Of a DNA stretch of 64,000 nucleotides, positions 1 to 64,000 are shown in pieces. How positions within the stretch are numbered: the stretch's first letter is position 1; the number at the start of each line of letters is the position of its first letter. Position numbers and translations under genes: made by a program. Under the pieces are notes generated by a model. The model ran no database searches and was not told where the DNA came from. It worked only from the letters and a program-made list of their open reading frames with translations. The DNA lies in NCBI GenBank assembly GCA_003352285.1, contig QQVN01000005.1:124001-188000 (forward strand). The letters run 5' to 3'. Source of the stretch: Thermoproteota archaeon. GTDB taxonomy: Archaea; Thermoproteota; Nitrososphaeria; Nitrososphaerales; Nitrosopumilaceae.

Positions 1-1181
1 TTCTCAGAAGAGGCATTAATGATTTCTCTTACTTTATCTTCAGATATACCAAAGTGAAAAGCAACTGATGAGGCATTAACATTGTTGCAGAGAATCGAGT
101 TTCCTTCCCAGTTTCCTCCATCGGTTACATCATAGTACAAACAAAAGACATCTGCATCTTTTCCAAGTACTTGGGTTATCTCTTTTTTGGACCAAACATA
201 GAACTTTCCTTCTTCACCTTCAGAGTCAGCGTCTTCTGCAGAATAAAATCCACCTTCAGGAGAAGTCATGTCTCTTAGAACATAATTGAGTGTTTTTTTC
301 ATTACATTAAGATAAAATTGATCTTTTGTAATCTGAAATGCTTCAGCATAATTAATTGGAATTAATGCATTATCATAAAGCATCTTTTCAAAGTGTGGTA
401 CTAACCACCTTGCATCAGTAGAATAGCGATGAAATCCACCACCAAGTTGATCAAAAATTCCACCTTTTGCCATCTTATCTAATGTCTTCAATCCAAACTC
501 TTTGAATTTAGATATCTTTGAAATTTTGTAATACCTAAAGAGAAACGAAATATTTGCAGCATTTGGAAACTTTGGTGCATTACCAAATCCCCCATATGTT
601 GGATCCCCCATTTGTAAGAGATTTACAGCAGCCTCATCAAGAATGGATTTTTCTATCTCAGAAGGCGCAGAAATTTTTTCAGATCCCTGAAGGGTGTTTA
701 AGAAATTTTCCGCAGTTTTTTCAATATCCTTTGGTTTTTCTTTCCATGCTTGAGCCAATTGCCTAAGAATACTACCAAACCCAGGCCGTCCATAACTATC
801 CAGAATGGGAAAATACGTACCAACGTAGAAGGGCTTTTGATCAGGAGTAAGAAATACGCTTAATGGCCACCCTCCTTGCCCGGTAGCAATCTGGCATACC
901 TTTTGATAGATATCATCAATGTCAGGTCGCTCTTCTCGGTCAACTTTGATGTTGATAAAATTCTCATTCATTATTTGTGCAATATCATCATTTTCAAATG
1001 ATTCATGGGCCATAACATGACACCAATGGCATGAGCTGTATCCAACACTAAGAAAGATGGGCTTGTTTTCCTTCTTTGCTTTCTCCAACGTATCTTGATT
1101 CCACGCATACCAATTAACAGGATTTTTTGCATGTTGCAGTAAATACGGACTAGTTTCATGAATTAAGCTATTTTCAGCCAC
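1..1181 (-). CDS. DUF255 / YyaL-type thioredoxin-fold protein, C-terminus cut off
   Basis: The frame is open from a GTG at 1181 to the window edge, so only about the first 393 residues are present. The N-terminus has the family hallmark of this thioredoxin-like domain: [17 protein letters not shown], then a CHWCH redox-type motif followed by VDREERPD and GQGGWP. Further on are the conserved blocks GGFHRYS and [10 protein letters not shown] of the (alpha/alpha)6 part. The family (spermatogenesis-associated protein 20/YyaL) usually has 650-700 residues, so roughly 40% is missing here. Its biochemical role is poorly defined. The non-ATG start is chosen because the in-frame GTG immediately precedes the conserved N-terminus and no in-frame ATG lies upstream. 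Confidence 0.9.
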
Positions 1182-1215
1182 ATGGAAATTATGGTACTAC
1201 CGTATTTGTATCTAA

Positions 1216-1443
1216 TTAGATTCCTTGACGCCCTTCTTCATGTTCATAAATTGCAACATTGATCTTTGCCAATAATTTTGATTTTGATTTTTGTGCTTTT
1301 TTGCTATGACTGTAATCTTTCTTTTCAACTAAAATTTGCAATCTTTGAAGTTCATTAAGATTCAGTTCTTTCAACCCCTTTTTTGTAACCTTTTGAAGAA
1401 GTGAAACTCGTTCTTTGTCTTCTTCAGTTAGCCTATAATCCAT
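1216..1443 (-). CDS. Small charged conserved hypothetical protein
   Basis: A 75-residue, highly charged protein rich in Lys, Glu and Leu, predicted mostly helical, with no cysteines and no membrane segment. I do not recognise a family. It lies just upstream of the DUF255 gene on the same strand, 34 bases from that gene's start, so the two may be co-transcribed. Reality is supported by the ATG start, the orderly spacing and the lack of any competing frame. Confidence 0.65.
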   Translation of the reverse strand: MDYRLTEEDKERVSLLQKVTKKGLKELNLNELQRLQILVEKKDYSHSKKAQKSKSKLLAKINVAIYEHEEGRQGI

Positions 1444-1516
1444 ATTTGGAGTAACAACTCATTGCTTAATTTTCTTCCTAACAAATCTAAAAATATGTTA
1501 AAGGTTTTCACGAATC

Positions 1517-2554
1517 ATGGTAGAAAAGATGAGGGCGATGATGTTAACACAGTTAGGCCCTATAGAGAACAAGCCGTTAAAGCTTTCACAAATAGATAAA
1601 CATGAGATTAAAAATCCAGATGAAATTTTATTAAAAATTGAAGCATGTGGAGTATGTCACTCACAATTACACGGAATTGAAGGAGATTGGAAAGAATTAG
1701 GTATCCCACCAACACTACCAACAGTTCCAGGTCATGAAGTAGTAGGCAAAGTAGTAGAGATTGGAAATAAAGTTAGTAAATTCAAGGTAGGTGATAGAGC
1801 AGGCATAACCCCATTGTTAGAATCATGCTTAGAATGCGAATATTGTTTAGAAGGAAAGGAATACCTTTGCGAATCAAATGTAGTAACAGGTGAATCACTT
1901 CGTGGAGGTTACTCAGAATACATTACAGTTTCAGAAAAATTTGCAACAAAGGTTCCAGATACTATGAAATCCGAATATGCTGCACCCTTATTTTGTGCAG
2001 GAATTACAGCATACAAGGCGGTAAAAGCAGCAGAACCAAAGCCAAGCAAAAAGATAGGGGTTTTTGGAATTGGCGGAGTAGGACACATGGCAATACAATT
2101 TGCAAAGGTTGAGGGGTGTAATGTCATAGGAATATCACGAAGCAAGAAACATCTTGATGTAGCAAAAAAGCTTGGAGCATCCTATGTTATTTCATTTGAG
2201 GACAATCAAGAAGTATTTTTGAAGAATCTAAAAGACAAGATTGGATTTCTTGATGCTGCAATTGTTTTTGCACCATCTGAAAAAGTCACAGACACTGCAA
2301 TTAAAGCAATCAAAAAAGGAGGATTAGTAGTTATTGCAACAGTTGGAAACATTCCTAACTTCCCAACATTTGAAGAAAAAACAATCAAAGGAACGTTGAT
2401 TGGTTCAAGAAAAGACATGGAAGAAGTGATAAGAATTTCTCATGAAAATAATTTATCAGTAGTATATGAAACGTATCCACTAGAAGAAGCAAATGAAGTT
2501 CTATTAAAATTAAAAAATTCTGAAATAGAAGCGCGTGCAGTACTAGTACCGTAG
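1517..2554 (+). CDS. Zinc-dependent alcohol dehydrogenase (MDR family)
   Basis: A 345-residue medium-chain dehydrogenase/reductase. Catalytic zinc ligands are visible as C44 (GVCHS block), H73-E74 (GHE) and C160. The structural zinc loop has C104, C107, C110 and C118 with the usual 2-2-7 spacing. The Rossmann motif GIGGVGH lies at about 184-190. It should oxidise an alcohol or reduce an aldehyde with NAD(P). H48 next to C47 is typical of AdhA/AdhP-like enzymes. The substrate cannot be read from sequence. An alternative start is the Met at residue 5. An AT-rich TATA-like stretch lies about 23 bases upstream, so the message may be nearly leaderless. Confidence 0.92.
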   Translation: MVEKMRAMMLTQLGPIENKPLKLSQIDKHEIKNPDEILLKIEACGVCHSQLHGIEGDWKELGIPPTLPTVPGHEVVGKVVEIGNKVSKFKVGDRAGITPLLESCLECEYCLEGKEYLCESNVVTGESLRGGYSEYITVSEKFATKVPDTMKSEYAAPLFCAGITAYKAVKAAEPKPSKKIGVFGIGGVGHMAIQFAKVEGCNVIGISRSKKHLDVAKKLGASYVISFEDNQEVFLKNLKDKIGFLDAAIVFAPSEKVTDTAIKAIKKGGLVVIATVGNIPNFPTFEEKTIKGTLIGSRKDMEEVIRISHENNLSVVYETYPLEEANEVLLKLKNSEIEARAVLVP

Positions 2555-2594
2555 ATTAAAATTTCTTTAAATAACAGTCTCCAAAATTTCTTTC

Positions 2595-2747
2595 ATGCAC
2601 TGTAAGAAATGTCATCATACTGATGAAGCACATAGACCATCAGAGAAGAGCTCATCACTTCTAAAACTTGGTGCATGTCAAATTCCGGATTGCCCATGTA
2701 ACCAATACATGGATGAGATATCTCAGATTGATGAGGAACTAATGTAA
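2595..2747 (+). CDS. Tiny Cys/His-rich protein (probable zinc binder)
   Basis: A 50-residue ORF starting MHCKKCHH and carrying a second cluster C-x5-C-x-C (residues 28, 34, 36). The N-terminal CxxC plus this cluster suggests one small zinc site. It fills the gap between the dehydrogenase and the next gene on the same strand. No family is recognised. The cysteine spacing and clean ATG-to-stop frame make a real gene likely. Confidence 0.65.
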   Translation: MHCKKCHHTDEAHRPSEKSSSLLKLGACQIPDCPCNQYMDEISQIDEELM

Positions 2748-2782
2748 ATTAATTCATATACTTTGACTATGAATAGCAAGTA

Positions 2783-3016
2783 ATGAAGAAACATGCTCCT
2801 GCTGAGGAGATGAAAAAAGATCTTGACGTTCTACTTTCCAAAGTAAATGCACTAGAGGTTGCATCTACCGATGAATATCAAAAAGGAGTTGTAAAGGTAC
2901 TTCGTGCCCTAGTTGAAGGTCAGATTCATTCAATAAATGAATTTGAGCATCTCAAAAAAGCAATTGACTTGGTGACATTACAATTATTTGAAGTTCAGAG
3001 AAAACTCAACTCATGA
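2783..3016 (+). CDS. Small helical hypothetical protein
   Basis: A 77-residue protein with a heptad-like pattern over its whole length and no cysteines, predicted to form two amphipathic helices. It is in line with the preceding small Cys-rich gene (35-base gap). Its stop overlaps tail-to-tail with the stop of the opposite-strand zinc ribbon at 3011. The family is not recognised, and a protein-interaction or oligomerising role is only a guess from composition. Confidence 0.65.
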   Translation: MKKHAPAEEMKKDLDVLLSKVNALEVASTDEYQKGVVKVLRALVEGQIHSINEFEHLKKAIDLVTLQLFEVQRKLNS

Positions 3017-3121
3017 CTTTAGTACAGTATCGCTAAGACCGCATTCAGAGCACTTCATTAAAATAGAATTTTCTAGTTCCTTTTCTTTCTTCATTAGAGT
3101 TCCACAACAAGGACAGTTCAT
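3011..3121 (-). CDS. Short zinc-ribbon protein
   Basis: A 36-residue ORF with two zinc knuckles, CPCCG near the N-terminus and CSECG in the C-terminal half, separated by a charged helix. That is the pattern of a minimal zinc ribbon. The start is placed at the Met directly before NCPCCG. An in-frame ATG four codons upstream (3133) is also possible. Its last bases overlap the end of the convergent gene. Function is unknown. Confidence 0.6.
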   Translation of the reverse strand: MNCPCCGTLMKKEKELENSILMKCSECGLSDTVLKS

Positions 3122-3148
3122 GACATACCACATACATTGGAATAATTC

Positions 3149-3472
3149 TTAATCTTTGTTACAGACAGGGCTGTATTTTGATGCCACTTTATACACTACT
3201 CTCTCACGTTCAGATTTTTCTGATTTCCACATTGGATGAATCGCCAAGTAAAGATTTTGTTCTGAGCCTGCATGAGTCAGCCAGCACTTGAATTTGTCAT
3301 TTTTTAAGAAAAAATCAGATTTTTCAGTCTTTTCTGATTGATCTACATAAATGATCGTAAAGTTATCTTTCTCCCTTGATAACATGACATAGACAACTTC
3401 TTCCATTGGCGGACCCCATTCTTCAAGTTTGATAGGACCTAGAAATTCATAATGCAGAATTTGTATAGTCAA
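3149..3472 (-). CDS. Hypothetical protein, about 107 aa
   Basis: The frame stays open back to 3580, but an ATG there would run under the coding region of the divergent membrane protein. I place the start at the in-frame TTG at 3472, just before the segment containing HYEFLGPIKLEEWGPP. The product is a soluble alpha/beta-looking protein with a basic C-terminus and no recognised domain. The exact start is uncertain: the internal Met before EEVVYVML is another choice. Confidence 0.6.
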   Translation of the reverse strand: MTIQILHYEFLGPIKLEEWGPPMEEVVYVMLSREKDNFTIIYVDQSEKTEKSDFFLKNDKFKCWLTHAGSEQNLYLAIHPMWKSEKSERERVVYKVASKYSPVCNKD

Positions 3473-3563
3473 ACAATATGAGTAAGAATGGCTTTCATTT
3501 TTGTATTTCTTTGTAGTCGATCTTGAAACGAATAAATGCAACCAAGTGGAGCAAAATTTGAGA

Positions 3564-3818
3564 ATGGCAGAGCCGCACAATCATGCCAAAGTTGGATATT
3601 CTATGATTTTGGTCGCAGCATCACTAGTTGTGATTGCACTAGTCGGAATTGCAATTGGCGAAGATGTATTATATGCAGACAAAATTCAACGTGCAAATAC
3701 TCTACTATTTGAGGAATGCAAAGTGATTGATTTCAAAGATCCAAAGTGTGAGAAATTCCACAATTATCTTAACAACGATGTTGCTGGAATTTATGTAGAT
3801 TTTGAAGAAGGTTCCTAA
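3564..3818 (+). CDS. Small single-pass membrane protein
   Basis: An 84-residue protein starting MAEPHNHAKVG with one hydrophobic segment at about residues 13-32 and a soluble tail containing two cysteines. The start is taken at the ATG at 3564 because the longer frame from 3501 would overlap the divergent neighbour. The stop overlaps by four bases with the stop of the convergent membrane protein. No family is recognised. Confidence 0.65.
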   Translation: MAEPHNHAKVGYSMILVAASLVVIALVGIAIGEDVLYADKIQRANTLLFEECKVIDFKDPKCEKFHNYLNNDVAGIYVDFEEGS

Positions 3819-4504
3819 AGATATCCGTTAGAATAATCTTCATAGAAGTTGAGATTTCGTGTTAATCTATTCATTTCATACAGTGCACCACCAATAATTC
3901 CCGCTTGATAAAATGTATAAAGATAAACTTCAGAATGAGAAGGATTTGTCTGAGTAAAGCTTAACGCAAGCATTGAAAAGAAGATAAAGGTTCCAACAAA
4001 ACTTACAATTCTATTCAACGTTCCATCCATGCCAACAATTTTTTTTGTTGCAGAGGCCATCAAGGTAATACTTGAGATTATTAGGAATGTAGCTCCACCG
4101 TTTGTATTTACATATTCAGTCACCCAGGGGATTAGACCTACATCTAAAATGGAAGATAAGGGCATCACGCTTCCTTCATTAATTGCAAAGTTTACGGCAC
4201 TAAACAATCCGCCAATAACAAAAAAGAAGAGTAGTATTTTGACTAGTGTTCTTTTGAATGGGCTACGTGTTTCTCCAGGGATGACTGCTCTTTGTGTGAT
4301 CTTTCGTCCATACAGAAAACCTATGGCCAAAGACGGTCCAAACATGATGTTTAGTAAAATGGCAGATTCACTGTTAATTTCGGCAATTTGTGGATGAAAT
4401 ATCAGATATAAGACCAAGGCCAGGACTGCTGCAGATGAAAACAAAATTAGGCCCAAATATTTTGGTCCTCTAGATTCAGTTACATCATACTCCCAATTAT
4501 ACAC
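3815..4504 (-). CDS. Multi-pass membrane protein of unknown function
   Basis: A 229-residue integral membrane protein with about six hydrophobic segments (roughly residues 18-36, 45-63, 87-107, 118-150, 163-182 and 190-208) and short loops. There is a basic loop after segment 2 with RKITQR and RSPFKR. No transporter motif, cofactor site or catalytic signature is visible. It converges with the preceding small membrane protein gene. Confidence 0.75.
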   Translation of the reverse strand: MYNWEYDVTESRGPKYLGLILFSSAAVLALVLYLIFHPQIAEINSESAILLNIMFGPSLAIGFLYGRKITQRAVIPGETRSPFKRTLVKILLFFFVIGGLFSAVNFAINEGSVMPLSSILDVGLIPWVTEYVNTNGGATFLIISSITLMASATKKIVGMDGTLNRIVSFVGTFIFFSMLALSFTQTNPSHSEVYLYTFYQAGIIGGALYEMNRLTRNLNFYEDYSNGYL

Positions 4505-4605
4505 ACAAGATGCTTCAAAAATGATGATTAAAGAAAAAACAAAAAATCATTTGTTCAAATTATCAATTCTCTTTGCCTTAATTATTAGAAAAATCTAAAA
4601 GAGTC

Positions 4606-4815
4606 ATGTTCTTAGGAAAAAGCCTCATTATCATAGGCATAATAATTTCAATTTTTGGGATAATATTTCACTTTCAAGGCCAAGGGCAAGTTGGTCCAGA
4701 GTCTTCTTTTATGTATGCAAACCCAGAATGGATAACGCTTGGGATAATTATTGCTGGAGTAGGAATTGGAGTTATTATTTCGGGCATAGTAGTTAGGTTC
4801 AAGCGGTCACTCTAA
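4606..4815 (+). CDS. Small two-helix membrane protein
   Basis: A 69-residue protein with hydrophobic segments at about 5-24 and 44-63, separated by a polar loop rich in Gly and Gln, and a basic C-terminus RFKRSL. The hairpin topology resembles small conserved archaeal and bacterial membrane proteins of unknown function. Its 3' end overlaps the convergent Lrp-like gene by 17 bases. Confidence 0.65.
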   Translation: MFLGKSLIIIGIIISIFGIIFHFQGQGQVGPESSFMYANPEWITLGIIIAGVGIGVIISGIVVRFKRSL

Positions 4816-5029
4816 GTGTTATTGTAGATCTAATCTTTTGGAATTTTCGTATTTTACTTGTGACAAATTCATCCATTTTTTGAGGAGTCTCAGTTTCAAC
4901 TTCGACAACAAGATCATACTCACCATAAGTAATTGTGGTTGAAGAGACACAGTCTATCTCATTTAATTTAGTAAAAAGTTCGTTTTCAGAACCAACGTCG
5001 CAACTAATCAGGATAAATGCTTTTTCCAT
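4799..5029 (-). CDS. Stand-alone Lrp/AsnC ligand-binding (RAM) domain protein
   Basis: A 76-residue protein consisting only of the alpha/beta RAM sandwich of Lrp/AsnC regulators: beta strand AFILISCDVG, the helix ending in KLNEIDCV, the GEYDLVVEVE strand and a C-terminal strand STITLRV. No helix-turn-helix is present. Such stand-alone domains bind amino acids or pair with full-length Lrp proteins. The Met at 5029 is preferred over one at 5038 because a TATA-like element GATTTATGC lies about 25 bases upstream of it, giving a leaderless message. Confidence 0.8.
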   Translation of the reverse strand: MEKAFILISCDVGSENELFTKLNEIDCVSSTTITYGEYDLVVEVETETPQKMDEFVTSKIRKFQKIRSTITLRVTA

Positions 5030-5118
5030 TTTATTCAAATCCTAAATGCATAAATCAAATATTGCGTTTCTAGTTTATTTGCTTTAAGATCAATAAACAA
5101 GTATATTGGTTAACAAGA

Positions 5119-5232
5119 TTATGTGATTTTTGATGAACAATGTTTACATCTAACGCCTGGTTTTAATCGATCAGTTTTACTATCAATTGGAATGTCAGCA
5201 GAACGTTTGCATGTTGGACATGGGACCAGCAT
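5119..5232 (-). CDS. Tiny two-knuckle zinc-ribbon protein
   Basis: A 37-residue ORF with CPTC near the N-terminus and CKHC near the C-terminus, joined by a basic and polar linker. It is a minimal C4 zinc ribbon resembling those of MJ0042 or LysW type but without an acidic tail. It lies directly downstream of truD on the same strand (38 bases away). Function is unknown, and RNA or DNA binding is only a guess. Confidence 0.6.
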   Translation of the reverse strand: MLVPCPTCKRSADIPIDSKTDRLKPGVRCKHCSSKIT

Positions 5233-5270
5233 TTTTTTGTCTAAGTTAGGATCAAGATATTAATTTTATG

Positions 5271-6467
5271 TTAAAAACCATCTAGGAGAGGTTCCTTTGG
5301 TTTTATGATTTCTCGCAGTACTATTGTTGCAAATGAACCTCTAGATAATGTAAATTCTATAGTATCATCGCTTACAATATAATCATCACATCTAATTGAT
5401 GAATTTCGAAAACCACCTTCGTTACTAGCTTCTTGTAATTCTTTGATGTAAAAATTCTTTGGAGTAACTTCTTCATCTTTTAGAATTTTTTGTATATGAT
5501 AATCAAATCTTGTTTTTTTATAATAAGAATAACCTATCTGAGGAATTGCTAGTTTCTGGTCTAAACCCTTGTTAAATTTTCCTAGTAATCCATTTGAGTC
5601 ATAGCAGACATCATTTTCCTTTATGCTAAACAAATCTTCGCCACTATCAAAAGCCATACTTAGTGTCTTATTGAAGAGATATGATTGGTATGCTTGAACA
5701 TAGAATCTTTTCATATTAACTGGTAGGGCGCGAATTGCGGTGTGAGGATCATCGTGTTTTATCATTTCAGAGATAACTAGTCTTTCAAGATCCATCTGCG
5801 GAGGAACCAAATTTTCTACATTGGCTAAATTTTTTGTATCCTTTAGTTTATTGCGAATTTCATAGTTTTCTTTAGAATCATATTCAGATTCATAACTCAA
5901 AATATAATCAACTGCAGATGACCAATCATTTTGTATGATTGCTTTGCCTATAAGATGAGTTACAGGTCGTGTAGAACCAAATCTCTGATATCCATAAAAA
6001 TTCAAAATCTTATCATATTCATCAAAATCAGTTAATGATGAATTTGCATTTGAGATCTTGATTTTGAATTTGTTTCCAATCATGTCTTTTTTTGAAAGTG
6101 GTTTTTTTGAATATCCGATTGGAGTTAGTGTAAATTTTGATGATTCAAAAGGTTTAGCTGCATTCATGGATTTTAATGATATGACATACTGTTCTGTTAC
6201 TGCATTTGCATCTTTGAGACCCAACGCCTTTAGTCGTAAACCAGTTTGTCGCTGGATGGAGTTTAAAGCATGATTTGTATCGATTCCCTGTTTTTTTAAT
6301 TTAAAGACAGCAAAACCAGAATCAGATTTAATTTGTGATTCTGATTTTTTGGAAATTACTTCATAGACGTGAAAATCTTCTGATTTTTGTTTAATTTTTC
6401 CACCAACGCCAGGAAAATTTGTACTGTAAACAAAAATTCCTATATGTGAATCAATTTTTGGAATCAT
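5271..6467 (-). CDS. truD: tRNA pseudouridine synthase D
   Basis: The 398-residue protein matches the TruD family, which makes pseudouridine-13 in tRNA. The signature motif GLKDANAVTEQ lies at about 83-93, with the catalytic aspartate at D86. Downstream are the family blocks YQRFGS and FYVQAYQSYLFN and a C-terminal segment with FRNSSIRC and TLSRGSFATIVLRE. Length suits an archaeal TruD, which lacks some bacterial insertions. The ATG start is supported by the conserved N-terminal segment leading into the motif that precedes the active site. Confidence 0.95.
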   Translation of the reverse strand: MIPKIDSHIGIFVYSTNFPGVGGKIKQKSEDFHVYEVISKKSESQIKSDSGFAVFKLKKQGIDTNHALNSIQRQTGLRLKALGLKDANAVTEQYVISLKSMNAAKPFESSKFTLTPIGYSKKPLSKKDMIGNKFKIKISNANSSLTDFDEYDKILNFYGYQRFGSTRPVTHLIGKAIIQNDWSSAVDYILSYESEYDSKENYEIRNKLKDTKNLANVENLVPPQMDLERLVISEMIKHDDPHTAIRALPVNMKRFYVQAYQSYLFNKTLSMAFDSGEDLFSIKENDVCYDSNGLLGKFNKGLDQKLAIPQIGYSYYKKTRFDYHIQKILKDEEVTPKNFYIKELQEASNEGGFRNSSIRCDDYIVSDDTIEFTLSRGSFATIVLREIIKPKEPLLDGF

Positions 6468-6511
6468 AAAATCAAAAATTTTTTTGAAATAAATTAATCA
6501 TCTTTTTGAAA

Positions 6512-8110
6512 TTATTGGATAATTTTTACTGTAATGTACTTTGATACAGTGACATCATTTGCATCTATTCCGAGAAGAACTTTATGTGTACCAGACAGTG
6601 CAGATTGACCTGCGGATATAGATATCTTAATCAGACGTGGTGCATCTGCATCTAGTTGAAACTTGTCAACATCACTCTTTACTTTAAGATCTGAAAATGT
6701 TGCTGTTGTAGAAGAGACAAATGATACATCAGACATATCAGATGAACCAGTAGGAGTAACAGTCATGATAATTTCTGTACTCTCACCTTTACGCAATGTA
6801 ATGTTATTTTCATTAATGTCTACTTCATATGGTAATGGAATTGAAGTGTCTACGAATCCAATGTTATTTTCTGCCCATTGAGTAAACCAAATTTTTTCAC
6901 CAGAAGTCGTAAAGCTGAACATTTGTGCCAGTCCACATGTAGTATCCACAGGACTACAATCAGCCCATGCAGGATTTTTAGATGGTGCTAGATACTCAAC
7001 TAGGTGTTCATTGTTTGTATCAAATAAAGCAATTCTGTTTGCAGTTTGTTCGTTGAAGACTAATCTGCCATCATCTGCAAATGCAGTCCAATATGGTCTA
7101 GATACGGGAGTCTTTACAACACCAGTGAAATTCCCATATGAAGATAATGGAGGTGGTGAGGTCACGTATCTCGTAAAGGATTCATCGTCTGGATTAAACT
7201 TGAAAAAATTGCTACTTGATGTATCGGCTATCCAGATGTTTCCATCAGGTCCAACACTCAATCCATTAGGAGTGTTCATTCCAGGTGGAAAGTTGTAAAA
7301 TTCTATGAAATTTCCAAGTGGTAAATCATTACTTTCTTCAATTGTAATAAACTCATCAAAATACTTCTCAGTATCAAACTTTACCAAAATTCCGCCTTGT
7401 TGAGGAAGCCAATTAGTATACCACAAGTTATTGTTTGCATCTAAATCAAAACCTGCTGCAAGATATCCCTCAAGTGGAGATGGAAGACTAAAGTAAGTCA
7501 GCTGCCCTGATGATTGTGCAAGGTCAAGAAAGGTAATTTTACCGCCGTGTAAGTCGTTTACTATAATTTTACTTCCATCAACTTTAATCTGTTGAGGAAA
7601 TGATTCAGTTTCTGAAGGATATGATATTCTGTCAAATTTTTCTTCTTCAATAGAGAATTTCCAAATTGAATCAGTTCGTGTATCAGTATACCAAAATGTT
7701 CCATCAGGAGAATAATCCAAGCCCCACATTGCAGCGTTAGCACCTTCAGGCCACATTGGATTTTCAAATTCAACAAAAGTTTCTGTTGAGGGTTCAAATT
7801 TTGCTAAATTTCCCGTGTTAGATTCTGCAATCCAAATGTTACCTTGAGGATCAGTATCTATTGCATGAGGTTGTGCACATACTGTTGGAAGCTTAAACTC
7901 TTTAATGTATGACGTAGACTTTGCATTGCCCGTACCACAGAATCTATCTCTCTGTTCATCGGGATAATTATCTGCAGGAGTACCAGTAATGGTAATATTT
8001 TCATCAGTTTCAACTGGAGCAATGTTAGGAATTGCAATTACTATTCCTGATGTCAACATTATACCGCCCAGAAATGCAAACATGATAATTCCTTTGGTAC
8101 GTTTTTTCAC
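6512..8110 (-). CDS. Exported beta-propeller protein (Vgb/NHL-like)
   Basis: A 532-residue protein with a basic N-terminus and a hydrophobic segment at about 9-27 (signal peptide or anchor). A propeller follows with repeated blades such as AIDTDPQGNIWIAES, WGLDYSPDGTFWYTD, AGFDLDANNNLWYT, LSVGPDGNIWIAD and FADDGRLVF. This blade type is shared by virginiamycin B lyase-like and NHL/SMP-30 proteins. The last 100 residues look like a beta-sandwich. No catalytic set is obvious, so enzymatic activity should not be assumed. An extracellular binding or surface role is likely. Confidence 0.85.
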   Translation of the reverse strand: MKKRTKGIIMFAFLGGIMLTSGIVIAIPNIAPVETDENITITGTPADNYPDEQRDRFCGTGNAKSTSYIKEFKLPTVCAQPHAIDTDPQGNIWIAESNTGNLAKFEPSTETFVEFENPMWPEGANAAMWGLDYSPDGTFWYTDTRTDSIWKFSIEEEKFDRISYPSETESFPQQIKVDGSKIIVNDLHGGKITFLDLAQSSGQLTYFSLPSPLEGYLAAGFDLDANNNLWYTNWLPQQGGILVKFDTEKYFDEFITIEESNDLPLGNFIEFYNFPPGMNTPNGLSVGPDGNIWIADTSSSNFFKFNPDDESFTRYVTSPPPLSSYGNFTGVVKTPVSRPYWTAFADDGRLVFNEQTANRIALFDTNNEHLVEYLAPSKNPAWADCSPVDTTCGLAQMFSFTTSGEKIWFTQWAENNIGFVDTSIPLPYEVDINENNITLRKGESTEIIMTVTPTGSSDMSDVSFVSSTTATFSDLKVKSDVDKFQLDADAPRLIKISISAGQSALSGTHKVLLGIDANDVTVSKYITVKIIQ

Positions 8111-8162
8111 AAAAACAACTCCAAAATGCCTTGTTATATCTTATTCCACTGAAATTTGCCAA

Positions 8163-8516
8163 TCAAAGTAATTTCAAATCTCCCGTAACTTTGTCAATGT
8201 TTGATTCTGGTGCAGGCCCAATTGAAATACACGTAACTGTTCCAGGAGCAATTTGAGTATGTCCAGCATCAGTGACTTCAGCCCATGGTAGATTCAAGTC
8301 AATTGCATGTCTTTTAATTTCTTCCAAGTCTTTTAGGGATTCAACCTTAACAACAACTTTCTCTTGACCAAGCCACCATTTTTCAAACCAATTAGGATTT
8401 GATTTTCTAACATTTTCAGCACCAAGGACACATGCATGCCCAACTTGGGCAGCAATCTTTCCCTTACCCATTCCAAGATCAGTCCTAACTACAATTACCT
8501 GTTTTATTTCACCCAT
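8163..8516 (-). CDS. pth2: Peptidyl-tRNA hydrolase, archaeal type Pth2
   Basis: A 117-residue Pth2 protein, which releases peptides from peptidyl-tRNA lost by ribosomes. Family motifs are VVRTDLGMGKGKIAAQVGHA near the N-terminus, the central KVVVKVES strand, and the C-terminal VTDAGHTQIAPGT and SIGPAP blocks. The length is typical for the single-domain archaeal enzyme. It sits upstream of the propeller gene on the same strand without obvious functional linkage. Confidence 0.97.
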   Translation of the reverse strand: MGEIKQVIVVRTDLGMGKGKIAAQVGHACVLGAENVRKSNPNWFEKWWLGQEKVVVKVESLKDLEEIKRHAIDLNLPWAEVTDAGHTQIAPGTVTCISIGPAPESNIDKVTGDLKLL

Positions 8517-8655
8517 CTTATTTCAACACAGTGGAGATATCTTCTCTAAATTAAACAGTTGGGCATTTGAAAATTTCGAGTTTTATGTCATTTTAAATAT
8601 TTTTTTGAATAAATTAAGAGAAATTTTTTTAAAGCATGATCCTCGCTTTGTGTCC

Positions 8656-9063
8656 ATGAAGTTACTAACCAGTATAGTTGTGGGAATGTTTGCAATAGGA
8701 TTGATCTCAACAATCCCAGATGCGTTTTCACAAACACAGACTACAATCATTCCACTAAATGATGAAATTAACTTGGAAAAGACAACTACAGTCATGAGCG
8801 TACCAGAAGGAAATACGCTTCCATGGGGATTTGTTAAAGGAAAAATTGCAGAACCAGTTGAAAGATATCCAGTGATCATACAGTTCTTCAAAGGAGAAGA
8901 TCCTGTACACGTTGCACAAGTTGATGTAAAGGGAGATGGTTCCTATGAATACAAATTCAGAGTCAGAAATGTAGATGATGGTGGAAACGCTATTGATATC
9001 TTTGAAGGCAATTACATTGTAAAGATCTTCAAAGTAGTTCATGCAAACCCATATCAGGTATAA
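8656..9063 (+). CDS. Exported beta-sandwich protein
   Basis: About 135 residues. A signal peptide spans MKLLTSIVVGMF to the AFSQ cleavage-like site at about residues 26-29. A mature domain follows with PWGFVKGKIAEPVERYPVIIQFF and DGSYEYKFRVRN, which looks like an Ig-like or carboxypeptidase-regulatory type sandwich. The frame opens at 8605, but the ATG at 8656 begins a normal signal peptide and is preferred. Similar short exported proteins are common in ammonia-oxidising archaea. Function is unknown. Confidence 0.75.
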   Translation: MKLLTSIVVGMFAIGLISTIPDAFSQTQTTIIPLNDEINLEKTTTVMSVPEGNTLPWGFVKGKIAEPVERYPVIIQFFKGEDPVHVAQVDVKGDGSYEYKFRVRNVDDGGNAIDIFEGNYIVKIFKVVHANPYQV

Positions 9064-9146
9064 TTAAATTCCAAAATTGAATGGATTTGAATAAAATCCA
9101 TAAAAATTTCTTTTAGAATTAAATAATTGCTCAAAAGATATCAGAT

Positions 9147-10286
9147 ATGTATGATGTAATAATTGCAGGCGGAAGCATAGCAGGTTTACTTTGTGCAAGA
9201 GAAATTGCATTAAACGGACATTCAGTGTTAGTTTTAGAAGAAGATTATGAAATTGGAACCCCTGAACATTGTGGGGGATTAGTTAGCATGACTGCATTAG
9301 ACGACCTTGGAATTATTCCACATAGAAAGACATTTGATCACTTAATTGATACAGCAAAGATTCATTTTCCAAATAATAAAACAATAACAATCAATTCAAA
9401 AAAACAAAGAGTTGCTGAAATTAACCGAAGAGAATTAGATAAACAGATAGCATTACAAGCACAAAAAAATGGTGCTGACATCAGGGTTAGAACAAGTGTA
9501 AAAGAATTTTCAAAGGAGGGAGTTAGAACAAGTGATGGATTTGAGGAATGCAAAATAATCGTTGATGCACGTGGAGTGTCTTCTTTAATACAAAAAGATA
9601 GAACAGGAATTTTATCTTCGGCACAATACGAAGTTTATGCAGATTGGATAGACAAATCCACAGTAGAGGTGTATTTTGATAATGAGAAATATCCAGGATT
9701 CTTTGCTTGGATAATTCCATCATCTAATGGAACTGGAAAGGTTGGAGTCGCAGGAAAGGGAATCAATGCAGCAATGGTTCTTGAAGAGTTTTTATCATCA
9801 AAAGGAAAGTATTCAGTAATTAGAAAGATCTTTGCACCAATTTGGATTAAGGGACCAATTGAGAAATTTATCAATCAAAACATAGTGACAATTGGTGATG
9901 CGGCCGGACAATCAAAGCCTACTACAGCAGGTGGAATTTTTTCATGCGGTATGGGTGGAATTATGGCAGGTAGGGCGATATCAAAACTTTTAGAAACTAA
10001 TGATACTGCTGAATTGGAAAAATATCCTAAAGAGTGGAAAAATAAATTTGGAAAAGAATTTGAAAAACAATCATTTGCAAGAAACATACTTGAGAGATTA
10101 GAAAATGATACAATCAACAAATTATCAGATTCGATAACAGAAGATATGATAAAAGATATTTCTGAAAAAGATGATTTTGATTTTCACACTTCATCAATTG
10201 TAAAGTTATTAGGATTAAAAGGATCATTAAAGACTGCCCAGGCATTGTTTGGAAACGAAATAAAAAAACTGCTAGCATCAAATTAG
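9147..10286 (+). CDS. FAD-dependent geranylgeranyl reductase family protein
   Basis: A 379-residue flavoprotein. The FAD-binding GxGxxG-like motif is AGGSIAGLLCARE at about 7-19, followed by the conserved CGG loop (HCGGLVS, about 47) and a second FAD motif TIGDAAGQSKPTTAGGI near residue 250. This fits the geranylgeranyl reductase family, which saturates isoprenoid chains of archaeal lipids or quinones. Which substrate is reduced here cannot be decided. It stands alone, 48 bases before the zinc-ribbon operon. Confidence 0.87.
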   Translation: MYDVIIAGGSIAGLLCAREIALNGHSVLVLEEDYEIGTPEHCGGLVSMTALDDLGIIPHRKTFDHLIDTAKIHFPNNKTITINSKKQRVAEINRRELDKQIALQAQKNGADIRVRTSVKEFSKEGVRTSDGFEECKIIVDARGVSSLIQKDRTGILSSAQYEVYADWIDKSTVEVYFDNEKYPGFFAWIIPSSNGTGKVGVAGKGINAAMVLEEFLSSKGKYSVIRKIFAPIWIKGPIEKFINQNIVTIGDAAGQSKPTTAGGIFSCGMGGIMAGRAISKLLETNDTAELEKYPKEWKNKFGKEFEKQSFARNILERLENDTINKLSDSITEDMIKDISEKDDFDFHTSSIVKLLGLKGSLKTAQALFGNEIKKLLASN

Positions 10287-10302
10287 TATAATTTCCAAGG
10301 AA

Positions 10303-10310
10303 GGTATAAA
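10303..10310 (+). promoter_or_regulatory. TATA box of the zinc ribbon - aEF-1beta - cdc48 operon
   Basis: The sequence GGTATAAA is centred about 28 bases before the ATG at 10335, the normal archaeal TATA-to-start distance for a leaderless mRNA. It is followed immediately by a perfect inverted repeat. Confidence 0.6.
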
Positions 10311-10330
10311 TGCGGTCGGTAAACACCGCA
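10311..10330. promoter_or_regulatory. Inverted repeat between TATA box and start codon
   Basis: TGCGGT and ACCGCA form a perfect 6-base inverted repeat with an 8-base spacer. It lies directly after the TATA box and ends 4 bases before the start codon at 10335. Its position between TBP site and expected transcription start suits a repressor operator. In a longer transcript it could fold into a hairpin. Confidence 0.4.
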
Positions 10331-10334
10331 AAAT

Positions 10335-10514
10335 ATGTCATCTACAATTTCATTACCAGTGTGTAGTTGTTGTCATAGACACATCATGCCTAATGATAAA
10401 TGTGTAAAATTTAACTGCCCAAGTTGCGGTTCCGTCCTAATTTGGCGATGCCAAAGTTGTAGGGAGTCTGCACGAAATTATACATGCACATCATGTAATT
10501 TTAAGGGGCCTTAG
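10335..10514 (+). CDS. Zinc-ribbon RNA-binding-type protein, 59 aa
   Basis: A 59-residue protein with four CxxC knuckles: CSCC, CPSC, CQSC and CTSC. It resembles the small archaeal zinc-ribbon family annotated as putative RNA-binding (DUF1610/HVO_2753-like), which has two zinc sites. Such genes often sit beside aEF-1beta, and here the aEF-1beta ATG follows the stop by two bases. The pairing suggests a translation role, inferred from context. Confidence 0.88.
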
Positions 10515-10516
10515 AC

Positions 10517-10798
10517 ATGGCACAGTTACTGCTAGTTGTAAAAATTCTACCAACTGGGACTGATGTTGATTTAGATGATCTTGCTCAAAAGATCAAGACA
10601 TCTCTAAAAGATGGAATTCAATTAAAACGTCATGCAAAAGAACCACTAGCTTTCGGTCTAGAGTTCATCAAGGCAGAATTCATTTTAGATGATAAAGAAG
10701 GACAAATGGATTCACTAGAAAATGCAGTCAGAGGAGTCAAAGGCGTAAGTGAGTTTGAAGTTTTGAACATGAGCAGAATGTCAGTAGATATGAAATAG
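10517..10798 (+). CDS. ef1b: Translation elongation factor aEF-1beta
   Basis: A 93-residue protein matching the archaeal EF-1 beta, the nucleotide-exchange domain for EF-1alpha. The N-terminal strand is [16 protein letters not shown]. The conserved core [22 protein letters not shown] and the C-terminal [12 protein letters not shown] follow. Length is typical (about 90). It is second in an operon: 2 bases after the zinc-ribbon gene and 7 bases before cdc48. Confidence 0.96.
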
Positions 10799-10805
10799 GT
10801 GTACC

Positions 10806-12977
10806 TTGGCACGCAAAGACGAGCCCCTTCAAATGAGAATTGGCGAAGCAAAACAGCGAGATATCGGAAAAAAGCGTGCAAGAATCGGTCCAGATGCGAT
10901 GGATTTTCTCAAAGTCACACCAGGAGATGTAATTGAGATAATGGGTTCACGTTCAAGCTGTGCAGTTGTTTGGCCAGCTGATGAAGATGAAAAAGATCCC
11001 GAGATAATTCGTATTGACGGTCAAACAAGAAAAAATATTGGCGCGTCAATTAATGACATAATTAAGATAAAAAAAGTTGCAACTAAAGTAGCAAAGACAG
11101 TCTCTTTGATGCCAGTGACAGATGTTGTTACAGTTGATAAAGAATTCACAGACTTTGTCAAGAACAGACTAAAGGGATTACCATTATCGCAAGGCGATGA
11201 GATTTCAGTAATGATACTTGGAAACTCTATGGATTTTAAAATAAACAAGATATCTCCTAAGAGTGTAGTAAAGATAGACCGTTCAACTACACTTACAATT
11301 TCAACTGAAGCAACTGTAGATAGAAAACCACGTGTGACATATGAAGAGGTCGGAGGATTACGTGGAGAAGTAAAGGCAATGAGAGAGATTGTAGAGCTAC
11401 CATTGCGTCATCCAGAATTATTCAGTAGATTAGGAGTAGAACCACATAGTGGAATTTTGCTTTATGGACCACCAGGCTGTGGAAAGACATTGATTGCAAA
11501 AGTTTTGGCAAGTGAATCAGAAGCAAACATGTATTCTATTAATGGTCCTGAAATAATGAACAAGTATTATGGTGAAACTGAAGCACGGTTAAGAGACATT
11601 TTCAAAGAAGCCAAAGATAATTCTCCAAGCATAATATTCATTGATGAAATTGATGCAATTGCTCCAAAACGTGAGGAAGCATATGGGGATGTTGAAAAGA
11701 GAGTCGTTGCACAATTGTTAGCATTAATGGATGGATTAAACGATAGAGGAAACGTAATTGTCTTGGGAGCAACAAACAGACCAGATAGTGTAGACCCAGC
11801 GCTAAGAAGACCAGGTAGATTTGACAGAGAAGTTGAGGTCTCAGTCCCAAATGAAGATGGAAGATTGGAAATTTTGCAGATTCATACTAGAGGTATGCCC
11901 CTAGCAGATGGCGTTGATCTAAAAGATTTAGCAGCAGAGCTTCACGGGTATACAGGTGCAGATATCAAATCTCTCTGCAGAGAGGCTGCAATGAAATCAA
12001 TTAGAAGATATCTTCCAGAGATTGACTTGGAGACAGAGAAGATACCATCAGAAGTTTTGCAGTCAATGCAGATAAAATTAATTGATTTTTACGATGCAAT
12101 GCATGAAGTCGTCCCAACTGCGATGAGGGAGTTTTACGTTGAACGCTCCAAAGTTTGGTGGGAAGATGTAGGAGGTCTTGATGATGTCAAAAGTGCCTTA
12201 CAAGATAATCTTATCATTGCAATGCAAGATCCAACAAAGTTTAGCTCAATGGGAATAAAACCTCCCAAAGGAGCTTTAATCTACGGGCCTCCAGGTTGTG
12301 GAAAGACACTTCTTGCAAGAGCCTTAGCTACTGAAAGCGGCGCTAACATGATTCTAGTAAGAGGTCCTGAAATTTTATCAAAGTGGGTTGGAGAATCAGA
12401 AAAAGCTGTAAGGGAGATCTTCAGAAAAGCAAAAGCATCATCCCCATGTGTTGTTATCTTTGATGAACTTGATTCACTTGCCAGATTCAAATCAAATGAT
12501 GAAGGGGGAGTTGGAGAAACAATTCTCAGTCAACTGTTAACAGAGTTAGAAGAAGGAGTATCATCAAGAGTAGTAGTTGTTGGAATAAGCAACAGGCCAG
12601 ACTTGCTTGATAATTCATTACTCAGAACAGGAAGATTAGATTTAGTTCTTTATGTTCCACCACCAGATGAAAAAGGAAGACTAGAGATTATCAAAATTTT
12701 GACCAAAAAGATGCCACTTGCAAGTGATATCAAGCTTCAAGAAATTGCAGTAACAACTCAAAATTATACTGGTGCAGATTTAGCCTCATTATGTAGGGAA
12801 GCAGCAGTTACTGCCATGCAGAACAACTCTCCAAAGATTTCAAGTAGTGATTTTGCTGCTGCTCTTAAGAAGATCAGACCATCAATCACTAGCGAGGTTG
12901 ATCAATGGTATACCTCAGTAAGGGAAAGTATATCAAACGTTGTTCCCAAATCAATAGACAAGACGTTTTACGGTTAA
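10806..12977 (+). CDS. cdc48: Cdc48/p97/VAT-type double AAA+ ATPase
   Basis: A 723-residue unfoldase with the standard layout. The substrate-binding N domain covers about 1-170. AAA module D1 has Walker A GPPGCGKT at 221-228 and Walker [10 protein letters not shown] near 277. D2 has a second GPPGCGKT near 494 and Walker [10 protein letters not shown] near 550. It should extract and unfold proteins for the proteasome. The start is TTG, 7 bases after ef1b. The C-terminus ends DKTFYG, close to the aromatic hydrophobic tails that dock archaeal proteasomes, though it is not a textbook HbYX. Confidence 0.97.
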
Positions 12978-12978
12978 A

Positions 12979-13278
12979 ATGGCAATTCCTCTAAAAAATA
13001 CAGTATATGAGATGATAAAGGATGAAGAATCATTAACAGATTCTGAATTATCAAAAGCACTTGTAAAAGAAGGAATTGTGATTGCCGAAGATAGGTTTAA
13101 CAAATTACTTTTAGATTTAGAGATACTTGGATTGATCAAGGTTTCATGGCTTGCAAAAGACACAAGAAGAATCGAAGTGGTCATTCAGCAAACTGAACAA
13201 GACGTAATTGATGAGGCCAATAAAGAAATGATGGAAAGAGATTATGAAGCAAGCTTTCCAGGTGCAGAATCAGATTAG
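12979..13278 (+). CDS. Small winged-helix-like protein
   Basis: A 99-residue protein with a helical N-terminal half in winged-helix style (SLTDSELSKALVKEG, then RFNKLLLDLEILGLI), a strand pair VSWLAKDTRRIEVV, and an acidic C-terminal tail. It begins one base after the cdc48 stop, so it is very probably translated with it. It could be a DNA-binding regulator or an adaptor of the Cdc48 machine. Neither is shown. The last bases overlap the end of the convergent heme O synthase gene. Confidence 0.75.
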   Translation: MAIPLKNTVYEMIKDEESLTDSELSKALVKEGIVIAEDRFNKLLLDLEILGLIKVSWLAKDTRRIEVVIQQTEQDVIDEANKEMMERDYEASFPGAESD

Positions 13279-14210
13279 ATTCTAAAGTGAAACGCAGCAT
13301 CTAATGCAACTGCTAAAAATATTATTGTCAAGTATGGAGCAGTAACTTTGTATGCTTTCCATGCAAAGTCAGATGTTGGATTCTTTGTAAGTTTGTAATG
13401 ATATGCAAGCATCAGTCCTCCAGAAACTGCAGCAATCACAGTGTACACCAGACCCAAACCAAATGCATAAAGCATTAACGAATAAGGTAGTAAGATCAGA
13501 GTATTGCCAAGTATGTACTTGGATGTCTTTTGCATTCCAATTACAACTGGTAGCATTGGTACTCCAGCTTCTTCATAATCATCCTTAATCTTCATTGCAA
13601 GACACCAAAAGTGAGAAGGAGTCCAGACAAAGACCAAAAATCCAATTAGGAATCCAAGTAAATCCATGGAGCCTGTTGCAGCTGCCCATCCAGCCATCGA
13701 TGCAGCACTACCTGCAAAACCTCCAATCACAATATTTGATGTATTAAGACGTTTGAGCCAGACGGTGTAAATTATAACATAAAAGAAGATGCCAAGGGCA
13801 ATAAAGAAAGTAGACATTACATTTAGAGTAAAGTAAGCATAGATTACGGATGCACAGCTAACAGCTAGTCCATAGATTAATGCATGATTTGGAGCAAGAT
13901 TACCAGATGGGATTGGACGAGTACTTGTTCTCTTCATTTTTGGATCAATGTCTCTATCATAGTAATGATTTAGTGCACTTGAACCAGCAGAAGCAAGAGC
14001 ACCAGCAATAATGATGTGTAAAAGACCCCACATGTCTAGTTCAGGGCCAACAAATTTGCTGCCAGCATACATTGATGTGACTGCAGTGATCACTAGAAGA
14101 ACAACAATTCGAGGTTTGGATATCTCCAATATTTCGCTAAATCCCAAGCATTCTGCTTGACTTACTACTGGATTTAATTTATTCGACCTTGCAGATCCAT
14201 GAAATTTCAA
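13275..14210 (-). CDS. ctaB: Heme O synthase (protoheme IX farnesyltransferase)
   Basis: A 311-residue UbiA-family prenyltransferase with about nine hydrophobic segments. The first Asp-rich motif NHYYDRDIDPKMKRT lies near residues 84-98 with TRPIPSG after it. The second motif is KIKDDYEEAGVPMLP. These match CtaB/CyoE, which makes heme O for terminal oxidases. It is divergent from the cupredoxin membrane protein with only a 36-base gap. That pairing supports a role in building the respiratory chain. Confidence 0.94.
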   Translation of the reverse strand: MKFHGSARSNKLNPVVSQAECLGFSEILEISKPRIVVLLVITAVTSMYAGSKFVGPELDMWGLLHIIIAGALASAGSSALNHYYDRDIDPKMKRTSTRPIPSGNLAPNHALIYGLAVSCASVIYAYFTLNVMSTFFIALGIFFYVIIYTVWLKRLNTSNIVIGGFAGSAASMAGWAAATGSMDLLGFLIGFLVFVWTPSHFWCLAMKIKDDYEEAGVPMLPVVIGMQKTSKYILGNTLILLPYSLMLYAFGLGLVYTVIAAVSGGLMLAYHYKLTKNPTSDFAWKAYKVTAPYLTIIFLAVALDAAFHFRI

Positions 14211-14246
14211 AAGGATTAAGTATCTGGCGGAATTGAGCTAGCACAA

Positions 14247-15332
14247 ATGAGTGATTGGGACCTCATGATGCCAGGAATGGGGCTAACTGCAATTGGAGTA
14301 GCAGGCGTAACTATTTCGTACTCTGGAATTGCTCACACCTTCATTGACGGCATGCATGCACTTACTGGCCTAACTTTATTCATAGGATTAATCATATTAT
14401 CAGCTGGAATTCTCAATGGAGGAATTTCCACAAGCAACAGGGCCAAAGCAACGACTTTGGTCATAATGTCAATTGTGTTATCATTTGCAATGTATGGATT
14501 TACGTTAAATTCGATTAGTACTATGGGAATTTTTGCAGGAGTTATGATGATTATTGCAACTCCGGCAATTGTAATGGCATATGTAGTAATGAAGATGCCA
14601 AAGTATGCCAAACCTGTTGGAGCAATCTTTGCACTAGCAGCAGGTACTGGAATCATAATGTTTGTAGCATTTGGATTAGTAGGTCCTCAACCATATCTGT
14701 TACCAGTTGAAGTTCCTGAAGAAGTTGCTGAAGAACCAGAAGCAATTCCAGCAGGAACACCAGTATTTACAATCAAGATGTTAGAAGGGTCATCCGTTCA
14801 AGGAGCACCAGACTATGATCCAGATGTAGCAAATGTACCCCAAGGTTATGTTGTAGAATGGGTAAATGAAGACTCTGTGGCACATACTGCTACAAGCTCG
14901 TTGGACTTTGGTGAAACATTTGACTCATCACTAGTTGGACCAGGCGAAAAGTTTGGACTAGATACAACAGACTTGGCAGTTGGTGAATACGAATACTTTT
15001 GCATAGTGCATCCATGGATGATTGCAACTTTAATCATCGAAGAACCAAAGGAAGCAATCACTGAAACGGTCTTGATCCCAGAAGGTGCAGGAGTGCAGCA
15101 GGTAGGTCAAGTATACTATGACCCAGATGTGATTACAGTAAGTATTGGTACTACAGTAGAATGGATAAACAATGATGTTGCAATACATACCTCAACAGAC
15201 AAGAATGGAGGCTTTGATTCTGATATTATAGGTGCAGGAGCATCATATTCACAAACATTTAACGAAGCTGGAACATTTGATTACTTTTGCATAGTGCATC
15301 CATGGATGGAAGGCACTGTAATTGTTGAATAG
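14247..15332 (+). CDS. Membrane protein with two C-terminal cupredoxin domains
   Basis: A 361-residue protein. Residues 1-150 hold about four or five transmembrane segments. An acidic linker rich in Glu and Pro follows, then two tandem plastocyanin-like domains (about 165-265 and 270-361). Each domain ends in the same copper loop FCIVHPWM, and each has an upstream His (VAHTATS and AIHTSTD), giving complete type 1 copper sets of His, Cys, His, Met. It probably carries electrons at the outer face of the membrane. The neighbouring ctaB links it to aerobic respiration. Confidence 0.9.
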   Translation: MSDWDLMMPGMGLTAIGVAGVTISYSGIAHTFIDGMHALTGLTLFIGLIILSAGILNGGISTSNRAKATTLVIMSIVLSFAMYGFTLNSISTMGIFAGVMMIIATPAIVMAYVVMKMPKYAKPVGAIFALAAGTGIIMFVAFGLVGPQPYLLPVEVPEEVAEEPEAIPAGTPVFTIKMLEGSSVQGAPDYDPDVANVPQGYVVEWVNEDSVAHTATSSLDFGETFDSSLVGPGEKFGLDTTDLAVGEYEYFCIVHPWMIATLIIEEPKEAITETVLIPEGAGVQQVGQVYYDPDVITVSIGTTVEWINNDVAIHTSTDKNGGFDSDIIGAGASYSQTFNEAGTFDYFCIVHPWMEGTVIVE

Positions 15333-15334
15333 TT

Positions 15335-15742
15335 TTGCAAAATACTATTTCATTTAATGAAAATCAAAAAAGACAACTTTTAGAACATGCAGAAAAAGAA
15401 AAACCAAACGAGTCGTGCGCCATACTGTATGGAAAAAACGATGACAGTAAAGCAATAGTAACAGAGATTTACTTTACAAAAAACATAGAAGAGTCACCAA
15501 TCAACTTTACAATATCAAATGAAGAGTTAATCAAGGCATACAAAACAGCAGAAGAAAAACACTTGGAGATTGTCGGAATCTTTCATTCCCATCCAGATTC
15601 AATGGCAGTTCCATCAAATACAGATAAGAGATTCATGGAGAGTAATCCTGTAGTCTGGGTAATTTATTCAGGAGTTTCAAAGGAGTTTAAGGCATACACC
15701 CTAAATGAATCAGTTAAAGAAGTCACTATTCAGACTAGTTGA
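15335..15742 (+). CDS. JAMM/MPN (Mov34) metalloprotease-like protein
   Basis: A 135-residue JAB1/MPN domain protein with the full zinc-peptidase signature: Glu at 26 (NESCAILYG), then H84-x-H86-P and S94-x2-D97 in FHSHPDSMAVPSNTD. Archaeal and bacterial relatives remove C-terminal extensions or ubiquitin-like proteins. The TTG start lies 2 bases after the cupredoxin gene stop, suggesting co-transcription. The target is not identifiable from this window. Confidence 0.9.
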   Translation: MQNTISFNENQKRQLLEHAEKEKPNESCAILYGKNDDSKAIVTEIYFTKNIEESPINFTISNEELIKAYKTAEEKHLEIVGIFHSHPDSMAVPSNTDKRFMESNPVVWVIYSGVSKEFKAYTLNESVKEVTIQTS

Positions 15743-16119
15743 AAAGTTGCTTTTTGTCCATCCTTAATCTTTGAGAGAATTTTTTTGTCAGGTTTGATGA
15801 TTCTCCCAATAACATTTACTGGCGAGTATGGAGTTATCTCCCCCTTTTTACCAATTGGGGTAGGACCATAAAATAAGCAAATTGCCTTTCCTTGGGGCCA
15901 GTATGTCACATCATTGAGTTTAACTGGAGATTTTGAATTTTCTTCAGATTCAGATACAGGGGACTCATCTGTGTAAATTTCCTCACCCCAAATGTTTAGA
16001 GATAATGTGAAAGGAAGTTTTTCAATAAATTGCTTGACAGTATTTGGAGAAGTAGAATCATCTAATTCTAATGAAATATTCTCAAGGTGTGGAATCGTCA
16101 CTAGAATATTGTATTTCAC
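15730..16119 (-). CDS. Cyclophilin-like fold protein (DUF369 type)
   Basis: A 129-residue beta-rich protein with conserved features of the cyclophilin-like/TM1367 family: EIYTDESPV, LNDVTYWPQGKAICLFYGPTPIG and SPVNVIGRI. These proteins share the cyclophilin barrel but no proven isomerase activity. The 3' end overlaps the convergent JAMM gene by 13 bases. Confidence 0.75.
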   Translation of the reverse strand: MKYNILVTIPHLENISLELDDSTSPNTVKQFIEKLPFTLSLNIWGEEIYTDESPVSESEENSKSPVKLNDVTYWPQGKAICLFYGPTPIGKKGEITPYSPVNVIGRIIKPDKKILSKIKDGQKATFQLV

Positions 16120-16169
16120 GAATGATTACTCTTTCTTGAATTAAATATCCCTTACTTGCAATGTATTGT

Positions 16170-16427
16170 ATGGAGATTCACGTATACGATACCTACGTAA
16201 AAGCCAAAGACGGACATACAATGCACTTTGATGTGATCACAAAAGAAAAAGATCATGACAAGGCAATCAAGTATGCAAAAGAATGGCTTGCAACTGTAGG
16301 AGAAGCAGGCTCTACTGTTACTACTGAAGAATGCCAATTCTGTCATTCACAGGGTGCACCTGAACCAGTAGCACAAGCAATAGAGAAGAACGGTTATTTC
16401 ATCCAAAAGATGGAAGGCTGTCCATAA
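16170..16427 (+). CDS. DUF2024 family protein
   Basis: About 85 residues. The N-terminus EIHVYDTYVKAKDGHTMHFDV and the mid segment ATVTGEAG-like turn followed by CQFCHS match the DUF2024 pattern of small alpha/beta proteins of unknown function. A C-terminal cysteine (GCP) adds to the CxxC. The ATG at 16170 is chosen because the family starts at MEIHVYDT. An upstream ATG at 16161 is also in frame. A T-rich stretch follows the stop. Confidence 0.8.
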   Translation: MEIHVYDTYVKAKDGHTMHFDVITKEKDHDKAIKYAKEWLATVGEAGSTVTTEECQFCHSQGAPEPVAQAIEKNGYFIQKMEGCP

Positions 16428-16428
16428 A

Positions 16429-16447
16429 CTCCTTTTTTCTAATTTTT
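16429..16447 (+). terminator. T-rich terminator-like tract
   Basis: Two T runs (TTTTTT and TTTTT) follow the DUF2024 stop. Oligo-T is the usual termination signal for archaeal RNA polymerase. Only 5 bases separate the tract from the end of the convergent gene. Confidence 0.35.
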
Positions 16448-16451
16448 AGAA

Positions 16452-17210
16452 TTATTTAGATTCGCGTGCTTTTTTGAGTGCTACTTTTGCTTCGGTCACA
16501 ATTTTATCGTATGCTGCTTTTGCATCATCTCGTTGTTTCGTAGTAGATGAATCACTTCCACGAATCTTTTCATATGCTGCTTTTGCTTTTGCCACAATAG
16601 TATTGTAAGCAGTAACAGGATCTTTGGCCTTGATTATCTCATCAGTTATTGCAGTTGTCGTAGTGCCAGAACCTGATGTAGTTGAACTAGTTGTCTTTCC
16701 TGACGTATTTTTTATCTCTGCTATTGCTTTTTCATATGCTGCTTTTGCATCAGCAAGTGATTTGTCGTATGCTGCTTTTGCATCAGCAAGTGATTTGTCG
16801 TATGCTGCTTTTGCATCAGCTAATGCCTTTTCTATTGGATCCTTGATATTTGATGTGTTAGATGATGATTGTGAATTGGTATTTGTTCCTGAGGATTGGG
16901 AGTTTGTTGAAGACTTGCTAGTGCCTTCAGTAACTTTTTTGAGTTCTGCCTCGGCAGCACTTAGTGCCTTTGAGTATACTGTCTTTGCATCTTTCTTTTG
17001 TTGATCGGTAGCATTTTTGTCAATTCTTACCTTGTCATAAGCTGCCTTGGCGTCCTTTACAGTCTTTTCGTATTTTTTTATGGCATTTTCTATCTCCTTA
17101 TCAGTAGTTTGTGCAGAGACATTGTTTGCAGTTAGAGGAGCAAGAATTAGTGACAGTATGATATAACTTACAATGAATGAATTTCGTTTATTTTTGAAAA
17201 GGTTTAGCAT
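16452..17210 (-). CDS. Exported Ala/Lys-rich repetitive helical protein
   Basis: A 252-residue protein. A signal peptide covers the first 33 residues or so (basic NLFKNKRNS, hydrophobic core, then SAQT). The mature part is low complexity: repeated AKAAYDK units, three near-identical 11-residue copies ADAKAAYDKSL in the middle and related copies at both ends, with two Ser/Thr/Gly-rich spacers. It should form long, solvent-exposed helices. A cell-surface or envelope role is likely. No domain is recognised. Confidence 0.8.
   Translation of the reverse strand: MLNLFKNKRNSFIVSYIILSLILAPLTANNVSAQTTDKEIENAIKKYEKTVKDAKAAYDKVRIDKNATDQQKKDAKTVYSKALSAAEAELKKVTEGTSKSSTNSQSSGTNTNSQSSSNTSNIKDPIEKALADAKAAYDKSLADAKAAYDKSLADAKAAYEKAIAEIKNTSGKTTSSTTSGSGTTTTAITDEIIKAKDPVTAYNTIVAKAKAAYEKIRGSDSSTTKQRDDAKAAYDKIVTEAKVALKKARESK
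16738..16823. repeat. 33-bp tandem repeat inside the Ala/Lys-rich gene
   Basis: Units begin at 16738, 16771 and 16804. The first two are identical over 33 bases and the third is partial (20 bases). They encode the 11-residue repeat AKAAYDKSLAD. The near identity points to recent expansion. Confidence 0.85.
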
Positions 17211-17326
17211 AGAGTGGATCTTGTAATGAGAGGGTTATTGCCCATCCTAATAAACTTGGAGATTAATTCATTCTAGAAAATTAATGGATTCTGAAATCTT
17301 TTTTACTCTACAATGTAAATCAGAAC

Positions 17327-17512
17327 ATGGAAAAACCTCAGTACGTCAAGCTAACTGTAGAAGGAAGTAAAAAGACCAAATGGATTTGTGGCTGCTTTCT
17401 TACAGAAGATGATTACTTCAAGTTCTGCGACAAGCATAATGCGGCACTCAAAAAAGCAGTACTAGCTCAAATAGACGAGTTGGATATGACTTTGGTAATT
17501 AATGAGGGTTAG
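17327..17512 (+). CDS. Small conserved hypothetical protein, 61 aa
   Basis: A 61-residue protein with KTKWICGCFLTEDDYFKFCDKHN, giving a C-x-C and a C-x2-H cluster that could hold a metal. The rest is a short helix and strand. The gene is convergent with hppA, and the two ends overlap by 4 bases. The family is not recognised. Confidence 0.65.
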   Translation: MEKPQYVKLTVEGSKKTKWICGCFLTEDDYFKFCDKHNAALKKAVLAQIDELDMTLVINEG

Positions 17513-19548
17513 AGTGCAATTATTGCAACAAATGCAGATACAAAGACTATTGCAATTGTGTTTAATAGTTTGATTACAGTGTTTAGTGCAGGTCCTGCTG
17601 TGTCTTTGTATGGGTCGCCAATGATATCACCGACTACTGCGACTTTGTGTTCTTCGCTTCCTTTGTTTCCTTGCATTTCAACTAACTTCTTTGCATTATC
17701 CCATGCACCACCAGTGTTTGCCAAATGATATGCCAAGAAAATTCCAGTAACAACGGCACCCATTAGCAATCCTGCTACTGCAGTTGGACCAAGTAATACG
17801 CCCAAGATAATTGGAGCAATAATAGCTATAACAGCGGATTTCCATAATTCTTTGATTGATGCTACTGTTGCAATGTCTACACATTTTGCGTAATCCGGAG
17901 TAGATTTTCCAGTGAGAATTTCAGGGTCTGCCTTGAATTGTCTTCTTACTTCATCTACCATCTTAGATGCGGCTCTAGATACACCGTTGATTAGCTGACC
18001 AGTGATGATAAATGGGATTAATCCACCTACTAGTAAACCTACAATTACTGCAGGATTTGTCAAGCTGTAATCTAATTCTAAAACTCCTTCAAAGATATGA
18101 GAAGCCTCAAATTGGAATGCTTGCATCATTGCAAGAGCTGCCAATGCTGCACTTGCTATAGCGAATCCTTTGGTAACGGCTTTGGTAGTATTTCCTACTG
18201 CATCAATTTCATCAGTTACCTTACGATTTTCTTCACCCATTCCAGTCATCTCTACAATTCCTCCAGCATTATCTGCAATTGGTCCAAATGCATCAATGCT
18301 CAGAACAATTCCAGCAAGACTTAGCATTGCCATTGCAGTTAATGAAGTTCCAAAGATTCCATAGAGTACTGGGTCTGCACCTTCTGGAGCAGCGGCAGAT
18401 GAAATGCTATATGAAAGAACAATTGCAACTACTAGTGCAATCATGAAAGGACCTGTTGATTGTAGTCCTTTGATAATTCCCATTAATGTTAATGATGCAT
18501 AACCCCATTTTGCAGAGTCTGCAATTTCTTTAACTGGTCCGAATTTGTAATTTGTATACTTGTCTGTAATCTTTTGAATCACAGGGACGAGAATTACACC
18601 AATTACCGTAGTGCCAAATAATGCGTATGCTGCAGTGGATTCACCAATAAATTGAGTCGTAAATACAAAGTTTAGACCAATTGCAATAGCTGCAGAGACA
18701 TAAAATGAACGATTCAAAGGCTTCATTACATCAGTGACATTCTTAGAGCCAACTATCACTACTCCAATAATTGATGCAATCATTCCTGATGCTCCAATAA
18801 GGATTGGATAAAGGAAGAGTTCAGGTGCGCCAATTAGTGCTGCAATAAGTAATGCTGCAAGTATAGTTACAATATAAGATTCGTAAACATCAGAACCCAT
18901 TCCAGCTGCATCTCCAACATTATCTCCTACATTATCTGCAATCGTTGCAGGGTTTCTAGGATCATCTTCAGGAATGTTTGCTTCAACTTTTCCAACCAAG
19001 TCAGCACCCATATCTGCTGCCTTGGTGAATATTCCACCACCAATTCTAATGAATAATGCAATAAGGCTTGCACCTATTCCAACACCAGCGATTGTAATTG
19101 GATCGGGATAAATCAGATAAAGTCCAGTTATTGCCAATAAAGCCATTGCCGGAACTGCCAATCCTACTGTAGCACCACCTCTAAAGGCCATTGCAAATGT
19201 TTTACCCAGTCCACTGTTGCTAAGATGTGCTGCTCGTACTGCAGCCTTTACTGTAATTTTTAATGAAATTAATCCTGCTACTGCAGATAAAGTGGCACCT
19301 ACTGCAAAGGCAATTCCGTTTGAAGGTTGCAAAAATCCGCCTATGATTACTGAAAGTGCGATTGCAACTGGAATGATAATCTTCATTTCTCTTTTGAGAA
19401 ATGCAGCAGCCCCAACTTTGACAGCGTTTGAGATATCCATCATCTCTTTTGTACCTGTGGGTTGTTTTGTAATCCATGCCACAAGGCCGGCAGCTACAAC
19501 AAAAGAAGCTATACCTGCCCCAATTGGCAGAAGTTCCTGTACCTCCAT
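17509..19548 (-). CDS. hppA: Membrane-bound proton-pumping pyrophosphatase
   Basis: A 679-residue H+-PPase with about 16 transmembrane segments, which couples pyrophosphate hydrolysis to ion pumping. The active-site motif is GGGIFTKAADMGADLVGK, followed by DDPRNPATIADNVGDNVGD. The motif GNTTKAVTKG carries Lys where K+-dependent enzymes carry Ala, so the K+-independent class is indicated. The C-terminal GDIIGDPYKDTAGPALN is also conserved. An autotroph making much PPi in biosynthesis would benefit. Start ATG has a TATA box about 33 bases upstream. Confidence 0.96.
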   Translation of the reverse strand: MEVQELLPIGAGIASFVVAAGLVAWITKQPTGTKEMMDISNAVKVGAAAFLKREMKIIIPVAIALSVIIGGFLQPSNGIAFAVGATLSAVAGLISLKITVKAAVRAAHLSNSGLGKTFAMAFRGGATVGLAVPAMALLAITGLYLIYPDPITIAGVGIGASLIALFIRIGGGIFTKAADMGADLVGKVEANIPEDDPRNPATIADNVGDNVGDAAGMGSDVYESYIVTILAALLIAALIGAPELFLYPILIGASGMIASIIGVVIVGSKNVTDVMKPLNRSFYVSAAIAIGLNFVFTTQFIGESTAAYALFGTTVIGVILVPVIQKITDKYTNYKFGPVKEIADSAKWGYASLTLMGIIKGLQSTGPFMIALVVAIVLSYSISSAAAPEGADPVLYGIFGTSLTAMAMLSLAGIVLSIDAFGPIADNAGGIVEMTGMGEENRKVTDEIDAVGNTTKAVTKGFAIASAALAALAMMQAFQFEASHIFEGVLELDYSLTNPAVIVGLLVGGLIPFIITGQLINGVSRAASKMVDEVRRQFKADPEILTGKSTPDYAKCVDIATVASIKELWKSAVIAIIAPIILGVLLGPTAVAGLLMGAVVTGIFLAYHLANTGGAWDNAKKLVEMQGNKGSEEHKVAVVGDIIGDPYKDTAGPALNTVIKLLNTIAIVFVSAFVAIIAL

Positions 19549-19575
19549 TTTAATACCTGCATGCCTATTCGGGCG

Positions 19576-19586
19576 AAATATAAATC
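19576..19586 (-). promoter_or_regulatory. TATA box of hppA
   Basis: On the minus strand GATTTATATTT is centred 33 bases before the hppA ATG. This predicts a very short 5' leader of under 10 bases. Confidence 0.55.
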
Positions 19587-19609
19587 ATTGATAAAAAATT
19601 AGAAAAATT

Positions 19610-19972
19610 TCATTTTCTTTTACGATATGGTGCAAAAGTTTTACCACGAATTCCTTGCCTGACTAACTTGTTGAATCTTTTCCCATGTGCCAAATATGGA
19701 AATCGCATATGGATCAACTCATGGACTATAGTGTTTTCAAGATTTCTCTCGTCAGGTATCTTTCTAACATTAATGAATATCATGTTGTGTTGAAGGTACG
19801 ACACACCATAGTATTTGTATGCAGATGTACGTCGTCCTTCAGTCATTTCTTTTGGCATTTCCAGAACCTCTTTTGTGGTAAGAAGAACTTTCGGTTCTGG
19901 AATAGAAAACCTATTTGCATATATTCCAATTTTTTCTAAAATTTGTAAGCGGAGTTCGGGTTCTAGCTTCAT
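19610..19972 (-). CDS. SprT-like zinc metallopeptidase domain protein
   Basis: A 120-residue protein with a zincin motif HELIHMRFPYLAHGKRF: the HExxH pair plus a downstream HGxxF is the SprT/YgjP-type arrangement. The N-terminal part is a helix and a strand hairpin, and the C-terminus is basic (RGKTFAPYRKRK). SprT-like enzymes act in DNA-protein crosslink repair in eukaryotes, but substrates of the archaeal forms are unknown. Confidence 0.8.
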   Translation of the reverse strand: MKLEPELRLQILEKIGIYANRFSIPEPKVLLTTKEVLEMPKEMTEGRRTSAYKYYGVSYLQHNMIFINVRKIPDERNLENTIVHELIHMRFPYLAHGKRFNKLVRQGIRGKTFAPYRKRK

Positions 19973-20109
19973 GTTCCTTTATTTTGGATTGCGGGTTTAT
20001 TCTAAAGTGTCAATTGTTGCTTTGAGTTTTGTTCATTTTGTCAATATGAAGAGGGTCAGAGTTTTAGTAGTGTAATCATGTATCATACAGCCACCGTCTC
20101 ATCATACCC

Positions 20110-20607
20110 CTAATTCATTAGATCAAGTAGGGATTTTACTTTATGTTTTATTTCTGCAGTAATTATTACAAATACTAGCCCTTCATTGGGTTGACCATAC
20201 ATTACTACAGAATTCTCAGGTGCATTGATGCATACAGGAAGAACAAGTAAATCCTCTTCGCCATGGACTGTGATTCGAACGGGTGGTTTTGAGCTAAATG
20301 CCTTCTTAATTGTTTCAAGGCTTTCAGAAGATATTTCAGCTGCTGGATTATTACAGGTCAGGTGAGTCGTAACAGAAGTTTCGGTTGGAGGACTTCGCCG
20401 AACGCGTTTTTCTTGTCCATCAACAATTTGTAAGGATGGAATTATTCCATATTTGATCATTTTTTCTGTTGTAGCATCCCCAACAGTAATAACAAACGCA
20501 TCTTTGGGTAAAAGTTTCAAAATTTCTTCTTTGTTTGTTTTTGCATTAGGGATAAGTGCTCCTAAAGGAATCTTTAATTTTTCACGAAGATTTTCTGGAA
20601 GTTTCAC
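20110..20607 (-). CDS. GTP-dependent dephospho-CoA kinase (DUF359)
   Basis: A 165-residue DUF359 protein, the archaeal enzyme for the last step of CoA synthesis using GTP. Family blocks visible are FVITVGDATTEKM, LQIVDGQEKR, VTTHLTCNNPAA, VHGEEDLLVLP and MYGQPNEGLV. It follows mrp on the same strand by 11 bases, so the two may be co-transcribed. The upstream gap 19973-20109 holds nothing recognised. Confidence 0.92.
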   Translation of the reverse strand: MKLPENLREKLKIPLGALIPNAKTNKEEILKLLPKDAFVITVGDATTEKMIKYGIIPSLQIVDGQEKRVRRSPPTETSVTTHLTCNNPAAEISSESLETIKKAFSSKPPVRITVHGEEDLLVLPVCINAPENSVVMYGQPNEGLVFVIITAEIKHKVKSLLDLMN

Positions 20608-20618
20608 GACATTATCAA

Positions 20619-21788
20619 TTAGTTTGAAGGATTTGTACTTGCTGCCGTTCCAGAACCTAATGATTGACCTGCATCAGTTTTTGGTATGTTTTCCTCAACA
20701 GGTTTTTCTTGTGCAGTTTCAGAAGCCATCTCTTCTTGTAATTTAGCAGCCAATATACTACATTGAGCTGCAATGTTCTTTGCAGAGTTTCTGAAAGCTT
20801 CTGCACTTGGTGAATTTGGATCAGTTAGCATTATTGGTTTGCCAAGATCAGAGCCAGACATTATTCCAGAGTTTAATGGAATTTCGCCAATAAATGGAAT
20901 CTTGAATTGTTCACTGATCTTTTTGGCACCACCTTCACCAAAGATGTAATGTTTTTCATCACATTTTGAACATACAAAGCTACTCATATTTTCTACAACT
21001 CCAATAATTGGTACATTCAGCTTTTCAAACATTCCAATTGCTTTTACTGCAACATTACTTGCCACATCTTGTGGAGTTGTTACAACAAGTATTCCAGTGA
21101 TTGGAATTGTTTGAGCTAAAGTTAAAGGAATATCTCCGGTTCCAGGTGGCAAGTCAACGATTAGATAATCAAGGTCACTCCAGTTAGTATCTACTAAAAA
21201 TTGTTTTAAGATTCCAGAAATAATTGGTCCTCGGTATATGGCAGCTTGGTGAGATTGTTCTGCAAAAAATCCAAATGACACGACTTTCATCCCATTTGTT
21301 TCTGCTGGTTGTAATTTGTTATTATCAACTTCCATAAATGCATCCTTCATCCCAAGCATTAATGGAATGCTAGGTCCATAGATATCTGCATCAAGTAATC
21401 CTACTTTTGCTCCTGTTTGAGATAATGCTAAAGCTAAGTTTAATGAAACTGTTGACTTGCCAACTCCACCTTTACCACTTGCTACACCAATGATGTTCTT
21501 AACAGTGGCCATCCCTGTATCAGCATCAAGTGAACGACCTTCCATGACTTTTGCAGTTACATTTAGATCAAAGTTTTTTACACCATCAATTTCACCAATG
21601 GCCTTTCTAACATCTTCTTCAATCTCTGCATTAAACGGACATGCAGGAGTAGTAAGCTCTAATGTAAATTTGAGATTTCCTTGGTTGAGTTCCAAATCTT
21701 TTATCATCCCCATTGATACAATGTCTTTTTTCAAATCTGGATCAATAACAGTACTAAGTTTTTCGAGAACTTGATCTACTCCAACCAT
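20619..21788 (-). CDS. mrp: Mrp/NBP35-type Fe-S cluster carrier ATPase
   Basis: A 389-residue protein: an N-terminal MIP18/DUF59 domain (about 1-85, with C50 in TTPACPFNAE), then a P-loop ATPase with the deviant Walker A GKGGVGKST at 105-113. A CxxC (VCSKC) follows near 260. The C-terminal tail is low complexity. It should bind and pass on [4Fe-4S] clusters to apo-enzymes, of which this window encodes several (NadA, the methylthiotransferase). A minus-strand TATA box sits about 26 bases before the ATG. Confidence 0.93.
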   Translation of the reverse strand: MVGVDQVLEKLSTVIDPDLKKDIVSMGMIKDLELNQGNLKFTLELTTPACPFNAEIEEDVRKAIGEIDGVKNFDLNVTAKVMEGRSLDADTGMATVKNIIGVASGKGGVGKSTVSLNLALALSQTGAKVGLLDADIYGPSIPLMLGMKDAFMEVDNNKLQPAETNGMKVVSFGFFAEQSHQAAIYRGPIISGILKQFLVDTNWSDLDYLIVDLPPGTGDIPLTLAQTIPITGILVVTTPQDVASNVAVKAIGMFEKLNVPIIGVVENMSSFVCSKCDEKHYIFGEGGAKKISEQFKIPFIGEIPLNSGIMSGSDLGKPIMLTDPNSPSAEAFRNSAKNIAAQCSILAAKLQEEMASETAQEKPVEENIPKTDAGQSLGSGTAASTNPSN

Positions 21789-21808
21789 GGGTGAAAAGCT
21801 CCGTTTAC

Positions 21809-21819
21809 TTTATTTAAAG
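21809..21819 (-). promoter_or_regulatory. TATA box of mrp
   Basis: CTTTAAATAAA on the minus strand is centred about 26 bases before the start codon at 21788, indicating a leaderless mRNA. Confidence 0.5.
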
Positions 21820-21903
21820 ATAGGTTGGGAAATCATCTCAAATTAAGAATAATTGAACAATCGTAAAAATACCTGTAAATTTTGTGAAAAATTACCCAAA
21901 GAT

Positions 21904-21911
21904 TCATAAAT
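21904..21911 (+). promoter_or_regulatory. TATA-like box of rpo7-spt4-nadC
   Basis: TCATAAAT is centred about 28 bases before the TTG start of rpo7 at 21936, consistent with leaderless transcription from a TTG codon. Confidence 0.4.
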
Positions 21912-21935
21912 TCAGATTCGGAAATCAGTGCACAG

Positions 21936-22550
21936 TTGTTTTCTATATCTACCCTAGTCGATGTTGTAAGGATACCACCTAGCTTGTTTGGCACAACTCT
22001 CAAAAAAGCGGCAATCAACATTCTCAAAGAAAAGTACGAAAGCATGATCAATGCAGATTTGGGATACATCATTATGATTTTAGATGCCAAAGTAGACGAG
22101 ATGGGAAAGATGGTAGCCGGAGATGGAGGAACATTTCACAAAGTTGAGTTTGAGGCATTAACATTTTATCCAAAACTACAAGAGATTGTTCAAGGGGAGA
22201 TTGTAGACATTACAGACTTTGGTGCATTTGTTAGAATTGGCCCAACTGACGCATTACTACACCTTTCACAAGTAATGGATGATTATTTGAAGAGTGATGT
22301 AAAGTCAGGAATGATTCTTGCAAATCAAAGTGGAAGAACTCTCAAAGTTGGTTCAACATTACGTTCTAGAATTACTGCTGTATCATTAGGTAAAGCAGCT
22401 TCAATGGGAAAGATAGGAATCACATGCAGACAGCCATTCTTAGGTGCTGATGAATGGATTGCAGAAGAGATCAAAAAAGGTGGAAGCGATGCAGATAGTG
22501 ACAAGCCATCAAAGAAAGAAGAAAAGGCTGTAGAAGTAAAGGAGAAGTAA
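21936..22550 (+). CDS. rpo7: DNA-directed RNA polymerase subunit Rpo7 (E')
   Basis: A 204-residue subunit of the archaeal RNA polymerase stalk. The N-terminal RNP-like domain begins MFSISTLVDVVRIPPSLFG. The S1/OB domain has EIVQGEIVDITDFGAFVRIGPTDALLHLSQV. A Lys/Glu/Ser-rich acidic-basic tail of about 25 residues extends the C-terminus. The start is TTG. It is the first gene of a tight operon with spt4 and nadC. Confidence 0.96.
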   Translation: MFSISTLVDVVRIPPSLFGTTLKKAAINILKEKYESMINADLGYIIMILDAKVDEMGKMVAGDGGTFHKVEFEALTFYPKLQEIVQGEIVDITDFGAFVRIGPTDALLHLSQVMDDYLKSDVKSGMILANQSGRTLKVGSTLRSRITAVSLGKAASMGKIGITCRQPFLGADEWIAEEIKKGGSDADSDKPSKKEEKAVEVKEK

Positions 22551-22551
22551 A

Positions 22552-22740
22552 ATGGTCAGAGAGATGGCTTGTAGAAAATGCAAGTTCGTTACAACAGGAA
22601 AAGTTTGTCCCGCATGCAAATCATCAGATCTTACCCCAGACTGGAACGGAATTGTTCTAGTAGTTAATCCAGAAAATTCTCAAATTGCACAGACCTTAGG
22701 CATTACATCAAAAGGAAAGTACGCAATCAAGGTAACATAA
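22552..22740 (+). CDS. spt4: Transcription elongation factor Spt4 (RpoE'')
   Basis: A 62-residue zinc protein with CRKC and CPAC knuckles, then SSDLTPDWNGIVLVVNP and a C-terminal GKYAIKV strand. This is the archaeal Spt4 that partners Spt5 on the polymerase clamp. It starts one base after the rpo7 stop, the classic archaeal pairing, and nadC starts one base after its own stop. Confidence 0.96.
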   Translation: MVREMACRKCKFVTTGKVCPACKSSDLTPDWNGIVLVVNPENSQIAQTLGITSKGKYAIKVT

Positions 22741-22741
22741 G

Positions 22742-23566
22742 TTGGGCAATAGTCCAAAAAAAGATTTAGAGAGATTTCTAGCTGAAGATATAGGAAAAGG
22801 AGACATTACAAGTGCACTTTTACCAAAAAAGAAAATTTGTGCTCAGATAATTTCTAGAGAGAAAGGCATTGCGGCAGGAACAAAATATGCAAAAGAAGTT
22901 TTTACATTAAAAAAATGCAAAGTCAAAATTAAGAAAACGGACGGTAGTAAAATAAATCCAAATGATGTAATTATGGAAATTTCAGGGAATGCAGATTCAA
23001 TTTTATCATGTGAGAGAACATCATTGAATTTGTTATCTAGAATGTGTGGAATAGCCACACAGACAAACGAGTTAAGCAGATTAATTGGAAATAACAAGAC
23101 AAAATTGTTTGCAACAAGAAAGACGGCTCCAGGTTTACGATTCTTTGACAAAGAAGCAGTAAGTATTGGAGGAGGGTTCAAACACAGAATGCGACTAGAT
23201 GACATGGTCATGATAAAAGATAATCATATTGAGGTAGGAGATTCATTAGTGGAGATAATTCGTAAAGCCAGAAAAAAACACAAGAAAATTGAAGTTGAAG
23301 TAGAAAACCAAAAAGATGCACTGATTGCAGCAAAAGAGCATGCAACAATAATCATGCTAGATAATTTTTCGCCAAATCAGATTAAAAAAACAATTAAGAT
23401 TTTAGAGAAAAATAAGCTTAGAGATAAAGTAAAACTTGAAGCATCAGGAGGAATATCAAAAAAGAACATTAAATCATATGCAAAAACAGGAGTCGATATA
23501 ATTTCAGTTGGTTCCATAACAAATTCAGTTATGGGCATAGATTTGAGCCTAGAAGTTAAAAATTAG
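22742..23566 (+). CDS. nadC: Nicotinate-nucleotide pyrophosphorylase (quinolinate PRTase)
   Basis: A 274-residue enzyme joining quinolinate and PRPP to give nicotinate mononucleotide. Motifs seen are EDIGKGDITSALLP at the N-terminus, SCERTSLNLLSRMCGIAT, ATRKTAPGLRFFDKEAV, GGGFKHRMRLDDMVMIKDNH and the C-terminal EASGGISKKNI and SVGSIT phosphate-binding blocks. The TTG start lies one base after spt4. Together with nadA and nadX nearby it completes de novo NAD synthesis. Confidence 0.96.
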   Translation: MGNSPKKDLERFLAEDIGKGDITSALLPKKKICAQIISREKGIAAGTKYAKEVFTLKKCKVKIKKTDGSKINPNDVIMEISGNADSILSCERTSLNLLSRMCGIATQTNELSRLIGNNKTKLFATRKTAPGLRFFDKEAVSIGGGFKHRMRLDDMVMIKDNHIEVGDSLVEIIRKARKKHKKIEVEVENQKDALIAAKEHATIIMLDNFSPNQIKKTIKILEKNKLRDKVKLEASGGISKKNIKSYAKTGVDIISVGSITNSVMGIDLSLEVKN

Positions 23567-23964
23567 TTTTTGTTTCTTTGTTGAATTTTTGATTCTAATT
23601 CTTTTAGTGATTTATTTTTTGGATCAATCTCTTTTAATTTCTCACAAGATGCAATACTGTCTTTAATTTGACCAAGCTTAAAGTGAGCGTTTGCTTTTAA
23701 CAAAAGCACGTCAGGATCATATTCACCTATTTTTAATGCCTCATCAAAGTGTACTAATGCAGTTTTTAATTTACCTCGCATGTAGTATATGCCTCCAACG
23801 ATAAAATGCACATCATGATTATGAGGGGTTTTTCGAAGTATTTCGTCTCCAATCTTAATTGCCTTATCATATTGCTTGTCTTTGACTAACTTTCGTAATT
23901 CCTTCATTTGATTGCGTACTGAAAATTCTTTTTCGCTAGGTTTTTTCCCAAATAATCCCGTCAT
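23563..23964 (-). CDS. TPR-repeat protein
   Basis: A 133-residue protein with about three tetratricopeptide repeats, for example AIKIGDEILRKTPHNHDVHFIVG, ALVHFDEALKIGEYDPDVLLLKANAHFKLGQ and ASCEKLKEIDPKNKSLKEL. The N-terminus MTGLFGKKPSEKEF is short and basic. It is probably a protein-protein adaptor. Its end overlaps nadC by 4 bases, and it follows nadA on the minus strand. Confidence 0.85.
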   Translation of the reverse strand: MTGLFGKKPSEKEFSVRNQMKELRKLVKDKQYDKAIKIGDEILRKTPHNHDVHFIVGGIYYMRGKLKTALVHFDEALKIGEYDPDVLLLKANAHFKLGQIKDSIASCEKLKEIDPKNKSLKELESKIQQRNKN

Positions 23965-23994
23965 GTGATTTCAAAAGTGATAAGAATGATGAAG

Positions 23995-24933
23995 TTAACT
24001 TATTGCAAGCATTCTTTCAATTGCAAGTCTGGCCTTATCGGCAGTTTGCTTTGGGACTTTAACTTCATATTTATCTTCAGATAAAGAATCAAAGACTTTT
24101 TGCAGAGTAATCATCTTCATGTATTGACATTCTGCTTTATCAGACGCTGCAACAAATGTTTTTTCTGGATTTTGTTTACGCATTCTATATAATATTCCAG
24201 TCTCCGTTGCAACAACAAATTGATTTGATTGAGATTTACTAACATGATTCATCATGCCTTCTGTTGACAGAATTTGTACTTGTCTTCCTTTGTAATTTCC
24301 TGCAGCTACATCATACATCATAGGAGTTGTGCAGCTGCATTCAGGATGAATGACAAATTCTGCATTTTTCATGGAATCAAGTTTTTGTGTAACATCTTCT
24401 GGCGTTATACCAGCATGTACATGGCATTCACCTGCCCAGATGTACATGTTTTTTCTTCCAGTCATTTTAGATACAAAGGAGCCAAGAAACATGTCAGGTA
24501 GAAACAAAATTTCTTTATCCTCTGGAATCGCTTTTACTACATTTACTGCATTTGACGAAGTGCAACAATAATCAAGCTCTGCTTTGATTTCAGCAGTAGT
24601 ATTGACATAACCTACAGCAATAGCATTAGGGTGTTGCTTTTTCCAATTTTTTAGATCATTAACAGTTATGGAATCAGAAAGAGAACATCCTGCCTCCAGA
24701 TCAGGTATCAATACTTTTTTTTCTGGAGATATTATGGCTGCAGTTTCAGCCATAAAGTGTACACCACAAAACAAGATTGTCTTGTGTTGAGTCTTTGCAG
24801 CTTGACGTGCAAGACCTAAAGAATCACCAACAAAATCAGCAACATCTTGAACTTGTGGAATTTGGTAATTATGAGCTAAGATAACAACGTCTTTTTCTTT
24901 CTTTAATGCAAGTATCTCATCTTGTAAATTCAA
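23995..24933 (-). CDS. nadA: Quinolinate synthase A
   Basis: A 312-residue [4Fe-4S] enzyme condensing iminoaspartate with DHAP to quinolinate. The probable cluster ligands are C83 (LEAGCSLSD), C170 (WAGECHVHAGI) and C269 (AECQYMKM), the same spacing class as thermophilic NadA. The N-terminal ILAHNYQ and central HPECS blocks are conserved too. It lies downstream of nadX on the same strand (91-base gap). Confidence 0.96.
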   Translation of the reverse strand: MNLQDEILALKKEKDVVILAHNYQIPQVQDVADFVGDSLGLARQAAKTQHKTILFCGVHFMAETAAIISPEKKVLIPDLEAGCSLSDSITVNDLKNWKKQHPNAIAVGYVNTTAEIKAELDYCCTSSNAVNVVKAIPEDKEILFLPDMFLGSFVSKMTGRKNMYIWAGECHVHAGITPEDVTQKLDSMKNAEFVIHPECSCTTPMMYDVAAGNYKGRQVQILSTEGMMNHVSKSQSNQFVVATETGILYRMRKQNPEKTFVAASDKAECQYMKMITLQKVFDSLSEDKYEVKVPKQTADKARLAIERMLAIS

Positions 24934-25024
24934 ACTATTGTGAGTGATTTATGAGCGAATTTAAAGAATGAGAAAGAGACAGGTAATTTCTATAATTCAC
25001 GCTTTTATGGCAATAATTGCCAAT

Positions 25025-25843
25025 TTAGGTTCCAATTTGAATGTCTTGAGAACATATTTCCCTCAGTCTTTCAATTGCAGACAAAGTAGCCAGTCTACTT
25101 GTTTTTGGATTATTTGCATCAGGTATGTTTTCAACGATAAATGACATCTTTCCAAATTTACCTATTGCCTCTACCTGATGTGTGTTAGTGATAGAATTCG
25201 GATCAGCTATAATTTTGACAGATGTTTTTTCACTTCCTAATCCGGCTAAGCTCAATAATGCTGCAACATTGATGTTTGCGGGAAATAATGAAACAGCATC
25301 TTTAGCAGAACCCTGAAAAACTACAGTAGGCGCCGAGATTGATTCAATATCAATATCAGAAGTTTCAAAAAATTTTGCGCCTTTTAATGATCTTGGGTGC
25401 TTTGTAGTAGTCAAAGTTACTGCATCCAGTTCATCTTTTACAGCTTTAATACCATCTAGACCGGCAATTGCCCCAGATGGCAGATAAATTGTTTTTTTAA
25501 ATTCTTTGCATGCATCATAAAGAATTTCAAAAATGGATTCATCCAACAGAGCGCCAACACTCATGATCATCATATCCTTTCTATTTTGTAAAACACTTAA
25601 TGCTACATCTTTGACTGCATTTTGAGAAGCTGCCTCAACTACCAAATCAACGTTATTTGATGAAAGTAAATGTGAGTTTTTTACAATTTCTGGTTTTTTG
25701 GATAATTTTGAAATCAATTCATTTGAGCGCTCTTCAGATTGATCAAACACATGTGTAAGCAAAGCTGGAATTTTTCCAGAATCAATAGATAATGCTATTT
25801 GAGTGCCAATCGCCCCACATCCTAACAAAGCAATTTTTTTCAA
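25025..25843 (-). CDS. nadX: L-aspartate dehydrogenase
   Basis: A 272-residue NadX-type enzyme. The Rossmann motif is IALLGCGAIGTQIA at the N-terminus. Further blocks are VDLVVEAASQNAV, IMSVGALLD and LPSGAIAGLDGIKA, with TTTKHPRSL and FPANINVAALLSLAG in the catalytic part. It makes iminoaspartate with NAD(P), replacing the oxygen-using aspartate oxidase NadB. The neighbouring nadA takes the unstable product. Confidence 0.94.
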   Translation of the reverse strand: MKKIALLGCGAIGTQIALSIDSGKIPALLTHVFDQSEERSNELISKLSKKPEIVKNSHLLSSNNVDLVVEAASQNAVKDVALSVLQNRKDMMIMSVGALLDESIFEILYDACKEFKKTIYLPSGAIAGLDGIKAVKDELDAVTLTTTKHPRSLKGAKFFETSDIDIESISAPTVVFQGSAKDAVSLFPANINVAALLSLAGLGSEKTSVKIIADPNSITNTHQVEAIGKFGKMSFIVENIPDANNPKTSRLATLSAIERLREICSQDIQIGT

Positions 25844-25942
25844 TTAGATCGTCTTGGATTCAACTTGTAATTAATTTTAGTCTATTATTAGTAAAACATT
25901 GGCATAACCTAAAGATTTTATCTTCAGGATCAAAGTACTCCT

Positions 25943-26782
25943 ATGCTCAATAGTGTCTTCAAAGATGCCATAAAGAGGCGTGAAAAGACTCTAGAAATTC
26001 TTAGGGGGCCAAAATTTGAGCAAATTAAAGAAGAAGCACGACAAAATTGGGTTGAATTTGTTCCAGAAAAAATTGAGAGTGTAATTGCAGGTATTGACAG
26101 TAGTTTTAACAGTACCAAATTCCAAGGCGCAGAAATGTGGGCAGTCACTGCAGTTTCTGTAAAATCAGATGGTGAGATTCTAGAAGATCTACATGATTTT
26201 GGTTTGGGATATCCTCAATCAGATATTTCGTCTATTGCAAGTAAGATGGAAGTTGAAGCTTGCGAGAAGACGGTTGATTTAACAGATTTAGTTTTGATGG
26301 ATGGCTCTTTGTATTCTCAATTTATGACAAGACAATCATCCCTCACATCATCAATAGTTCGAGTAATGAAAAAACGTGGAAATGTTATTTTCATTTCCAA
26401 AACATCAAACACCAGAGCTCAATTTGAGAAACTAGGCTCAATTGCAGGAGACATATTCTATTTTAATCATGCAACCCAATCACCTGGATTTAGCAAGTTG
26501 TTTAAGGATCCAAGTTATGGTAAAGACAAAATCATATCATCTACATATGCTAGATTAAGTGAATCCTTACCATTAATCAAAATTGAATTACTAGGGGAAG
26601 ACTATACTGAAACGGAAATTAAGGAATTGCTCAATAAACTGTATAAAAATAGTGTTGGCGGATACCCATATTCATTAAAGCTTGCACACAACAATTGTAA
26701 GATTAGTGGAAAAGATCTTGCAAAATTAGTTAGTCTGCATGGACTTTCAACAGAGATTGGTTCAAGGGAGGTCCTAGGTTGA
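25943..26782 (+). CDS. nurA: DNA end-resection nuclease NurA
   Basis: A 279-residue NurA-domain nuclease. The first catalytic acid is in VIAGIDSSF (about residue 53), the second region is LVLMDGSLYSQF, and a C-terminal YPYSLKLAHNNC block follows. NurA works inside the HerA ring to degrade DNA ends before recombination. It is the first gene of nurA-herA-mre11-rad50, and its stop overlaps the herA TTG start (TTGA). Confidence 0.93.
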   Translation: MLNSVFKDAIKRREKTLEILRGPKFEQIKEEARQNWVEFVPEKIESVIAGIDSSFNSTKFQGAEMWAVTAVSVKSDGEILEDLHDFGLGYPQSDISSIASKMEVEACEKTVDLTDLVLMDGSLYSQFMTRQSSLTSSIVRVMKKRGNVIFISKTSNTRAQFEKLGSIAGDIFYFNHATQSPGFSKLFKDPSYGKDKIISSTYARLSESLPLIKIELLGEDYTETEIKELLNKLYKNSVGGYPYSLKLAHNNCKISGKDLAKLVSLHGLSTEIGSREVLG

Positions 26783-28311
26783 TCATAGGATACGTAATTG
26801 GAGAATCAAAACCTACAAGAATTACTGCTCTAGCTTCAAGAGCACTATCAATAGGAGAATATGTTATTATCAATTCTGATGAAGGTAAAATTTTAGGATT
26901 AGTTGAAAGATCATATGTTTCAAGTGTAGCATTATCAGATGTTAGAAATTTTGATGAAGCAGTAGAAAGCAAAGAGATTGCAGAGATTAACAAACGAGAT
27001 AAGGGGTACACATCACAAATAATGATTTTGGGTTTCTTAGATAAATTACAAAAAGGTCAATCAATAGTTCCTGCAATACCTCCATTACCAGGAACAGAAA
27101 TTCTTGAAGCATCAAAAAAAGATTTGGAGAAAATTTTTGGGCCTGATGGAAATGAATGGATAAGAATTGGTTCTCTTTTAAGGAATCCAGAAATTGATGC
27201 AAAAATTAACATCAACAAAATAGTTGCGCGTCATGTTGGAATTTTGGCGATGACTGGAATGGGGAAAAGCAATCTAGTTTCATTACTAGCAAAACAAATT
27301 GACAGTCTAAGTGGGACTGTGATAATTTTTGATTATCATGACGACTACAGTAATCTAGCCATTCCAAGAATTAATGTGATTGATGCAAAGATCAATCCCA
27401 GACTTTTAGATGCAGAATCACTTGGGGAAGTGTTAGAGATACGGGATAATGCTAGTATTCAACAAAGAATTCTTCGTATGGCGTTTACCAAACAAGTTAA
27501 AGAAAGTAAAGACTTCTGGATGGCACTAAATGATCAAGTAGAAGAAATAATTCAACTAAATAAAAAAGACAAAAAAGAATACACATACTCTGGTGGAAGG
27601 GTTCAAGACAAAATTGATGATGCGCAACATAAATTTTCAGATATTTTAGATCCCGATGTAGTTGATCCCATTGGTCTAATCAAAGAGGGAAGAATTAACG
27701 TACTGAATATTTCTAGCCTTAGTGAAAAACAGGCAAATGTAGCTGTTTCATATTATCTTCAAGAATTACTAAATGACAGAAAAGAATCAATTCGTGCAAA
27801 AAATGCAAAACAAACAACAAAGAGGTCCCCTAGATTTGGAACTTCAATTTTTGTAGTAATTGAAGAGGCCCACGTGTTTATTCCCAAAGGAGAAGATACA
27901 CAAGCAAAGTATTGGGCATCAAAAATTGCCAGAGAAGGTAGAAAGTTTGGACTCGGTTTAGCAGTAGTTTCACAGCGACCAAGGAGCCTAGATCCAAATA
28001 TTTTAAGCCAAATGGGTTCACTTGCAATAATGAAAATTGTTCAAGAAGATGATCAGAGTCAAATCACGTCAGCGGCTGAATCAATCAGTAAAAATTTGAT
28101 AGAGCAATTAACATCACTAAATGTAGGCGATGCAATTTTAGTTGGACAATGGGCAAATCTTCCATCAATAGTTCACATTCAAGAAGTTAAAGAAAAGACC
28201 AGGGGAGCAGATCAAAATGCAGTGACAGAGTGGGCAGTTGCAAAAAAATTTGAAGGAATCGCAAAGGAATCAACACAAAAACTTATTCAAAAAGACTTGT
28301 TAGTTGATTAG
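26779..28311 (+). CDS. herA: Bipolar DNA helicase/translocase HerA
   Basis: A 510-residue FtsK/HerA ATPase. An N-terminal HAS-barrel covers about 1-120. Walker A GMTGMGKSN is near 160-166, Walker B is FVVIEEAHVFIP near 360, and the arginine-finger region is VVSQRPRSLDPNILSQ. It forms a hexameric ring driving NurA. The TTG start overlaps the nurA stop by four bases, so the two are translationally coupled. Confidence 0.95.
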   Translation: MIIGYVIGESKPTRITALASRALSIGEYVIINSDEGKILGLVERSYVSSVALSDVRNFDEAVESKEIAEINKRDKGYTSQIMILGFLDKLQKGQSIVPAIPPLPGTEILEASKKDLEKIFGPDGNEWIRIGSLLRNPEIDAKININKIVARHVGILAMTGMGKSNLVSLLAKQIDSLSGTVIIFDYHDDYSNLAIPRINVIDAKINPRLLDAESLGEVLEIRDNASIQQRILRMAFTKQVKESKDFWMALNDQVEEIIQLNKKDKKEYTYSGGRVQDKIDDAQHKFSDILDPDVVDPIGLIKEGRINVLNISSLSEKQANVAVSYYLQELLNDRKESIRAKNAKQTTKRSPRFGTSIFVVIEEAHVFIPKGEDTQAKYWASKIAREGRKFGLGLAVVSQRPRSLDPNILSQMGSLAIMKIVQEDDQSQITSAAESISKNLIEQLTSLNVGDAILVGQWANLPSIVHIQEVKEKTRGADQNAVTEWAVAKKFEGIAKESTQKLIQKDLLVD

Positions 28312-28312
28312 A

Positions 28313-29464
28313 ATGCGTTTTTCACACATTTCAGACACACACCTAGGATTAACTCAATACAACTCAGAAGAAAGAGAGAACGATGTCTATGAAGCATTTA
28401 GTCAGGCAATAGACAGATCAATTGCAGATAAAGTGGACTTTGTAATTTTTGCCGGAGATATTTTCCACACTCCAAGTCCAAGTGGGACTGCAATAATGCA
28501 TATGGCTCATGCATTAAAAAAACTAAAACAAAATAACATAGAATCGTTTTTCATCTTAGGAGAGCATGATATTAGTAGAATAAGGGCATATCCGGTTCCG
28601 TACGTCTATCATAAACTTGAATTTTCAAAATATATCGGACAAGGCGACCCCATTTACTTTAAGGATGTCATGATAGTTGGATTTGATAAAATAAGAAAAA
28701 GTGAAATAAATGAATTTGAAGAAAAATTTGCAAAAGTTGATTCTTTAGCAAAAGAATTCAAAGGTCATAAAATTTTAGTATTACATCAAGGGTTATCGGA
28801 AGTAAACAAATTTGCTGGAGAATTAAGTGCTAATGATCTTCCAAAAAATTTTACATATTATGCAATGGGTCACCTTCATGACAAATTTTTAAAATCATTT
28901 ACTAATCTAGGAGGACCGCTAGCATATCCAGGTTCAACGGAATTAACCACCAGTGAAGGAATTAAGGAAACGTCCAAAGGATTTTTTGAAGTGGATATTT
29001 CAAGTCAAAATGCAGAGCCTGAATGGATAGAGCTTGAACTTCGAGCTCAGAGATCACTTGTGGTAAATTTTGATGATCTTAGTTCATCTATTGACCAGAT
29101 TATTGGAGAGTTTAGAAATTCAAAGAAAAAGCCGATTGTAGATATTAAAATTCGAGGTAAAGACATACCGTCAGATGTTGTTCAAGCACAAGTTTCACGT
29201 CTTATTCCTGAGACATTATACTGTTCATGGAAAATTGCAAGAGAAGGAGATAATTCATCAATTTACTTGGAAAAACCTGCGAAAATTGATGATGAGTTAC
29301 TAAAGCTTGCAATAACTTCGTTGAAATCTGAACATCTTGGAAATTTTGCAATAAACGAACTACTCCCGCTTCTGACTTCAAATCAGGTTGAAATAGCAAA
29401 TCAGATGGTTGTAGATAATTACAGACAATTCAGAAAGGAGAAACTAAATGATAAGAACAGTTGA
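28313..29464 (+). CDS. mre11: Double-strand break repair nuclease Mre11
   Basis: About 383 residues with the calcineurin-like phosphoesterase motifs: DTHLG at the N-terminus, FAGDIFH, LGEHD, LHQG and GHLHD. Motif III reads GEHD where Mre11 enzymes usually have GNHD. The capping domain and a C-terminal helical Rad50-binding part follow. The ATG at 28313 is preferred, and a TTG at 28304 is in frame. It overlaps rad50 by 17 bases. Confidence 0.94.
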   Translation: MRFSHISDTHLGLTQYNSEERENDVYEAFSQAIDRSIADKVDFVIFAGDIFHTPSPSGTAIMHMAHALKKLKQNNIESFFILGEHDISRIRAYPVPYVYHKLEFSKYIGQGDPIYFKDVMIVGFDKIRKSEINEFEEKFAKVDSLAKEFKGHKILVLHQGLSEVNKFAGELSANDLPKNFTYYAMGHLHDKFLKSFTNLGGPLAYPGSTELTTSEGIKETSKGFFEVDISSQNAEPEWIELELRAQRSLVVNFDDLSSSIDQIIGEFRNSKKKPIVDIKIRGKDIPSDVVQAQVSRLIPETLYCSWKIAREGDNSSIYLEKPAKIDDELLKLAITSLKSEHLGNFAINELLPLLTSNQVEIANQMVVDNYRQFRKEKLNDKNS

Positions 29465-31535
29465 GATTGGAGATTTTCTATCCCACTCAGATACAAAACT
29501 AAATTTTGAAAATGGAGTTACAGTCTTTGTAGGCCATAATGGAGCAGGTAAATCAAGTGTTATTGATGCAATTACATTTGCATTATTTGGACAACACACA
29601 AGAAAATCTAACAAAGGATTAGTACGTAGGGGACAAAATCAAGGATTTGCAAGCATTACGTTTACTGTGGGAGATAGAGAGTATAGATCAACTAGAAAAA
29701 TAGACACAAAGGGTACAATGTCATCACAATTCTTAGAGAGAAAAGAGGAAGATTGGATTCCAATTGCAGAAGGAGAAAGAAAGCAATTTGGAGAATCTAT
29801 GACAAAAAAAATTGAATCAGCCATTGGTTTAGATTTTGAAAAATTAAAAATTGCATCAATTGTTCAGCAAGGAGAACTTAATTCAATAATCAAGGCAAAA
29901 CCAAAAGAATTCAAAGAGTTGATTAATGCCATAATAGGTATCGACAAGCTGGATATTTCATCAGAATTTATGAAAGAAATTCTAAAAAACTTCAGACATA
30001 CCATAAAAACTGAATTAAACTATGACGATACGCAAATTGACTTTTTAAAAAATGAGGTCGATAGATCAAAAGAAGAAGTAGAAAAAAACATTCCCTTACA
30101 TAAACAAATCATTGCAGAAAAAGAAAAAATTCAAAATGAGATAAAACAACTTAAAGAAAAAATAGAAAGAGATTCCCCCAAATTGGATAAAATTCAGCAA
30201 TTAAATTTGAGAAAAGATGAATTGGTAAAATATGCAAAAGATGCAATCTTGTCAATTCAGAAAGATATCACTCAAAAAGAGAGGAAAATTAGTGAATGTG
30301 AAGGCTGTTTTGACATAATTACGAAGAAAAATGATTTGGAAAACGTATTAAAAACAATTGAAGAAAGTATTGAAGATTCGTTAAAGAAAATTGAAGGCCT
30401 TAAGCTGAAAATAGCTTCTCTAAATGAACAAGAATCTATTGCAAAAAAACTACATCTTGATGACGGTAAATGCCCAGTGTGTGATTCTAAAGTTGATCAT
30501 TTGAATCCATTATTTCAGGAAGAGCACCTCAGAGAAGAGATCAATAGAATGAAAAATGAGACTATAAAGTTGGAAAAGGATCACGGAGCATACACTATAA
30601 AGAAGAATGATTTTACAAAGAAGATTCAGCAGATTAGAGATGCAGAAACAATTCTCCGAACTCATTCAATTACATCAATTCAAGAAATTAGTCAATTAAA
30701 ACAAGAAGTACAAAATAAGCGTAGTGACATACAAAAAATTCCATTAACAATTAATTCAAGACAATTAGTTGAGATTGCATCAATTGACTCACACTCAAAG
30801 CAGTTGTATGAAAAAATCCATCAACTTGAAGAACAGACAAAAGATTTTGATTTTGAATCATTTAAAAATTTGAAAAATTCTTTGACAGATAAAGAAAGAG
30901 AGGGAAGTAGTTTAGATCAGAAATTAGGAGCCATACAAGAAAAAATTCGAAATGATGAAGAAAGAATTTCCAAAACAGAATCAGCGTTAAAAGAATTGAA
31001 TGTTGTCAAACAGTATATCGATAATCTTGTAAACATTCAAAACAATGTTTTTAGTCGTGACGGTCCAGTTGCAACAAGTTTAAGATCATGGGCATTAGAC
31101 ATGATTTCACTTAAGGCATCTGAATATCTATCCATGTTAAACACAAAGATTCAGCGAATAGAGTTATCAGAAAAAGCTAGGGATGTATCAATAATTTGTT
31201 ACTCAAAAACCACCAGTTTAGATTTAGAATCTTTGAGTGGTGGGGAGCAGGTAAGCATTGCACTAGCACTAAGACTTGGAATGACTCAGTTACTAGGAAC
31301 TTCCAATCTGAATTTTGTCATTCTAGATGAGCCAACAATGCATTTAGATGAAGAACGAAGAAGATCATTAGTCAAAGTTCTATCTCAACTTTCAGAGATA
31401 GGAAATCTACAAGAAAAAGTACCTATGCAGTTTATTATAATTACTCATGATGCAGAGATTTTTCAAGATTCTGCAGTTGAGCAGATTTTCAGATTCGAAT
31501 CTTCCAATTCAGGAACGGTAGTTACAGCACTCTAG
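29448..31535 (+). CDS. rad50: SMC-like repair ATPase Rad50
   Basis: A 695-residue ATPase. Walker A GHNGAGKSS is at about 29-37. Two coiled-coil arms of roughly 150 residues flank a zinc hook CPVC at about 341-344. The signature LSGGEQ is near 596 and Walker B FVILDEPTMHLD near 623. It is shorter than the 850-1000 residues usual in other archaea, so the coils must be short. It bridges and senses DNA ends with Mre11. Confidence 0.96.
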   Translation: MIRTVEIGDFLSHSDTKLNFENGVTVFVGHNGAGKSSVIDAITFALFGQHTRKSNKGLVRRGQNQGFASITFTVGDREYRSTRKIDTKGTMSSQFLERKEEDWIPIAEGERKQFGESMTKKIESAIGLDFEKLKIASIVQQGELNSIIKAKPKEFKELINAIIGIDKLDISSEFMKEILKNFRHTIKTELNYDDTQIDFLKNEVDRSKEEVEKNIPLHKQIIAEKEKIQNEIKQLKEKIERDSPKLDKIQQLNLRKDELVKYAKDAILSIQKDITQKERKISECEGCFDIITKKNDLENVLKTIEESIEDSLKKIEGLKLKIASLNEQESIAKKLHLDDGKCPVCDSKVDHLNPLFQEEHLREEINRMKNETIKLEKDHGAYTIKKNDFTKKIQQIRDAETILRTHSITSIQEISQLKQEVQNKRSDIQKIPLTINSRQLVEIASIDSHSKQLYEKIHQLEEQTKDFDFESFKNLKNSLTDKEREGSSLDQKLGAIQEKIRNDEERISKTESALKELNVVKQYIDNLVNIQNNVFSRDGPVATSLRSWALDMISLKASEYLSMLNTKIQRIELSEKARDVSIICYSKTTSLDLESLSGGEQVSIALALRLGMTQLLGTSNLNFVILDEPTMHLDEERRRSLVKVLSQLSEIGNLQEKVPMQFIIITHDAEIFQDSAVEQIFRFESSNSGTVVTAL

Positions 31536-32029
31536 CCGCCAGTAAGCTTGGCAAACTTTTCATTTTTGCTAAGTTTTTCCATAAATTCAATGTTGGATAA
31601 AGCAACAACTGCTGATTCTACTACTGGCTCATCAGGATCATTTAGAGCCTTTTGGAGTGCTTCTTTTGCCTCCTTATTTCCTACAACACCTAATGCTATT
31701 GCAGCTTCATGTCGTACAAACATGCTAGGATCATTTAATGTGGCATCAACTAGATGGGGAACACATATTGAATGACCCATTTGACCTAATGAAAAAGCAG
31801 CCTCGTGTCGGACTAGCTCATTAACATCATTTTTGAGAACTTTGGCAATGTAGGGTACTTTGTCTTCTCCACCAAAATCTACCAAGATGCAAGTTGATCG
31901 AGTTCTCACTACATAATCATCATGTTCTAAAAGATTTACAAAATATTTTACATCTTTTTTTTCATATTTTTCTTCCATTTCGGAAAATAGTTTTAATCGC
32001 TCATCAGTCACGACTTGTTTTTGACTCAA
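31532..32029 (-). CDS. HEAT-repeat protein with two His-Glu motifs (half-DOHH-like)
   Basis: About 165 residues made of four or five HEAT/PBS-lyase-type repeats. Two successive repeats carry VRHEAAFSLGQMG and VRHEAAIALGVVG, with the His residues 32 apart, closely like the iron-binding repeats of eukaryotic deoxyhypusine hydroxylase, which has four such HE pairs. The TTG at 32029 is preferred because a minus-strand TATA element (about 32050-32058) lies 26 bases upstream. An ATG at 32092 is also in frame. It converges on rad50 with a 4-base overlap. It could also be a simple scaffold. Confidence 0.82.
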   Translation of the reverse strand: MSQKQVVTDERLKLFSEMEEKYEKKDVKYFVNLLEHDDYVVRTRSTCILVDFGGEDKVPYIAKVLKNDVNELVRHEAAFSLGQMGHSICVPHLVDATLNDPSMFVRHEAAIALGVVGNKEAKEALQKALNDPDEPVVESAVVALSNIEFMEKLSKNEKFAKLTGG

Positions 32030-32129
32030 TGATAAATGCCACCTAGTCTCATATATTATCCTAATTCGTATTTTCAAATTAAGGAAAGACATAGTTATGT
32101 TTTTAATAGAAAATCAAATCAACTAAATT

Positions 32130-32789
32130 ATGCGAGCAAAGATAGGCGAGAAAGCACCTAATCTCAAAATTTCCGAATGGGTCCAAGGAATGCCAACAAA
32201 TTTTGATCAGGAGAAAGACAAGATCATTCTCGCAGAGGTTTTCCAAGTAAATTGTCCGGGATGTTTTATGTATGGCATACCTGAGGCGATAAACATCTAC
32301 AACAAATACAAGGATGAAGGAGTTCGAGTCGTAGGCATTGCAACAGCGTTTGAGGATTTTGATAAAAATACACTAGACAATTTGAAATTATTGTTAAAAA
32401 CAGGAGAAGTGATTGGAGATACCCTTCAATCACTTGGTCAATACAAGCAGCTGGATGGAAACAAAATACCATATAAAATACCATTTCCAGTAGCTATGGA
32501 TTCCCTTATCAAGGAAACAGGTGAGATCGATAATGCAAGAATTATGGATTTTATTTATTCACAAATTCCAGCATTTGATTCACAACCAGAAGATTATCGC
32601 ACTCAGATTATTCAAAGAGTCAAAGATTACATGAAATCAAAAGAGTATACTGCAGAAACATTTGAGATGTTTTCCTTGCAAGGAACACCATCTACAATTC
32701 TAGTTGACAGAAAAGGAATATTACGAGACGTATCCTTTGGGCAGAGCGGTAATTTGGAACCAATGATTCAATCATTACTTAATGAGTGA
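32130..32789 (+). CDS. Thioredoxin-fold redoxin (TlpA/AhpC-TSA like)
   Basis: A 219-residue cytosolic redoxin without a signal peptide. The N-terminus KIGEKAPNLKISEWVQG is typical of the AhpC/TSA-TlpA group, and the active site is NCPGC at about 41-45 (CxxC). The cis-Pro region is GTPSTILVDRKG near the C-terminus. It is longer than usual, with a helical insertion in the middle. It is probably a disulfide reductase. Its 3' end overlaps the convergent PEFG protein by 15 bases. Confidence 0.85.
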   Translation: MRAKIGEKAPNLKISEWVQGMPTNFDQEKDKIILAEVFQVNCPGCFMYGIPEAINIYNKYKDEGVRVVGIATAFEDFDKNTLDNLKLLLKTGEVIGDTLQSLGQYKQLDGNKIPYKIPFPVAMDSLIKETGEIDNARIMDFIYSQIPAFDSQPEDYRTQIIQRVKDYMKSKEYTAETFEMFSLQGTPSTILVDRKGILRDVSFGQSGNLEPMIQSLLNE

Positions 32790-33254
32790 CCGCTTTTTTA
32801 AAAATAAAAGACCAATCAGTCCAGTAGCCAAAACCAAAGGAGCTATTTCAGAAAACTCTGGTAGGTAAGTGGTTCCAATAATATCTAGAGTGTGTTTTCC
32901 TGTACCTACGAATTCAAGTGTAATAAATGATATTTGCTCACTTGTCTGTACCTTTGGAAAAATTTCTACATCATTAAGGAAAAAAGTGAAATTGCCATTG
33001 ATCAAATTTTTAGGAATGTAAATTTCTGCTAAATTATTTTCTAGTCCACTATCAATTGTCAGCGTTAATCGTTTTCCTTCGGCATCAAAATTAATCTTGT
33101 TTACATCAAAATTAGAGACAGTTTCAACTTCAAACTCATAACCACCCGTTTCAATTATGAAGTCTTGTTTCAAACCAGTACGATCAGATAAGGGTGCTGC
33201 AAATGCGGGAGATACAGTTGTAAAAATTATTAAAAGTACCAGTAATGTTTTCAA
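32775..33254 (-). CDS. Exported protein with PEF-type C-terminal sorting signal
   Basis: A 159-residue protein: signal peptide (residues 1-19, ending AFAA), a beta-rich domain, then the motif LPEFSEIAPLVLATGLIGLL followed by the basic end KKR. That is the tripartite layout of PEFG-CTERM substrates of archaeosortases in ammonia-oxidising archaea, with Ser replacing Gly. It should be processed at the cell surface. It begins one base after the L15e gene stop and probably shares its mRNA. Confidence 0.85.
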   Translation of the reverse strand: MKTLLVLLIIFTTVSPAFAAPLSDRTGLKQDFIIETGGYEFEVETVSNFDVNKINFDAEGKRLTLTIDSGLENNLAEIYIPKNLINGNFTFFLNDVEIFPKVQTSEQISFITLEFVGTGKHTLDIIGTTYLPEFSEIAPLVLATGLIGLLFLKKRSLIK

Positions 33255-33255
33255 T

Positions 33256-33714
33256 TTATGCTACGCCAGGTAGAACTCGTTTCCTAAGTTCTTTATCTTT
33301 TGCAATCCTTGGATGATGAGGATCTGCCAATATTACTTCAAACCAATAGTGCATACCATCTTTGTAAACAAAATAAGAACCTAATAGCTTCATGTTTGGA
33401 TGTTTTTCCATAACTCTATTCTCTGCGACTTGTTTCATACTTACGTCTGCTTTAATTCTAGTAACACCAAGATGTTTTGGTCGTCTACCACCTCTTGGGC
33501 GTTGTCGTCTCATGCCGCCTGTACCAACTCGCATTCTGATTACTACAATTCCTTGTTTTGCTTTGTATCCTAGTCTTCGTGCTCGTTGAATTCTACTTGG
33601 AGTGTCAATTCTAGTCATAGCATTTTGTTTACGCCATCCGACAATCCTATCACGAATGTCTGGAGAATTTTCCTTCCACAATTGAACCCAAATTTGGTCT
33701 TGACGACTAGGCAT
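33256..33714 (-). CDS. rpl15e: Ribosomal protein L15e
   Basis: A 152-residue large-subunit protein of archaeal and eukaryotic ribosomes. Recognisable blocks are RIQRARRLGYKAKQG, VVIRMRVGTGGMRRQRPRGG, RRPKHLGV, AENRVMEKHPNMKLLGSY and WFEVILADPHHP. It is highly basic and the expected length. It precedes the PEF-sorted exported protein by one base. That operon is unusual in function. Confidence 0.96.
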   Translation of the reverse strand: MPSRQDQIWVQLWKENSPDIRDRIVGWRKQNAMTRIDTPSRIQRARRLGYKAKQGIVVIRMRVGTGGMRRQRPRGGRRPKHLGVTRIKADVSMKQVAENRVMEKHPNMKLLGSYFVYKDGMHYWFEVILADPHHPRIAKDKELRKRVLPGVA

Positions 33715-33841
33715 ATCGCCAACTAACGAAATCCCCTTAATATCTTATTTGCAATTTGAGAGAGGAAAAATTAGGAATTAACCTCAAATCAGCAAAAAAT
33801 CAATTGATCAGGTTTTAGCAATAAATTGACCACATTCATTC

Positions 33842-34015
33842 TTGAGGAAAATCATCCTAACTCTAAATGATAAAGACTATATCGATTTTTTAGAATCTGC
33901 ACAAGAATGTGAGAAATTATCAGCAGAAGAGATGATTTACGATCTCATTAACTACTATATCAAAGTACAAAGAAACAAGGAAAAAATTCGTGCCAGATTT
34001 CAAAAAAAACTTTGA
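33842..34015 (+). CDS. Small ribbon-helix-helix-like protein
   Basis: A 57-residue ORF from a TTG start, MRKIILTLNDKDYIDFLESA, then helices and a basic tail KEKIRARFQKKL. A short N-terminal strand followed by two helices resembles the CopG/Arc fold, but no family match can be claimed. The stop overlaps the TTG start of the next gene (TTGA), supporting a real, translationally coupled pair. Confidence 0.55.
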   Translation: MRKIILTLNDKDYIDFLESAQECEKLSAEEMIYDLINYYIKVQRNKEKIRARFQKKL

Positions 34016-34305
34016 AGGAAAGCAGTAACAATCAAAATCAGGCAATATTTTCAATGATTGTGAAACCAGCACATGTTTTTGCAGGCTTGATTTTGATAAT
34101 AATTGGTTCATTGATAGTAGTATATGACTATCCACAATTAGAATACCTAAAAAATGTAGAACAAATTACAGAATCAACTGATACAATCGGTTTACAAGGT
34201 AGATTACAGATAGAGTTTACAGTAGGAATAACTATTTTGATTGCAGGAATAATACTAGCAGGATATGGAATGCTTAAAAAAATTAAAGGTTCTTTGGTAA
34301 AGTAA
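34012..34305 (+). CDS. Small two-helix membrane protein
   Basis: A 97-residue protein with hydrophobic segments at about 21-42 and 70-90 and a basic C-terminus MLKKIKGSLVK. The TTG start overlaps the stop of the preceding small gene. An ATG at 34054 (MIVKPAHVF) is an alternative. The family is not recognised. The end overlaps the convergent histidine kinase by 23 bases. Confidence 0.6.
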   Translation: MKESSNNQNQAIFSMIVKPAHVFAGLILIIIGSLIVVYDYPQLEYLKNVEQITESTDTIGLQGRLQIEFTVGITILIAGIILAGYGMLKKIKGSLVK

Positions 34306-35344
34306 TCTTAAAGGTGGTTGGATTAGAAGATAGTGTGATATCGCCGCCGTGTTTTTCGACAATACTTTTACAGATTGATAATCCAAGTCCAGTACCATAA
34401 GATTTAGTGGTAAACATTGGATCAAAGATTTGTGATGCAATAGAATCTGAAATTCCAGGACCTGTATCTTCAAATTCAATCAAAACTTTGTCATTTTTAT
34501 CAGTAATTCGAATAGTAATGTCACCATCCTCATTCATGGCTTGAATTGCATTAGTAATCAAGTTAGCAAAAACAGCTTCTAATTTCCTATAATCACAGTT
34601 AATGCTGACATCTTTTTCTGGACGGTTAATGTTAATGTCAGAAGGTTTCACTATTGAATCAATAGCAGACTCTACTACTGCGCGAAGAGAAACTTTTTGC
34701 AGGTTTAATTCAGTAACACGGACATAATCTAAAACATCATCAACAAGATGGACAATACGTAGTATTGCTCGGTCTATTCTTCCATTATACTGTAATCGCT
34801 CTTCAATCTTCATGTTAGGTTTTGTTTTCATGATACCATGAGTTGTTTTAATGACTGAAAGTGGATTCCTAAGATCATGTGCTAATCTAGAAGTCAATTC
34901 ACCGATGGTAGCCATTTTTTCAGAGCGGGACAACTGCTGTGATTTTTCATCAACCATTTTTTCAAGATATTGCTCACGAATTTCCAATTCCTTTTCTTTG
35001 ACAGTAACTTTTTCAAGTTCTGCACGAAGTTCTTGATTTAGATTGTTGTAAGTTTTTTCTTTAATTTGCATCTCTTGATTTCGTCTGTTTAGTTCATCAT
35101 TTTGTTCTTCGAGGCGTTGAGAAAGATCTTGTAATAGATCAACTTTTCCTTGCAAATCCTGATTAAGTTTAGCAGCAGCGTTAATTTTTTGATTTGAAAT
35201 TTCAGCAATCTCACGTAACTGCATTTCCTTTTCTTTCAAATCCAGTTTAGTAGATTCTAATTCTTTAAACGCCGAAGCCGCAACCTCTGATAAATTTTGA
35301 ATTAATGGATTTGGCAAATCAGGTTTTGAGGTTTGCATAGACAT
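34283..35344 (-). CDS. Soluble sensor histidine kinase with coiled-coil N-terminus
   Basis: A 353-residue kinase without transmembrane segments. Residues 20-130 are a long coiled coil. The HisKA phospho-acceptor box is LAHDLRNPLSVIK, followed by the dimer helix and an HATPase domain with the N box VFANLITNAIQAM and G boxes EDTGPGISD and YGTGLGLSI. The signal must be sensed in the cytoplasm, perhaps through the coil. It may work with the receiver-only regulators at 37524 and 47135, but pairing is only inferred. It is divergent from a coiled-coil gene. Confidence 0.92.
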   Translation of the reverse strand: MSMQTSKPDLPNPLIQNLSEVAASAFKELESTKLDLKEKEMQLREIAEISNQKINAAAKLNQDLQGKVDLLQDLSQRLEEQNDELNRRNQEMQIKEKTYNNLNQELRAELEKVTVKEKELEIREQYLEKMVDEKSQQLSRSEKMATIGELTSRLAHDLRNPLSVIKTTHGIMKTKPNMKIEERLQYNGRIDRAILRIVHLVDDVLDYVRVTELNLQKVSLRAVVESAIDSIVKPSDININRPEKDVSINCDYRKLEAVFANLITNAIQAMNEDGDITIRITDKNDKVLIEFEDTGPGISDSIASQIFDPMFTTKSYGTGLGLSICKSIVEKHGGDITLSSNPTTFKITLPKNL

Positions 35345-35488
35345 TTACTTGAAAATAAAATTTGATGTACTTGTGTTTGTTTGAGATGTACGGACAGAGA
35401 ATTTACCTATTAACGAATGATTTTTCAGAAATTGTCTGTTCTTTTTGGACGCCTATGAAATCATATTTTCATCAATACCTAAAATAAC

Positions 35489-36184
35489 ATGGCTGGAAAG
35501 CACATCAACCGTAAAAAAAGAGAGGTATCTGCAGAAGATGAATGGGCGCATATTACTGGTGTTGGAGAAAAGATTGAAGTTGCAGATGCAATGGAAGTCC
35601 AAGACAGAAGCATTACTTTTAAAAATCAATATGGAGAACCTTCAACAAATTTTGAAGTCTATGAAGAAGAAAAAAACAAAATGAATGACGAGGTTGGAAA
35701 CACTGCACAGTATCTAAAATTCGTAAATGAAAGCATAATGGAAAAGAAAAGAAGATTAGATATGTTTCATGAAAGACAAAGAAAATTCCAAGAAGAGATC
35801 GACTCACTTCAATTTTATCAACCAAAAACAAAAGAACAATTAGATAAAATAAAGTACAAAGACATTAAGGCAGGCGACATAGAGGCTGCAATAAAATTTC
35901 TTGAAAACGAAAGAGAAGAGATAAAGAGAAAGATGGAATACTTTACGTCTCAAGTAAGTAGAACTCAATCAGATTTAATAGAAAAAGACAAGCAGATAGC
36001 TGAAATCAAAGCTGAGCTTGTTTTAGCTCAGAAGAAGGAATCAATGCAAAGTGAACAAAAACAGGAAGACCCAATCGAGGTCATAAAAAAACAATTAGAA
36101 TCACTAGAAAATAAAGAAGAAGCAAGAAAAATTCTACAGTCAGTAAATAGTCTTGTAGAAAGAATGAATGTTAGGAATAATTAG
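35489..36184 (+). CDS. Coiled-coil protein of unknown function
   Basis: A 231-residue, highly charged protein. The first 65 residues look folded (EDEWAHITGVGEKIEVADAME); the rest is almost continuous coiled coil with a break near residue 110-130 (FYQPKTKEQLDKIKYKDIKAGD). No known domain is recognised. It is transcribed divergently from the histidine kinase, itself coiled-coil rich, so an interaction is possible but unproven. Confidence 0.75.
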   Translation: MAGKHINRKKREVSAEDEWAHITGVGEKIEVADAMEVQDRSITFKNQYGEPSTNFEVYEEEKNKMNDEVGNTAQYLKFVNESIMEKKRRLDMFHERQRKFQEEIDSLQFYQPKTKEQLDKIKYKDIKAGDIEAAIKFLENEREEIKRKMEYFTSQVSRTQSDLIEKDKQIAEIKAELVLAQKKESMQSEQKQEDPIEVIKKQLESLENKEEARKILQSVNSLVERMNVRNN

Positions 36185-36239
36185 ATAATATTTGTAACAT
36201 CTAATTTGGGTTTTTATTACTCGATGTAATTACAAATTT

Positions 36240-36893
36240 ATGAAAAAAATTCTATTAATGTTTAGTTTAATGATGTTATCAACGGCCACGGTATTTGCTC
36301 AAGAAGGAGGAATTCAGATATCAACTGACAAGCAGACGTATTACTTTGGAGATTTTCTCAAATTCACAATAAATGTAGATAATGTAACTGGAGATTTTGC
36401 AGTGATACACATAGTTGATTCATCAGGCAAAAAGAGTTCTCCAATTAATTTACCAATTTCTGAAAAAATAACGACAATAACTGCACCCAATCCATTTGGT
36501 GCAGAAATTTTTGGTGAGGGAGAATACACCCTAGAAGTGGATTATGATAGAAAATATCACTCAACGAAATTTTTTGTAAAAGATTCTGGCAAAGTAGTCA
36601 TTCCAGTATGGATTAAGGACCTAGGGGCATGGTGGATTGAAGGTTTGATTTCAGATTCAGAATTTGCAAAAGGTATTGAATATTTGATAGAGAGTAATGT
36701 GATTGTTATCCAACAGCAAGCAGTACAAGAGAATCATGAATCATCAATACCAGATTGGTTCAGATATACTACAGAACTATGGATTCAAGAAGACAATGGG
36801 ATTTCTGATGAAGAATTTGCCAATGCTTTAGCACATTTAATAAAAATTGGAGTCATAGTCATCAATGCAAGTGATGAAAGTGAACAGACATAG
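36240..36893 (+). CDS. Exported protein with tandem WI-type repeats
   Basis: A 217-residue protein with a signal peptide (first 20 residues, ending FAQE). An Ig-like beta domain follows (about 22-115), then two related 35-40 residue helical repeats: VWIKDLGAWWIEGLISDSEFAKGIEYLIES and DWFRYTTELWI to EFANALAHLIK. Such repeats occur in many exported thaumarchaeal proteins. Function is unknown. The next gene overlaps its end. Confidence 0.8.
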   Translation: MKKILLMFSLMMLSTATVFAQEGGIQISTDKQTYYFGDFLKFTINVDNVTGDFAVIHIVDSSGKKSSPINLPISEKITTITAPNPFGAEIFGEGEYTLEVDYDRKYHSTKFFVKDSGKVVIPVWIKDLGAWWIEGLISDSEFAKGIEYLIESNVIVIQQQAVQENHESSIPDWFRYTTELWIQEDNGISDEEFANALAHLIKIGVIVINASDESEQT

Positions 36894-37401
36894 CATCATA
36901 GTCATAATAGCATCAATTGTCATCGTGGGAACGCTTGCATATTCATTTGTTAATGCAACATCAGTAGAAAACATTGAATTCAGATGGAATCAAAATAGTT
37001 CGTTTGATTATATAGTAATGATGCATGGTGGAAAGATTGAGTTATGTAATGCATCAGAATTTCCAGTCACAGTTAGAGCAATCAATATGGATTTGTATTT
37101 TGATAATCAGAAACTCGGTACCTTTACGGTGGAACCAGTTACGATCAATTCAAATTCTATGATTGAAGCTACTGGAATTTCAGATATGAAAGAAAATTCA
37201 TCGCCCATAATGTTGCTCTTTATGAATACAGAATTTGCAGGAACAGACATTGCAAGGATAGACAGTAACAAAATGTTCGTACAGGTAAATTACAATACAT
37301 CCATCTTGGGATTTATTCCACTTGTAGTATCTGAGGTATATTCAGGATATGAGTTTTATCAAATAATGAATGGTGAAATTGATAGTTTTCATTGTCAATA
37401 G
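36865..37401 (+). CDS. Membrane-anchored extracellular protein
   Basis: A 178-residue protein with one N-terminal hydrophobic segment (about 10-28) that is an anchor or signal, followed by a beta-rich domain with cysteines near 68 and at the C-terminus (FHCQ). It overlaps the preceding exported protein gene by 29 bases in another frame, so the pair is probably coupled. A second in-frame ATG at 36874 is possible. The family is not recognised. Confidence 0.7.
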   Translation: MQVMKVNRHSIIVIIASIVIVGTLAYSFVNATSVENIEFRWNQNSSFDYIVMMHGGKIELCNASEFPVTVRAINMDLYFDNQKLGTFTVEPVTINSNSMIEATGISDMKENSSPIMLLFMNTEFAGTDIARIDSNKMFVQVNYNTSILGFIPLVVSEVYSGYEFYQIMNGEIDSFHCQ

Positions 37402-37523
37402 GATAGATAGATGAATTTTTAATGAATATAAGAAAATGATTTAAAGAAATTTCAATAGTGTTTGTTTTCTTTAGACAGATATTTTTTCAAAATGGTTAAT
37501 CCAATATCACATATATTATCAAT

Positions 37524-37949
37524 ATGGTAAGTGCCCCCGATAATACGTCTGTTATAATAGTAGATGACGATTATGATAGCTTAGAAGTACTATCAGAGTA
37601 TTTGAGCATAAAAAATCTAAATGTGATTGCCAAGGCAAAAAATGGCGCTGAGGCGGTAATAATTTATGAAAAACTGCAGCCAGATGTAGTACTATTAGAT
37701 GTCATAATGCCAGAATATGATGGATTTTATGCTTTACAGAAAATTAAGGGTATCAATCCAAATGCAAAAGTAATTTTTGTTACAGCCGCAACAGCAGGTG
37801 TTACTCAAAAAAGGCTCTTTGAATCAAATGTAGAAGCAATAATCTTCAAACCATTTGAGATGGATTATTTACTAGAAACTATTGACATGGTAAAACAAGG
37901 AAAGAAGAGAATTCCAAATACAGTAAGAGCACTAAATAAAACAGATTAA
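37524..37949 (+). CDS. Receiver-only response regulator (CheY-like)
   Basis: A 141-residue single receiver domain. The acidic pocket is D14-D15, the phospho-acceptor is D59 (VVLLDVIMPEYDG), the switch threonine is T86 and the conserved lysine is K109. There is no output domain. It closely resembles the second receiver at 47135 (both have EYL, PDYDG or PEYDG, and PNAKVI blocks), so they are paralogues. The partner kinase may be the one at 34283. Confidence 0.92.
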   Translation: MVSAPDNTSVIIVDDDYDSLEVLSEYLSIKNLNVIAKAKNGAEAVIIYEKLQPDVVLLDVIMPEYDGFYALQKIKGINPNAKVIFVTAATAGVTQKRLFESNVEAIIFKPFEMDYLLETIDMVKQGKKRIPNTVRALNKTD

Positions 37950-37959
37950 ATTTCTAAAA

Positions 37960-38745
37960 TTATTTTTGTCTACTGCCTCTGCTAATCATCCAGAGGACAA
38001 AGCCTACAATTAATGCAACGATAAATGCTGCTACAACACCAATAATCAATTCTTTACCCATGCCGGGGGATGTAGTTGATTTAGATTCATCAAGTACACA
38101 AACACCATCTTGAAGAATTGTTCCAGGTCCACAAGATTGATCCAATACACATGCACCATCTTTTAGCACTGTTCCAGGTCCACATTGTGTTTTTGGTTGA
38201 GTGGTTGTTGGTGTTGGTTCTGGCTTAGGCTCAGGTGTTGGTGCAGGAGCTGGTTCAGGTTCTGGTTCTGGAGCTGGTTCAGGTTCTGGTTCTGGAGCTG
38301 GTTCAGGTTCTGGTTCTGGAGCTGGTTCAGGTTCTGGTTGAATGCCAATATCAGTACCAATGATTTCAAGCTCATCAGTTCCGTTTTCTAATTCGATTTG
38401 TAATGTTCTACTAGTAGATGTGGTTTCAATTTCCTCAAATGTTGGTTCTTCACCATCTGCAATAATTATAAAATCTTCATCAGTTCCATCAAAAACAGAA
38501 TCAAAATAGCTTCGTTCCAAAGTGATCTCTAAAATTCCTGGCGAACCAGAAACGTCAACATCAATGATTAACGACACAAAGTCAAGGTCAGCATCTATAC
38601 TGACGACATCTACACCTTCAGCATCATAGTTGATAGTTACAGGAGTTCCATCAATATCTACTTCTATGCTACCAGGTTCTGCATAAGCAGCTCCAGTGGT
38701 AAATATTGCAAAGACCACTAGAAGGAAGGCAACTTTTGGTATCAA
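37960..38745 (-). CDS. Exported protein with Pro-Glu repeat and C-terminal anchor
   Basis: A 261-residue protein starting at TTG: signal peptide (1-22, AAYA), a beta-rich N domain (about 23-125), then about 45 residues of PEPEPAPE repeats. Two copies of a Cys motif follow ([15 protein letters not shown] and [15 protein letters not shown]). A C-terminal membrane helix ends in basic residues. The proline-rich stretch would act as a wall-spanning stalk. It begins 2 bases after the serA stop, so it is probably in the same operon. Confidence 0.8.
38252..38339. repeat. 24-bp tandem repeat (Pro-Glu stalk)
   Basis: Three exact 24-base units start at 38252, 38276 and 38300, with a partial fourth. They encode the octapeptide EPEPEPAP on the minus strand. 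Identity at synonymous sites suggests recent copy-number change. Confidence 0.88.
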
Positions 38746-38747
38746 AC

Positions 38748-39680
38748 TTAGATTACGCCTCTAAGGATCTGTATTATCTTTTCTGCTATAACATTTGCAG
38801 CTAAGGACTGAGCTTCTTTTGTCTGAGCACCCATATGAGGCGTCAAAATGACGTTATCCAAAGAGGCCAATTTATGACCGGTGGCAGGTTCCTTTTCAAA
38901 GACATCCAAAGCTGCCCCACCAAGGTTACCATTTTTGAGTGCCTCGTACAAGGCATCTTCATCTATGACGCCACCTCTAGAAGTATTGATTATCTTTGCA
39001 GTCTTTTTCATAGTGGACAGACGTTTTGCATCTATCAAGTGATAAGTAGAATCCAACAATGGGACATGTAATGAGATATAATCAGAACTTTGTAATAGAG
39101 TATCCAAGTCAGCTTTCATTAAACCAACATCTTTTGCAAACTCTTCATCAATTGGAACTACATCATAACCAATAATATTCATGTTAAGACCTCTAGCTAA
39201 GCGACCTAATCTTTTTCCAATATTTCCCAATCCAACAATTCCCAAATACTTGCCTTTTAGCTCAGTACCTAACATCTGTTTTTTTAGCCATTGATCATTT
39301 CTAATTCCTCTATCAGCTCTTGGTATTTGTCTTGCTAATGAGAACATCAAACCTAGTACTAGTTCTGCAACAGCTGTCATTGCGCCTTCAACTGCATTTA
39401 TCACGCGAATGTTTTTTGCTTTAGCAGCATCTAGATCAATGTTATCAAGACCAACTCCAACTCTAGCGATGATTTTACATTTCTCTGCTTTGTCAATCAT
39501 CTCTTTTGTGATCTTGGTTCTGCTTCGAACAATTACGATGTTGAATTGAGAGATTTTTTCTTTGATTTGTTCTGGGGTAATTTCTGGTTCATATGTTACC
39601 TGCAATCCATTTTCTTTGAGAATTTTTTCTAATACCTTATCAACTTCGTCGCAAATTAACACAGAATCATTAAAGCTCAT
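38748..39680 (-). CDS. serA: D-3-phosphoglycerate dehydrogenase, short form
   Basis: A 310-residue D-2-hydroxyacid dehydrogenase. The substrate-binding region is [14 protein letters not shown], the Rossmann motif is [17 protein letters not shown], and the catalytic Arg, Glu and His lie in [24 protein letters not shown] and [13 protein letters not shown]. It lacks the C-terminal ACT or ASB domains, so serine feedback through those is not expected. It starts serine synthesis from 3-phosphoglycerate. Confidence 0.9.
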
Positions 39681-39749
39681 GTTGTTCTGCCATTATTCAC
39701 TGAATATAATTATTGTGTGAATAGAAAAAGAGAAAGAAAATCTAGGGAT

Positions 39750-41102
39750 TTAGATTCCTAGTTTTTTGGCTATCTCGGCTGCACGTTTGTCAGTGTATTC
39801 ACCATTCAAGTTTAATTTTGGATGGTCAATGCTGTTTTTACCTTTTGGTGGAACTGCACTGCTTGGGTTACCAAGTAGTTCTGCATATGATTTTGCATTT
39901 GTACCTAATTGTTCGTTAAGACCGAAAGGATCTCCTGCAACAATTACGGTTGCGGCACCACTAAAGATTGCAGCATAATCGTGATTCACTGCAACGTATA
40001 CACCTGGTTTATCAAAGACTACATCCATGATTGCACCTTGTGAGCCACCAATCAACCAAGTTTCTGTTCCTTGTGCTTGAACCCTGTTTCCTTGAACAAC
40101 TCTGTCAATGATTTCACCGACAATGTGGAAGAAAACTGGTTCATTGCCCTGGTTCTCAACAAACCATCTGGTGTGTTGGCCAGCTTCAACGAACAATAGT
40201 TGTGATTGATGCTGTTTCAGATCAGCGGAATTCCATGGTTGTGCTACAAAGATGTTTTTCTTTGCATCGCCCATAATGAGTTCGTTGTGAGCTTCATTTG
40301 GTACGTAGCTGAATGCCTTACCGTTAACAACTGTTTGAGTTGTAGAGTGAGCCATCATCTTTTTCATGTCATAGTTTCCGTCGTCATTCAAGTACAATTG
40401 GTTGTACTGTAGTTGGAACTCTAAAGCGTCAGCAGACAAGAATTTTCTGTCTTGGACAACTTTGCCATTCATAACTTTGGTTCCTTCTGTCATGAGTTTT
40501 TTGTAACCATCAATTGGATCAACAATGGTAATACCATACATACCTGAAAGTACGTGTTGGTCCATGGCAGCTACATCAACACCAGAACAGTGGTACTTGT
40601 AGATACCTGGGACTTCTGCAATGTAGCAATAAGTCTTAGAGGTTCCTGGCATTACTGCACCAAAGTTTCCTGCAGACATTTGAGAGGCGTGCATATCATT
40701 TCCGTGTGGGGTTGGTTCTCCAGCTGGAATTGTTAGTGTCATCTTTACGACGTCACCTTGAGTTACACGAAGTGTTGGACCTGGAATCTGACCGCTAAAG
40801 GTCATTGCATTAAAGGTCTTACCACCCATAATTGGTAACTGTGCACTCTCACCTGTAATGTTAAATTCCACAACCTTTCGGTCTTTTGGAATTGCACCAC
40901 AGTCAGTTTCTGCATATGCGCTTGGCATAACGAGTTCTAAACCACCCATATTGTGGATCTTCTCCATGACATCAACATCTAATTTGTTCATGTCAAAAGA
41001 TTGTCCAGAAATTTGGGTTGTTGTGTATGTGCTTCCGAATAGCGTTGCTCCCATTACTGCGACTGCAGCGATGGTAAATAGCATACTAATACGCTTATTC
41101 AT
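39750..41102 (-). CDS. nirK: Copper-containing nitrite reductase, NirK type
   Basis: A 450-residue exported two-domain cupredoxin. All canonical ligands are visible: type 1 copper H133, C172, H183, M188; type 2 copper H138, H171, H374; catalytic Asp136 (HGNDMH) and His326 (FFHIVGE). It has a signal peptide and an extended C-terminal tail (about 390-450). NirK-like proteins are abundant in ammonia-oxidising archaea, where they are linked to NO production, though their exact role is debated. A strong TATA box sits 26 bases upstream. Confidence 0.95.
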   Translation of the reverse strand: MNKRISMLFTIAAVAVMGATLFGSTYTTTQISGQSFDMNKLDVDVMEKIHNMGGLELVMPSAYAETDCGAIPKDRKVVEFNITGESAQLPIMGGKTFNAMTFSGQIPGPTLRVTQGDVVKMTLTIPAGEPTPHGNDMHASQMSAGNFGAVMPGTSKTYCYIAEVPGIYKYHCSGVDVAAMDQHVLSGMYGITIVDPIDGYKKLMTEGTKVMNGKVVQDRKFLSADALEFQLQYNQLYLNDDGNYDMKKMMAHSTTQTVVNGKAFSYVPNEAHNELIMGDAKKNIFVAQPWNSADLKQHQSQLLFVEAGQHTRWFVENQGNEPVFFHIVGEIIDRVVQGNRVQAQGTETWLIGGSQGAIMDVVFDKPGVYVAVNHDYAAIFSGAATVIVAGDPFGLNEQLGTNAKSYAELLGNPSSAVPPKGKNSIDHPKLNLNGEYTDKRAAEIAKKLGI

Positions 41103-41123
41103 TGAGCAAGAATCTTATTCGTG

Positions 41124-41134
41124 CATATATAATA
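41124..41134 (-). promoter_or_regulatory. Strong TATA box of nirK
   Basis: TATTATATATG on the minus strand is centred 26 bases before the nirK ATG at 41102, giving a leaderless message. It is the closest TATA consensus in the window, in keeping with high expression. Confidence 0.65.
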
Positions 41135-41213
41135 GTTGCAGTAATTTTCAATATGAATTTATGAATTGATGTAGAAAAAGAATGATTAACGGGTATTTTC
41201 TGTGATATTTTGA

Positions 41214-42575
41214 TTGAAGTACAGAACAGACATTGATTCTTTGGGAAAAGTCCAGATCCCAGCAGACGCGTATTATGGTCCTTTTACGGGCAGAGCCATA
41301 AAGCAGTATCATGTGACTGGCTCAAAGTCTCATGAGAATTTAATCAAGTCATTTGTAATGATAAAGCGCTCAGCAGCAGTTGCCAATATGAGGACTAAAG
41401 CAATAGATTCCAAAAGAGGCAAGGCTATTGTTGCAGCATGTGATAAGATTCTTGCTGGAAAATATAGGGATCAATTTCTTGTTGATGCAATTAATTCTGG
41501 TGCTGGAACCGCATTTAACATGAATTCAAATGAAGTAATCTCTAATGTTGCATTGGAAATTTTACATAAGAAAAGAGGCGAGTATGAGCACCTGCATCCT
41601 AATGATCATGTTAACATGTCACAATCAAGTAATGATACCTTCCCAACTGCAATGCATGTTGCAATATTGTTAAACATGAAAGATACCATTTCAGCAATCG
41701 ATACTCTGATAAAATCCCTTACAAAAAAATCAAAAGAATTCTCTTCATTTAAAAAAATTGGTAGAACGCATCTAATGGATGCATTACCAGTAACCCTCGG
41801 AAGTGAATTTGCAGCAATTGCAACATCAATTACAAAATCAAGAAATGTCATAGTTGCTGCAACAAAAGAATTAGAGTTTGTTGCATTAGGTGGTACTGCT
41901 GTAGGAACAGGTGCAAATACACCAAAAGATTATAGAAAAATAGCAATAACAGAGCTTGGAAAAATTTCCAAACTTTCACTCAAACCCGAAAAAGACATGC
42001 AACATGGTCTGCAAAGTAAATTTGCAGTAGCAAATCTATCATCAGCGTTGAGAAATCTTGCACTAGAAATTAACAAATTGGCAAATGATATCAGATTAAT
42101 GGCATCAGGTCCAATTGCAGGACTAGCTGAATTAGGAATTCCAGCAGTACATGCAGGATCTTCGATTATGCCAGGAAAAGTAAACCCATCACTTGCAGAA
42201 TGTATGAACATGGTTTGCTTCAACATAATTGGAAACGATACTGCAGTAGCTCATGCAGCACAAAGTGGTCAGTTTGAGCTTAATGTTATGTTACCAGGTA
42301 TGCTCAAGTGCATGCTAGAATCAACGGATATGTTAAAGAATTTTCTTCCGATATTTTCTGCAAACTTGATTGATGGTTTAACAGCAAACAAAGAAAAGCT
42401 CAGGGCAGATATTGAAAACAGTCCAGTAATCGTTACCTTGCTTACTCCAAAGATAGGATATCTAAAATCTGCAGAGTTATTCAAGGAGTCACTAAAATCC
42501 GGAAAAACTATTCGGGAATTAGTGGTATCAAAGAAGCTTCTTTCTAGCAAAGAAGTAGATTCGTTATTTGGATAA
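41214..42575 (+). CDS. fumC: Class II fumarase / aspartase family lyase
   Basis: A 453-residue member of the fumarase/aspartase superfamily. Family blocks are the N-terminal DSLGKVQIPADAYYG, NDHVNMSQSSNDTFPTAMH, GRTHLMDALPVTLG, GGTAVGTG and the signature GSSIMPGKVNP near residue 315. Fumarase is the likely role (central carbon and the hydroxypropionate/hydroxybutyrate cycle), but aspartase activity cannot be excluded from sequence. The TTG start is followed closely by the conserved N-terminus. It is divergent from nirK. Confidence 0.88.
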   Translation: MKYRTDIDSLGKVQIPADAYYGPFTGRAIKQYHVTGSKSHENLIKSFVMIKRSAAVANMRTKAIDSKRGKAIVAACDKILAGKYRDQFLVDAINSGAGTAFNMNSNEVISNVALEILHKKRGEYEHLHPNDHVNMSQSSNDTFPTAMHVAILLNMKDTISAIDTLIKSLTKKSKEFSSFKKIGRTHLMDALPVTLGSEFAAIATSITKSRNVIVAATKELEFVALGGTAVGTGANTPKDYRKIAITELGKISKLSLKPEKDMQHGLQSKFAVANLSSALRNLALEINKLANDIRLMASGPIAGLAELGIPAVHAGSSIMPGKVNPSLAECMNMVCFNIIGNDTAVAHAAQSGQFELNVMLPGMLKCMLESTDMLKNFLPIFSANLIDGLTANKEKLRADIENSPVIVTLLTPKIGYLKSAELFKESLKSGKTIRELVVSKKLLSSKEVDSLFG

Positions 42576-42577
42576 AA

Positions 42578-43846
42578 ATGGCAAAAATTTGGGTAGAAGC
42601 ATATGGATGCTCTGCTAGCTATGCAGATTCGGAAATGATTTCGGGTCTATTGGTAAATGGCGGACACAGTCTTGCTGAAAATTCAGACGACTCAGACTTG
42701 AGTGTGGTAGTTACTTGCTCAGTAAAGGATGCCACTGCAAACAAGATGATTCACAGAATAAAATCACTAAAAGACAAGCCTCTTGTCATTGCAGGCTGTC
42801 TTCCAAAGGCAGAGAAAAGCACTGTAGAAAAATTTTCAGAAAACGCAAGTCTACTTGGTCCAAATTCACTAGGAAAAACACTTGAGGTAATTAATGCCAC
42901 ATTAAATGGAAAAAAGAAAATAGAGTTACTTGATTCTGATTTAAACAAAGTAGGATTACCAAAAGTTAGACTAAATCCGGTTATTGGAATAGTTGAGATT
43001 GCAAGTGGTTGCATGAGTGAATGCACTTTTTGTCAAACCAAATTATCAAAAGGAGATCTTTCAAGTTACAGGTTAGGGGACATTGTAAGACAGGTTAAAA
43101 CCGAAGTTGACGACGGATGCAAGGAGATTTGGCTTACATCTACAGATAATGGATGCTATGGATTAGATATTGGATCAGATCTTTCAGAGTTAGTAAATGC
43201 TGTTTCCGACATTCCAAGAGATTTTAGAATACGAGTAGGAATGATGAATCCTATGTACATGCCAAGAATTAGAGAAGGGTTGCTCAAAGCTTTTGAAAAT
43301 GACAAAGTCTACAAATTTTTGCACATACCGGTTCAGAGTGGAAATAACAAAGTGCTAAATGACATGAAACGTGGGCACACGGCAGAAACTTTTAGAGATG
43401 TGGTCATGAGATTCAGAGAAAAATTTCCAAAATTTACAATTTCTACAGATATTATCGTGGGGTTTCCCTCAGAGACTGATGAGGATTTTAATGATACTGT
43501 AAATTTACTCAAAGAAACAAAACCAGATGTGGTGAATCTCTCAAGATATAGTGCAAGACCAGGTACTGAAGCCGCAACATGGAAGCAAGTAGATATTGAA
43601 AAAGTAAAGAAACGAAGTAAAGAGGTTTTTGACCTAACAAAAAAGATTAGCCTTGAAAACAATGAACAGTGGTTAGGTTGGCAAGGACCAGTATTATTCA
43701 ATGAAAAAACCGACGAGGGTATCAAGGGAAGAAACTATGCATACAAACCAGTCTTTGTGCCAGACAATGTGGAGATTGGAGCATCGCCAATGGTCAAAAT
43801 TGTCAAAGTCTCATTTCAAAGTCTGATCGGCAAAATCATAAGCTAA
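42578..43846 (+). CDS. tRNA t6A methylthiotransferase (e-MtaB/CDKAL1 type)
   Basis: A 422-residue radical-SAM methylthiotransferase. The N-terminal MTTase domain has WVEAYGCSAS, VTCSV and AGCLPKAE with the three auxiliary cluster cysteines. The radical-SAM motif is GCMSECTFC near 144-152, and a C-terminal TRAM domain follows. Archaeal members convert t6A to ms2t6A in tRNA. It starts 2 bases after fumC, so it is in the same transcript, and depends on Fe-S supply (compare mrp). Confidence 0.93.
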   Translation: MAKIWVEAYGCSASYADSEMISGLLVNGGHSLAENSDDSDLSVVVTCSVKDATANKMIHRIKSLKDKPLVIAGCLPKAEKSTVEKFSENASLLGPNSLGKTLEVINATLNGKKKIELLDSDLNKVGLPKVRLNPVIGIVEIASGCMSECTFCQTKLSKGDLSSYRLGDIVRQVKTEVDDGCKEIWLTSTDNGCYGLDIGSDLSELVNAVSDIPRDFRIRVGMMNPMYMPRIREGLLKAFENDKVYKFLHIPVQSGNNKVLNDMKRGHTAETFRDVVMRFREKFPKFTISTDIIVGFPSETDEDFNDTVNLLKETKPDVVNLSRYSARPGTEAATWKQVDIEKVKKRSKEVFDLTKKISLENNEQWLGWQGPVLFNEKTDEGIKGRNYAYKPVFVPDNVEIGASPMVKIVKVSFQSLIGKIIS

Positions 43847-43887
43847 AAATTTTAGATCGGTAATTTGATTAAAACTACGTAAGAAGG

Positions 43888-43897
43888 TTTTTTATCC
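43888..43897 (+). promoter_or_regulatory. TATA-like box of the FtsZ-like gene
   Basis: TTTTTTATCC is centred about 27 bases before the ATG at 43920, consistent with a leaderless transcript separate from the preceding operon. Confidence 0.4.
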
Positions 43898-43919
43898 AAA
43901 ATATAGAATAGCATTTGAA

Positions 43920-44873
43920 ATGAGTAATCAATTGACAAATCCAGTTCTCTTTGTAGGAATTGGAGGGGCAGGCTCAAAATTAGCCATAGAAGCAAAAGAC
44001 ATTCTAGATGCTGAGTGTCTCTTAATCAGTCATGATGAAAAAGACCTAAAGACATCTCACCCGTTCATAAAAATCTCTACAGAATCCATCATCAATCCAT
44101 CTGTTCAGTTGATTAGAGGAGTTACCTCAAAAAATGCAGATTCTATTAAAAACAAGATTTCAAATTATTCCACTATAGTTTTGATTGCCAATCTTGCTGG
44201 AAAAGATGGAGCCGCTATGGCGCCAGTGATTTCTCGCATATGCAAAGAAAATAACAAAAACACAGTATCATTTGCTATAATGCCATTCAAATATGAAAAA
44301 GATAGAATCTTCAACTCTGGAATCGCTTTAAAACGTATCAGAGCAGACTGTGACTGTACAGTCGTTTTAGATAATGACGCACTACTAGATAGCAATCCAG
44401 ATCTTACTATCGATAATTGTTACAAGATTGCAAACTCAGCAATTTTATACGCAATTGATTCAATGAAAGACTCAGAAATCCCACAGGATACCAACATTCT
44501 ATCAACTAGTAAATCCAATCAAGATTTAGAGACATCATTAAGAGATTCATTAAAGATGTTGTACGAGGACGCACCTCCATCTAGTGTTAAACGCTCACTT
44601 TTACACGTAATTGGCGGAAACTCGATGTCAGTTGGCTTGTTAAATTCAATCTCTAACATAACAAGAGGAATGTTTAATGATGAAAATACAAGAGTTGACC
44701 TTTCAACAAGTGCATCAGACGAATCAAGAATTGTTATGTTATCAAGTGTACAAGGCGAGACACAATTTGAAAAATATGATCCCTTGGGCGTAATCCCATC
44801 TGAGAATACATTAGATTGGGATGAACCAGATTGCAGTATTGACTGCAAATTAGATTTGTATCAATTAGAATAA
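43920..44873 (+). CDS. Divergent FtsZ/tubulin-family protein
   Basis: A 317-residue FtsZ-like protein. The N-terminus VLFVGIGGAGSKLAIEA matches the FtsZ opening. IVLIANLAGKDGAAMAPVIS lines up with the bacterial segment around the GGGTGTG tubulin signature, but the glycine motif is replaced and one residue shorter. Downstream IMPFKYE and VVLDNDALLD match the FtsZ PF and NDKLL regions. The T7-loop candidate NQDLET lacks the second Asp. Division in these archaea uses the Cdv system, so another, possibly GTP-independent, role is likely. Confidence 0.88.
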   Translation: MSNQLTNPVLFVGIGGAGSKLAIEAKDILDAECLLISHDEKDLKTSHPFIKISTESIINPSVQLIRGVTSKNADSIKNKISNYSTIVLIANLAGKDGAAMAPVISRICKENNKNTVSFAIMPFKYEKDRIFNSGIALKRIRADCDCTVVLDNDALLDSNPDLTIDNCYKIANSAILYAIDSMKDSEIPQDTNILSTSKSNQDLETSLRDSLKMLYEDAPPSSVKRSLLHVIGGNSMSVGLLNSISNITRGMFNDENTRVDLSTSASDESRIVMLSSVQGETQFEKYDPLGVIPSENTLDWDEPDCSIDCKLDLYQLE

Positions 44874-44875
44874 AA

Positions 44876-45427
44876 TTATTTTTTCTTAGATTTTGAAGTG
44901 TCTTTAGCTGGTGCTTCTTTCTTTGGTTTGTCTTCTTTAGCTGGTGCTTCTTTCTTTGGTTTGTCTTCTTTAGCTGGTGCTTCTTTCTTTGGTTTGTCTT
45001 CTTTAGCTGGTGCTTCTTTCTTTGGTTTGTCTTCTTTAGCTGGTGCTTCTTTCTTTTCCTCAACAGTAGTTTCAACAGTTGCAGGCTCGGTAGGAGTTTC
45101 TACTTCGGTAGATATTTTTTCAGTTTTTGGTGTTTCTTTGTCATCAGATTTACTTGTTAATTCAGCATCAGCATCATATGGCGAAATCAGAATGAATCCT
45201 TCATCAGTCTTTGTCATTCTTACTCGAATCTTTCGTGGGGGGCTTCTAATTCCTCTTGACCATATTTGATGGGCAACATCCTCTTCGATTTTAATTTCTT
45301 CAGTTTTCATGTGATGTCTTGCAAATTCTTTAATCATATTGATCGCACGTTTTGCTCTTTGATTATCAGGTGAAAGGAGAACCTTACCTAGGTTAATTGT
45401 ATAAACACGTTCTAGTTCTTGAGACAA
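44876..45427 (-). CDS. rpl31e: Ribosomal protein L31e with long repetitive C-terminal tail
   Basis: A 183-residue protein starting at TTG directly after the rpl39e stop. Residues 1-90 are L31e (VYTINLGKVLL, RAKRAINMIKEFARHHM, and HQIWSRGIRSPPRKIRVRMTK). The other 90 or so are a low-complexity tail: an acidic/Thr part, then four or more copies of an 11-residue KKEAPAKEDKP repeat, ending KSKKK. Standard L31e has about 85-95 residues, so the tail doubles the protein. Its role is unknown. Confidence 0.94.
   Translation of the reverse strand: MSQELERVYTINLGKVLLSPDNQRAKRAINMIKEFARHHMKTEEIKIEEDVAHQIWSRGIRSPPRKIRVRMTKTDEGFILISPYDADAELTSKSDDKETPKTEKISTEVETPTEPATVETTVEEKKEAPAKEDKPKKEAPAKEDKPKKEAPAKEDKPKKEAPAKEDKPKKEAPAKDTSKSKKK
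44901..45058. repeat. 33-bp tandem repeat in the L31e tail
   Basis: Units start at 44901, 44934, 44967 and 45000 with a partial fifth at 45033. They are essentially identical and encode the basic/acidic undecapeptide of the L31e tail on the minus strand. Confidence 0.9.
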
Positions 45428-45586
45428 CTATCCTACCTCCACGTCAGTTTGTCTCCAAGCTCTACGCTTTGGATTAGTTCTAACTGAACGTCTAGTCCTT
45501 AAAATGACCCAAGCTGGAACAGGCGATGTCTGTTTCTGTTTTTTAATTAAACGAATTTTCCTTGGGGAAGACTTTCGCGCAGCCAT
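45428..45586 (-). CDS. rpl39e: Ribosomal protein L39e
   Basis: A 52-residue, very basic protein: MAARKSSPRKIRLIKKQKQ, then PVPAWVILRTRRSVRTNPKRRAWRQT, the L39e pattern. L39e lines the ribosomal exit tunnel. It is first in an operon with L31e, the usual archaeal pair: the L31e TTG follows its TAG directly. A TATA box lies about 28 bases upstream. Confidence 0.96.
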   Translation of the reverse strand: MAARKSSPRKIRLIKKQKQTSPVPAWVILRTRRSVRTNPKRRAWRQTDVEVG

Positions 45587-45607
45587 AAATTTTCAGGCAC
45601 GAAAAGC

Positions 45608-45618
45608 TCTTTTTAAAT
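45608..45618 (-). promoter_or_regulatory. TATA box of rpl39e-rpl31e
   Basis: ATTTAAAAAGA on the minus strand is centred about 28 bases before the rpl39e ATG at 45586, suggesting a leaderless mRNA. Confidence 0.5.
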
Positions 45619-45658
45619 GAATCTCGGTTTTTTTGGGCAAGGAGTACTTCAAATCATC

Positions 45659-46225
45659 TTAAACAAGATTGTTTTTTGAAAACAGGTCATGAATTTGTTT
45701 TAAGATTCTTGCAGATGCTCCCCACACTATATGGCCCTCAAACTTGAGAGTGTACATTTCTTTGATTGATTGATGATGAGGATCTAGATCTGGAGATAGG
45801 GTCTTCAAAAATGGTGCAAGAGGAATGCGGAGTATAGATTCAACTTCATGATTATCGTTTAGAGGAGGTAAATTTTCCAAGACTGCAACATATGGAGTTA
45901 TTACAAAACCAGAATTCAAAGTATTTACAGATTTTAGTTGGCCAACGACATCATCACGCTTAACATCAAGATCAATCTCTTCACGAGTTTCTCGTAACGC
46001 TGTATCTAAAAGATCAATATCCCCTGTTTCCCATTTTCCACCTGGAAATGCAATCTCTCCGGCATGAATATTGAGGTGGGATGCTTTTTTTGTCATTAAG
46101 ACAAGTGGGTTAGAATTATAGATTACAACAAGAACTGATGCATATTTGATATCAGGCTTAAGTTCAATATTTTGAAAATTACTTTTCAATGTTTTTTTAA
46201 TTTCGTTTAATTGCACAATATCCAT
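45659..46225 (-). CDS. Nudix hydrolase, CoA diphosphatase-like
   Basis: A 188-residue Nudix protein. The box reads FPGGKWETGDIDLLDTALRE followed by TREEIDLD, with the Glu residues needed for metal binding. The KWETGD-LLDTALRE form resembles the CoA/acyl-CoA pyrophosphatase subgroup (NudL-like). It probably cleaves a nucleoside-diphosphate-linked metabolite, and the substrate is only inferred from the subgroup. Confidence 0.88.
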   Translation of the reverse strand: MDIVQLNEIKKTLKSNFQNIELKPDIKYASVLVVIYNSNPLVLMTKKASHLNIHAGEIAFPGGKWETGDIDLLDTALRETREEIDLDVKRDDVVGQLKSVNTLNSGFVITPYVAVLENLPPLNDNHEVESILRIPLAPFLKTLSPDLDPHHQSIKEMYTLKFEGHIVWGASARILKQIHDLFSKNNLV

Positions 46226-46289
46226 TAAACCTGTTATTTATTGAATTTATCATTCAAAGGTTTTAACTAAGTAATTTTTCTCATTCATT

Positions 46290-47054
46290 ATGCCAATTAG
46301 ATTTGAGATAAATCCACCCAAAGTTATTCAGGATTCTATTCTATCACATAAGGAATTAGAAGAATCGGTCAGTAAGCTCAAACAAAGGATTGTGGATATA
46401 TCACCAAATTGTGATGGCATACATCTTACAGATTCAGTGTTAGGGGTACCACGAATTTCACCAATTACAGTAGGTGCACTAATTAGGAAAAAAGATCAAC
46501 AGCTAAAGATCACAGCTAGCTTACGTACACGAGATAGAAACTTGACATCATTAACACAATCACTGTGTGATGCATTATTGTTAGGGTTGAATGGCATGCT
46601 AATCCTCAAAGGAGATGCCCCACCTGCAGGCCCTAAGGATTCAGGATTAATTCCAAGTCAAGCTGTAAAACATTTCAAAGAAATTGGATTTAGAGAAAAA
46701 ATTGATCTTTTTTTATCACTTCCAAATTATCCTGATTTTGAAAAAATACAAAAAAAAATCGATGCAGAGCCAACAGGATTTGTAACTCAAGTAATTCATA
46801 CCGAAGATGAAGTTGCAAGAATTGTTGACAAACTAAAGCCTCAAGGATTCAAGGTCATTCCTGTGGTGTTACTCCCTTCTGAAAAGAACAAAAAATCAGC
46901 AGAATTTCTCAGACTTGATTGGTCAAATTATCAAAATAGAGTCGCAGACTTTATTGAAAAAGTTGCAAATATTTCAGAAAGTGTGATTCTGACTTCGCCA
47001 AATGACTTTACCCTAGCAAAATCTACGCTTGAGCAGATTAAAGAATCCAGATAA
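46290..47054 (+). CDS. metF: Methylenetetrahydrofolate reductase-like protein
   Basis: A 254-residue TIM-barrel protein of the MetF type. Visible blocks are FEINPPK at the N-terminus, CDGIHLTDSVLGVPRISP, LGLNGMLILKGDAP (the family's GDxP/GDPP flavin region) and FVTQVIHTEDE. It should supply methyl-folate or its analogue for methionine synthase, encoded about 500 bases away on the other strand. The cofactor (folate or other pterin) is uncertain. Confidence 0.85.
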   Translation: MPIRFEINPPKVIQDSILSHKELEESVSKLKQRIVDISPNCDGIHLTDSVLGVPRISPITVGALIRKKDQQLKITASLRTRDRNLTSLTQSLCDALLLGLNGMLILKGDAPPAGPKDSGLIPSQAVKHFKEIGFREKIDLFLSLPNYPDFEKIQKKIDAEPTGFVTQVIHTEDEVARIVDKLKPQGFKVIPVVLLPSEKNKKSAEFLRLDWSNYQNRVADFIEKVANISESVILTSPNDFTLAKSTLEQIKESR

Positions 47055-47134
47055 GAAATCAGATGTACATTTGAACAAACAAAAGTTTGTAATCAAATTT
47101 CATAGTAATCATATCATGTCAGGTGCAGATAATC

Positions 47135-47527
47135 ATGCAAACTAGAGTAATTGTAGTAGATGATAACATAGATACTCTGGATATTTTTTGTGAGTATTTA
47201 GAATTAAAAGACTGCCAGGTTGTAGGTAAGGGTTACAACGGTCTTGATGCAGTCAAATTGTATGAAGAGCACCATCCAGATATCGCTCTACTTGATGTAA
47301 TGATGCCAGATTATGATGGAATGTATGCACTAGAAAAGATTAAGGAATTAGACCCTAATGCTAAAGTCATAATGGTCACTGCAGATTTGACTGATAAGAC
47401 AGCAAAGCGATGCAATGAATTGGGAGCCTCTGAGATCATTTACAAACCATATGAGATTGAAGACGTGGTAGAAGTCGTTCAAAATGTTATGAGCGGTAAA
47501 AAATTTGTCTCATCATTTGTAAAATAA
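47135..47527 (+). CDS. Receiver-only response regulator (CheY-like), second copy
   Basis: A 130-residue receiver: acidic pair D9-D10, phospho-acceptor D54 (IALLDVMMPDYDG), T82 and K104. It lacks an output domain. It is a paralogue of the receiver at 37524. The ATG at 47135 is chosen; a GTG at 47123 is in frame. A nine-codon ORF (47116-47145, MSGADNHAN) overlaps the start in another frame. Its stop is opposed end to end with metH. Confidence 0.9.
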   Translation: MQTRVIVVDDNIDTLDIFCEYLELKDCQVVGKGYNGLDAVKLYEEHHPDIALLDVMMPDYDGMYALEKIKELDPNAKVIMVTADLTDKTAKRCNELGASEIIYKPYEIEDVVEVVQNVMSGKKFVSSFVK

Positions 47528-50089
47528 TCAAAGAACAAAATATTCTGCATCAGGGTGATGAACCACGATTGCTGCTGTGGATTGCTCAGGAATTATCTGC
47601 CCAGACTCAGTTAGTCGCATACCAGATTTTTCAGGCTCTAGTAATTTCCAGACCAGACTATGTTGAGACACATCAGGACAACTTGGATATCCCCAGCTAT
47701 AACGAAGACCTCTTGATTCACCAATCTTTAATTCGTTCTTAATTTTTCTATTAACCCATTCTGCCAAAGCCTCAGCTGACTCTACAGCTAAACCATGAAG
47801 ATAGTATGCATCAGTGTATCTATCCTCCTTGTTCCATTTTTCAATGATATCTGCAACTTTGTTGCCAACAGTTACTGATTGGAATGCAACAATGTCATCT
47901 TCTCCAAAATAATCTGCCAAGCAAAGATGTTTGCTTTTTGCAGAGCGTGGAAAATCAAAGATTACCTCTTCTCCTTTAGGGTGCTTAACAACTAGTTTTC
48001 CGTCTTTACCATGACATCGATAGTACCCATACACGATATTTGGTTCAAATAATTCATCATGTATAATTCGCTTCTTCCATTCTTCAAGTAATTTTTCATG
48101 ATCAGATTCAGAAGCCTCTCCTGCCTTTCCACGTAAACCCCATGATAATTTGAATAGAGATTTTTTATCTAAAAGAGGCCACACTTTGTTCATATCAATA
48201 TCCCAAGGGCCCAATCTTATTTGGACACCAATACTTGGAGGAGTGGGCGGAGTAACAGGTTCAATTTTACTTCGTGGAAGATTTGCAACGTCAGATGAAG
48301 ATTTTGTTGGCTCCTTCCATTGTTCTAATCGCGATTTCCATTCTTGTAATAAAGATTCTTTTTGATCAGATACCAATTTGTCCATTGTTTTTAGTCCGTC
48401 AAACATTGTATTACAGTAAAAGACTCCTGATTCGTAAATCCCACCATCTTTTGCGATACGATTAATGTAATTGCTGTTAATAGCAGCACCACCACAAAGA
48501 ATTGGAATTTTCATATTGTTTTTTCTAGCATGTTCTACAAAAAATTGCATTTGCTTTGAAGTAGAAACAAGCAAGGCAGACAAACCAACTGCATCTGGCT
48601 TTACTTCATCTATTTTTTCAAGAAAGTTTTGCAATGGAACTTGTTTGCCAAGGTCGTAAACAGTGAATCCGTTATTTTCAAAAATTGTTTTTACAAGATT
48701 CTTTCCAATATCATGAACATCCCCATATACAGTGCCCAAAACAAGTTTTCCTTTACTAGAGCCCTCTTCTTTTAGCAGATATTTTTCAAGCTCTGCTACT
48801 GCCGCCTTCATACATTCAGCAGATTTGAGTACAAATGGAAGTATCAGCTCACCTGAACCAAACTTATCTCCAACTTCTTTCATGGCAGGCAGTAGATCCT
48901 CATTCAAAGTTTTGATGGCTCCATCATGAGTAACCTCCTTAGGAGCATTTAGCTCTAGAGTTCCATTTTTTTCTATAAGTAAATCACTTTTAGAAATTTT
49001 ATCTGCAATAGATTCAACAACGTCTTTTTGAATTCCATCTTTTAATCGATTAATTATTCTAAAGTTGGCTCGCTTTCCAGGATTCCATGTAGGATCAACA
49101 TCAACTTTTTTGGTAGAGGTAGTCTTTGGGTTAATTTTTTCAAAATGAGTTATCAAGTCAGAAAGCGCATCAGGATGAGAGTTAAAGATTAGATCTTCAA
49201 CTAGTTTCCTTTCTTTTTCATCAATTTCCCCATATGGTACAATCTCTTTTGCATTGACTATTGCTGCATCCAAGCCTGCTTTTACTGCATGATGTAAGAA
49301 AACAGAATTGAGGATTTTTCGTGCATATGGAACCAATCCAAAGCTAATGTTACTTAAGCCAAGAACAGTATATGACTCTGGAAATTTTTCCTTTACCAGT
49401 TTTATTCCCTCAAGAGTGTTTTTCCCTGCATCAAGGAATTCGTCTTCACCTGTTGCAAGTGTAAAAGTCAAAACATCAAAAATGAATTGTTCTTTTTTGA
49501 GTCCATATTGTTTACCGGTTTCATATAATAATTCTGCAGTCTCTAGTTTTTGTTGAGGTGTTTTTGCCATTCCCTTTGGGCCAATGCATAATGCAATTGC
49601 TGGAACCCCATATTTTGCCATCAAAGGAGCTAGTTTTTTGAAGCGACTTCCATCACCTTCTAGATTAATTGAATTAATTATTGGCCTTCCAGGAATTTGT
49701 GTAATTGCAGCTTCAATTACTGCAGGATCTGTTGAATCAATTACAAGTGGAGCATCTACCTCAAGACTAATTCGTTTTACCAATTTCAACATAAACTCTA
49801 ATTCATCTGATCTTTCTGTAGTAGCGACACAAACATCAAGACAGTGTGCACCATCTTCAACTTGTTTTCTTGCTAAATCAACCAAGCCATCAAAGTCATC
49901 AGAAAGGACCAATTCCTTTGCTTTTTTGGAACCTTGTGTGTTAAGGCGCTCACCAATAATCATTGGAGCTGGCTCTTGTCTTAATTCAACTGCCTTTAAT
50001 GATGAACTTACACGTGGGATTACCAATGGATTTCTACCTAACGATTTTTCTAAATACTTAACCCTTATTGGATTGAGCTTTTTCGTCAA
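47528..50089 (-). CDS. metH: Methionine synthase, pterin/B12/activation subunit
   Basis: An 853-residue protein covering three of the four MetH modules: the pterin-binding TIM barrel (about 40-330, MIIGERLNTQGSKK), the cobalamin module with DVHDIGKN at about 455-462 and GLSALLVSTS, and the AdoMet reactivation domain near the C-terminus (RYSWGYPSCPD). The homocysteine module is a separate gene immediately upstream, overlapping by 32 bases. Together they transfer methyl from methyl-pterin to homocysteine through cobalamin. Confidence 0.95.
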   Translation of the reverse strand: MTKKLNPIRVKYLEKSLGRNPLVIPRVSSSLKAVELRQEPAPMIIGERLNTQGSKKAKELVLSDDFDGLVDLARKQVEDGAHCLDVCVATTERSDELEFMLKLVKRISLEVDAPLVIDSTDPAVIEAAITQIPGRPIINSINLEGDGSRFKKLAPLMAKYGVPAIALCIGPKGMAKTPQQKLETAELLYETGKQYGLKKEQFIFDVLTFTLATGEDEFLDAGKNTLEGIKLVKEKFPESYTVLGLSNISFGLVPYARKILNSVFLHHAVKAGLDAAIVNAKEIVPYGEIDEKERKLVEDLIFNSHPDALSDLITHFEKINPKTTSTKKVDVDPTWNPGKRANFRIINRLKDGIQKDVVESIADKISKSDLLIEKNGTLELNAPKEVTHDGAIKTLNEDLLPAMKEVGDKFGSGELILPFVLKSAECMKAAVAELEKYLLKEEGSSKGKLVLGTVYGDVHDIGKNLVKTIFENNGFTVYDLGKQVPLQNFLEKIDEVKPDAVGLSALLVSTSKQMQFFVEHARKNNMKIPILCGGAAINSNYINRIAKDGGIYESGVFYCNTMFDGLKTMDKLVSDQKESLLQEWKSRLEQWKEPTKSSSDVANLPRSKIEPVTPPTPPSIGVQIRLGPWDIDMNKVWPLLDKKSLFKLSWGLRGKAGEASESDHEKLLEEWKKRIIHDELFEPNIVYGYYRCHGKDGKLVVKHPKGEEVIFDFPRSAKSKHLCLADYFGEDDIVAFQSVTVGNKVADIIEKWNKEDRYTDAYYLHGLAVESAEALAEWVNRKIKNELKIGESRGLRYSWGYPSCPDVSQHSLVWKLLEPEKSGMRLTESGQIIPEQSTAAIVVHHPDAEYFVL

Positions 50090-51020
50090 TTACTTTCCTG
50101 AGTGCTCGAATATGCTCAGGGTTTGTACCGCAACAACCGCCAATAATTCTAACTTTTGGAAATTGATTAAGAAAATCGCCTAATGCTTTAGCCATTCCTT
50201 CCGGACTCATTTTGTAAACGGCCTTTCCTCCTTCATTTTCAGGCATCCCAGCATTTGGAACGACAAGGAGATTATGCTCTTTTTGCTCATCGAGCCATTG
50301 TACACTTGGGGTCATCTCTAATGGACCTGTAGAACAATTTAGTCCAAAGACATCAATGCCCATATCAGATACAGTAGTATATGCTGCTTGAATGTTTGTA
50401 CCAAGAAGCATTTTTCCATATTGATCAAGAGTAGTATTTGCAATAAGAGGAATTTTCTTATCAGTTTTTTCCATAGCTTGATGTGAACCCTCAATTGCAA
50501 GTTTTACTTCAAGTATATCCTGACTTGTTTCGATAAGTAATGCATCAACTCCTCCAAGAATTAATCCTTCAGCTTGTAAAGCAAATGCACTACGAATTTC
50601 ATCTAGTGGTATTTGTCCTAGGTCTGGATCGTTTGAGCTAGGAAGAAACCCAGTAGGGCCCATAGAGCCAACGACATAACGTGGTTTATCGGTAAATTCA
50701 GTAGTGGTTTCTACTGCAAGTTGAGCTATTTTTTTATTAAATTCAACAGTTTGATCACCAAAACCATATTCATCAAGCTTTAGTTTGTTTGAGCCAAATG
50801 AGTTTGTCTCTATACAGTCAGCTCCTGCCTCAAGATATTTTTTATGAATTTTTTTTATCCATTCTGGATGAGTGATGACAAGGCCATCATTGAATCCATC
50901 CTTACCGTTAGGAAAATCGTCAGGCTTTGGATCAAATTTCTGAATTTCAGTACCCATAGCACCATCAAAGAGAAGTACGCGGTTCTTGAGGGCTTCAAGA
51001 AATGGTTCTTTTTGAGTCAA
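50058..51020 (-). CDS. Homocysteine S-methyltransferase subunit of methionine synthase
   Basis: A 320-residue protein equal to the N-terminal homocysteine module of MetH. Blocks seen are LLFDGAMGTEIQKFDP, ADCIETNSFGSNK, GSMGPTG, the zinc Cys in GLNCSTGP and the paired zinc cysteines in IIGGCCGTNPEHI. It ends normally with a lysine-rich tail before the second subunit. The genes overlap by 32 bases in different frames, so coupled translation of two chains is likely. Confidence 0.94.
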   Translation of the reverse strand: MTQKEPFLEALKNRVLLFDGAMGTEIQKFDPKPDDFPNGKDGFNDGLVITHPEWIKKIHKKYLEAGADCIETNSFGSNKLKLDEYGFGDQTVEFNKKIAQLAVETTTEFTDKPRYVVGSMGPTGFLPSSNDPDLGQIPLDEIRSAFALQAEGLILGGVDALLIETSQDILEVKLAIEGSHQAMEKTDKKIPLIANTTLDQYGKMLLGTNIQAAYTTVSDMGIDVFGLNCSTGPLEMTPSVQWLDEQKEHNLLVVPNAGMPENEGGKAVYKMSPEGMAKALGDFLNQFPKVRIIGGCCGTNPEHIRALRKVIDEKAQSNKG

Positions 51021-51143
51021 ATTCTATTTGTAAACGAATTTGTTACTACTAAATTCTTTGCCGCGATATAACCTTCACAAAAAGGTAGAATCATTATTGC
51101 ATGTTTCAAATTAGGTTGAAAAAACAAAAAATTGGAATAAAAA

Positions 51144-52262
51144 ATGCACAAAGTTGGAATTTCAAATAGAATTAGAGGAGCTACGTTTTTTCAACATGCC
51201 GGAATTTCAATCCTCTTTGTATTCATGCCAATTATTGCCAAAGGAGTAACAGACTCGTTATTTGAAATTGGCATAATTGTTGCGTCATTTAGTTTCGCAC
51301 AGATTCTTTCAGAGCTATATTTTGGTAGAATTTCTGATAAAATGGGAAAAAGGCTATTGTTCATTCGTATAGGATTCATTAGTTGTGCCATTACTTTTGG
51401 GTTGCATTATTTTGCAGACGACACAGGTTTGTTATTGCTTGCTAGAGTAGGAGCAGGAGTTGCTAGTGGAATAATGATTCCAGCAATGATAGCCTATTCA
51501 TATGAATCTGGCAAAGATAAGATAAAGGTCGCTTCAATAATTTCATTTCACGCGTTAGGTTGGATGGCGGGGATTATTGCTGCTGGAATTACCAATGATG
51601 TGAAATTAATGTTCTTGGTAAGCAGCGGATTCTTTTTTGTTGGCTTGTTGATCTCTATGAAATTACCAAATACCTTAATCGAAAAGGAAACAGGTTCTGG
51701 AACAACAAGAAAAGTTATTGTAAAAAATAAATTTCTTTTTCTTTCGTTACTATTGAGGCATATTGGTGCTACATCAGTATGGACAATTTTACCAATTATG
51801 TTAATGGAGGAATTGGGTGCAGAGTTGTATCAGGTGTCAATTGTGTATGTATCAAACACGTTGACTGCGTTTGTTATAATGACATTGATGGCATCAAGAA
51901 TAAAAATTCCGCATGTATTAAAATTCAAAATTGGTATAGGGATGACTAGCTTTGTTTTTGTTGGGCTTATACTAATTTCTGATTGGTGGATGGCAATTCC
52001 ATTTATGTCACTAGTCGGAGGAACTTGGGCGTTTCTCTTTATTGGAGGTAATTTTCATTTAATGGAGAATAATCCTCGTTCAACATCTACAGGAATCTTC
52101 AGCTCTACAATTTCAATTGCGACAGTTGTCGGTCCAGTGATTGGAGGAACTATTGCTTTTGTTTTTAATTATTCAGGAGTAATGATATTTGCCATTGCGG
52201 TGATTTTGATATCATTTTTTGTCTCACTTCGAATAAGAGAAGAGATTGCAAAGAATGCATAA
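51144..52262 (+). CDS. MFS transporter
   Basis: A 372-residue protein with about 11-12 hydrophobic segments and the MFS loop 2-3 motif GRISDKMGKRLLF (G-x3-D-x2-G-x-R/K). A central cytoplasmic loop with KETGSGTTRKVIVKNK separates the halves. The first half has ARVGAGVASGIMIPAM, typical of drug or metabolite exporters. Substrate is unknown. It stands alone and divergent from metH, about 120 bases away. Confidence 0.88.
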   Translation: MHKVGISNRIRGATFFQHAGISILFVFMPIIAKGVTDSLFEIGIIVASFSFAQILSELYFGRISDKMGKRLLFIRIGFISCAITFGLHYFADDTGLLLLARVGAGVASGIMIPAMIAYSYESGKDKIKVASIISFHALGWMAGIIAAGITNDVKLMFLVSSGFFFVGLLISMKLPNTLIEKETGSGTTRKVIVKNKFLFLSLLLRHIGATSVWTILPIMLMEELGAELYQVSIVYVSNTLTAFVIMTLMASRIKIPHVLKFKIGIGMTSFVFVGLILISDWWMAIPFMSLVGGTWAFLFIGGNFHLMENNPRSTSTGIFSSTISIATVVGPVIGGTIAFVFNYSGVMIFAIAVILISFFVSLRIREEIAKNA

Positions 52263-52395
52263 TGCATCAATTCTAGTGTTTATTGATTTGAACATACAAC
52301 TTTCTATTAAATTCAAGAATTAATTGTAGATAGGAGTCATTTTCTCCCAAAGGACTCAAGCCAGACCTAGAATTCAGGGTTCTTTGGGAATTTTA

Positions 52396-53154
52396 TTATC
52401 TTAATCCCCATCTTGACATTACCTTATTTTCGAGACGTTTAAACACAATTCCATCAATAACGATTCCTATTGCCATGATGATAATCATTATTGCAATTAC
52501 TTGTGAGACATCAACTGTTTGTCTCCCTACATTAAGCAGGAATCCAAGACCTAAAAATGAGAATAGAATCTCAGCTCCAATAACACCTCTCCATGCAAAT
52601 GCCCATCCTTGCTTGAATCCGCTTATCATGTATGGGAATGCAGCAGGAATCAAAACATTTGTCACTAATTGACTACCCTTTGCACCCATGTTACGAGCAG
52701 CCTCAATGTAATGAGGATCAATGTTTTTGACTCCAGAATATGTGTTGATTGTTACGGCAAATATTGCTCCAATGGCTGTAACAAAAATAATTCCTGCATC
52801 GCTAATGCCAAACCAAATTAACGCCAATGGTACCCAAGCTACTGATGGAATAGATTGTAATCCCAATACCAGTGAGCCAATTGTTTGATTTACAGTCTCA
52901 ACTCTTGCCATGAAAATTCCAAGTACTATGCCACCTACAATTGCAATTGCCAATCCAACGATTAATCTTGCAATGCTGGTTCCAATTCCATAAAACAGGC
53001 TTCCATCTGATGCGCTATACACCAGATCTTCGGCTACCTCATATGCAGATGGAAAAATTTCATTGGGCCAGAAATTTAGATCTCCAACTATTTGCCAGAT
53101 TACAATTACTGCAATGTAAAATGCAATTTTTTTCCATAACATTTTAGATTTCAT
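52396..53154 (-). CDS. ABC importer permease (SsuC/TauC type)
   Basis: A 252-residue inner-membrane permease with six or so helices and the EAA loop EAARNMGAKGSQLVTNVLIPAA. It fits the nitrate/sulfonate/taurine/bicarbonate family (BPD_transp_1). It is the last of three genes for one importer, starting 4 bases after the ATPase stop. Substrate cannot be assigned from the permease. Confidence 0.92.
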   Translation of the reverse strand: MKSKMLWKKIAFYIAVIVIWQIVGDLNFWPNEIFPSAYEVAEDLVYSASDGSLFYGIGTSIARLIVGLAIAIVGGIVLGIFMARVETVNQTIGSLVLGLQSIPSVAWVPLALIWFGISDAGIIFVTAIGAIFAVTINTYSGVKNIDPHYIEAARNMGAKGSQLVTNVLIPAAFPYMISGFKQGWAFAWRGVIGAEILFSFLGLGFLLNVGRQTVDVSQVIAIMIIIMAIGIVIDGIVFKRLENKVMSRWGLR

Positions 53155-53158
53155 ATCA

Positions 53159-53923
53159 TCACTCTTTTGTTTTCTTAACCTCAGGTCTTAATTCGGCTAA
53201 AATCTCTTGTTGGTGTTTCATTAGTTGTTCGTCTTCGGCTAATCTTGGTCTTCTATAATCAATTGCTAATTCTTTTTTTATTGTTGAGGGTCGGTTACTA
53301 AATATTGCAACTTTTGATCCAAGAACTACAGCTTCAGAAACATTATGAGTTACAAACAAGATTGTTTTTTTGGTTCTTTCCCAGATAAGCTGCATTTCAA
53401 CTAGCAATAGGTCACGAGTTTGTGCATCAAGAGCAGCAAACGGTTCATCCATTAGCAACACATCAGGATCCATTACGAGGGCTCGGGCAATTGCCACTCT
53501 TTGTTTCATTCCTGTAGATAGTTGATATGTGTATGAATCTGCAAATTTGGTTAGCTGCATCATGTCAAGATAACGATGAGAAATTTGTGATCTTTTTTCC
53601 TTTGGTATTCCGGCCATCTTCAAGCCAAATTCAACATTATCAATGACCTTTAGCCATGGAAAAAGTGCACCTTCCTGAAATACCATTATTCTTTCAGGTC
53701 CAGTACCAGAAACGGGCTTTCCATCAAAGAGTATCTCACCCTCATCGGGATTCTCAAGTCCAGCTACTATGCGTAAGAATGTAGACTTGCCACATCCTGA
53801 AGGACCAACAAGACATACAAAGTCACCATCTTCGACTTGGAGATTAATTCCTCCTAGAGCTTTTAGATTATATTTTTCGTGCTTGAAATATTTTACAATA
53901 TTTTTTGCTTCAAGTTTAGTCAT
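53159..53923 (-). CDS. ABC importer ATPase (SsuB/TauB type)
   Basis: A 254-residue ATPase: Walker A GPSGCGKST near 39-47, Q loop VFQEGALFPW, signature LSTGMKQRVAIARAL (LSTGM in place of LSGGM), Walker B VLLMDEPFAALD and switch His in FVTHNVSEA. It overlaps the binding-protein gene by 8 bases and precedes the permease. It drives uptake of an unknown nitrate/sulfonate-class substrate. Confidence 0.94.
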   Translation of the reverse strand: MTKLEAKNIVKYFKHEKYNLKALGGINLQVEDGDFVCLVGPSGCGKSTFLRIVAGLENPDEGEILFDGKPVSGTGPERIMVFQEGALFPWLKVIDNVEFGLKMAGIPKEKRSQISHRYLDMMQLTKFADSYTYQLSTGMKQRVAIARALVMDPDVLLMDEPFAALDAQTRDLLLVEMQLIWERTKKTILFVTHNVSEAVVLGSKVAIFSNRPSTIKKELAIDYRRPRLAEDEQLMKHQQEILAELRPEVKKTKE

Positions 53924-54947
53924 GATATGAAATCATCTCCATGTGTTTAGTTCCAAGGGTTTGATTAGAATAATAGATTCCAGTCAGGTCATATCCATTT
54001 CTTCCAAGATATCCCAAATCATATGATCGTTTTGCAAAAATTTCAATTGATTTTGGAATTGGATCTGATGTAATTTCTATATTTGAAAAAGATTCTTTGA
54101 GTACAGATTCAGATAGTGTAGTACCAAGCTCATTATGCAAAAAGTCATTATAAATAAGTCCTGTTTCTTCATTATTCAGATTAATCCACTCTACTGTTTC
54201 TTGATGAGATTCTAACCATTTTTGTATTATGCTATCATTTTTTTCAACATAATCAGCTCTGGCAATTAGTAATACAGATGAGAATTTTTTGTCTGCCCAA
54301 AGATCTTCTTCAAAGAATAGTCTTTTACCATTTAATTTTTCAACAAAGATGGTTGCCCAAGGTTCTGGAATCCAAGCACCATCAATGTCTCCTTTAATAA
54401 ATAACGTATAGATTTCAGGATTTGCAACGTTCAATACATAAACAGAGCCACCGCGTTCAGCAGTTTCAAGACCGTTTTCCTTTAGATAAGTTCTAAGTGA
54501 AACGTCTTGTGAGTTTGCAACCTGTGGCGCTGCAATTCGTTTTCCTGCAAAGTCATCAATAGAATTTATGTTAGAATCAGGATGAACGATAAAACTAGCA
54601 CCTCCACTTGCTGCACCGGCCAAAATTCGTATATTATTAGAATCAGATTTTAAAAATCCATTAACTGCGGGACCAGGCCCAACATAAGCAATATCAATAG
54701 AATTTGCAAACAATCCCTCTATTGCTTGTGGACCACTATCAAAAATTCTTGTTTTGATTTGTACATCAGGCAGATTTTTGACAAAAAATCCTTTTTCAAG
54801 ACCGACAATAGGTATTGCGTGACCAATATTTGGGAAATATCCAACACGAATTTCATCTTGAGAATTTTCCGACTGAATAGATAGTGCAGCAGCTATAGCT
54901 AAAGTTGCAACAATCCCTATACCAATAGCTACCAAGGTAATTTTCAT
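53916..54947 (-). CDS. ABC importer substrate-binding protein (SsuA/NrtA-like)
   Basis: A 343-residue periplasmic-type binding protein with an N-terminal membrane anchor (about 5-23) and no lipobox. Blocks include IRVGYFPNIGHAIPIVGLEKG, DIAYVGPGPAVNGFL, GASFIVHPDS and DGAWIPEPWATI, as in sulfonate/nitrate binding proteins. First in the operon, it starts 20 bases downstream of a TATA-like element enclosed by an inverted repeat. Ligand is unknown. Confidence 0.9.
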   Translation of the reverse strand: MKITLVAIGIGIVATLAIAAALSIQSENSQDEIRVGYFPNIGHAIPIVGLEKGFFVKNLPDVQIKTRIFDSGPQAIEGLFANSIDIAYVGPGPAVNGFLKSDSNNIRILAGAASGGASFIVHPDSNINSIDDFAGKRIAAPQVANSQDVSLRTYLKENGLETAERGGSVYVLNVANPEIYTLFIKGDIDGAWIPEPWATIFVEKLNGKRLFFEEDLWADKKFSSVLLIARADYVEKNDSIIQKWLESHQETVEWINLNNEETGLIYNDFLHNELGTTLSESVLKESFSNIEITSDPIPKSIEIFAKRSYDLGYLGRNGYDLTGIYYSNQTLGTKHMEMISYHD

Positions 54948-54966
54948 AAAACAGCGTTATATCTGA

Positions 54967-54984
54967 CCGATAAATAATGATCGG
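54967..54984. promoter_or_regulatory. Inverted repeat enclosing the ABC-operon TATA box
   Basis: CCGAT and ATCGG form a perfect inverted repeat with an AT-rich 8-base spacer. On the minus strand the spacer reads CATTATTT, about 28 bases before the binding-protein ATG, exactly where a TATA box should be. A repressor bound here would block TBP. Confidence 0.45.
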
Positions 54985-54988
54985 ATTT

Positions 54989-55012
54989 TAGCTTAAGCTA
55001 GTTAGCTGCAGC
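54989..55012. promoter_or_regulatory. Two adjacent palindromes in the ABC/argG divergent gap
   Basis: TAGCTTAAGCTA (54989-55000) is a perfect 12-base palindrome, followed by GCTGCAGC (55005-55012), an 8-base one. They lie between the divergent ABC operon and argG, so they could serve either promoter. No protein is known to bind them. Confidence 0.35.
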
Positions 55013-55060
55013 AAATAATTTCAGTTGCCCTCAAAATATTTTTTAGATTCTCAACACAAA

Positions 55061-55070
55061 AGATAAATTT
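55061..55070 (+). promoter_or_regulatory. TATA-like box of argG
   Basis: AGATAAATTT is centred about 30 bases before the argG ATG at 55096, allowing for a leaderless or near-leaderless start. Confidence 0.45.
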
Positions 55071-55095
55071 CAAGCTACAGTCAGTCAGGTGCGAT

Positions 55096-56283
55096 ATGAC
55101 TGGAAAGGCAATACTTGCATTCTCTGGTGGTTTAGATACATCAGTTGTTGTAAAGTATCTCCAAGAACAACACAACTTGGATGTTGTAACTGTAACAATT
55201 GACGTGGGTCAAGGAGATGACCAAAAAAAGATAGCTGCAAAAGCAAAGAAACTTGGAGTAAAACGACATTACAATATTGATGCGCGAAAAGAATTTGTTG
55301 AAAAATATATTTTCCCTTCAATTAAAGCAAATGCACTTTATCAGAAAAAATATTGTCTTGCAACAGCACTTGCAAGGCCGCTAATTGCTGAAAAAGTTTT
55401 AGAAATTGCAAAGAAAGAAAAAGTTACTGCTCTTGCACACGGCTGTTCAGGAAAAGGAAATGATCAAGTAAGATTTGATATTACATTACGTGCAGGTTCC
55501 AATTTACCAATTATAGCTCCAATTAGAGATATGAATTTGGATAGAACGACTGAATTAAAATTTGCAAATAAACATGGAATCAAAATCGATAACGTTGCAA
55601 AAAGATTTAGTATTGATCAAAATCTTTGGGGAAGAGCTATAGAAGGTGGAGTGCTAGAGGATCCATTCAACGAGCCACCTTCAGATGCTTTCATTTGGGT
55701 CAAAACAAAAAATCTTTCAACAAAACCATCTTATCTTGAAATTAAATTTGAAAAAGGAATTCCCGTAGCAGTTGATGGGAAAGTTATGCAGCCAATTAAC
55801 CTAATTGAATACATTAACAAAAAGGCGGGTGCAGCAGGTGTTGGAATTGTTGATCATATTGAGGACAGAGTAGTTGGAATCAAATCACGAGAGGTCTATG
55901 AAACTCCAGCAGCATCATGTCTGATAGAAGCGCACTCTGATCTTGAAAAAATGGTCCATACAAAACATGAAACAAAATTCAAATCAATTGTAGATGATGA
56001 ATGGTCTTGGTTGGCTTATTCAGGATTATGGCAAGATCCATTAAAGTCAAACTTGGATGCCTTCATTGAAAAGTCTCAGAGTAGAGTCACAGGCACTGTA
56101 AAGATCAAGATGCTTCAAGGAAGCATGAGAGTTGTTGGAAGAAAGTCAAAATACTCACTATATAGTCACGATATTGCCACATATGGATCAGAATCTACTT
56201 TTGACCAAAAATTGGCCAAAGGTTTTGTTGAATTGTGGGGAATGCAATCAACAGAAGCTAATAAATTACAAAAGAAAAGGTGA
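55096..56283 (+). CDS. argG: Argininosuccinate synthase
   Basis: A 395-residue enzyme joining citrulline and aspartate with ATP. The N-type ATP-binding motif is ILAFSGGLDTSVVVKYL at the N-terminus. Conserved blocks LAHGCSGKGNDQVRFD, PIIAPIRD and YETPAASCL follow. It opens the arginine/lysine cluster, and the lysW start lies a few bases after its stop, so the two are probably transcribed together. Confidence 0.97.
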   Translation: MTGKAILAFSGGLDTSVVVKYLQEQHNLDVVTVTIDVGQGDDQKKIAAKAKKLGVKRHYNIDARKEFVEKYIFPSIKANALYQKKYCLATALARPLIAEKVLEIAKKEKVTALAHGCSGKGNDQVRFDITLRAGSNLPIIAPIRDMNLDRTTELKFANKHGIKIDNVAKRFSIDQNLWGRAIEGGVLEDPFNEPPSDAFIWVKTKNLSTKPSYLEIKFEKGIPVAVDGKVMQPINLIEYINKKAGAAGVGIVDHIEDRVVGIKSREVYETPAASCLIEAHSDLEKMVHTKHETKFKSIVDDEWSWLAYSGLWQDPLKSNLDAFIEKSQSRVTGTVKIKMLQGSMRVVGRKSKYSLYSHDIATYGSESTFDQKLAKGFVELWGMQSTEANKLQKKR

Positions 56284-56291
56284 AGAAAATT

Positions 56292-56459
56292 ATGAATTGC
56301 CCAGAATGTGATGCAAATCTAAACATTCCCGATGACGCCGCTGTAGGAGAGATCGTATCCTGCCCTGATTGTGGTGCTGACTTTGAGATTGCAAAGAAAG
56401 AAGGTTCAAACGTACAGCTAAAACAAGCAGAAAGTGTTGGCGAAGACTGGGGAGAGTAA
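56292..56459 (+). CDS. lysW: Amino-group carrier protein LysW (first copy)
   Basis: A 55-residue carrier. The zinc ribbon has CPEC and CPDC, an acidic surface follows, and the C-terminus is the canonical EDWGE, whose terminal glutamate side chain carries the amino-acid substrate. It protects the alpha-amino group during arginine/lysine synthesis. The stop overlaps the ligase start (TAATG). An in-frame GTG at 56280 overlapping the argG stop is an alternative start. Confidence 0.96.
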   Translation: MNCPECDANLNIPDDAAVGEIVSCPDCGADFEIAKKEGSNVQLKQAESVGEDWGE

Positions 56460-57313
56460 TGTCAAAGATTTGTGTCGTATTTGATCGATTAAGATCAGAA
56501 GAGAAGATGCTCCAAAAGGAGGCAGAATCTCTTGGATATGACACATCTATGATAGATGCAAAGATCACACAACTAAACACGGAGAGTAAGAAGACTGACT
56601 ATGATTTCGGTCAAGTAGTACTAGAGAGATGTGTCAGTTACTTTAGAGGTCTTCATTTTACATCATGCCTTGAATTTTTAGATATTCCAGTAATCAACAA
56701 ATTCAGCGTTGCAACAAATTGTGGAAACAAGATGTTTATGACATTGTGCTTGGCAAAACACAAAGTTCCGACACCAAAGACATACTTTTCATTCTCAAAA
56801 GAAGGAGCTGAGGAAAATCTTGCTAAAATTGGATTTCCGATGGTGATAAAACCAGTAATTGGTAGTTGGGGAAGAGGAGTTATGCCACTAAAAGACAAAG
56901 ACACAATGGATGCAGTGTTTGAGATAAGAGAACTCACTGATGGTCCTCATGATAGAATTTACTACCTTCAAGAGATGATAAAGAGGCCCCCAAGAGATAT
57001 TCGTGTAATAACAGTAGGGGAACAAGCAGTAGGTGCAATGTACAGAAAGTCGGAAGGTTTCAAGACAAATATTGCCTTAGGTGCTGATCCAGAGCTTTGT
57101 GAGATAACAAATGAGATCGAGGACTTGGCAATCAAGGCATCAAAATCCGTCGGAGGAGGAATTTTAGGCGTAGATATGATGGAGGACAAAGAAAAAGGGC
57201 TAGTAGTCCACGAAGTTAACAATACAGTAGAGTTTAAGGGATTATCAAGAGTTGCAAAACGAAACATTCCAAAAGAAATGATAGAATTTGCAGTAAACTC
57301 CGTTAGGAAATAA
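56459..57313 (+). CDS. argX: LysW ligase ArgX/LysX (first copy)
   Basis: A 284-residue ATP-grasp ligase that joins glutamate or aminoadipate to LysW. Blocks are VIKPVIGSWGRGV (ATP lid), RPPRDIRVITVGE, and the C-terminal EVNNTVEFKGLSRVAK. Its place next to argG and lysW1 suggests the glutamate (arginine) branch, but specificity from the C-terminal motif is not certain. It shares one base with the lysW stop. It differs from the second ligase in that motif (EVNNTTEYK). Confidence 0.92.
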   Translation: MSKICVVFDRLRSEEKMLQKEAESLGYDTSMIDAKITQLNTESKKTDYDFGQVVLERCVSYFRGLHFTSCLEFLDIPVINKFSVATNCGNKMFMTLCLAKHKVPTPKTYFSFSKEGAEENLAKIGFPMVIKPVIGSWGRGVMPLKDKDTMDAVFEIRELTDGPHDRIYYLQEMIKRPPRDIRVITVGEQAVGAMYRKSEGFKTNIALGADPELCEITNEIEDLAIKASKSVGGGILGVDMMEDKEKGLVVHEVNNTVEFKGLSRVAKRNIPKEMIEFAVNSVRK

Positions 57314-57341
57314 ATTATACCTCCCTACAAGAGGGGATATC

Positions 57342-58388
57342 ATGAAAGTAGGAGTTGTTGGAGCCTCAGGTTATGTTGGAGGAGAAACTTTACGATTATT
57401 GGTAAACCATCCAAAAGTCGAGATCACAATGGTTACCTCAAGACAACATGTCGGAGAGTATCTTCACAGAGTTCAACCAAGTTTGAAAGGGTTTACTGAT
57501 TTAACATTTTCAGAACTAGATTATGATAAAATGACAGACAAGTGTGATCTAGTATTTACTGCAGTACCACATGGAACTGCAACAGAAATTGTAAAAGCCC
57601 TATATGATAGAGGTTTAAAGATAATCGACCTCAGTGCAGATTATAGGTTACACAATCCAGAAGATTATGGCAAATGGTATGGTTGGGAACATCCACACCC
57701 AGATTATCTTTCAAAATCAGTATTTGGAGTTCCAGAATTACATAGAGAGCAGATAAAAAATGCACAACTTGTATCATGCCCAGGTTGTATGGCAGTAACT
57801 TCAATGCTAGCTCTTGCTCCGTTAATTAAGAATAATCTAATCGACACCGAGCATATAGTAGTTGATTCAAAGATTGGTTCATCAGGTGCAGGAGCAGGAG
57901 CAGGAACGAGTCATGCAATGCGTGCAGGAGTAATCAGACCATACAAACCTGCAAAGCATAGACACACTGGAGAAATCGAACAAGAGCTTAGTGAGATTGC
58001 AGGAAAGAAAATTCGTGTATCAATGAGTCCACATGCAGTTGATGTAGTAAGAGGAATATTATGTACTAACCACACATTCATGACAAAAGAGATGGAAGAA
58101 AAAGAATTATGGAAATTGTATCGTCAAGCATATGGAGAAGAAAGATTTGTTAGATTAATTCGTGATAAAAAAGGTCTTTACAAATTCCCAGATCCAAAAT
58201 TCCTAGTTGGTTCAAACTTTTGTGATATTGGATTTGATTTAGATGAAGACAACAATAGACTAATTGCCATCTCAGCATCAGACAATCTAATGAAGGGTGC
58301 AGCAGGATCTGCAATTCAAAACATGAATGTCATGGCAGGATTTGATGAGATGGATGGATTAAGATACACTCCATTAACGCCAGTATAA
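57342..58388 (+). CDS. lysY: LysW-aminoacyl-phosphate reductase (ArgC/LysY)
   Basis: A 348-residue enzyme reducing the LysW-bound acyl phosphate to a semialdehyde. The NADP motif is VGVVGASGYVGGETLRLL, the catalytic cysteine is in VSCPGCMAVTS (about 147), and the substrate loop is SKIGSSGAGAGAGTSHA. A single copy suggests it serves both arginine and lysine branches. It follows the first ligase and leads into lysZ with a 3-base gap. Confidence 0.94.
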   Translation: MKVGVVGASGYVGGETLRLLVNHPKVEITMVTSRQHVGEYLHRVQPSLKGFTDLTFSELDYDKMTDKCDLVFTAVPHGTATEIVKALYDRGLKIIDLSADYRLHNPEDYGKWYGWEHPHPDYLSKSVFGVPELHREQIKNAQLVSCPGCMAVTSMLALAPLIKNNLIDTEHIVVDSKIGSSGAGAGAGTSHAMRAGVIRPYKPAKHRHTGEIEQELSEIAGKKIRVSMSPHAVDVVRGILCTNHTFMTKEMEEKELWKLYRQAYGEERFVRLIRDKKGLYKFPDPKFLVGSNFCDIGFDLDEDNNRLIAISASDNLMKGAAGSAIQNMNVMAGFDEMDGLRYTPLTPV

Positions 58389-58391
58389 GAA

Positions 58392-59195
58392 ATGATTACA
58401 ATAAAGATTGGTGGGAGTGTCGTTGATAATTTACATCCAAGTACAATTCAAGACATAAAAAAAATTTCACAACAAGAAGGAGTAATTCTTGTACATGGCG
58501 GTGGAAAAGAAGTAACAAAAGTTTGTGAACAACTTGGTAAAGAACCAAAGTTTGTAACATCTCCAAGCGGAATTAAAAGTAGATACACAGACAAAGAGAC
58601 TGCAGAAATTTTTACAATGGTAATGTCTGGACGAATTAACAAAACAATTGTACAGATGCTGCAAAAAAACGGAATTAATGCAGTAGGAGTTTCAGGAGTT
58701 GATGCAAAAACTATTCAGGCGGAAAGAAAGAAAAAACTACTCATAATTAATGAAAAAGGTCGAAAACAGGCAATAGATGGCGGATATACAGGAAAGATTA
58801 CGGAAATTAATGCAGATTTCATAAAATCCCTGCTTGAGCGAGGACTAACTCCTGTAATTTCGCCAATTGCCATTAGTGAAGAAGGTGACTTTCTTAATGT
58901 GGACGGGGACAGAGCAGCAGCATATGTAGCTGGAAGTGTAAAATCAGACAAGGTGCTTTTTGTAACCAATGTTGATGGATTGTTAATGGATGATAAGCTA
59001 GTTCAAAAACTATCTCTACAAGAAGCAAAAGAGATACGTCCAAAGATTGGACCTGGAATGGAAAAGAAGATTCTTGCAGCAACAGAAGCATTAGATATGG
59101 GGGTTAAACAAGCCCTAATTGCAAATGGACAAAAGGAAAATCCAATCTCAAGTGCTATTGCACATGACAATTGTACGGTAATTGAAAATGACTGA
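58392..59195 (+). CDS. lysZ: LysW-amino acid kinase (ArgB/LysZ)
   Basis: A 267-residue amino-acid kinase: ITIKIGGSVVDN and VHGGGKEVTKVCEQLG at the N-terminus, then VDGDRAAAYVAGSV, KVLFVTNVDGLLMD and the C-terminal GPGMEKKILAATEAL. It phosphorylates the carboxyl group of LysW-bound glutamate or aminoadipate. It overlaps lysJ by 8 bases, so coupling is expected. Confidence 0.94.
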   Translation: MITIKIGGSVVDNLHPSTIQDIKKISQQEGVILVHGGGKEVTKVCEQLGKEPKFVTSPSGIKSRYTDKETAEIFTMVMSGRINKTIVQMLQKNGINAVGVSGVDAKTIQAERKKKLLIINEKGRKQAIDGGYTGKITEINADFIKSLLERGLTPVISPIAISEEGDFLNVDGDRAAAYVAGSVKSDKVLFVTNVDGLLMDDKLVQKLSLQEAKEIRPKIGPGMEKKILAATEALDMGVKQALIANGQKENPISSAIAHDNCTVIEND

Positions 59196-60363
59196 AGACG
59201 ACTTTATGGGAAGTCTGTATCAAAGATTTCCAGTAACAATTGAAAAAGGACTAGGATCCCATGTATGGGACACTAATGGAAAAGAGTATGTTGATTGCAT
59301 GGGAGGTTATGGTGTAGCACTAGTAGGACACAGAAATGAACGAGTAGTAAATGCAATCAAATCCCAACTGGATAAGATAATTACAGTTCATAGTTCCTTA
59401 TACAACAAGACAAGAGAAGAATTTCTTGAAACATTAATGAAGCAAACTCCAAAAGGATTGTCTCAAGTTCATCTCAACAACAGTGGAGCTGAAGCAATTG
59501 AAGCTGCAATCAAGTTTGCTCGAAAATTTACTGGAAAGAAAGGAATGGTTGCAATGAAAGGATCATACCATGGAAAATCAATGGGAGCATTATCACTTAC
59601 ATTTAATCCAAAATATAGAAAGATGTTTGAACCACTCGTAGAGCAAGTATCATTTTCTTCATTTGGCGACATTAACGAATTACGTTCTACAATTAATGAG
59701 GATACTGGATTTGTAATAATGGAGCCAATTCAGGGAGAAAGTGGAATACATGTTGCACCAGATGGATTCTTGGAAGATGTACGTAAGCTGTGTGATGAAA
59801 AAGGAATCCTCTTAATTTTTGACGAAATTCAGGCAGGTCTTGGCAGAACAGGCCGAATGTGGGCATCAGAGCACTGGAATACAACACCAGATATTATGTG
59901 CCTTGCAAAAGGAATTGCAGGAGGAGTACCAATGGGTGCAACACTTGTCAAACCAGAAATTCTGTCATGCATGAGCAAAGGAGAACATTCTTCAACATTT
60001 GGAGGAAATCCACTTTCTTGTGCAGCAGGTATTGGAACAATTCATGCACTTACACAAGATGGATTGATAAAAAATGCAGAGAAAAATGGAGAAAAATTCA
60101 TTGATGGTTTGAAAAAGCTACAAGAAAAACACGATATCATCAGAGAAGTAAGGGGAAAAGGCCTAATGATTGGAGTGGAATTGAAATTCGAAGTAAAAGA
60201 CATTTTGATGGAGGGCATCAAGGAAGGAATTTTACTACTTTACTCAGGCAGAAACATACTTCGACTATTGCCCCCTCTTGTGATTTCTGAAGAAGATATT
60301 ACAAAAGTTTTAGATACACTAGATGTATTGCTAACAAGAGAGGAAGAAAGACGTAATGTTTAG
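59188..60363 (+). CDS. lysJ: LysW-semialdehyde aminotransferase (ArgD/LysJ)
   Basis: About 391 residues of a class III PLP aminotransferase. Motifs include NNSGAEAIEAAIKFAR, GSYHGKSMGAL, IFDEIQAGLGRTG and the PLP lysine in CLAKGIAGGVPMGA (about 241). It transfers an amino group from glutamate to the LysW-bound semialdehyde. The ATG at 59188 is taken; a TTG two codons earlier is also in frame. It overlaps the Lrp gene end-on by 8 bases. Confidence 0.94.
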   Translation: MTEDDFMGSLYQRFPVTIEKGLGSHVWDTNGKEYVDCMGGYGVALVGHRNERVVNAIKSQLDKIITVHSSLYNKTREEFLETLMKQTPKGLSQVHLNNSGAEAIEAAIKFARKFTGKKGMVAMKGSYHGKSMGALSLTFNPKYRKMFEPLVEQVSFSSFGDINELRSTINEDTGFVIMEPIQGESGIHVAPDGFLEDVRKLCDEKGILLIFDEIQAGLGRTGRMWASEHWNTTPDIMCLAKGIAGGVPMGATLVKPEILSCMSKGEHSSTFGGNPLSCAAGIGTIHALTQDGLIKNAEKNGEKFIDGLKKLQEKHDIIREVRGKGLMIGVELKFEVKDILMEGIKEGILLLYSGRNILRLLPPLVISEEDITKVLDTLDVLLTREEERRNV

Positions 60364-60775
60364 AGATAAAATCGATGAAAAAATAATCGAAGCCCTAAGA
60401 AACGATTCTAGAGAATCATTTGTAGATATTGGAAAAAAACTAAAGTTATCAGAATCTGCTGTAAGACGTAGAGTAAAAAATCTAGTCGATAGTGGTACGA
60501 TTAAAAAATTCACCATTGAAGTAGGAGAAGAGAATGCAACAAAAGCAATTATACTAGTATCAGTGGATTCAGGAATGGATACATCAAAGGTTTCTACAAA
60601 ACTAACAAAATTAGACGGAGTAAAAACAGTCTATGAGATTACAGGACAGTACGACATTATTGTCATCATGAGTGCACCAAACATCACAGAAATTAACAGT
60701 AGTATTGATGCAATAAGAAAAGTTCCTGGCGTGGTGGATAGTAACTCTGTAATTATTCTTAAAACAATAAGCTAA
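60356..60775 (+). CDS. Lrp/AsnC-type regulator (LysM-like)
   Basis: A 139-residue regulator: an N-terminal helix-turn-helix (IGKKLKLSESAVRRRVKNLV) and a C-terminal RAM domain (AIILVSVDSGMD to the GQYDIIVIM strand). Its place inside the lysine/arginine cluster, right after lysJ, matches LysM of Sulfolobales, which responds to lysine. The target is probably the promoter region just downstream, before the homocitrate synthase-like gene. Confidence 0.93.
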   Translation: MFRDKIDEKIIEALRNDSRESFVDIGKKLKLSESAVRRRVKNLVDSGTIKKFTIEVGEENATKAIILVSVDSGMDTSKVSTKLTKLDGVKTVYEITGQYDIIVIMSAPNITEINSSIDAIRKVPGVVDSNSVIILKTIS

Positions 60776-60800
60776 GCGAGAATCGGATCTTTAATTTTCC

Positions 60801-60833
60801 TTTTAACTAATCTAGGATCAAAAAGCGTTAAAA
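60801..60833. promoter_or_regulatory. Inverted repeat upstream of the homocitrate-synthase-like gene
   Basis: TTTTAAC (60801-60807) and GTTAAAA (60827-60833) form a perfect 7-base inverted repeat with a 19-base spacer. It lies about 24 bases upstream of the TATA box and directly downstream of the Lrp gene, so it is a plausible Lrp or activator site. Confidence 0.35.
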
Positions 60834-60856
60834 TCGACGAAGTTAGTACGAATATG

Positions 60857-60866
60857 TTTATATTTA
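60857..60866 (+). promoter_or_regulatory. TATA box of the second lysine/arginine block
   Basis: TTTATATTTA is centred about 29 bases before the ATG at 60891. It shows that homocitrate synthase, lysW2 and the second ligase have their own promoter after the Lrp gene. Confidence 0.6.
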
Positions 60867-60890
60867 CTGACTTGATTAACGAATTCTGCA

Positions 60891-62057
60891 ATGAACGATC
60901 CGAATCACTATGCAAATCAATACAACGCATATTCAAAGAATCCAAAGAAGATACGAATTCTTGACAGCACCCTTCGTGAAGGGGAACAACATCCAGGAGT
61001 ATCTTTTACAAACAAACAAAGAATTCAGATTGCATGGATGCTTGATTATTTTGGTGTAGACCAGATTGAAATCTCACCAGTAGTATCACAAGATCATAAA
61101 GAAGCAACTAAAACAATTATCAAACAAGGATTAAAAGCAGATATTGTTTCTCATGGTAGAGCATTAAAAGAAGACATTGATGTGTCTCTTAGCTGTGATG
61201 CAAAATGGGTTGCAGGTTATCTAGGCATTTCAGATATTCATCTTAAAGACAAGTTAAGAATTTCAAGAGAAGAGGCACTACGTCGCGCAGTGGAAACTGT
61301 AGAGTATGCAAAGTCACATGGTCTTAAAATTAGATTTACAGTAGAGGATGGCAGTAGAGCAGATCCTAAATTTTTGCTTGAAGTGTGCCGAGCAATTTCG
61401 GATGCAGGTGTAGATAGAATTAGTTTACCTGATACTGTTGGAATTATGCGACCAATTGGAATGTATAATTTTGTTAAAAAAGTTCGAGATGAAATAGATA
61501 CACCACTAGATGCTCATGTACACAATGATATCGGCTTTGCATTAGCAAATGCATTTGCAGCATGTGATGCAGGAGTGGATCAGATTCACACTACTATTGA
61601 TGGAATTGGTGAAAGAACAGGTATTCCAGCACTTGCAGAAGTAGCAGTGGCTTTGACTTATCTTTACAAATCACCAAATGATTTGAGACTAGACATGTTA
61701 CAGGATCTTTCTAGATTAATTGAAGATTATACCTCAATTCCACCATATGATTCAAAACCAATCGTAGGAACCTCAGCATACAAGCATAAAGCAGGAACTC
61801 ATCTTGCAGCTATTCTAAGAAACCCTGCTGCATACGAGCCAATCCCACCAAGAATTGTGGGTAATAGAAGGAGGATTGTTTTTGGAGAACTGGCAGGAAA
61901 GACTGGTGCTGCCTATCTAATGTCATTATTAGGCTTGGAAAAAGACGACCAAGGAGCCAAAGATGTGGCTGCAGGCTTGAAAAACCTGCGAATGGGTGAC
62001 TTGATTGAGATCCCACTAGAAGACAGGCTGGAAAGAAAGATAATTAATGACAAATAA
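60891..62057 (+). CDS. Homocitrate synthase-like DRE-TIM enzyme
   Basis: A 388-residue DRE-TIM metallolyase. The DRE motif is LDSTLREGEQHPGV near 25-38, the metal pair His-x-His is in DAHVHNDIGFA, and DGIGERTGIPALAEVAVAL with the C-terminal YKHKAGTHLAAIL are typical of homocitrate/isopropylmalate/citramalate enzymes. The GEQHPGV form and the lysine-type neighbours favour homocitrate synthase. The rest of the aminoadipate route (aconitase-like and dehydrogenase) is not in this window. Confidence 0.88.
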   Translation: MNDPNHYANQYNAYSKNPKKIRILDSTLREGEQHPGVSFTNKQRIQIAWMLDYFGVDQIEISPVVSQDHKEATKTIIKQGLKADIVSHGRALKEDIDVSLSCDAKWVAGYLGISDIHLKDKLRISREEALRRAVETVEYAKSHGLKIRFTVEDGSRADPKFLLEVCRAISDAGVDRISLPDTVGIMRPIGMYNFVKKVRDEIDTPLDAHVHNDIGFALANAFAACDAGVDQIHTTIDGIGERTGIPALAEVAVALTYLYKSPNDLRLDMLQDLSRLIEDYTSIPPYDSKPIVGTSAYKHKAGTHLAAILRNPAAYEPIPPRIVGNRRRIVFGELAGKTGAAYLMSLLGLEKDDQGAKDVAAGLKNLRMGDLIEIPLEDRLERKIINDK

Positions 62058-62080
62058 TGGAGAGGAAGTGAGAGATCAAA

Positions 62081-62248
62081 TTGGCAAGTTGTGATGAATG
62101 TGACGCAAATATTTCAATCCCAAGCGATGCAGTAGAAGGAGAGATTGTAACCTGCCCAGAATGTGGTGCAAGTTATGAATTAGTTAAATCATCAGGAGGT
62201 TTTGATCTAAAGCCCGCCCAAACGGTAGGCGAGGATTGGGGGCAGTGA
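62081..62248 (+). CDS. lysW: Second LysW-type carrier ending in glutamine
   Basis: A 55-residue LysW homologue from a TTG start: CDEC and CPEC zinc knuckles, the same spacing as the first copy, and the tail TVGEDWGQ. The normal acceptor is the side chain of a terminal Glu (EDWGE); here the last codon is CAG, so the terminal residue is Gln. The stop overlaps the start of the next ligase (GTGA). It could be a carrier needing deamidation, a variant chemistry, or a base error. Confidence 0.88.
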   Translation: MASCDECDANISIPSDAVEGEIVTCPECGASYELVKSSGGFDLKPAQTVGEDWGQ

Positions 62249-63093
62249 CCCCTGACATTACTGTTCTTTACGATACCATCCGATGGGAAGAAAAAGCGTT
62301 ACTAGAAGCGGGAAAAAAAAAGAACGTTAATCTAGAAATGTTTGATTGTAAGAAACTTTCATTACAATTAGACAGCAAACGAGATGGTTTTGGAACAGTT
62401 ATCCAGAGATGCGTAAGTTACTACAGAAATGTTCACTCTACTGCAGCACTTGAAGGGATGGGGGTCAACGTAATCAACTGTCTCAATACAGGAATTTTTG
62501 CAGGAAACAAATTGTATACTCATATGTTACTAAGAAAGTTTGGAGTTCCAACTCCTTATGCTACTGTTGCATTTTCAAAAGAAGCTGCAATCGAAGCACT
62601 TGAAAAAGAAGGATATCCAAAAGTCATCAAGCCAACAGTTGGAAGTTGGGGAAGAATGATCTCAAAAATTAATGACAAAGATTCTGCAGAAGGCATTATA
62701 GAAGGAAGAGAAAAGATGTATCCAATTTATCAAATACATTATTTAGAAGAGTTTGTGCAAAGACCACCACGGGACATTAGAGCAATCATGGTAGGGGACA
62801 AAGTAGTGGCGGCAATTTATAGAAATTCTGGAGATGGAAATTGGAAGACAAACATGGCATTAGGAGGACGAGCAGAAAAATGTGAGGTCACTAATGAATT
62901 AGAAGATATTTGTATTAAAGCTAAAAATGCAGTCCAGGGACAAATCGTAGGCGTTGATTTGATGGAAAGTGACGACAGGGGACTCGTCGTTCACGAAGTA
63001 AACAACACTACAGAATACAAAAACACAGTTAGAGTCTGTGAAGTTGATATTCCATCACTCATGATTGACTACGCCTTAGAATCTAAAAGATAG
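62245..63093 (+). CDS. lysX: LysW ligase LysX/ArgX (second copy)
   Basis: About 282 residues, ATP-grasp fold: VIKPTVGSWGRMIS, RPPRDIRAIMVGDKVVA, and C-terminal EVNNTTEYKNTVRV. It is a paralogue of the ligase at 56459. Co-location with the homocitrate-synthase-like gene and lysW2 suggests the lysine branch. The GTG at 62245 overlaps the lysW2 stop; a TTG at 62236 is in frame. Confidence 0.92.
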   Translation: MTPDITVLYDTIRWEEKALLEAGKKKNVNLEMFDCKKLSLQLDSKRDGFGTVIQRCVSYYRNVHSTAALEGMGVNVINCLNTGIFAGNKLYTHMLLRKFGVPTPYATVAFSKEAAIEALEKEGYPKVIKPTVGSWGRMISKINDKDSAEGIIEGREKMYPIYQIHYLEEFVQRPPRDIRAIMVGDKVVAAIYRNSGDGNWKTNMALGGRAEKCEVTNELEDICIKAKNAVQGQIVGVDLMESDDRGLVVHEVNNTTEYKNTVRVCEVDIPSLMIDYALESKR

Positions 63094-63095
63094 AA

Positions 63096-64000
63096 ATGGA
63101 TTCCACATTTACAGTTACACCACGATTTGCAGTAAAGATGCTAGAAAAAGTACTACGATTGTACACACCGTCATTAAGTGAAAAGCCAGTTGCAGAATTT
63201 CTTGCAGACAAGTGTGATGATCTTGGTTTTGAAGACATTCACATTGATGAGGTTGGAAATATTATTGCAAAGAAAGGCTCTGGCTCGCCAAGAATTCTTT
63301 TGTGTGGACACATGGATACAGTTCCAGGAAAGATTAAGGTTAGAAAAGAAGGCGATAATCTGTTTGGCAGAGGAGCATCTGATGCAAAAGCTCCGTTGAT
63401 GGCAATGTTATTTGCAGCAGCATCTGTGCAGAACAATAATGGCACAGTGATATTTTGTGGCGCAGTTGATGAGGAAGGAAACGCAACAGGAATTAAAAAT
63501 CTAGTACAACAAAAATTAGATTTAGACTATGCAGTGTTTGGCGAGCCAAGTGGAATCAGACAAGTAACCATTGCATACAAGGGTCGTTTAGCAATTAATC
63601 TAAAGATCAATGTTGGTGACAGCGCTCATGCAAGTGCACCATGGCTTGCAAAAAACGCAATTGAAGAATCAGCAGTGTTTACTCAGGAAGTAAAGAGAGC
63701 ACTAGAAGCAGGGCAAGACGCAAAGAAAAAGAGCATGATGTTAACTGCAACCATCACTGAGATCAAAGGAGGTACAAGCCACAATGTAACTCCAAAGGAA
63801 TGTGAAACGATTCTGGACATTAGAATTCCAGTCGACATGAATTGTAAGATGGTTGAAGAAAAAATTGCAAAATCAGTTCAAGAAGTATCTAAGAAAAGAG
63901 AAGTCGAAGCATTCTACTCTATTCTCGATGAGACAGAGCCATTTGAGGCACCACATAACTCACCACTAGTTAGAGCATTTACCCTAGGAGTCATGGAGGT
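63096..64000 (+). CDS. lysK: LysW-ornithine/lysine hydrolase LysK (ArgE), C-terminus cut off
   Basis: About 301 residues before the window ends. It is an M20-family zinc hydrolase: LLCGHMDTVPG (first zinc His and Asp), GRGASDAKAPLMAM (bridging Asp), and CGAVDEEGNATG (general base Glu). A lid domain carries SAHASAPW. It releases ornithine or lysine from LysW. It starts 2 bases after the second ligase and completes both branches. Confidence 0.94.
   Translation, partial: MDSTFTVTPRFAVKMLEKVLRLYTPSLSEKPVAEFLADKCDDLGFEDIHIDEVGNIIAKKGSGSPRILLCGHMDTVPGKIKVRKEGDNLFGRGASDAKAPLMAMLFAAASVQNNNGTVIFCGAVDEEGNATGIKNLVQQKLDLDYAVFGEPSGIRQVTIAYKGRLAINLKINVGDSAHASAPWLAKNAIEESAVFTQEVKRALEAGQDAKKKSMMLTATITEIKGGTSHNVTPKECETILDIRIPVDMNCKMVEEKIAKSVQEVSKKREVEAFYSILDETEPFEAPHNSPLVRAFTLGVME

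Follow-up and report, generated by a model that had tools for sequence, protein, structure and literature searches.

The analysed window is a stretch of 64,000 nucleotides from a Thermoproteota archaeon of the family Nitrosopumilaceae (GenBank assembly GCA_003352285.1, contig QQVN01000005.1, positions 124,001 to 188,000), whose genome comprises 1.69 Mb in five contigs. On the minus strand, the window (part of contig 5) carries the gene of a small HEAT protein, here named A (31535-32029, with the stop codon at 31532-31534), which is read as 165 amino acids from a TTG at 32029. An upstream ATG at 32092 offers an alternative start and a product of 186 amino acids; the TTG lies at about the point from which orthologues of A align. 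The 3' end of a Rad50-like gene on the plus strand overlaps the A gene by four bases, and a redoxin-like gene, which scores below the cut-off of Pfam Redoxin, is arranged head to head with it. The plus-strand neighbours are taken by us to be HerA, Mre11, and Rad50, a reading of our own and not derived from a tool. Scans for tandem repeats, promoters, and terminators gave nothing useful. A exceeded the gathering score of Pfam HEAT_2 (80 vs. 27.7 bits), and its matches in Pfam and NCBIfam were generic HEAT matches only, below the NCBIfam equivalog cut-offs for NblB (41 bits against 300), CpcE (36 against 330), and CpcF (19 against 220).

The AF2 model of A, which like that of a Caldarchaeum orthologue rests on loci found by VRHE patterns, was based on 43 sequences and reached a pLDDT of 93.1 and a pTM of 0.85. 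It predicts an N-terminal helix followed by four HEAT repeats, the assignment of helices to repeats being our own. The helix spans residues 9-23 (31961-32005, minus strand, as are all features below; mean pLDDT 94 for residues 11-20 and 98 for residues 21-30). Repeat 1, delimited by both the alignment and the model, covers residues 27-52 (31874-31951) and contains an invariant Arg42, whose region aligns with the RxRA of repeats 1 and 5 of deoxyhypusine hydroxylase (DOHH). The model further places repeat 2 at residues 55-84 (31778-31867), repeat 3 at residues 87-116 (31682-31771), and repeat 4 together with a long last helix at residues 119-163 (31541-31675). Repeats 2 and 3 each carry a His-Glu (HE) pair in their second helix: His75-Glu76 (31802-31807) aligns with His56-Glu57 and His207-Glu208 of human DOHH, and His107-Glu108 (31706-31711) with His89-Glu90 and His240-Glu241.

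The first-pass annotation had pointed to two neighbouring repeats with His residues 32 apart, and both strings were found as described, with the histidines at residues 75 and 107. Its further statement that DOHH has four HE pairs, with the first two His 33 apart, was confirmed on the human enzyme, in which His56 and His89 of one half and His207 and His240 of the other show this spacing. Both pairs were present in all 67 distinct A orthologues, which were chosen by score in whole-genome searches with no motif used, and their positions are among the 22 invariant columns of 154 in this set. The A1 profile gave more than 100 bits to 131 distinct ORFs, of which 130 keep both pairs and the remaining one is a long protein of many repeats. 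The 67 are those of the 130 that came from the searches without the motif; 80 loci found by VRHE patterns were kept out of them. A Gly seven residues after the first His (Gly82) also occurs in all 130 orthologues. Sequence identity to A of the window is up to 86% in Nitrosopumilus MAGs, which makes an ammonia-oxidising archaeon the most likely source of the window; it falls as low as 34% within A1, and the pairs are still invariant in the A3 alignment, which adds lineages outside the class.

A set of controls was assembled from HEAT ORFs of A-negative genomes, an HE-free third HEAT protein of the same genome, and two plasmid proteins; one control ORF (L221, above 100 bits by summed repeats) was dropped. 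HE was found at one of 74 distinct helix-B-like control sites, and two HE pairs spaced 27-38 residues apart occurred in none of the 32 control ORFs, which include several overlapping pieces of one protein. The sole control HE site sits in a 95-residue frame that resembles repeats 3-4 of A and, judged by this resemblance, looks like a remnant of A. The earlier caution that similar RHEAA strings also occur in ordinary HEAT proteins proved right in part: a remote HEAT protein encoded on a phage contig has two such pairs.

The same genome encodes a paralogue, B (G000:C3:148777-149268), with the same layout as A. Both HE pairs were observed in all 33 distinct B members by the profile count, some of them reading TKHE or AKHE, and the C-terminal ending of B resembles repeat 4 of DOHH. 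At the place of Gly82, B mostly has Ala (28 of 33), with Ser in two members and Gly in three. B gave 53 matches at E <1e-40 in 50 of the 300 genomes of the class, and a B query of 28 genomes from 14 families detected no B, all six matches being A genes. In a tree of 51 rows, B forms a clade of its own (100/100).

The resemblance of A to half of DOHH, as proposed in the first-pass annotation, was supported by its layout, a co-linear alignment, the best natural match in the PDB, and invariant ligand positions. A, B, and both halves of human DOHH align co-linearly across all four repeats. As in each DOHH half, the HE pairs of A occupy repeats 2 and 3 at a spacing of about 33 residues, and they are conserved across the A orthologues. 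In phmmer searches, in which the A group was formed by motif, the human N half scored a median of 50.8 and a maximum of 59.7 bits against 131 A ORFs (34 controls, at most 25.8), and the C half a median of 44.3 and a maximum of 57.7 bits against the 131 ORFs (35 controls, at most 24.3). B lay between A and the controls, with up to 42.2 and 31.5 bits for the two halves. After the HE pairs were masked, the medians of A were 39.3 and 32.7 bits and the control maxima 25.2 and 27.5 bits, the ranges overlapping since the A minima (16.1 and 19.6 bits) fall below the best controls.

When the A1 profile was compared with the PDB, DOHH was the best natural chain (132 bits in two stretches), followed among natural chains by a proteasome subunit at 45 bits; ten designed HEAT chains outscored DOHH. 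Among the best 50 rows listed by Foldseek, DOHH (4d4z) had the highest TMq (0.72; 1.8 A over 133 columns) and ranked 22nd by E-value, behind designed HEAT proteins. The identity between A and DOHH is 29-34%. In VIA-align, most designed proteins reached Z 16-20, and DOHH (Z 15.8, rmsd 3.1) equalled CpcE in Z (15.8, rmsd 6.8); the DOHH match ends at model residue 152 and chain residue 285, which is the register of His107 on His240. For the second model, made from the orthologue of Caldarchaeum (pLDDT 90.8), the top natural chain was again DOHH, with a TMq of 0.67. A fold search of BFVD with A returned no match at E 0.001.

According to three papers (PMC9117371, PMC11203672, PMC3306375), the eight repeats of DOHH make up a symmetrical dyad, and its four HE pairs hold the substrate as well as two irons. 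One of them lists His56, His89, Glu90, His207, His240, and Glu241 as the residues that anchor the irons, and assigns Glu57, Glu90, Glu208, and Glu241 together with two Gly to the substrate (PMC9117371). One of these Gly is numbered 65 in that text; residue 65 of human DOHH is Met and residue 63 is Gly, and the position was taken as 63. A has His, Glu, His, and Glu at the ligand and substrate places of DOHH, and its invariant Gly82 corresponds to Gly63. Its model has four repeats instead of eight in tandem, and the chain has two HE pairs instead of four, a number that would be attained only upon dimerisation. Under a strict definition A does not count as a DOHH, since a single chain has only half of the required repeats and HE pairs; such a half-size chain does not weaken the claim that A works like DOHH.

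A is widespread among the relatives of the window genome. In the class, 224 of 300 genomes matched A at 1e-10, and 219 remained after five weak matches were dropped; in the window's family, A was found in 152 of 171 genomes, incomplete ones counted. Across the phylum, 85 of 398 genomes gave matches, three of which are other HEAT proteins, leaving 82 carriers (one of them, G107, counted via a 59-residue piece). Outside the class, A occurs in three families, f35 (Candidatus Caldarchaeum and Archaeon HR01), f50, and f77. The haem-copper oxidase gene COX1 was detected in 81 of the 82 phylum carriers vs. 76 of the 316 other genomes, the sole carrier without it being a genome 81% complete. Within the class, 197 genomes have both A and COX1, 22 A only, 38 COX1 only, and 43 neither; the A-only genomes belong to families otherwise with COX1 (f1, f3, and f4), and several COX1-bearing families have no A. 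Since COX1 and A are inherited in a few clades, the association does not amount to many independent events, and it fits an oxygen user but also common ancestry within a small number of aerobic clades.

Genes adjoining A were counted at 36 of 38 loci, no centre having been found in the other two. A Rad50-like ORF adjoins A in 13 of the 36, a redoxin-like ORF in nine, and an ORF of 153-187 residues without Pfam or NCBIfam match in seven. CO-dehydrogenase-like genes lie near A in Caldarchaeum, and an NADH-dehydrogenase or citrate-synthase gene elsewhere. None of these neighbours names a function for A.

For genes of the hypusine pathway, the A loci were searched with aIF5A and two synthase-family proteins of the window genome, a question set by the earlier hypothesis, with the search itself made late in the analysis. 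The surroundings of A, to a distance of about 10 kb at most per side, were taken from 43 further genomes and the window genome (44 in all, with G004, present twice, counted once); seven of these regions (L260, L262, L267, L268, L276, L302, and L303) end early at contig ends. A hypusine gene directly adjoins A in three of the 44 genomes, belonging to three families, which the first-pass annotation had not foreseen. In G263 (f3), the next gene after A lies on the same strand and encodes a canonical deoxyhypusine synthase (GGGISKHH), the frames being 75 bases apart. In Archaeon HR01 (G414, f35), the gene of a canonical synthase, that of a synthase paralogue, and A stand in a row, with 33 bases between the paralogue and A. 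In G029 (f18), an aIF5A gene (loop SKPGKHGSAK) is convergent with A, with 286 bases between the frames. Two other Caldarchaeum-type genomes of f35 (G342 and G314) have a synthase gene about 5 kb from A, so that aIF5A or synthase lies within about 10 kb of A in five of the 44 genomes (three adjacent) and in none of the other 39.

No hypusine gene was present at any of 66 non-A HEAT loci, which mostly extend about 1.5 kb per side. A rough Poisson estimate, in which we assumed three gene kinds, two neighbour slots, and a total chance of 0.003 per genome, gave a probability of 0.0003 for at least three adjacencies among 44 genomes, and of 0.008 for all 131 A loci, which include many near relatives. 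Because the three arrangements differ, a single inherited neighbourhood is unlikely and a repeated association is favoured. A genomic link with the hypusine pathway, added by us as a prokaryotic criterion for a DOHH, was seen in three of 44 genomes and not in the window genome, where A is on contig 5, and aIF5A and both synthase genes are on contig 3. This genome has an IF5A with the loop of the modified lysine as well as synthase, namely a single aIF5A (G000:C3:109440, loop TSKPGKHGAAK) and two deoxyhypusine synthase-family genes, one with GGGISKHH; the loop and the motif are those we take to be canonical for aIF5A and the synthase.

The presence of hypusine in archaea has been discussed in several studies. 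Four papers agree that archaea have no known homologue of DOHH, although hypusine occurs in several of them (PMC6105217, PMC7773846, PMC5178350, PMC3306375), and three state that some archaea have hypusine, some deoxyhypusine, and some both (PMC5178350, PMC7773846, PMC9599864). The first-pass statement that archaeal aIF5A carries deoxyhypusine was too narrow. Hypusine has been reported for Sulfolobus and Thermoproteus tenax (PMC5178350). The control Sulfolobus genome gave no HEAT_2 match, which speaks against a general role of A and implies that a different enzyme would have to act in other archaea. Thermoproteus tenax is an anaerobe. Among the open-licence papers listed, no title or beginning of an abstract linked DOHH to such an archaeal HEAT protein, and no paper on hypusine in Nitrosopumilus was found. 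A thaumarchaeal HEAT protein in print has been proposed to counter host proteases.

Taken together, we consider it fairly likely that A is a half-size counterpart of DOHH, that is, a hydroxylase of aIF5A that works as a homodimer with a DOHH-like di-iron site. For this protein we infer a dimer, bound iron, O2 chemistry, and a substrate. Each chain would form a four-repeat HEAT solenoid whose repeats 2 and 3 bear one HE pair each, and two chains would pack face to face, a true two-fold axis replacing the pseudo-two-fold axis of DOHH. His75, His107, and Glu108 of each chain would help hold the irons, and Glu76 and Gly82 would help hold the substrate. The di-iron site may then activate O2 and hydroxylate the deoxyhypusine that deoxyhypusine synthase has placed on aIF5A. 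The pathway genes beside A suggest that its DOHH likeness is more than mere likeness, and they raised our confidence in both parts of this reading: a homodimeric DOHH-like metal site, previously rated fairly likely, now appears probable, and aIF5A as the substrate, previously doubtful, now appears reasonably likely. Several observations count against it: designed HEAT proteins match A as well as DOHH does or better, the tree does not join A to DOHH, pathway genes lie near A in only five of 44 genomes, several families with COX1 lack A, hypusine occurs in Sulfolobus, and a phage HEAT protein shares the two HE pairs.

Other explanations account for some of the same observations. The invariant ligand positions and the oxygen reductase of the carriers would equally suit a DOHH-like oxygenase acting on a substrate other than aIF5A. 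Such an oxygenase would also agree with the failure of A to track hypusine everywhere (as in the control Sulfolobus), with the use of the scaffold more than once (B keeps both pairs), and with the 39 of 44 genomes in which neither aIF5A nor synthase lies within about 10 kb of A. We nevertheless regard it as unlikely, given that a hypusine-pathway gene stands beside A in three families and that the other recurrent neighbours (Rad50-like, redoxin-like, and the unmatched ORF) name no substrate. The adjoining pathway genes would suit a partner role too, in which A would be a HEAT scaffold without catalytic activity that perhaps associates with synthase or aIF5A, its HE pairs binding either a partner or a metal of structural importance. 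Most HEAT proteins act as scaffolds (PMC9040561), and the Pfam and NCBIfam matches of A are generic and below equivalog cut-offs. However, the four positions that match the DOHH ligands are invariant in A and rarely HE elsewhere, and a scaffold seems distinctly unlikely to us.

The identical layout of B, all 33 members of which keep both HE pairs, and its ending like repeat 4 of DOHH might instead point to a heterodimer in which A and B each supply half of a DOHH-like site. This arrangement is very improbable in our view: B is patchy (50 of the 300 class genomes vs. 219 with A), the B query found only A genes in the 28 genomes of 14 families, and the Gly place is mostly Ala in B (28 of 33).

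With regard to evolution, the two human DOHH halves are joined in the 51-row tree (99/97), as expected for an internal duplication, and no resolved node of this tree places them with A, B, or other HEAT proteins. The phage HEAT protein was placed within the A group, at the end of a very long branch that the program flagged as unsure. Viral contigs yielded no further DOHH sequences for the tree, phages no tblastn match to A, and plasmids a single weak match, a Calothrix protein without HE pairs. DOHH has been described as an enzyme derived from a HEAT module that had no enzymatic function (PMC9040561), and a pre-duplication ancestor of DOHH would share the anatomy of A. It is possible, and we propose it only tentatively, that A is the missing DOHH of ammonia-oxidising archaea and Caldarchaeum, a homodimer preserving the half-size precursor of the duplicated eukaryotic enzyme. 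In that case, A would give DOHH a plausible evolutionary intermediate, a single half working as a dimer. The archaeal hypusine question also becomes testable with one small conserved protein that is common in ammonia-oxidising archaea.

Among known systems, E. coli YibA (1oyz) shares the HEAT fold with A but reaches 39.5 bits against the A1 profile; one paper notes that it once served as a template to model DOHH and is without the active-site residues (PMC3306375). CpcE/CpcF and NblB have generic HEAT repeats like those of A and give weak matches, CpcE even equalling DOHH in VIA-align Z, whereas A stays far below their NCBIfam equivalog cut-offs. AlphaRep and related designed HEAT proteins (5dcq, 6veh) resemble A in repeat consensus and fold and score equally or higher, but they are artificial and have no HE pairs in the stretches listed for three chains. 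DOHH differs from A in having all eight repeats and four HE pairs on a single chain; A is half as long, has two pairs, and would have to dimerise. What DOHH shares with A is the four-repeat unit, the HE pairs in repeats 2 and 3, the ligand and substrate Glu positions, the Gly seven and the aromatic residue four positions after the first His, and, in most rows, the RxRA of repeat 1.

The same genome encodes a paralogue of A (the four-repeat HEAT protein resembling half of DOHH), designated B (L003; G000:C3:148777-149268), whose distribution within the class is patchy. Both His-Glu (HE) pairs are kept in all 33 B members, and repeat 1 contains a DES.RWD motif. Elsewhere in the same order, one family has an A-like protein that is reduced to repeats 3-4 (L231; G282:C77, approximately 22282-22416); this remnant, possibly a truncated gene, adjoins what looks like a tRNA stretch.

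A second gene of the deoxyhypusine synthase family (G000:C3:556828-557721; L279:8735-9784) has a divergent active-site stretch (GGGVPKN, GGGVPKD), and in Archaeon HR01 a relative of it is placed between the canonical synthase and A. Among the 36 A-containing loci, a redoxin-like gene (positions 32130-32789 of the window; Pfam Redoxin, below cut-off) adjoins A in nine. An ORF of 153-187 residues (e.g., L119:4271-4732 and L265:10489-10956), for which no match was found in Pfam or NCBIfam, adjoins A divergently in seven, two of which also carry a Rad50-like gene; in G263 it lies beside both A and the synthase. This ORF is a possible partner of A.

Beyond cellular genomes, the IMG/VR phage contig IMGVR_UViG_3300043603_000014 carries a gene (L252:2868-3296) for a HEAT protein of 142 residues that contains two HE pairs; by our reading of the ORFs, this gene is flanked by a portal-like and a head-protease-like ORF.
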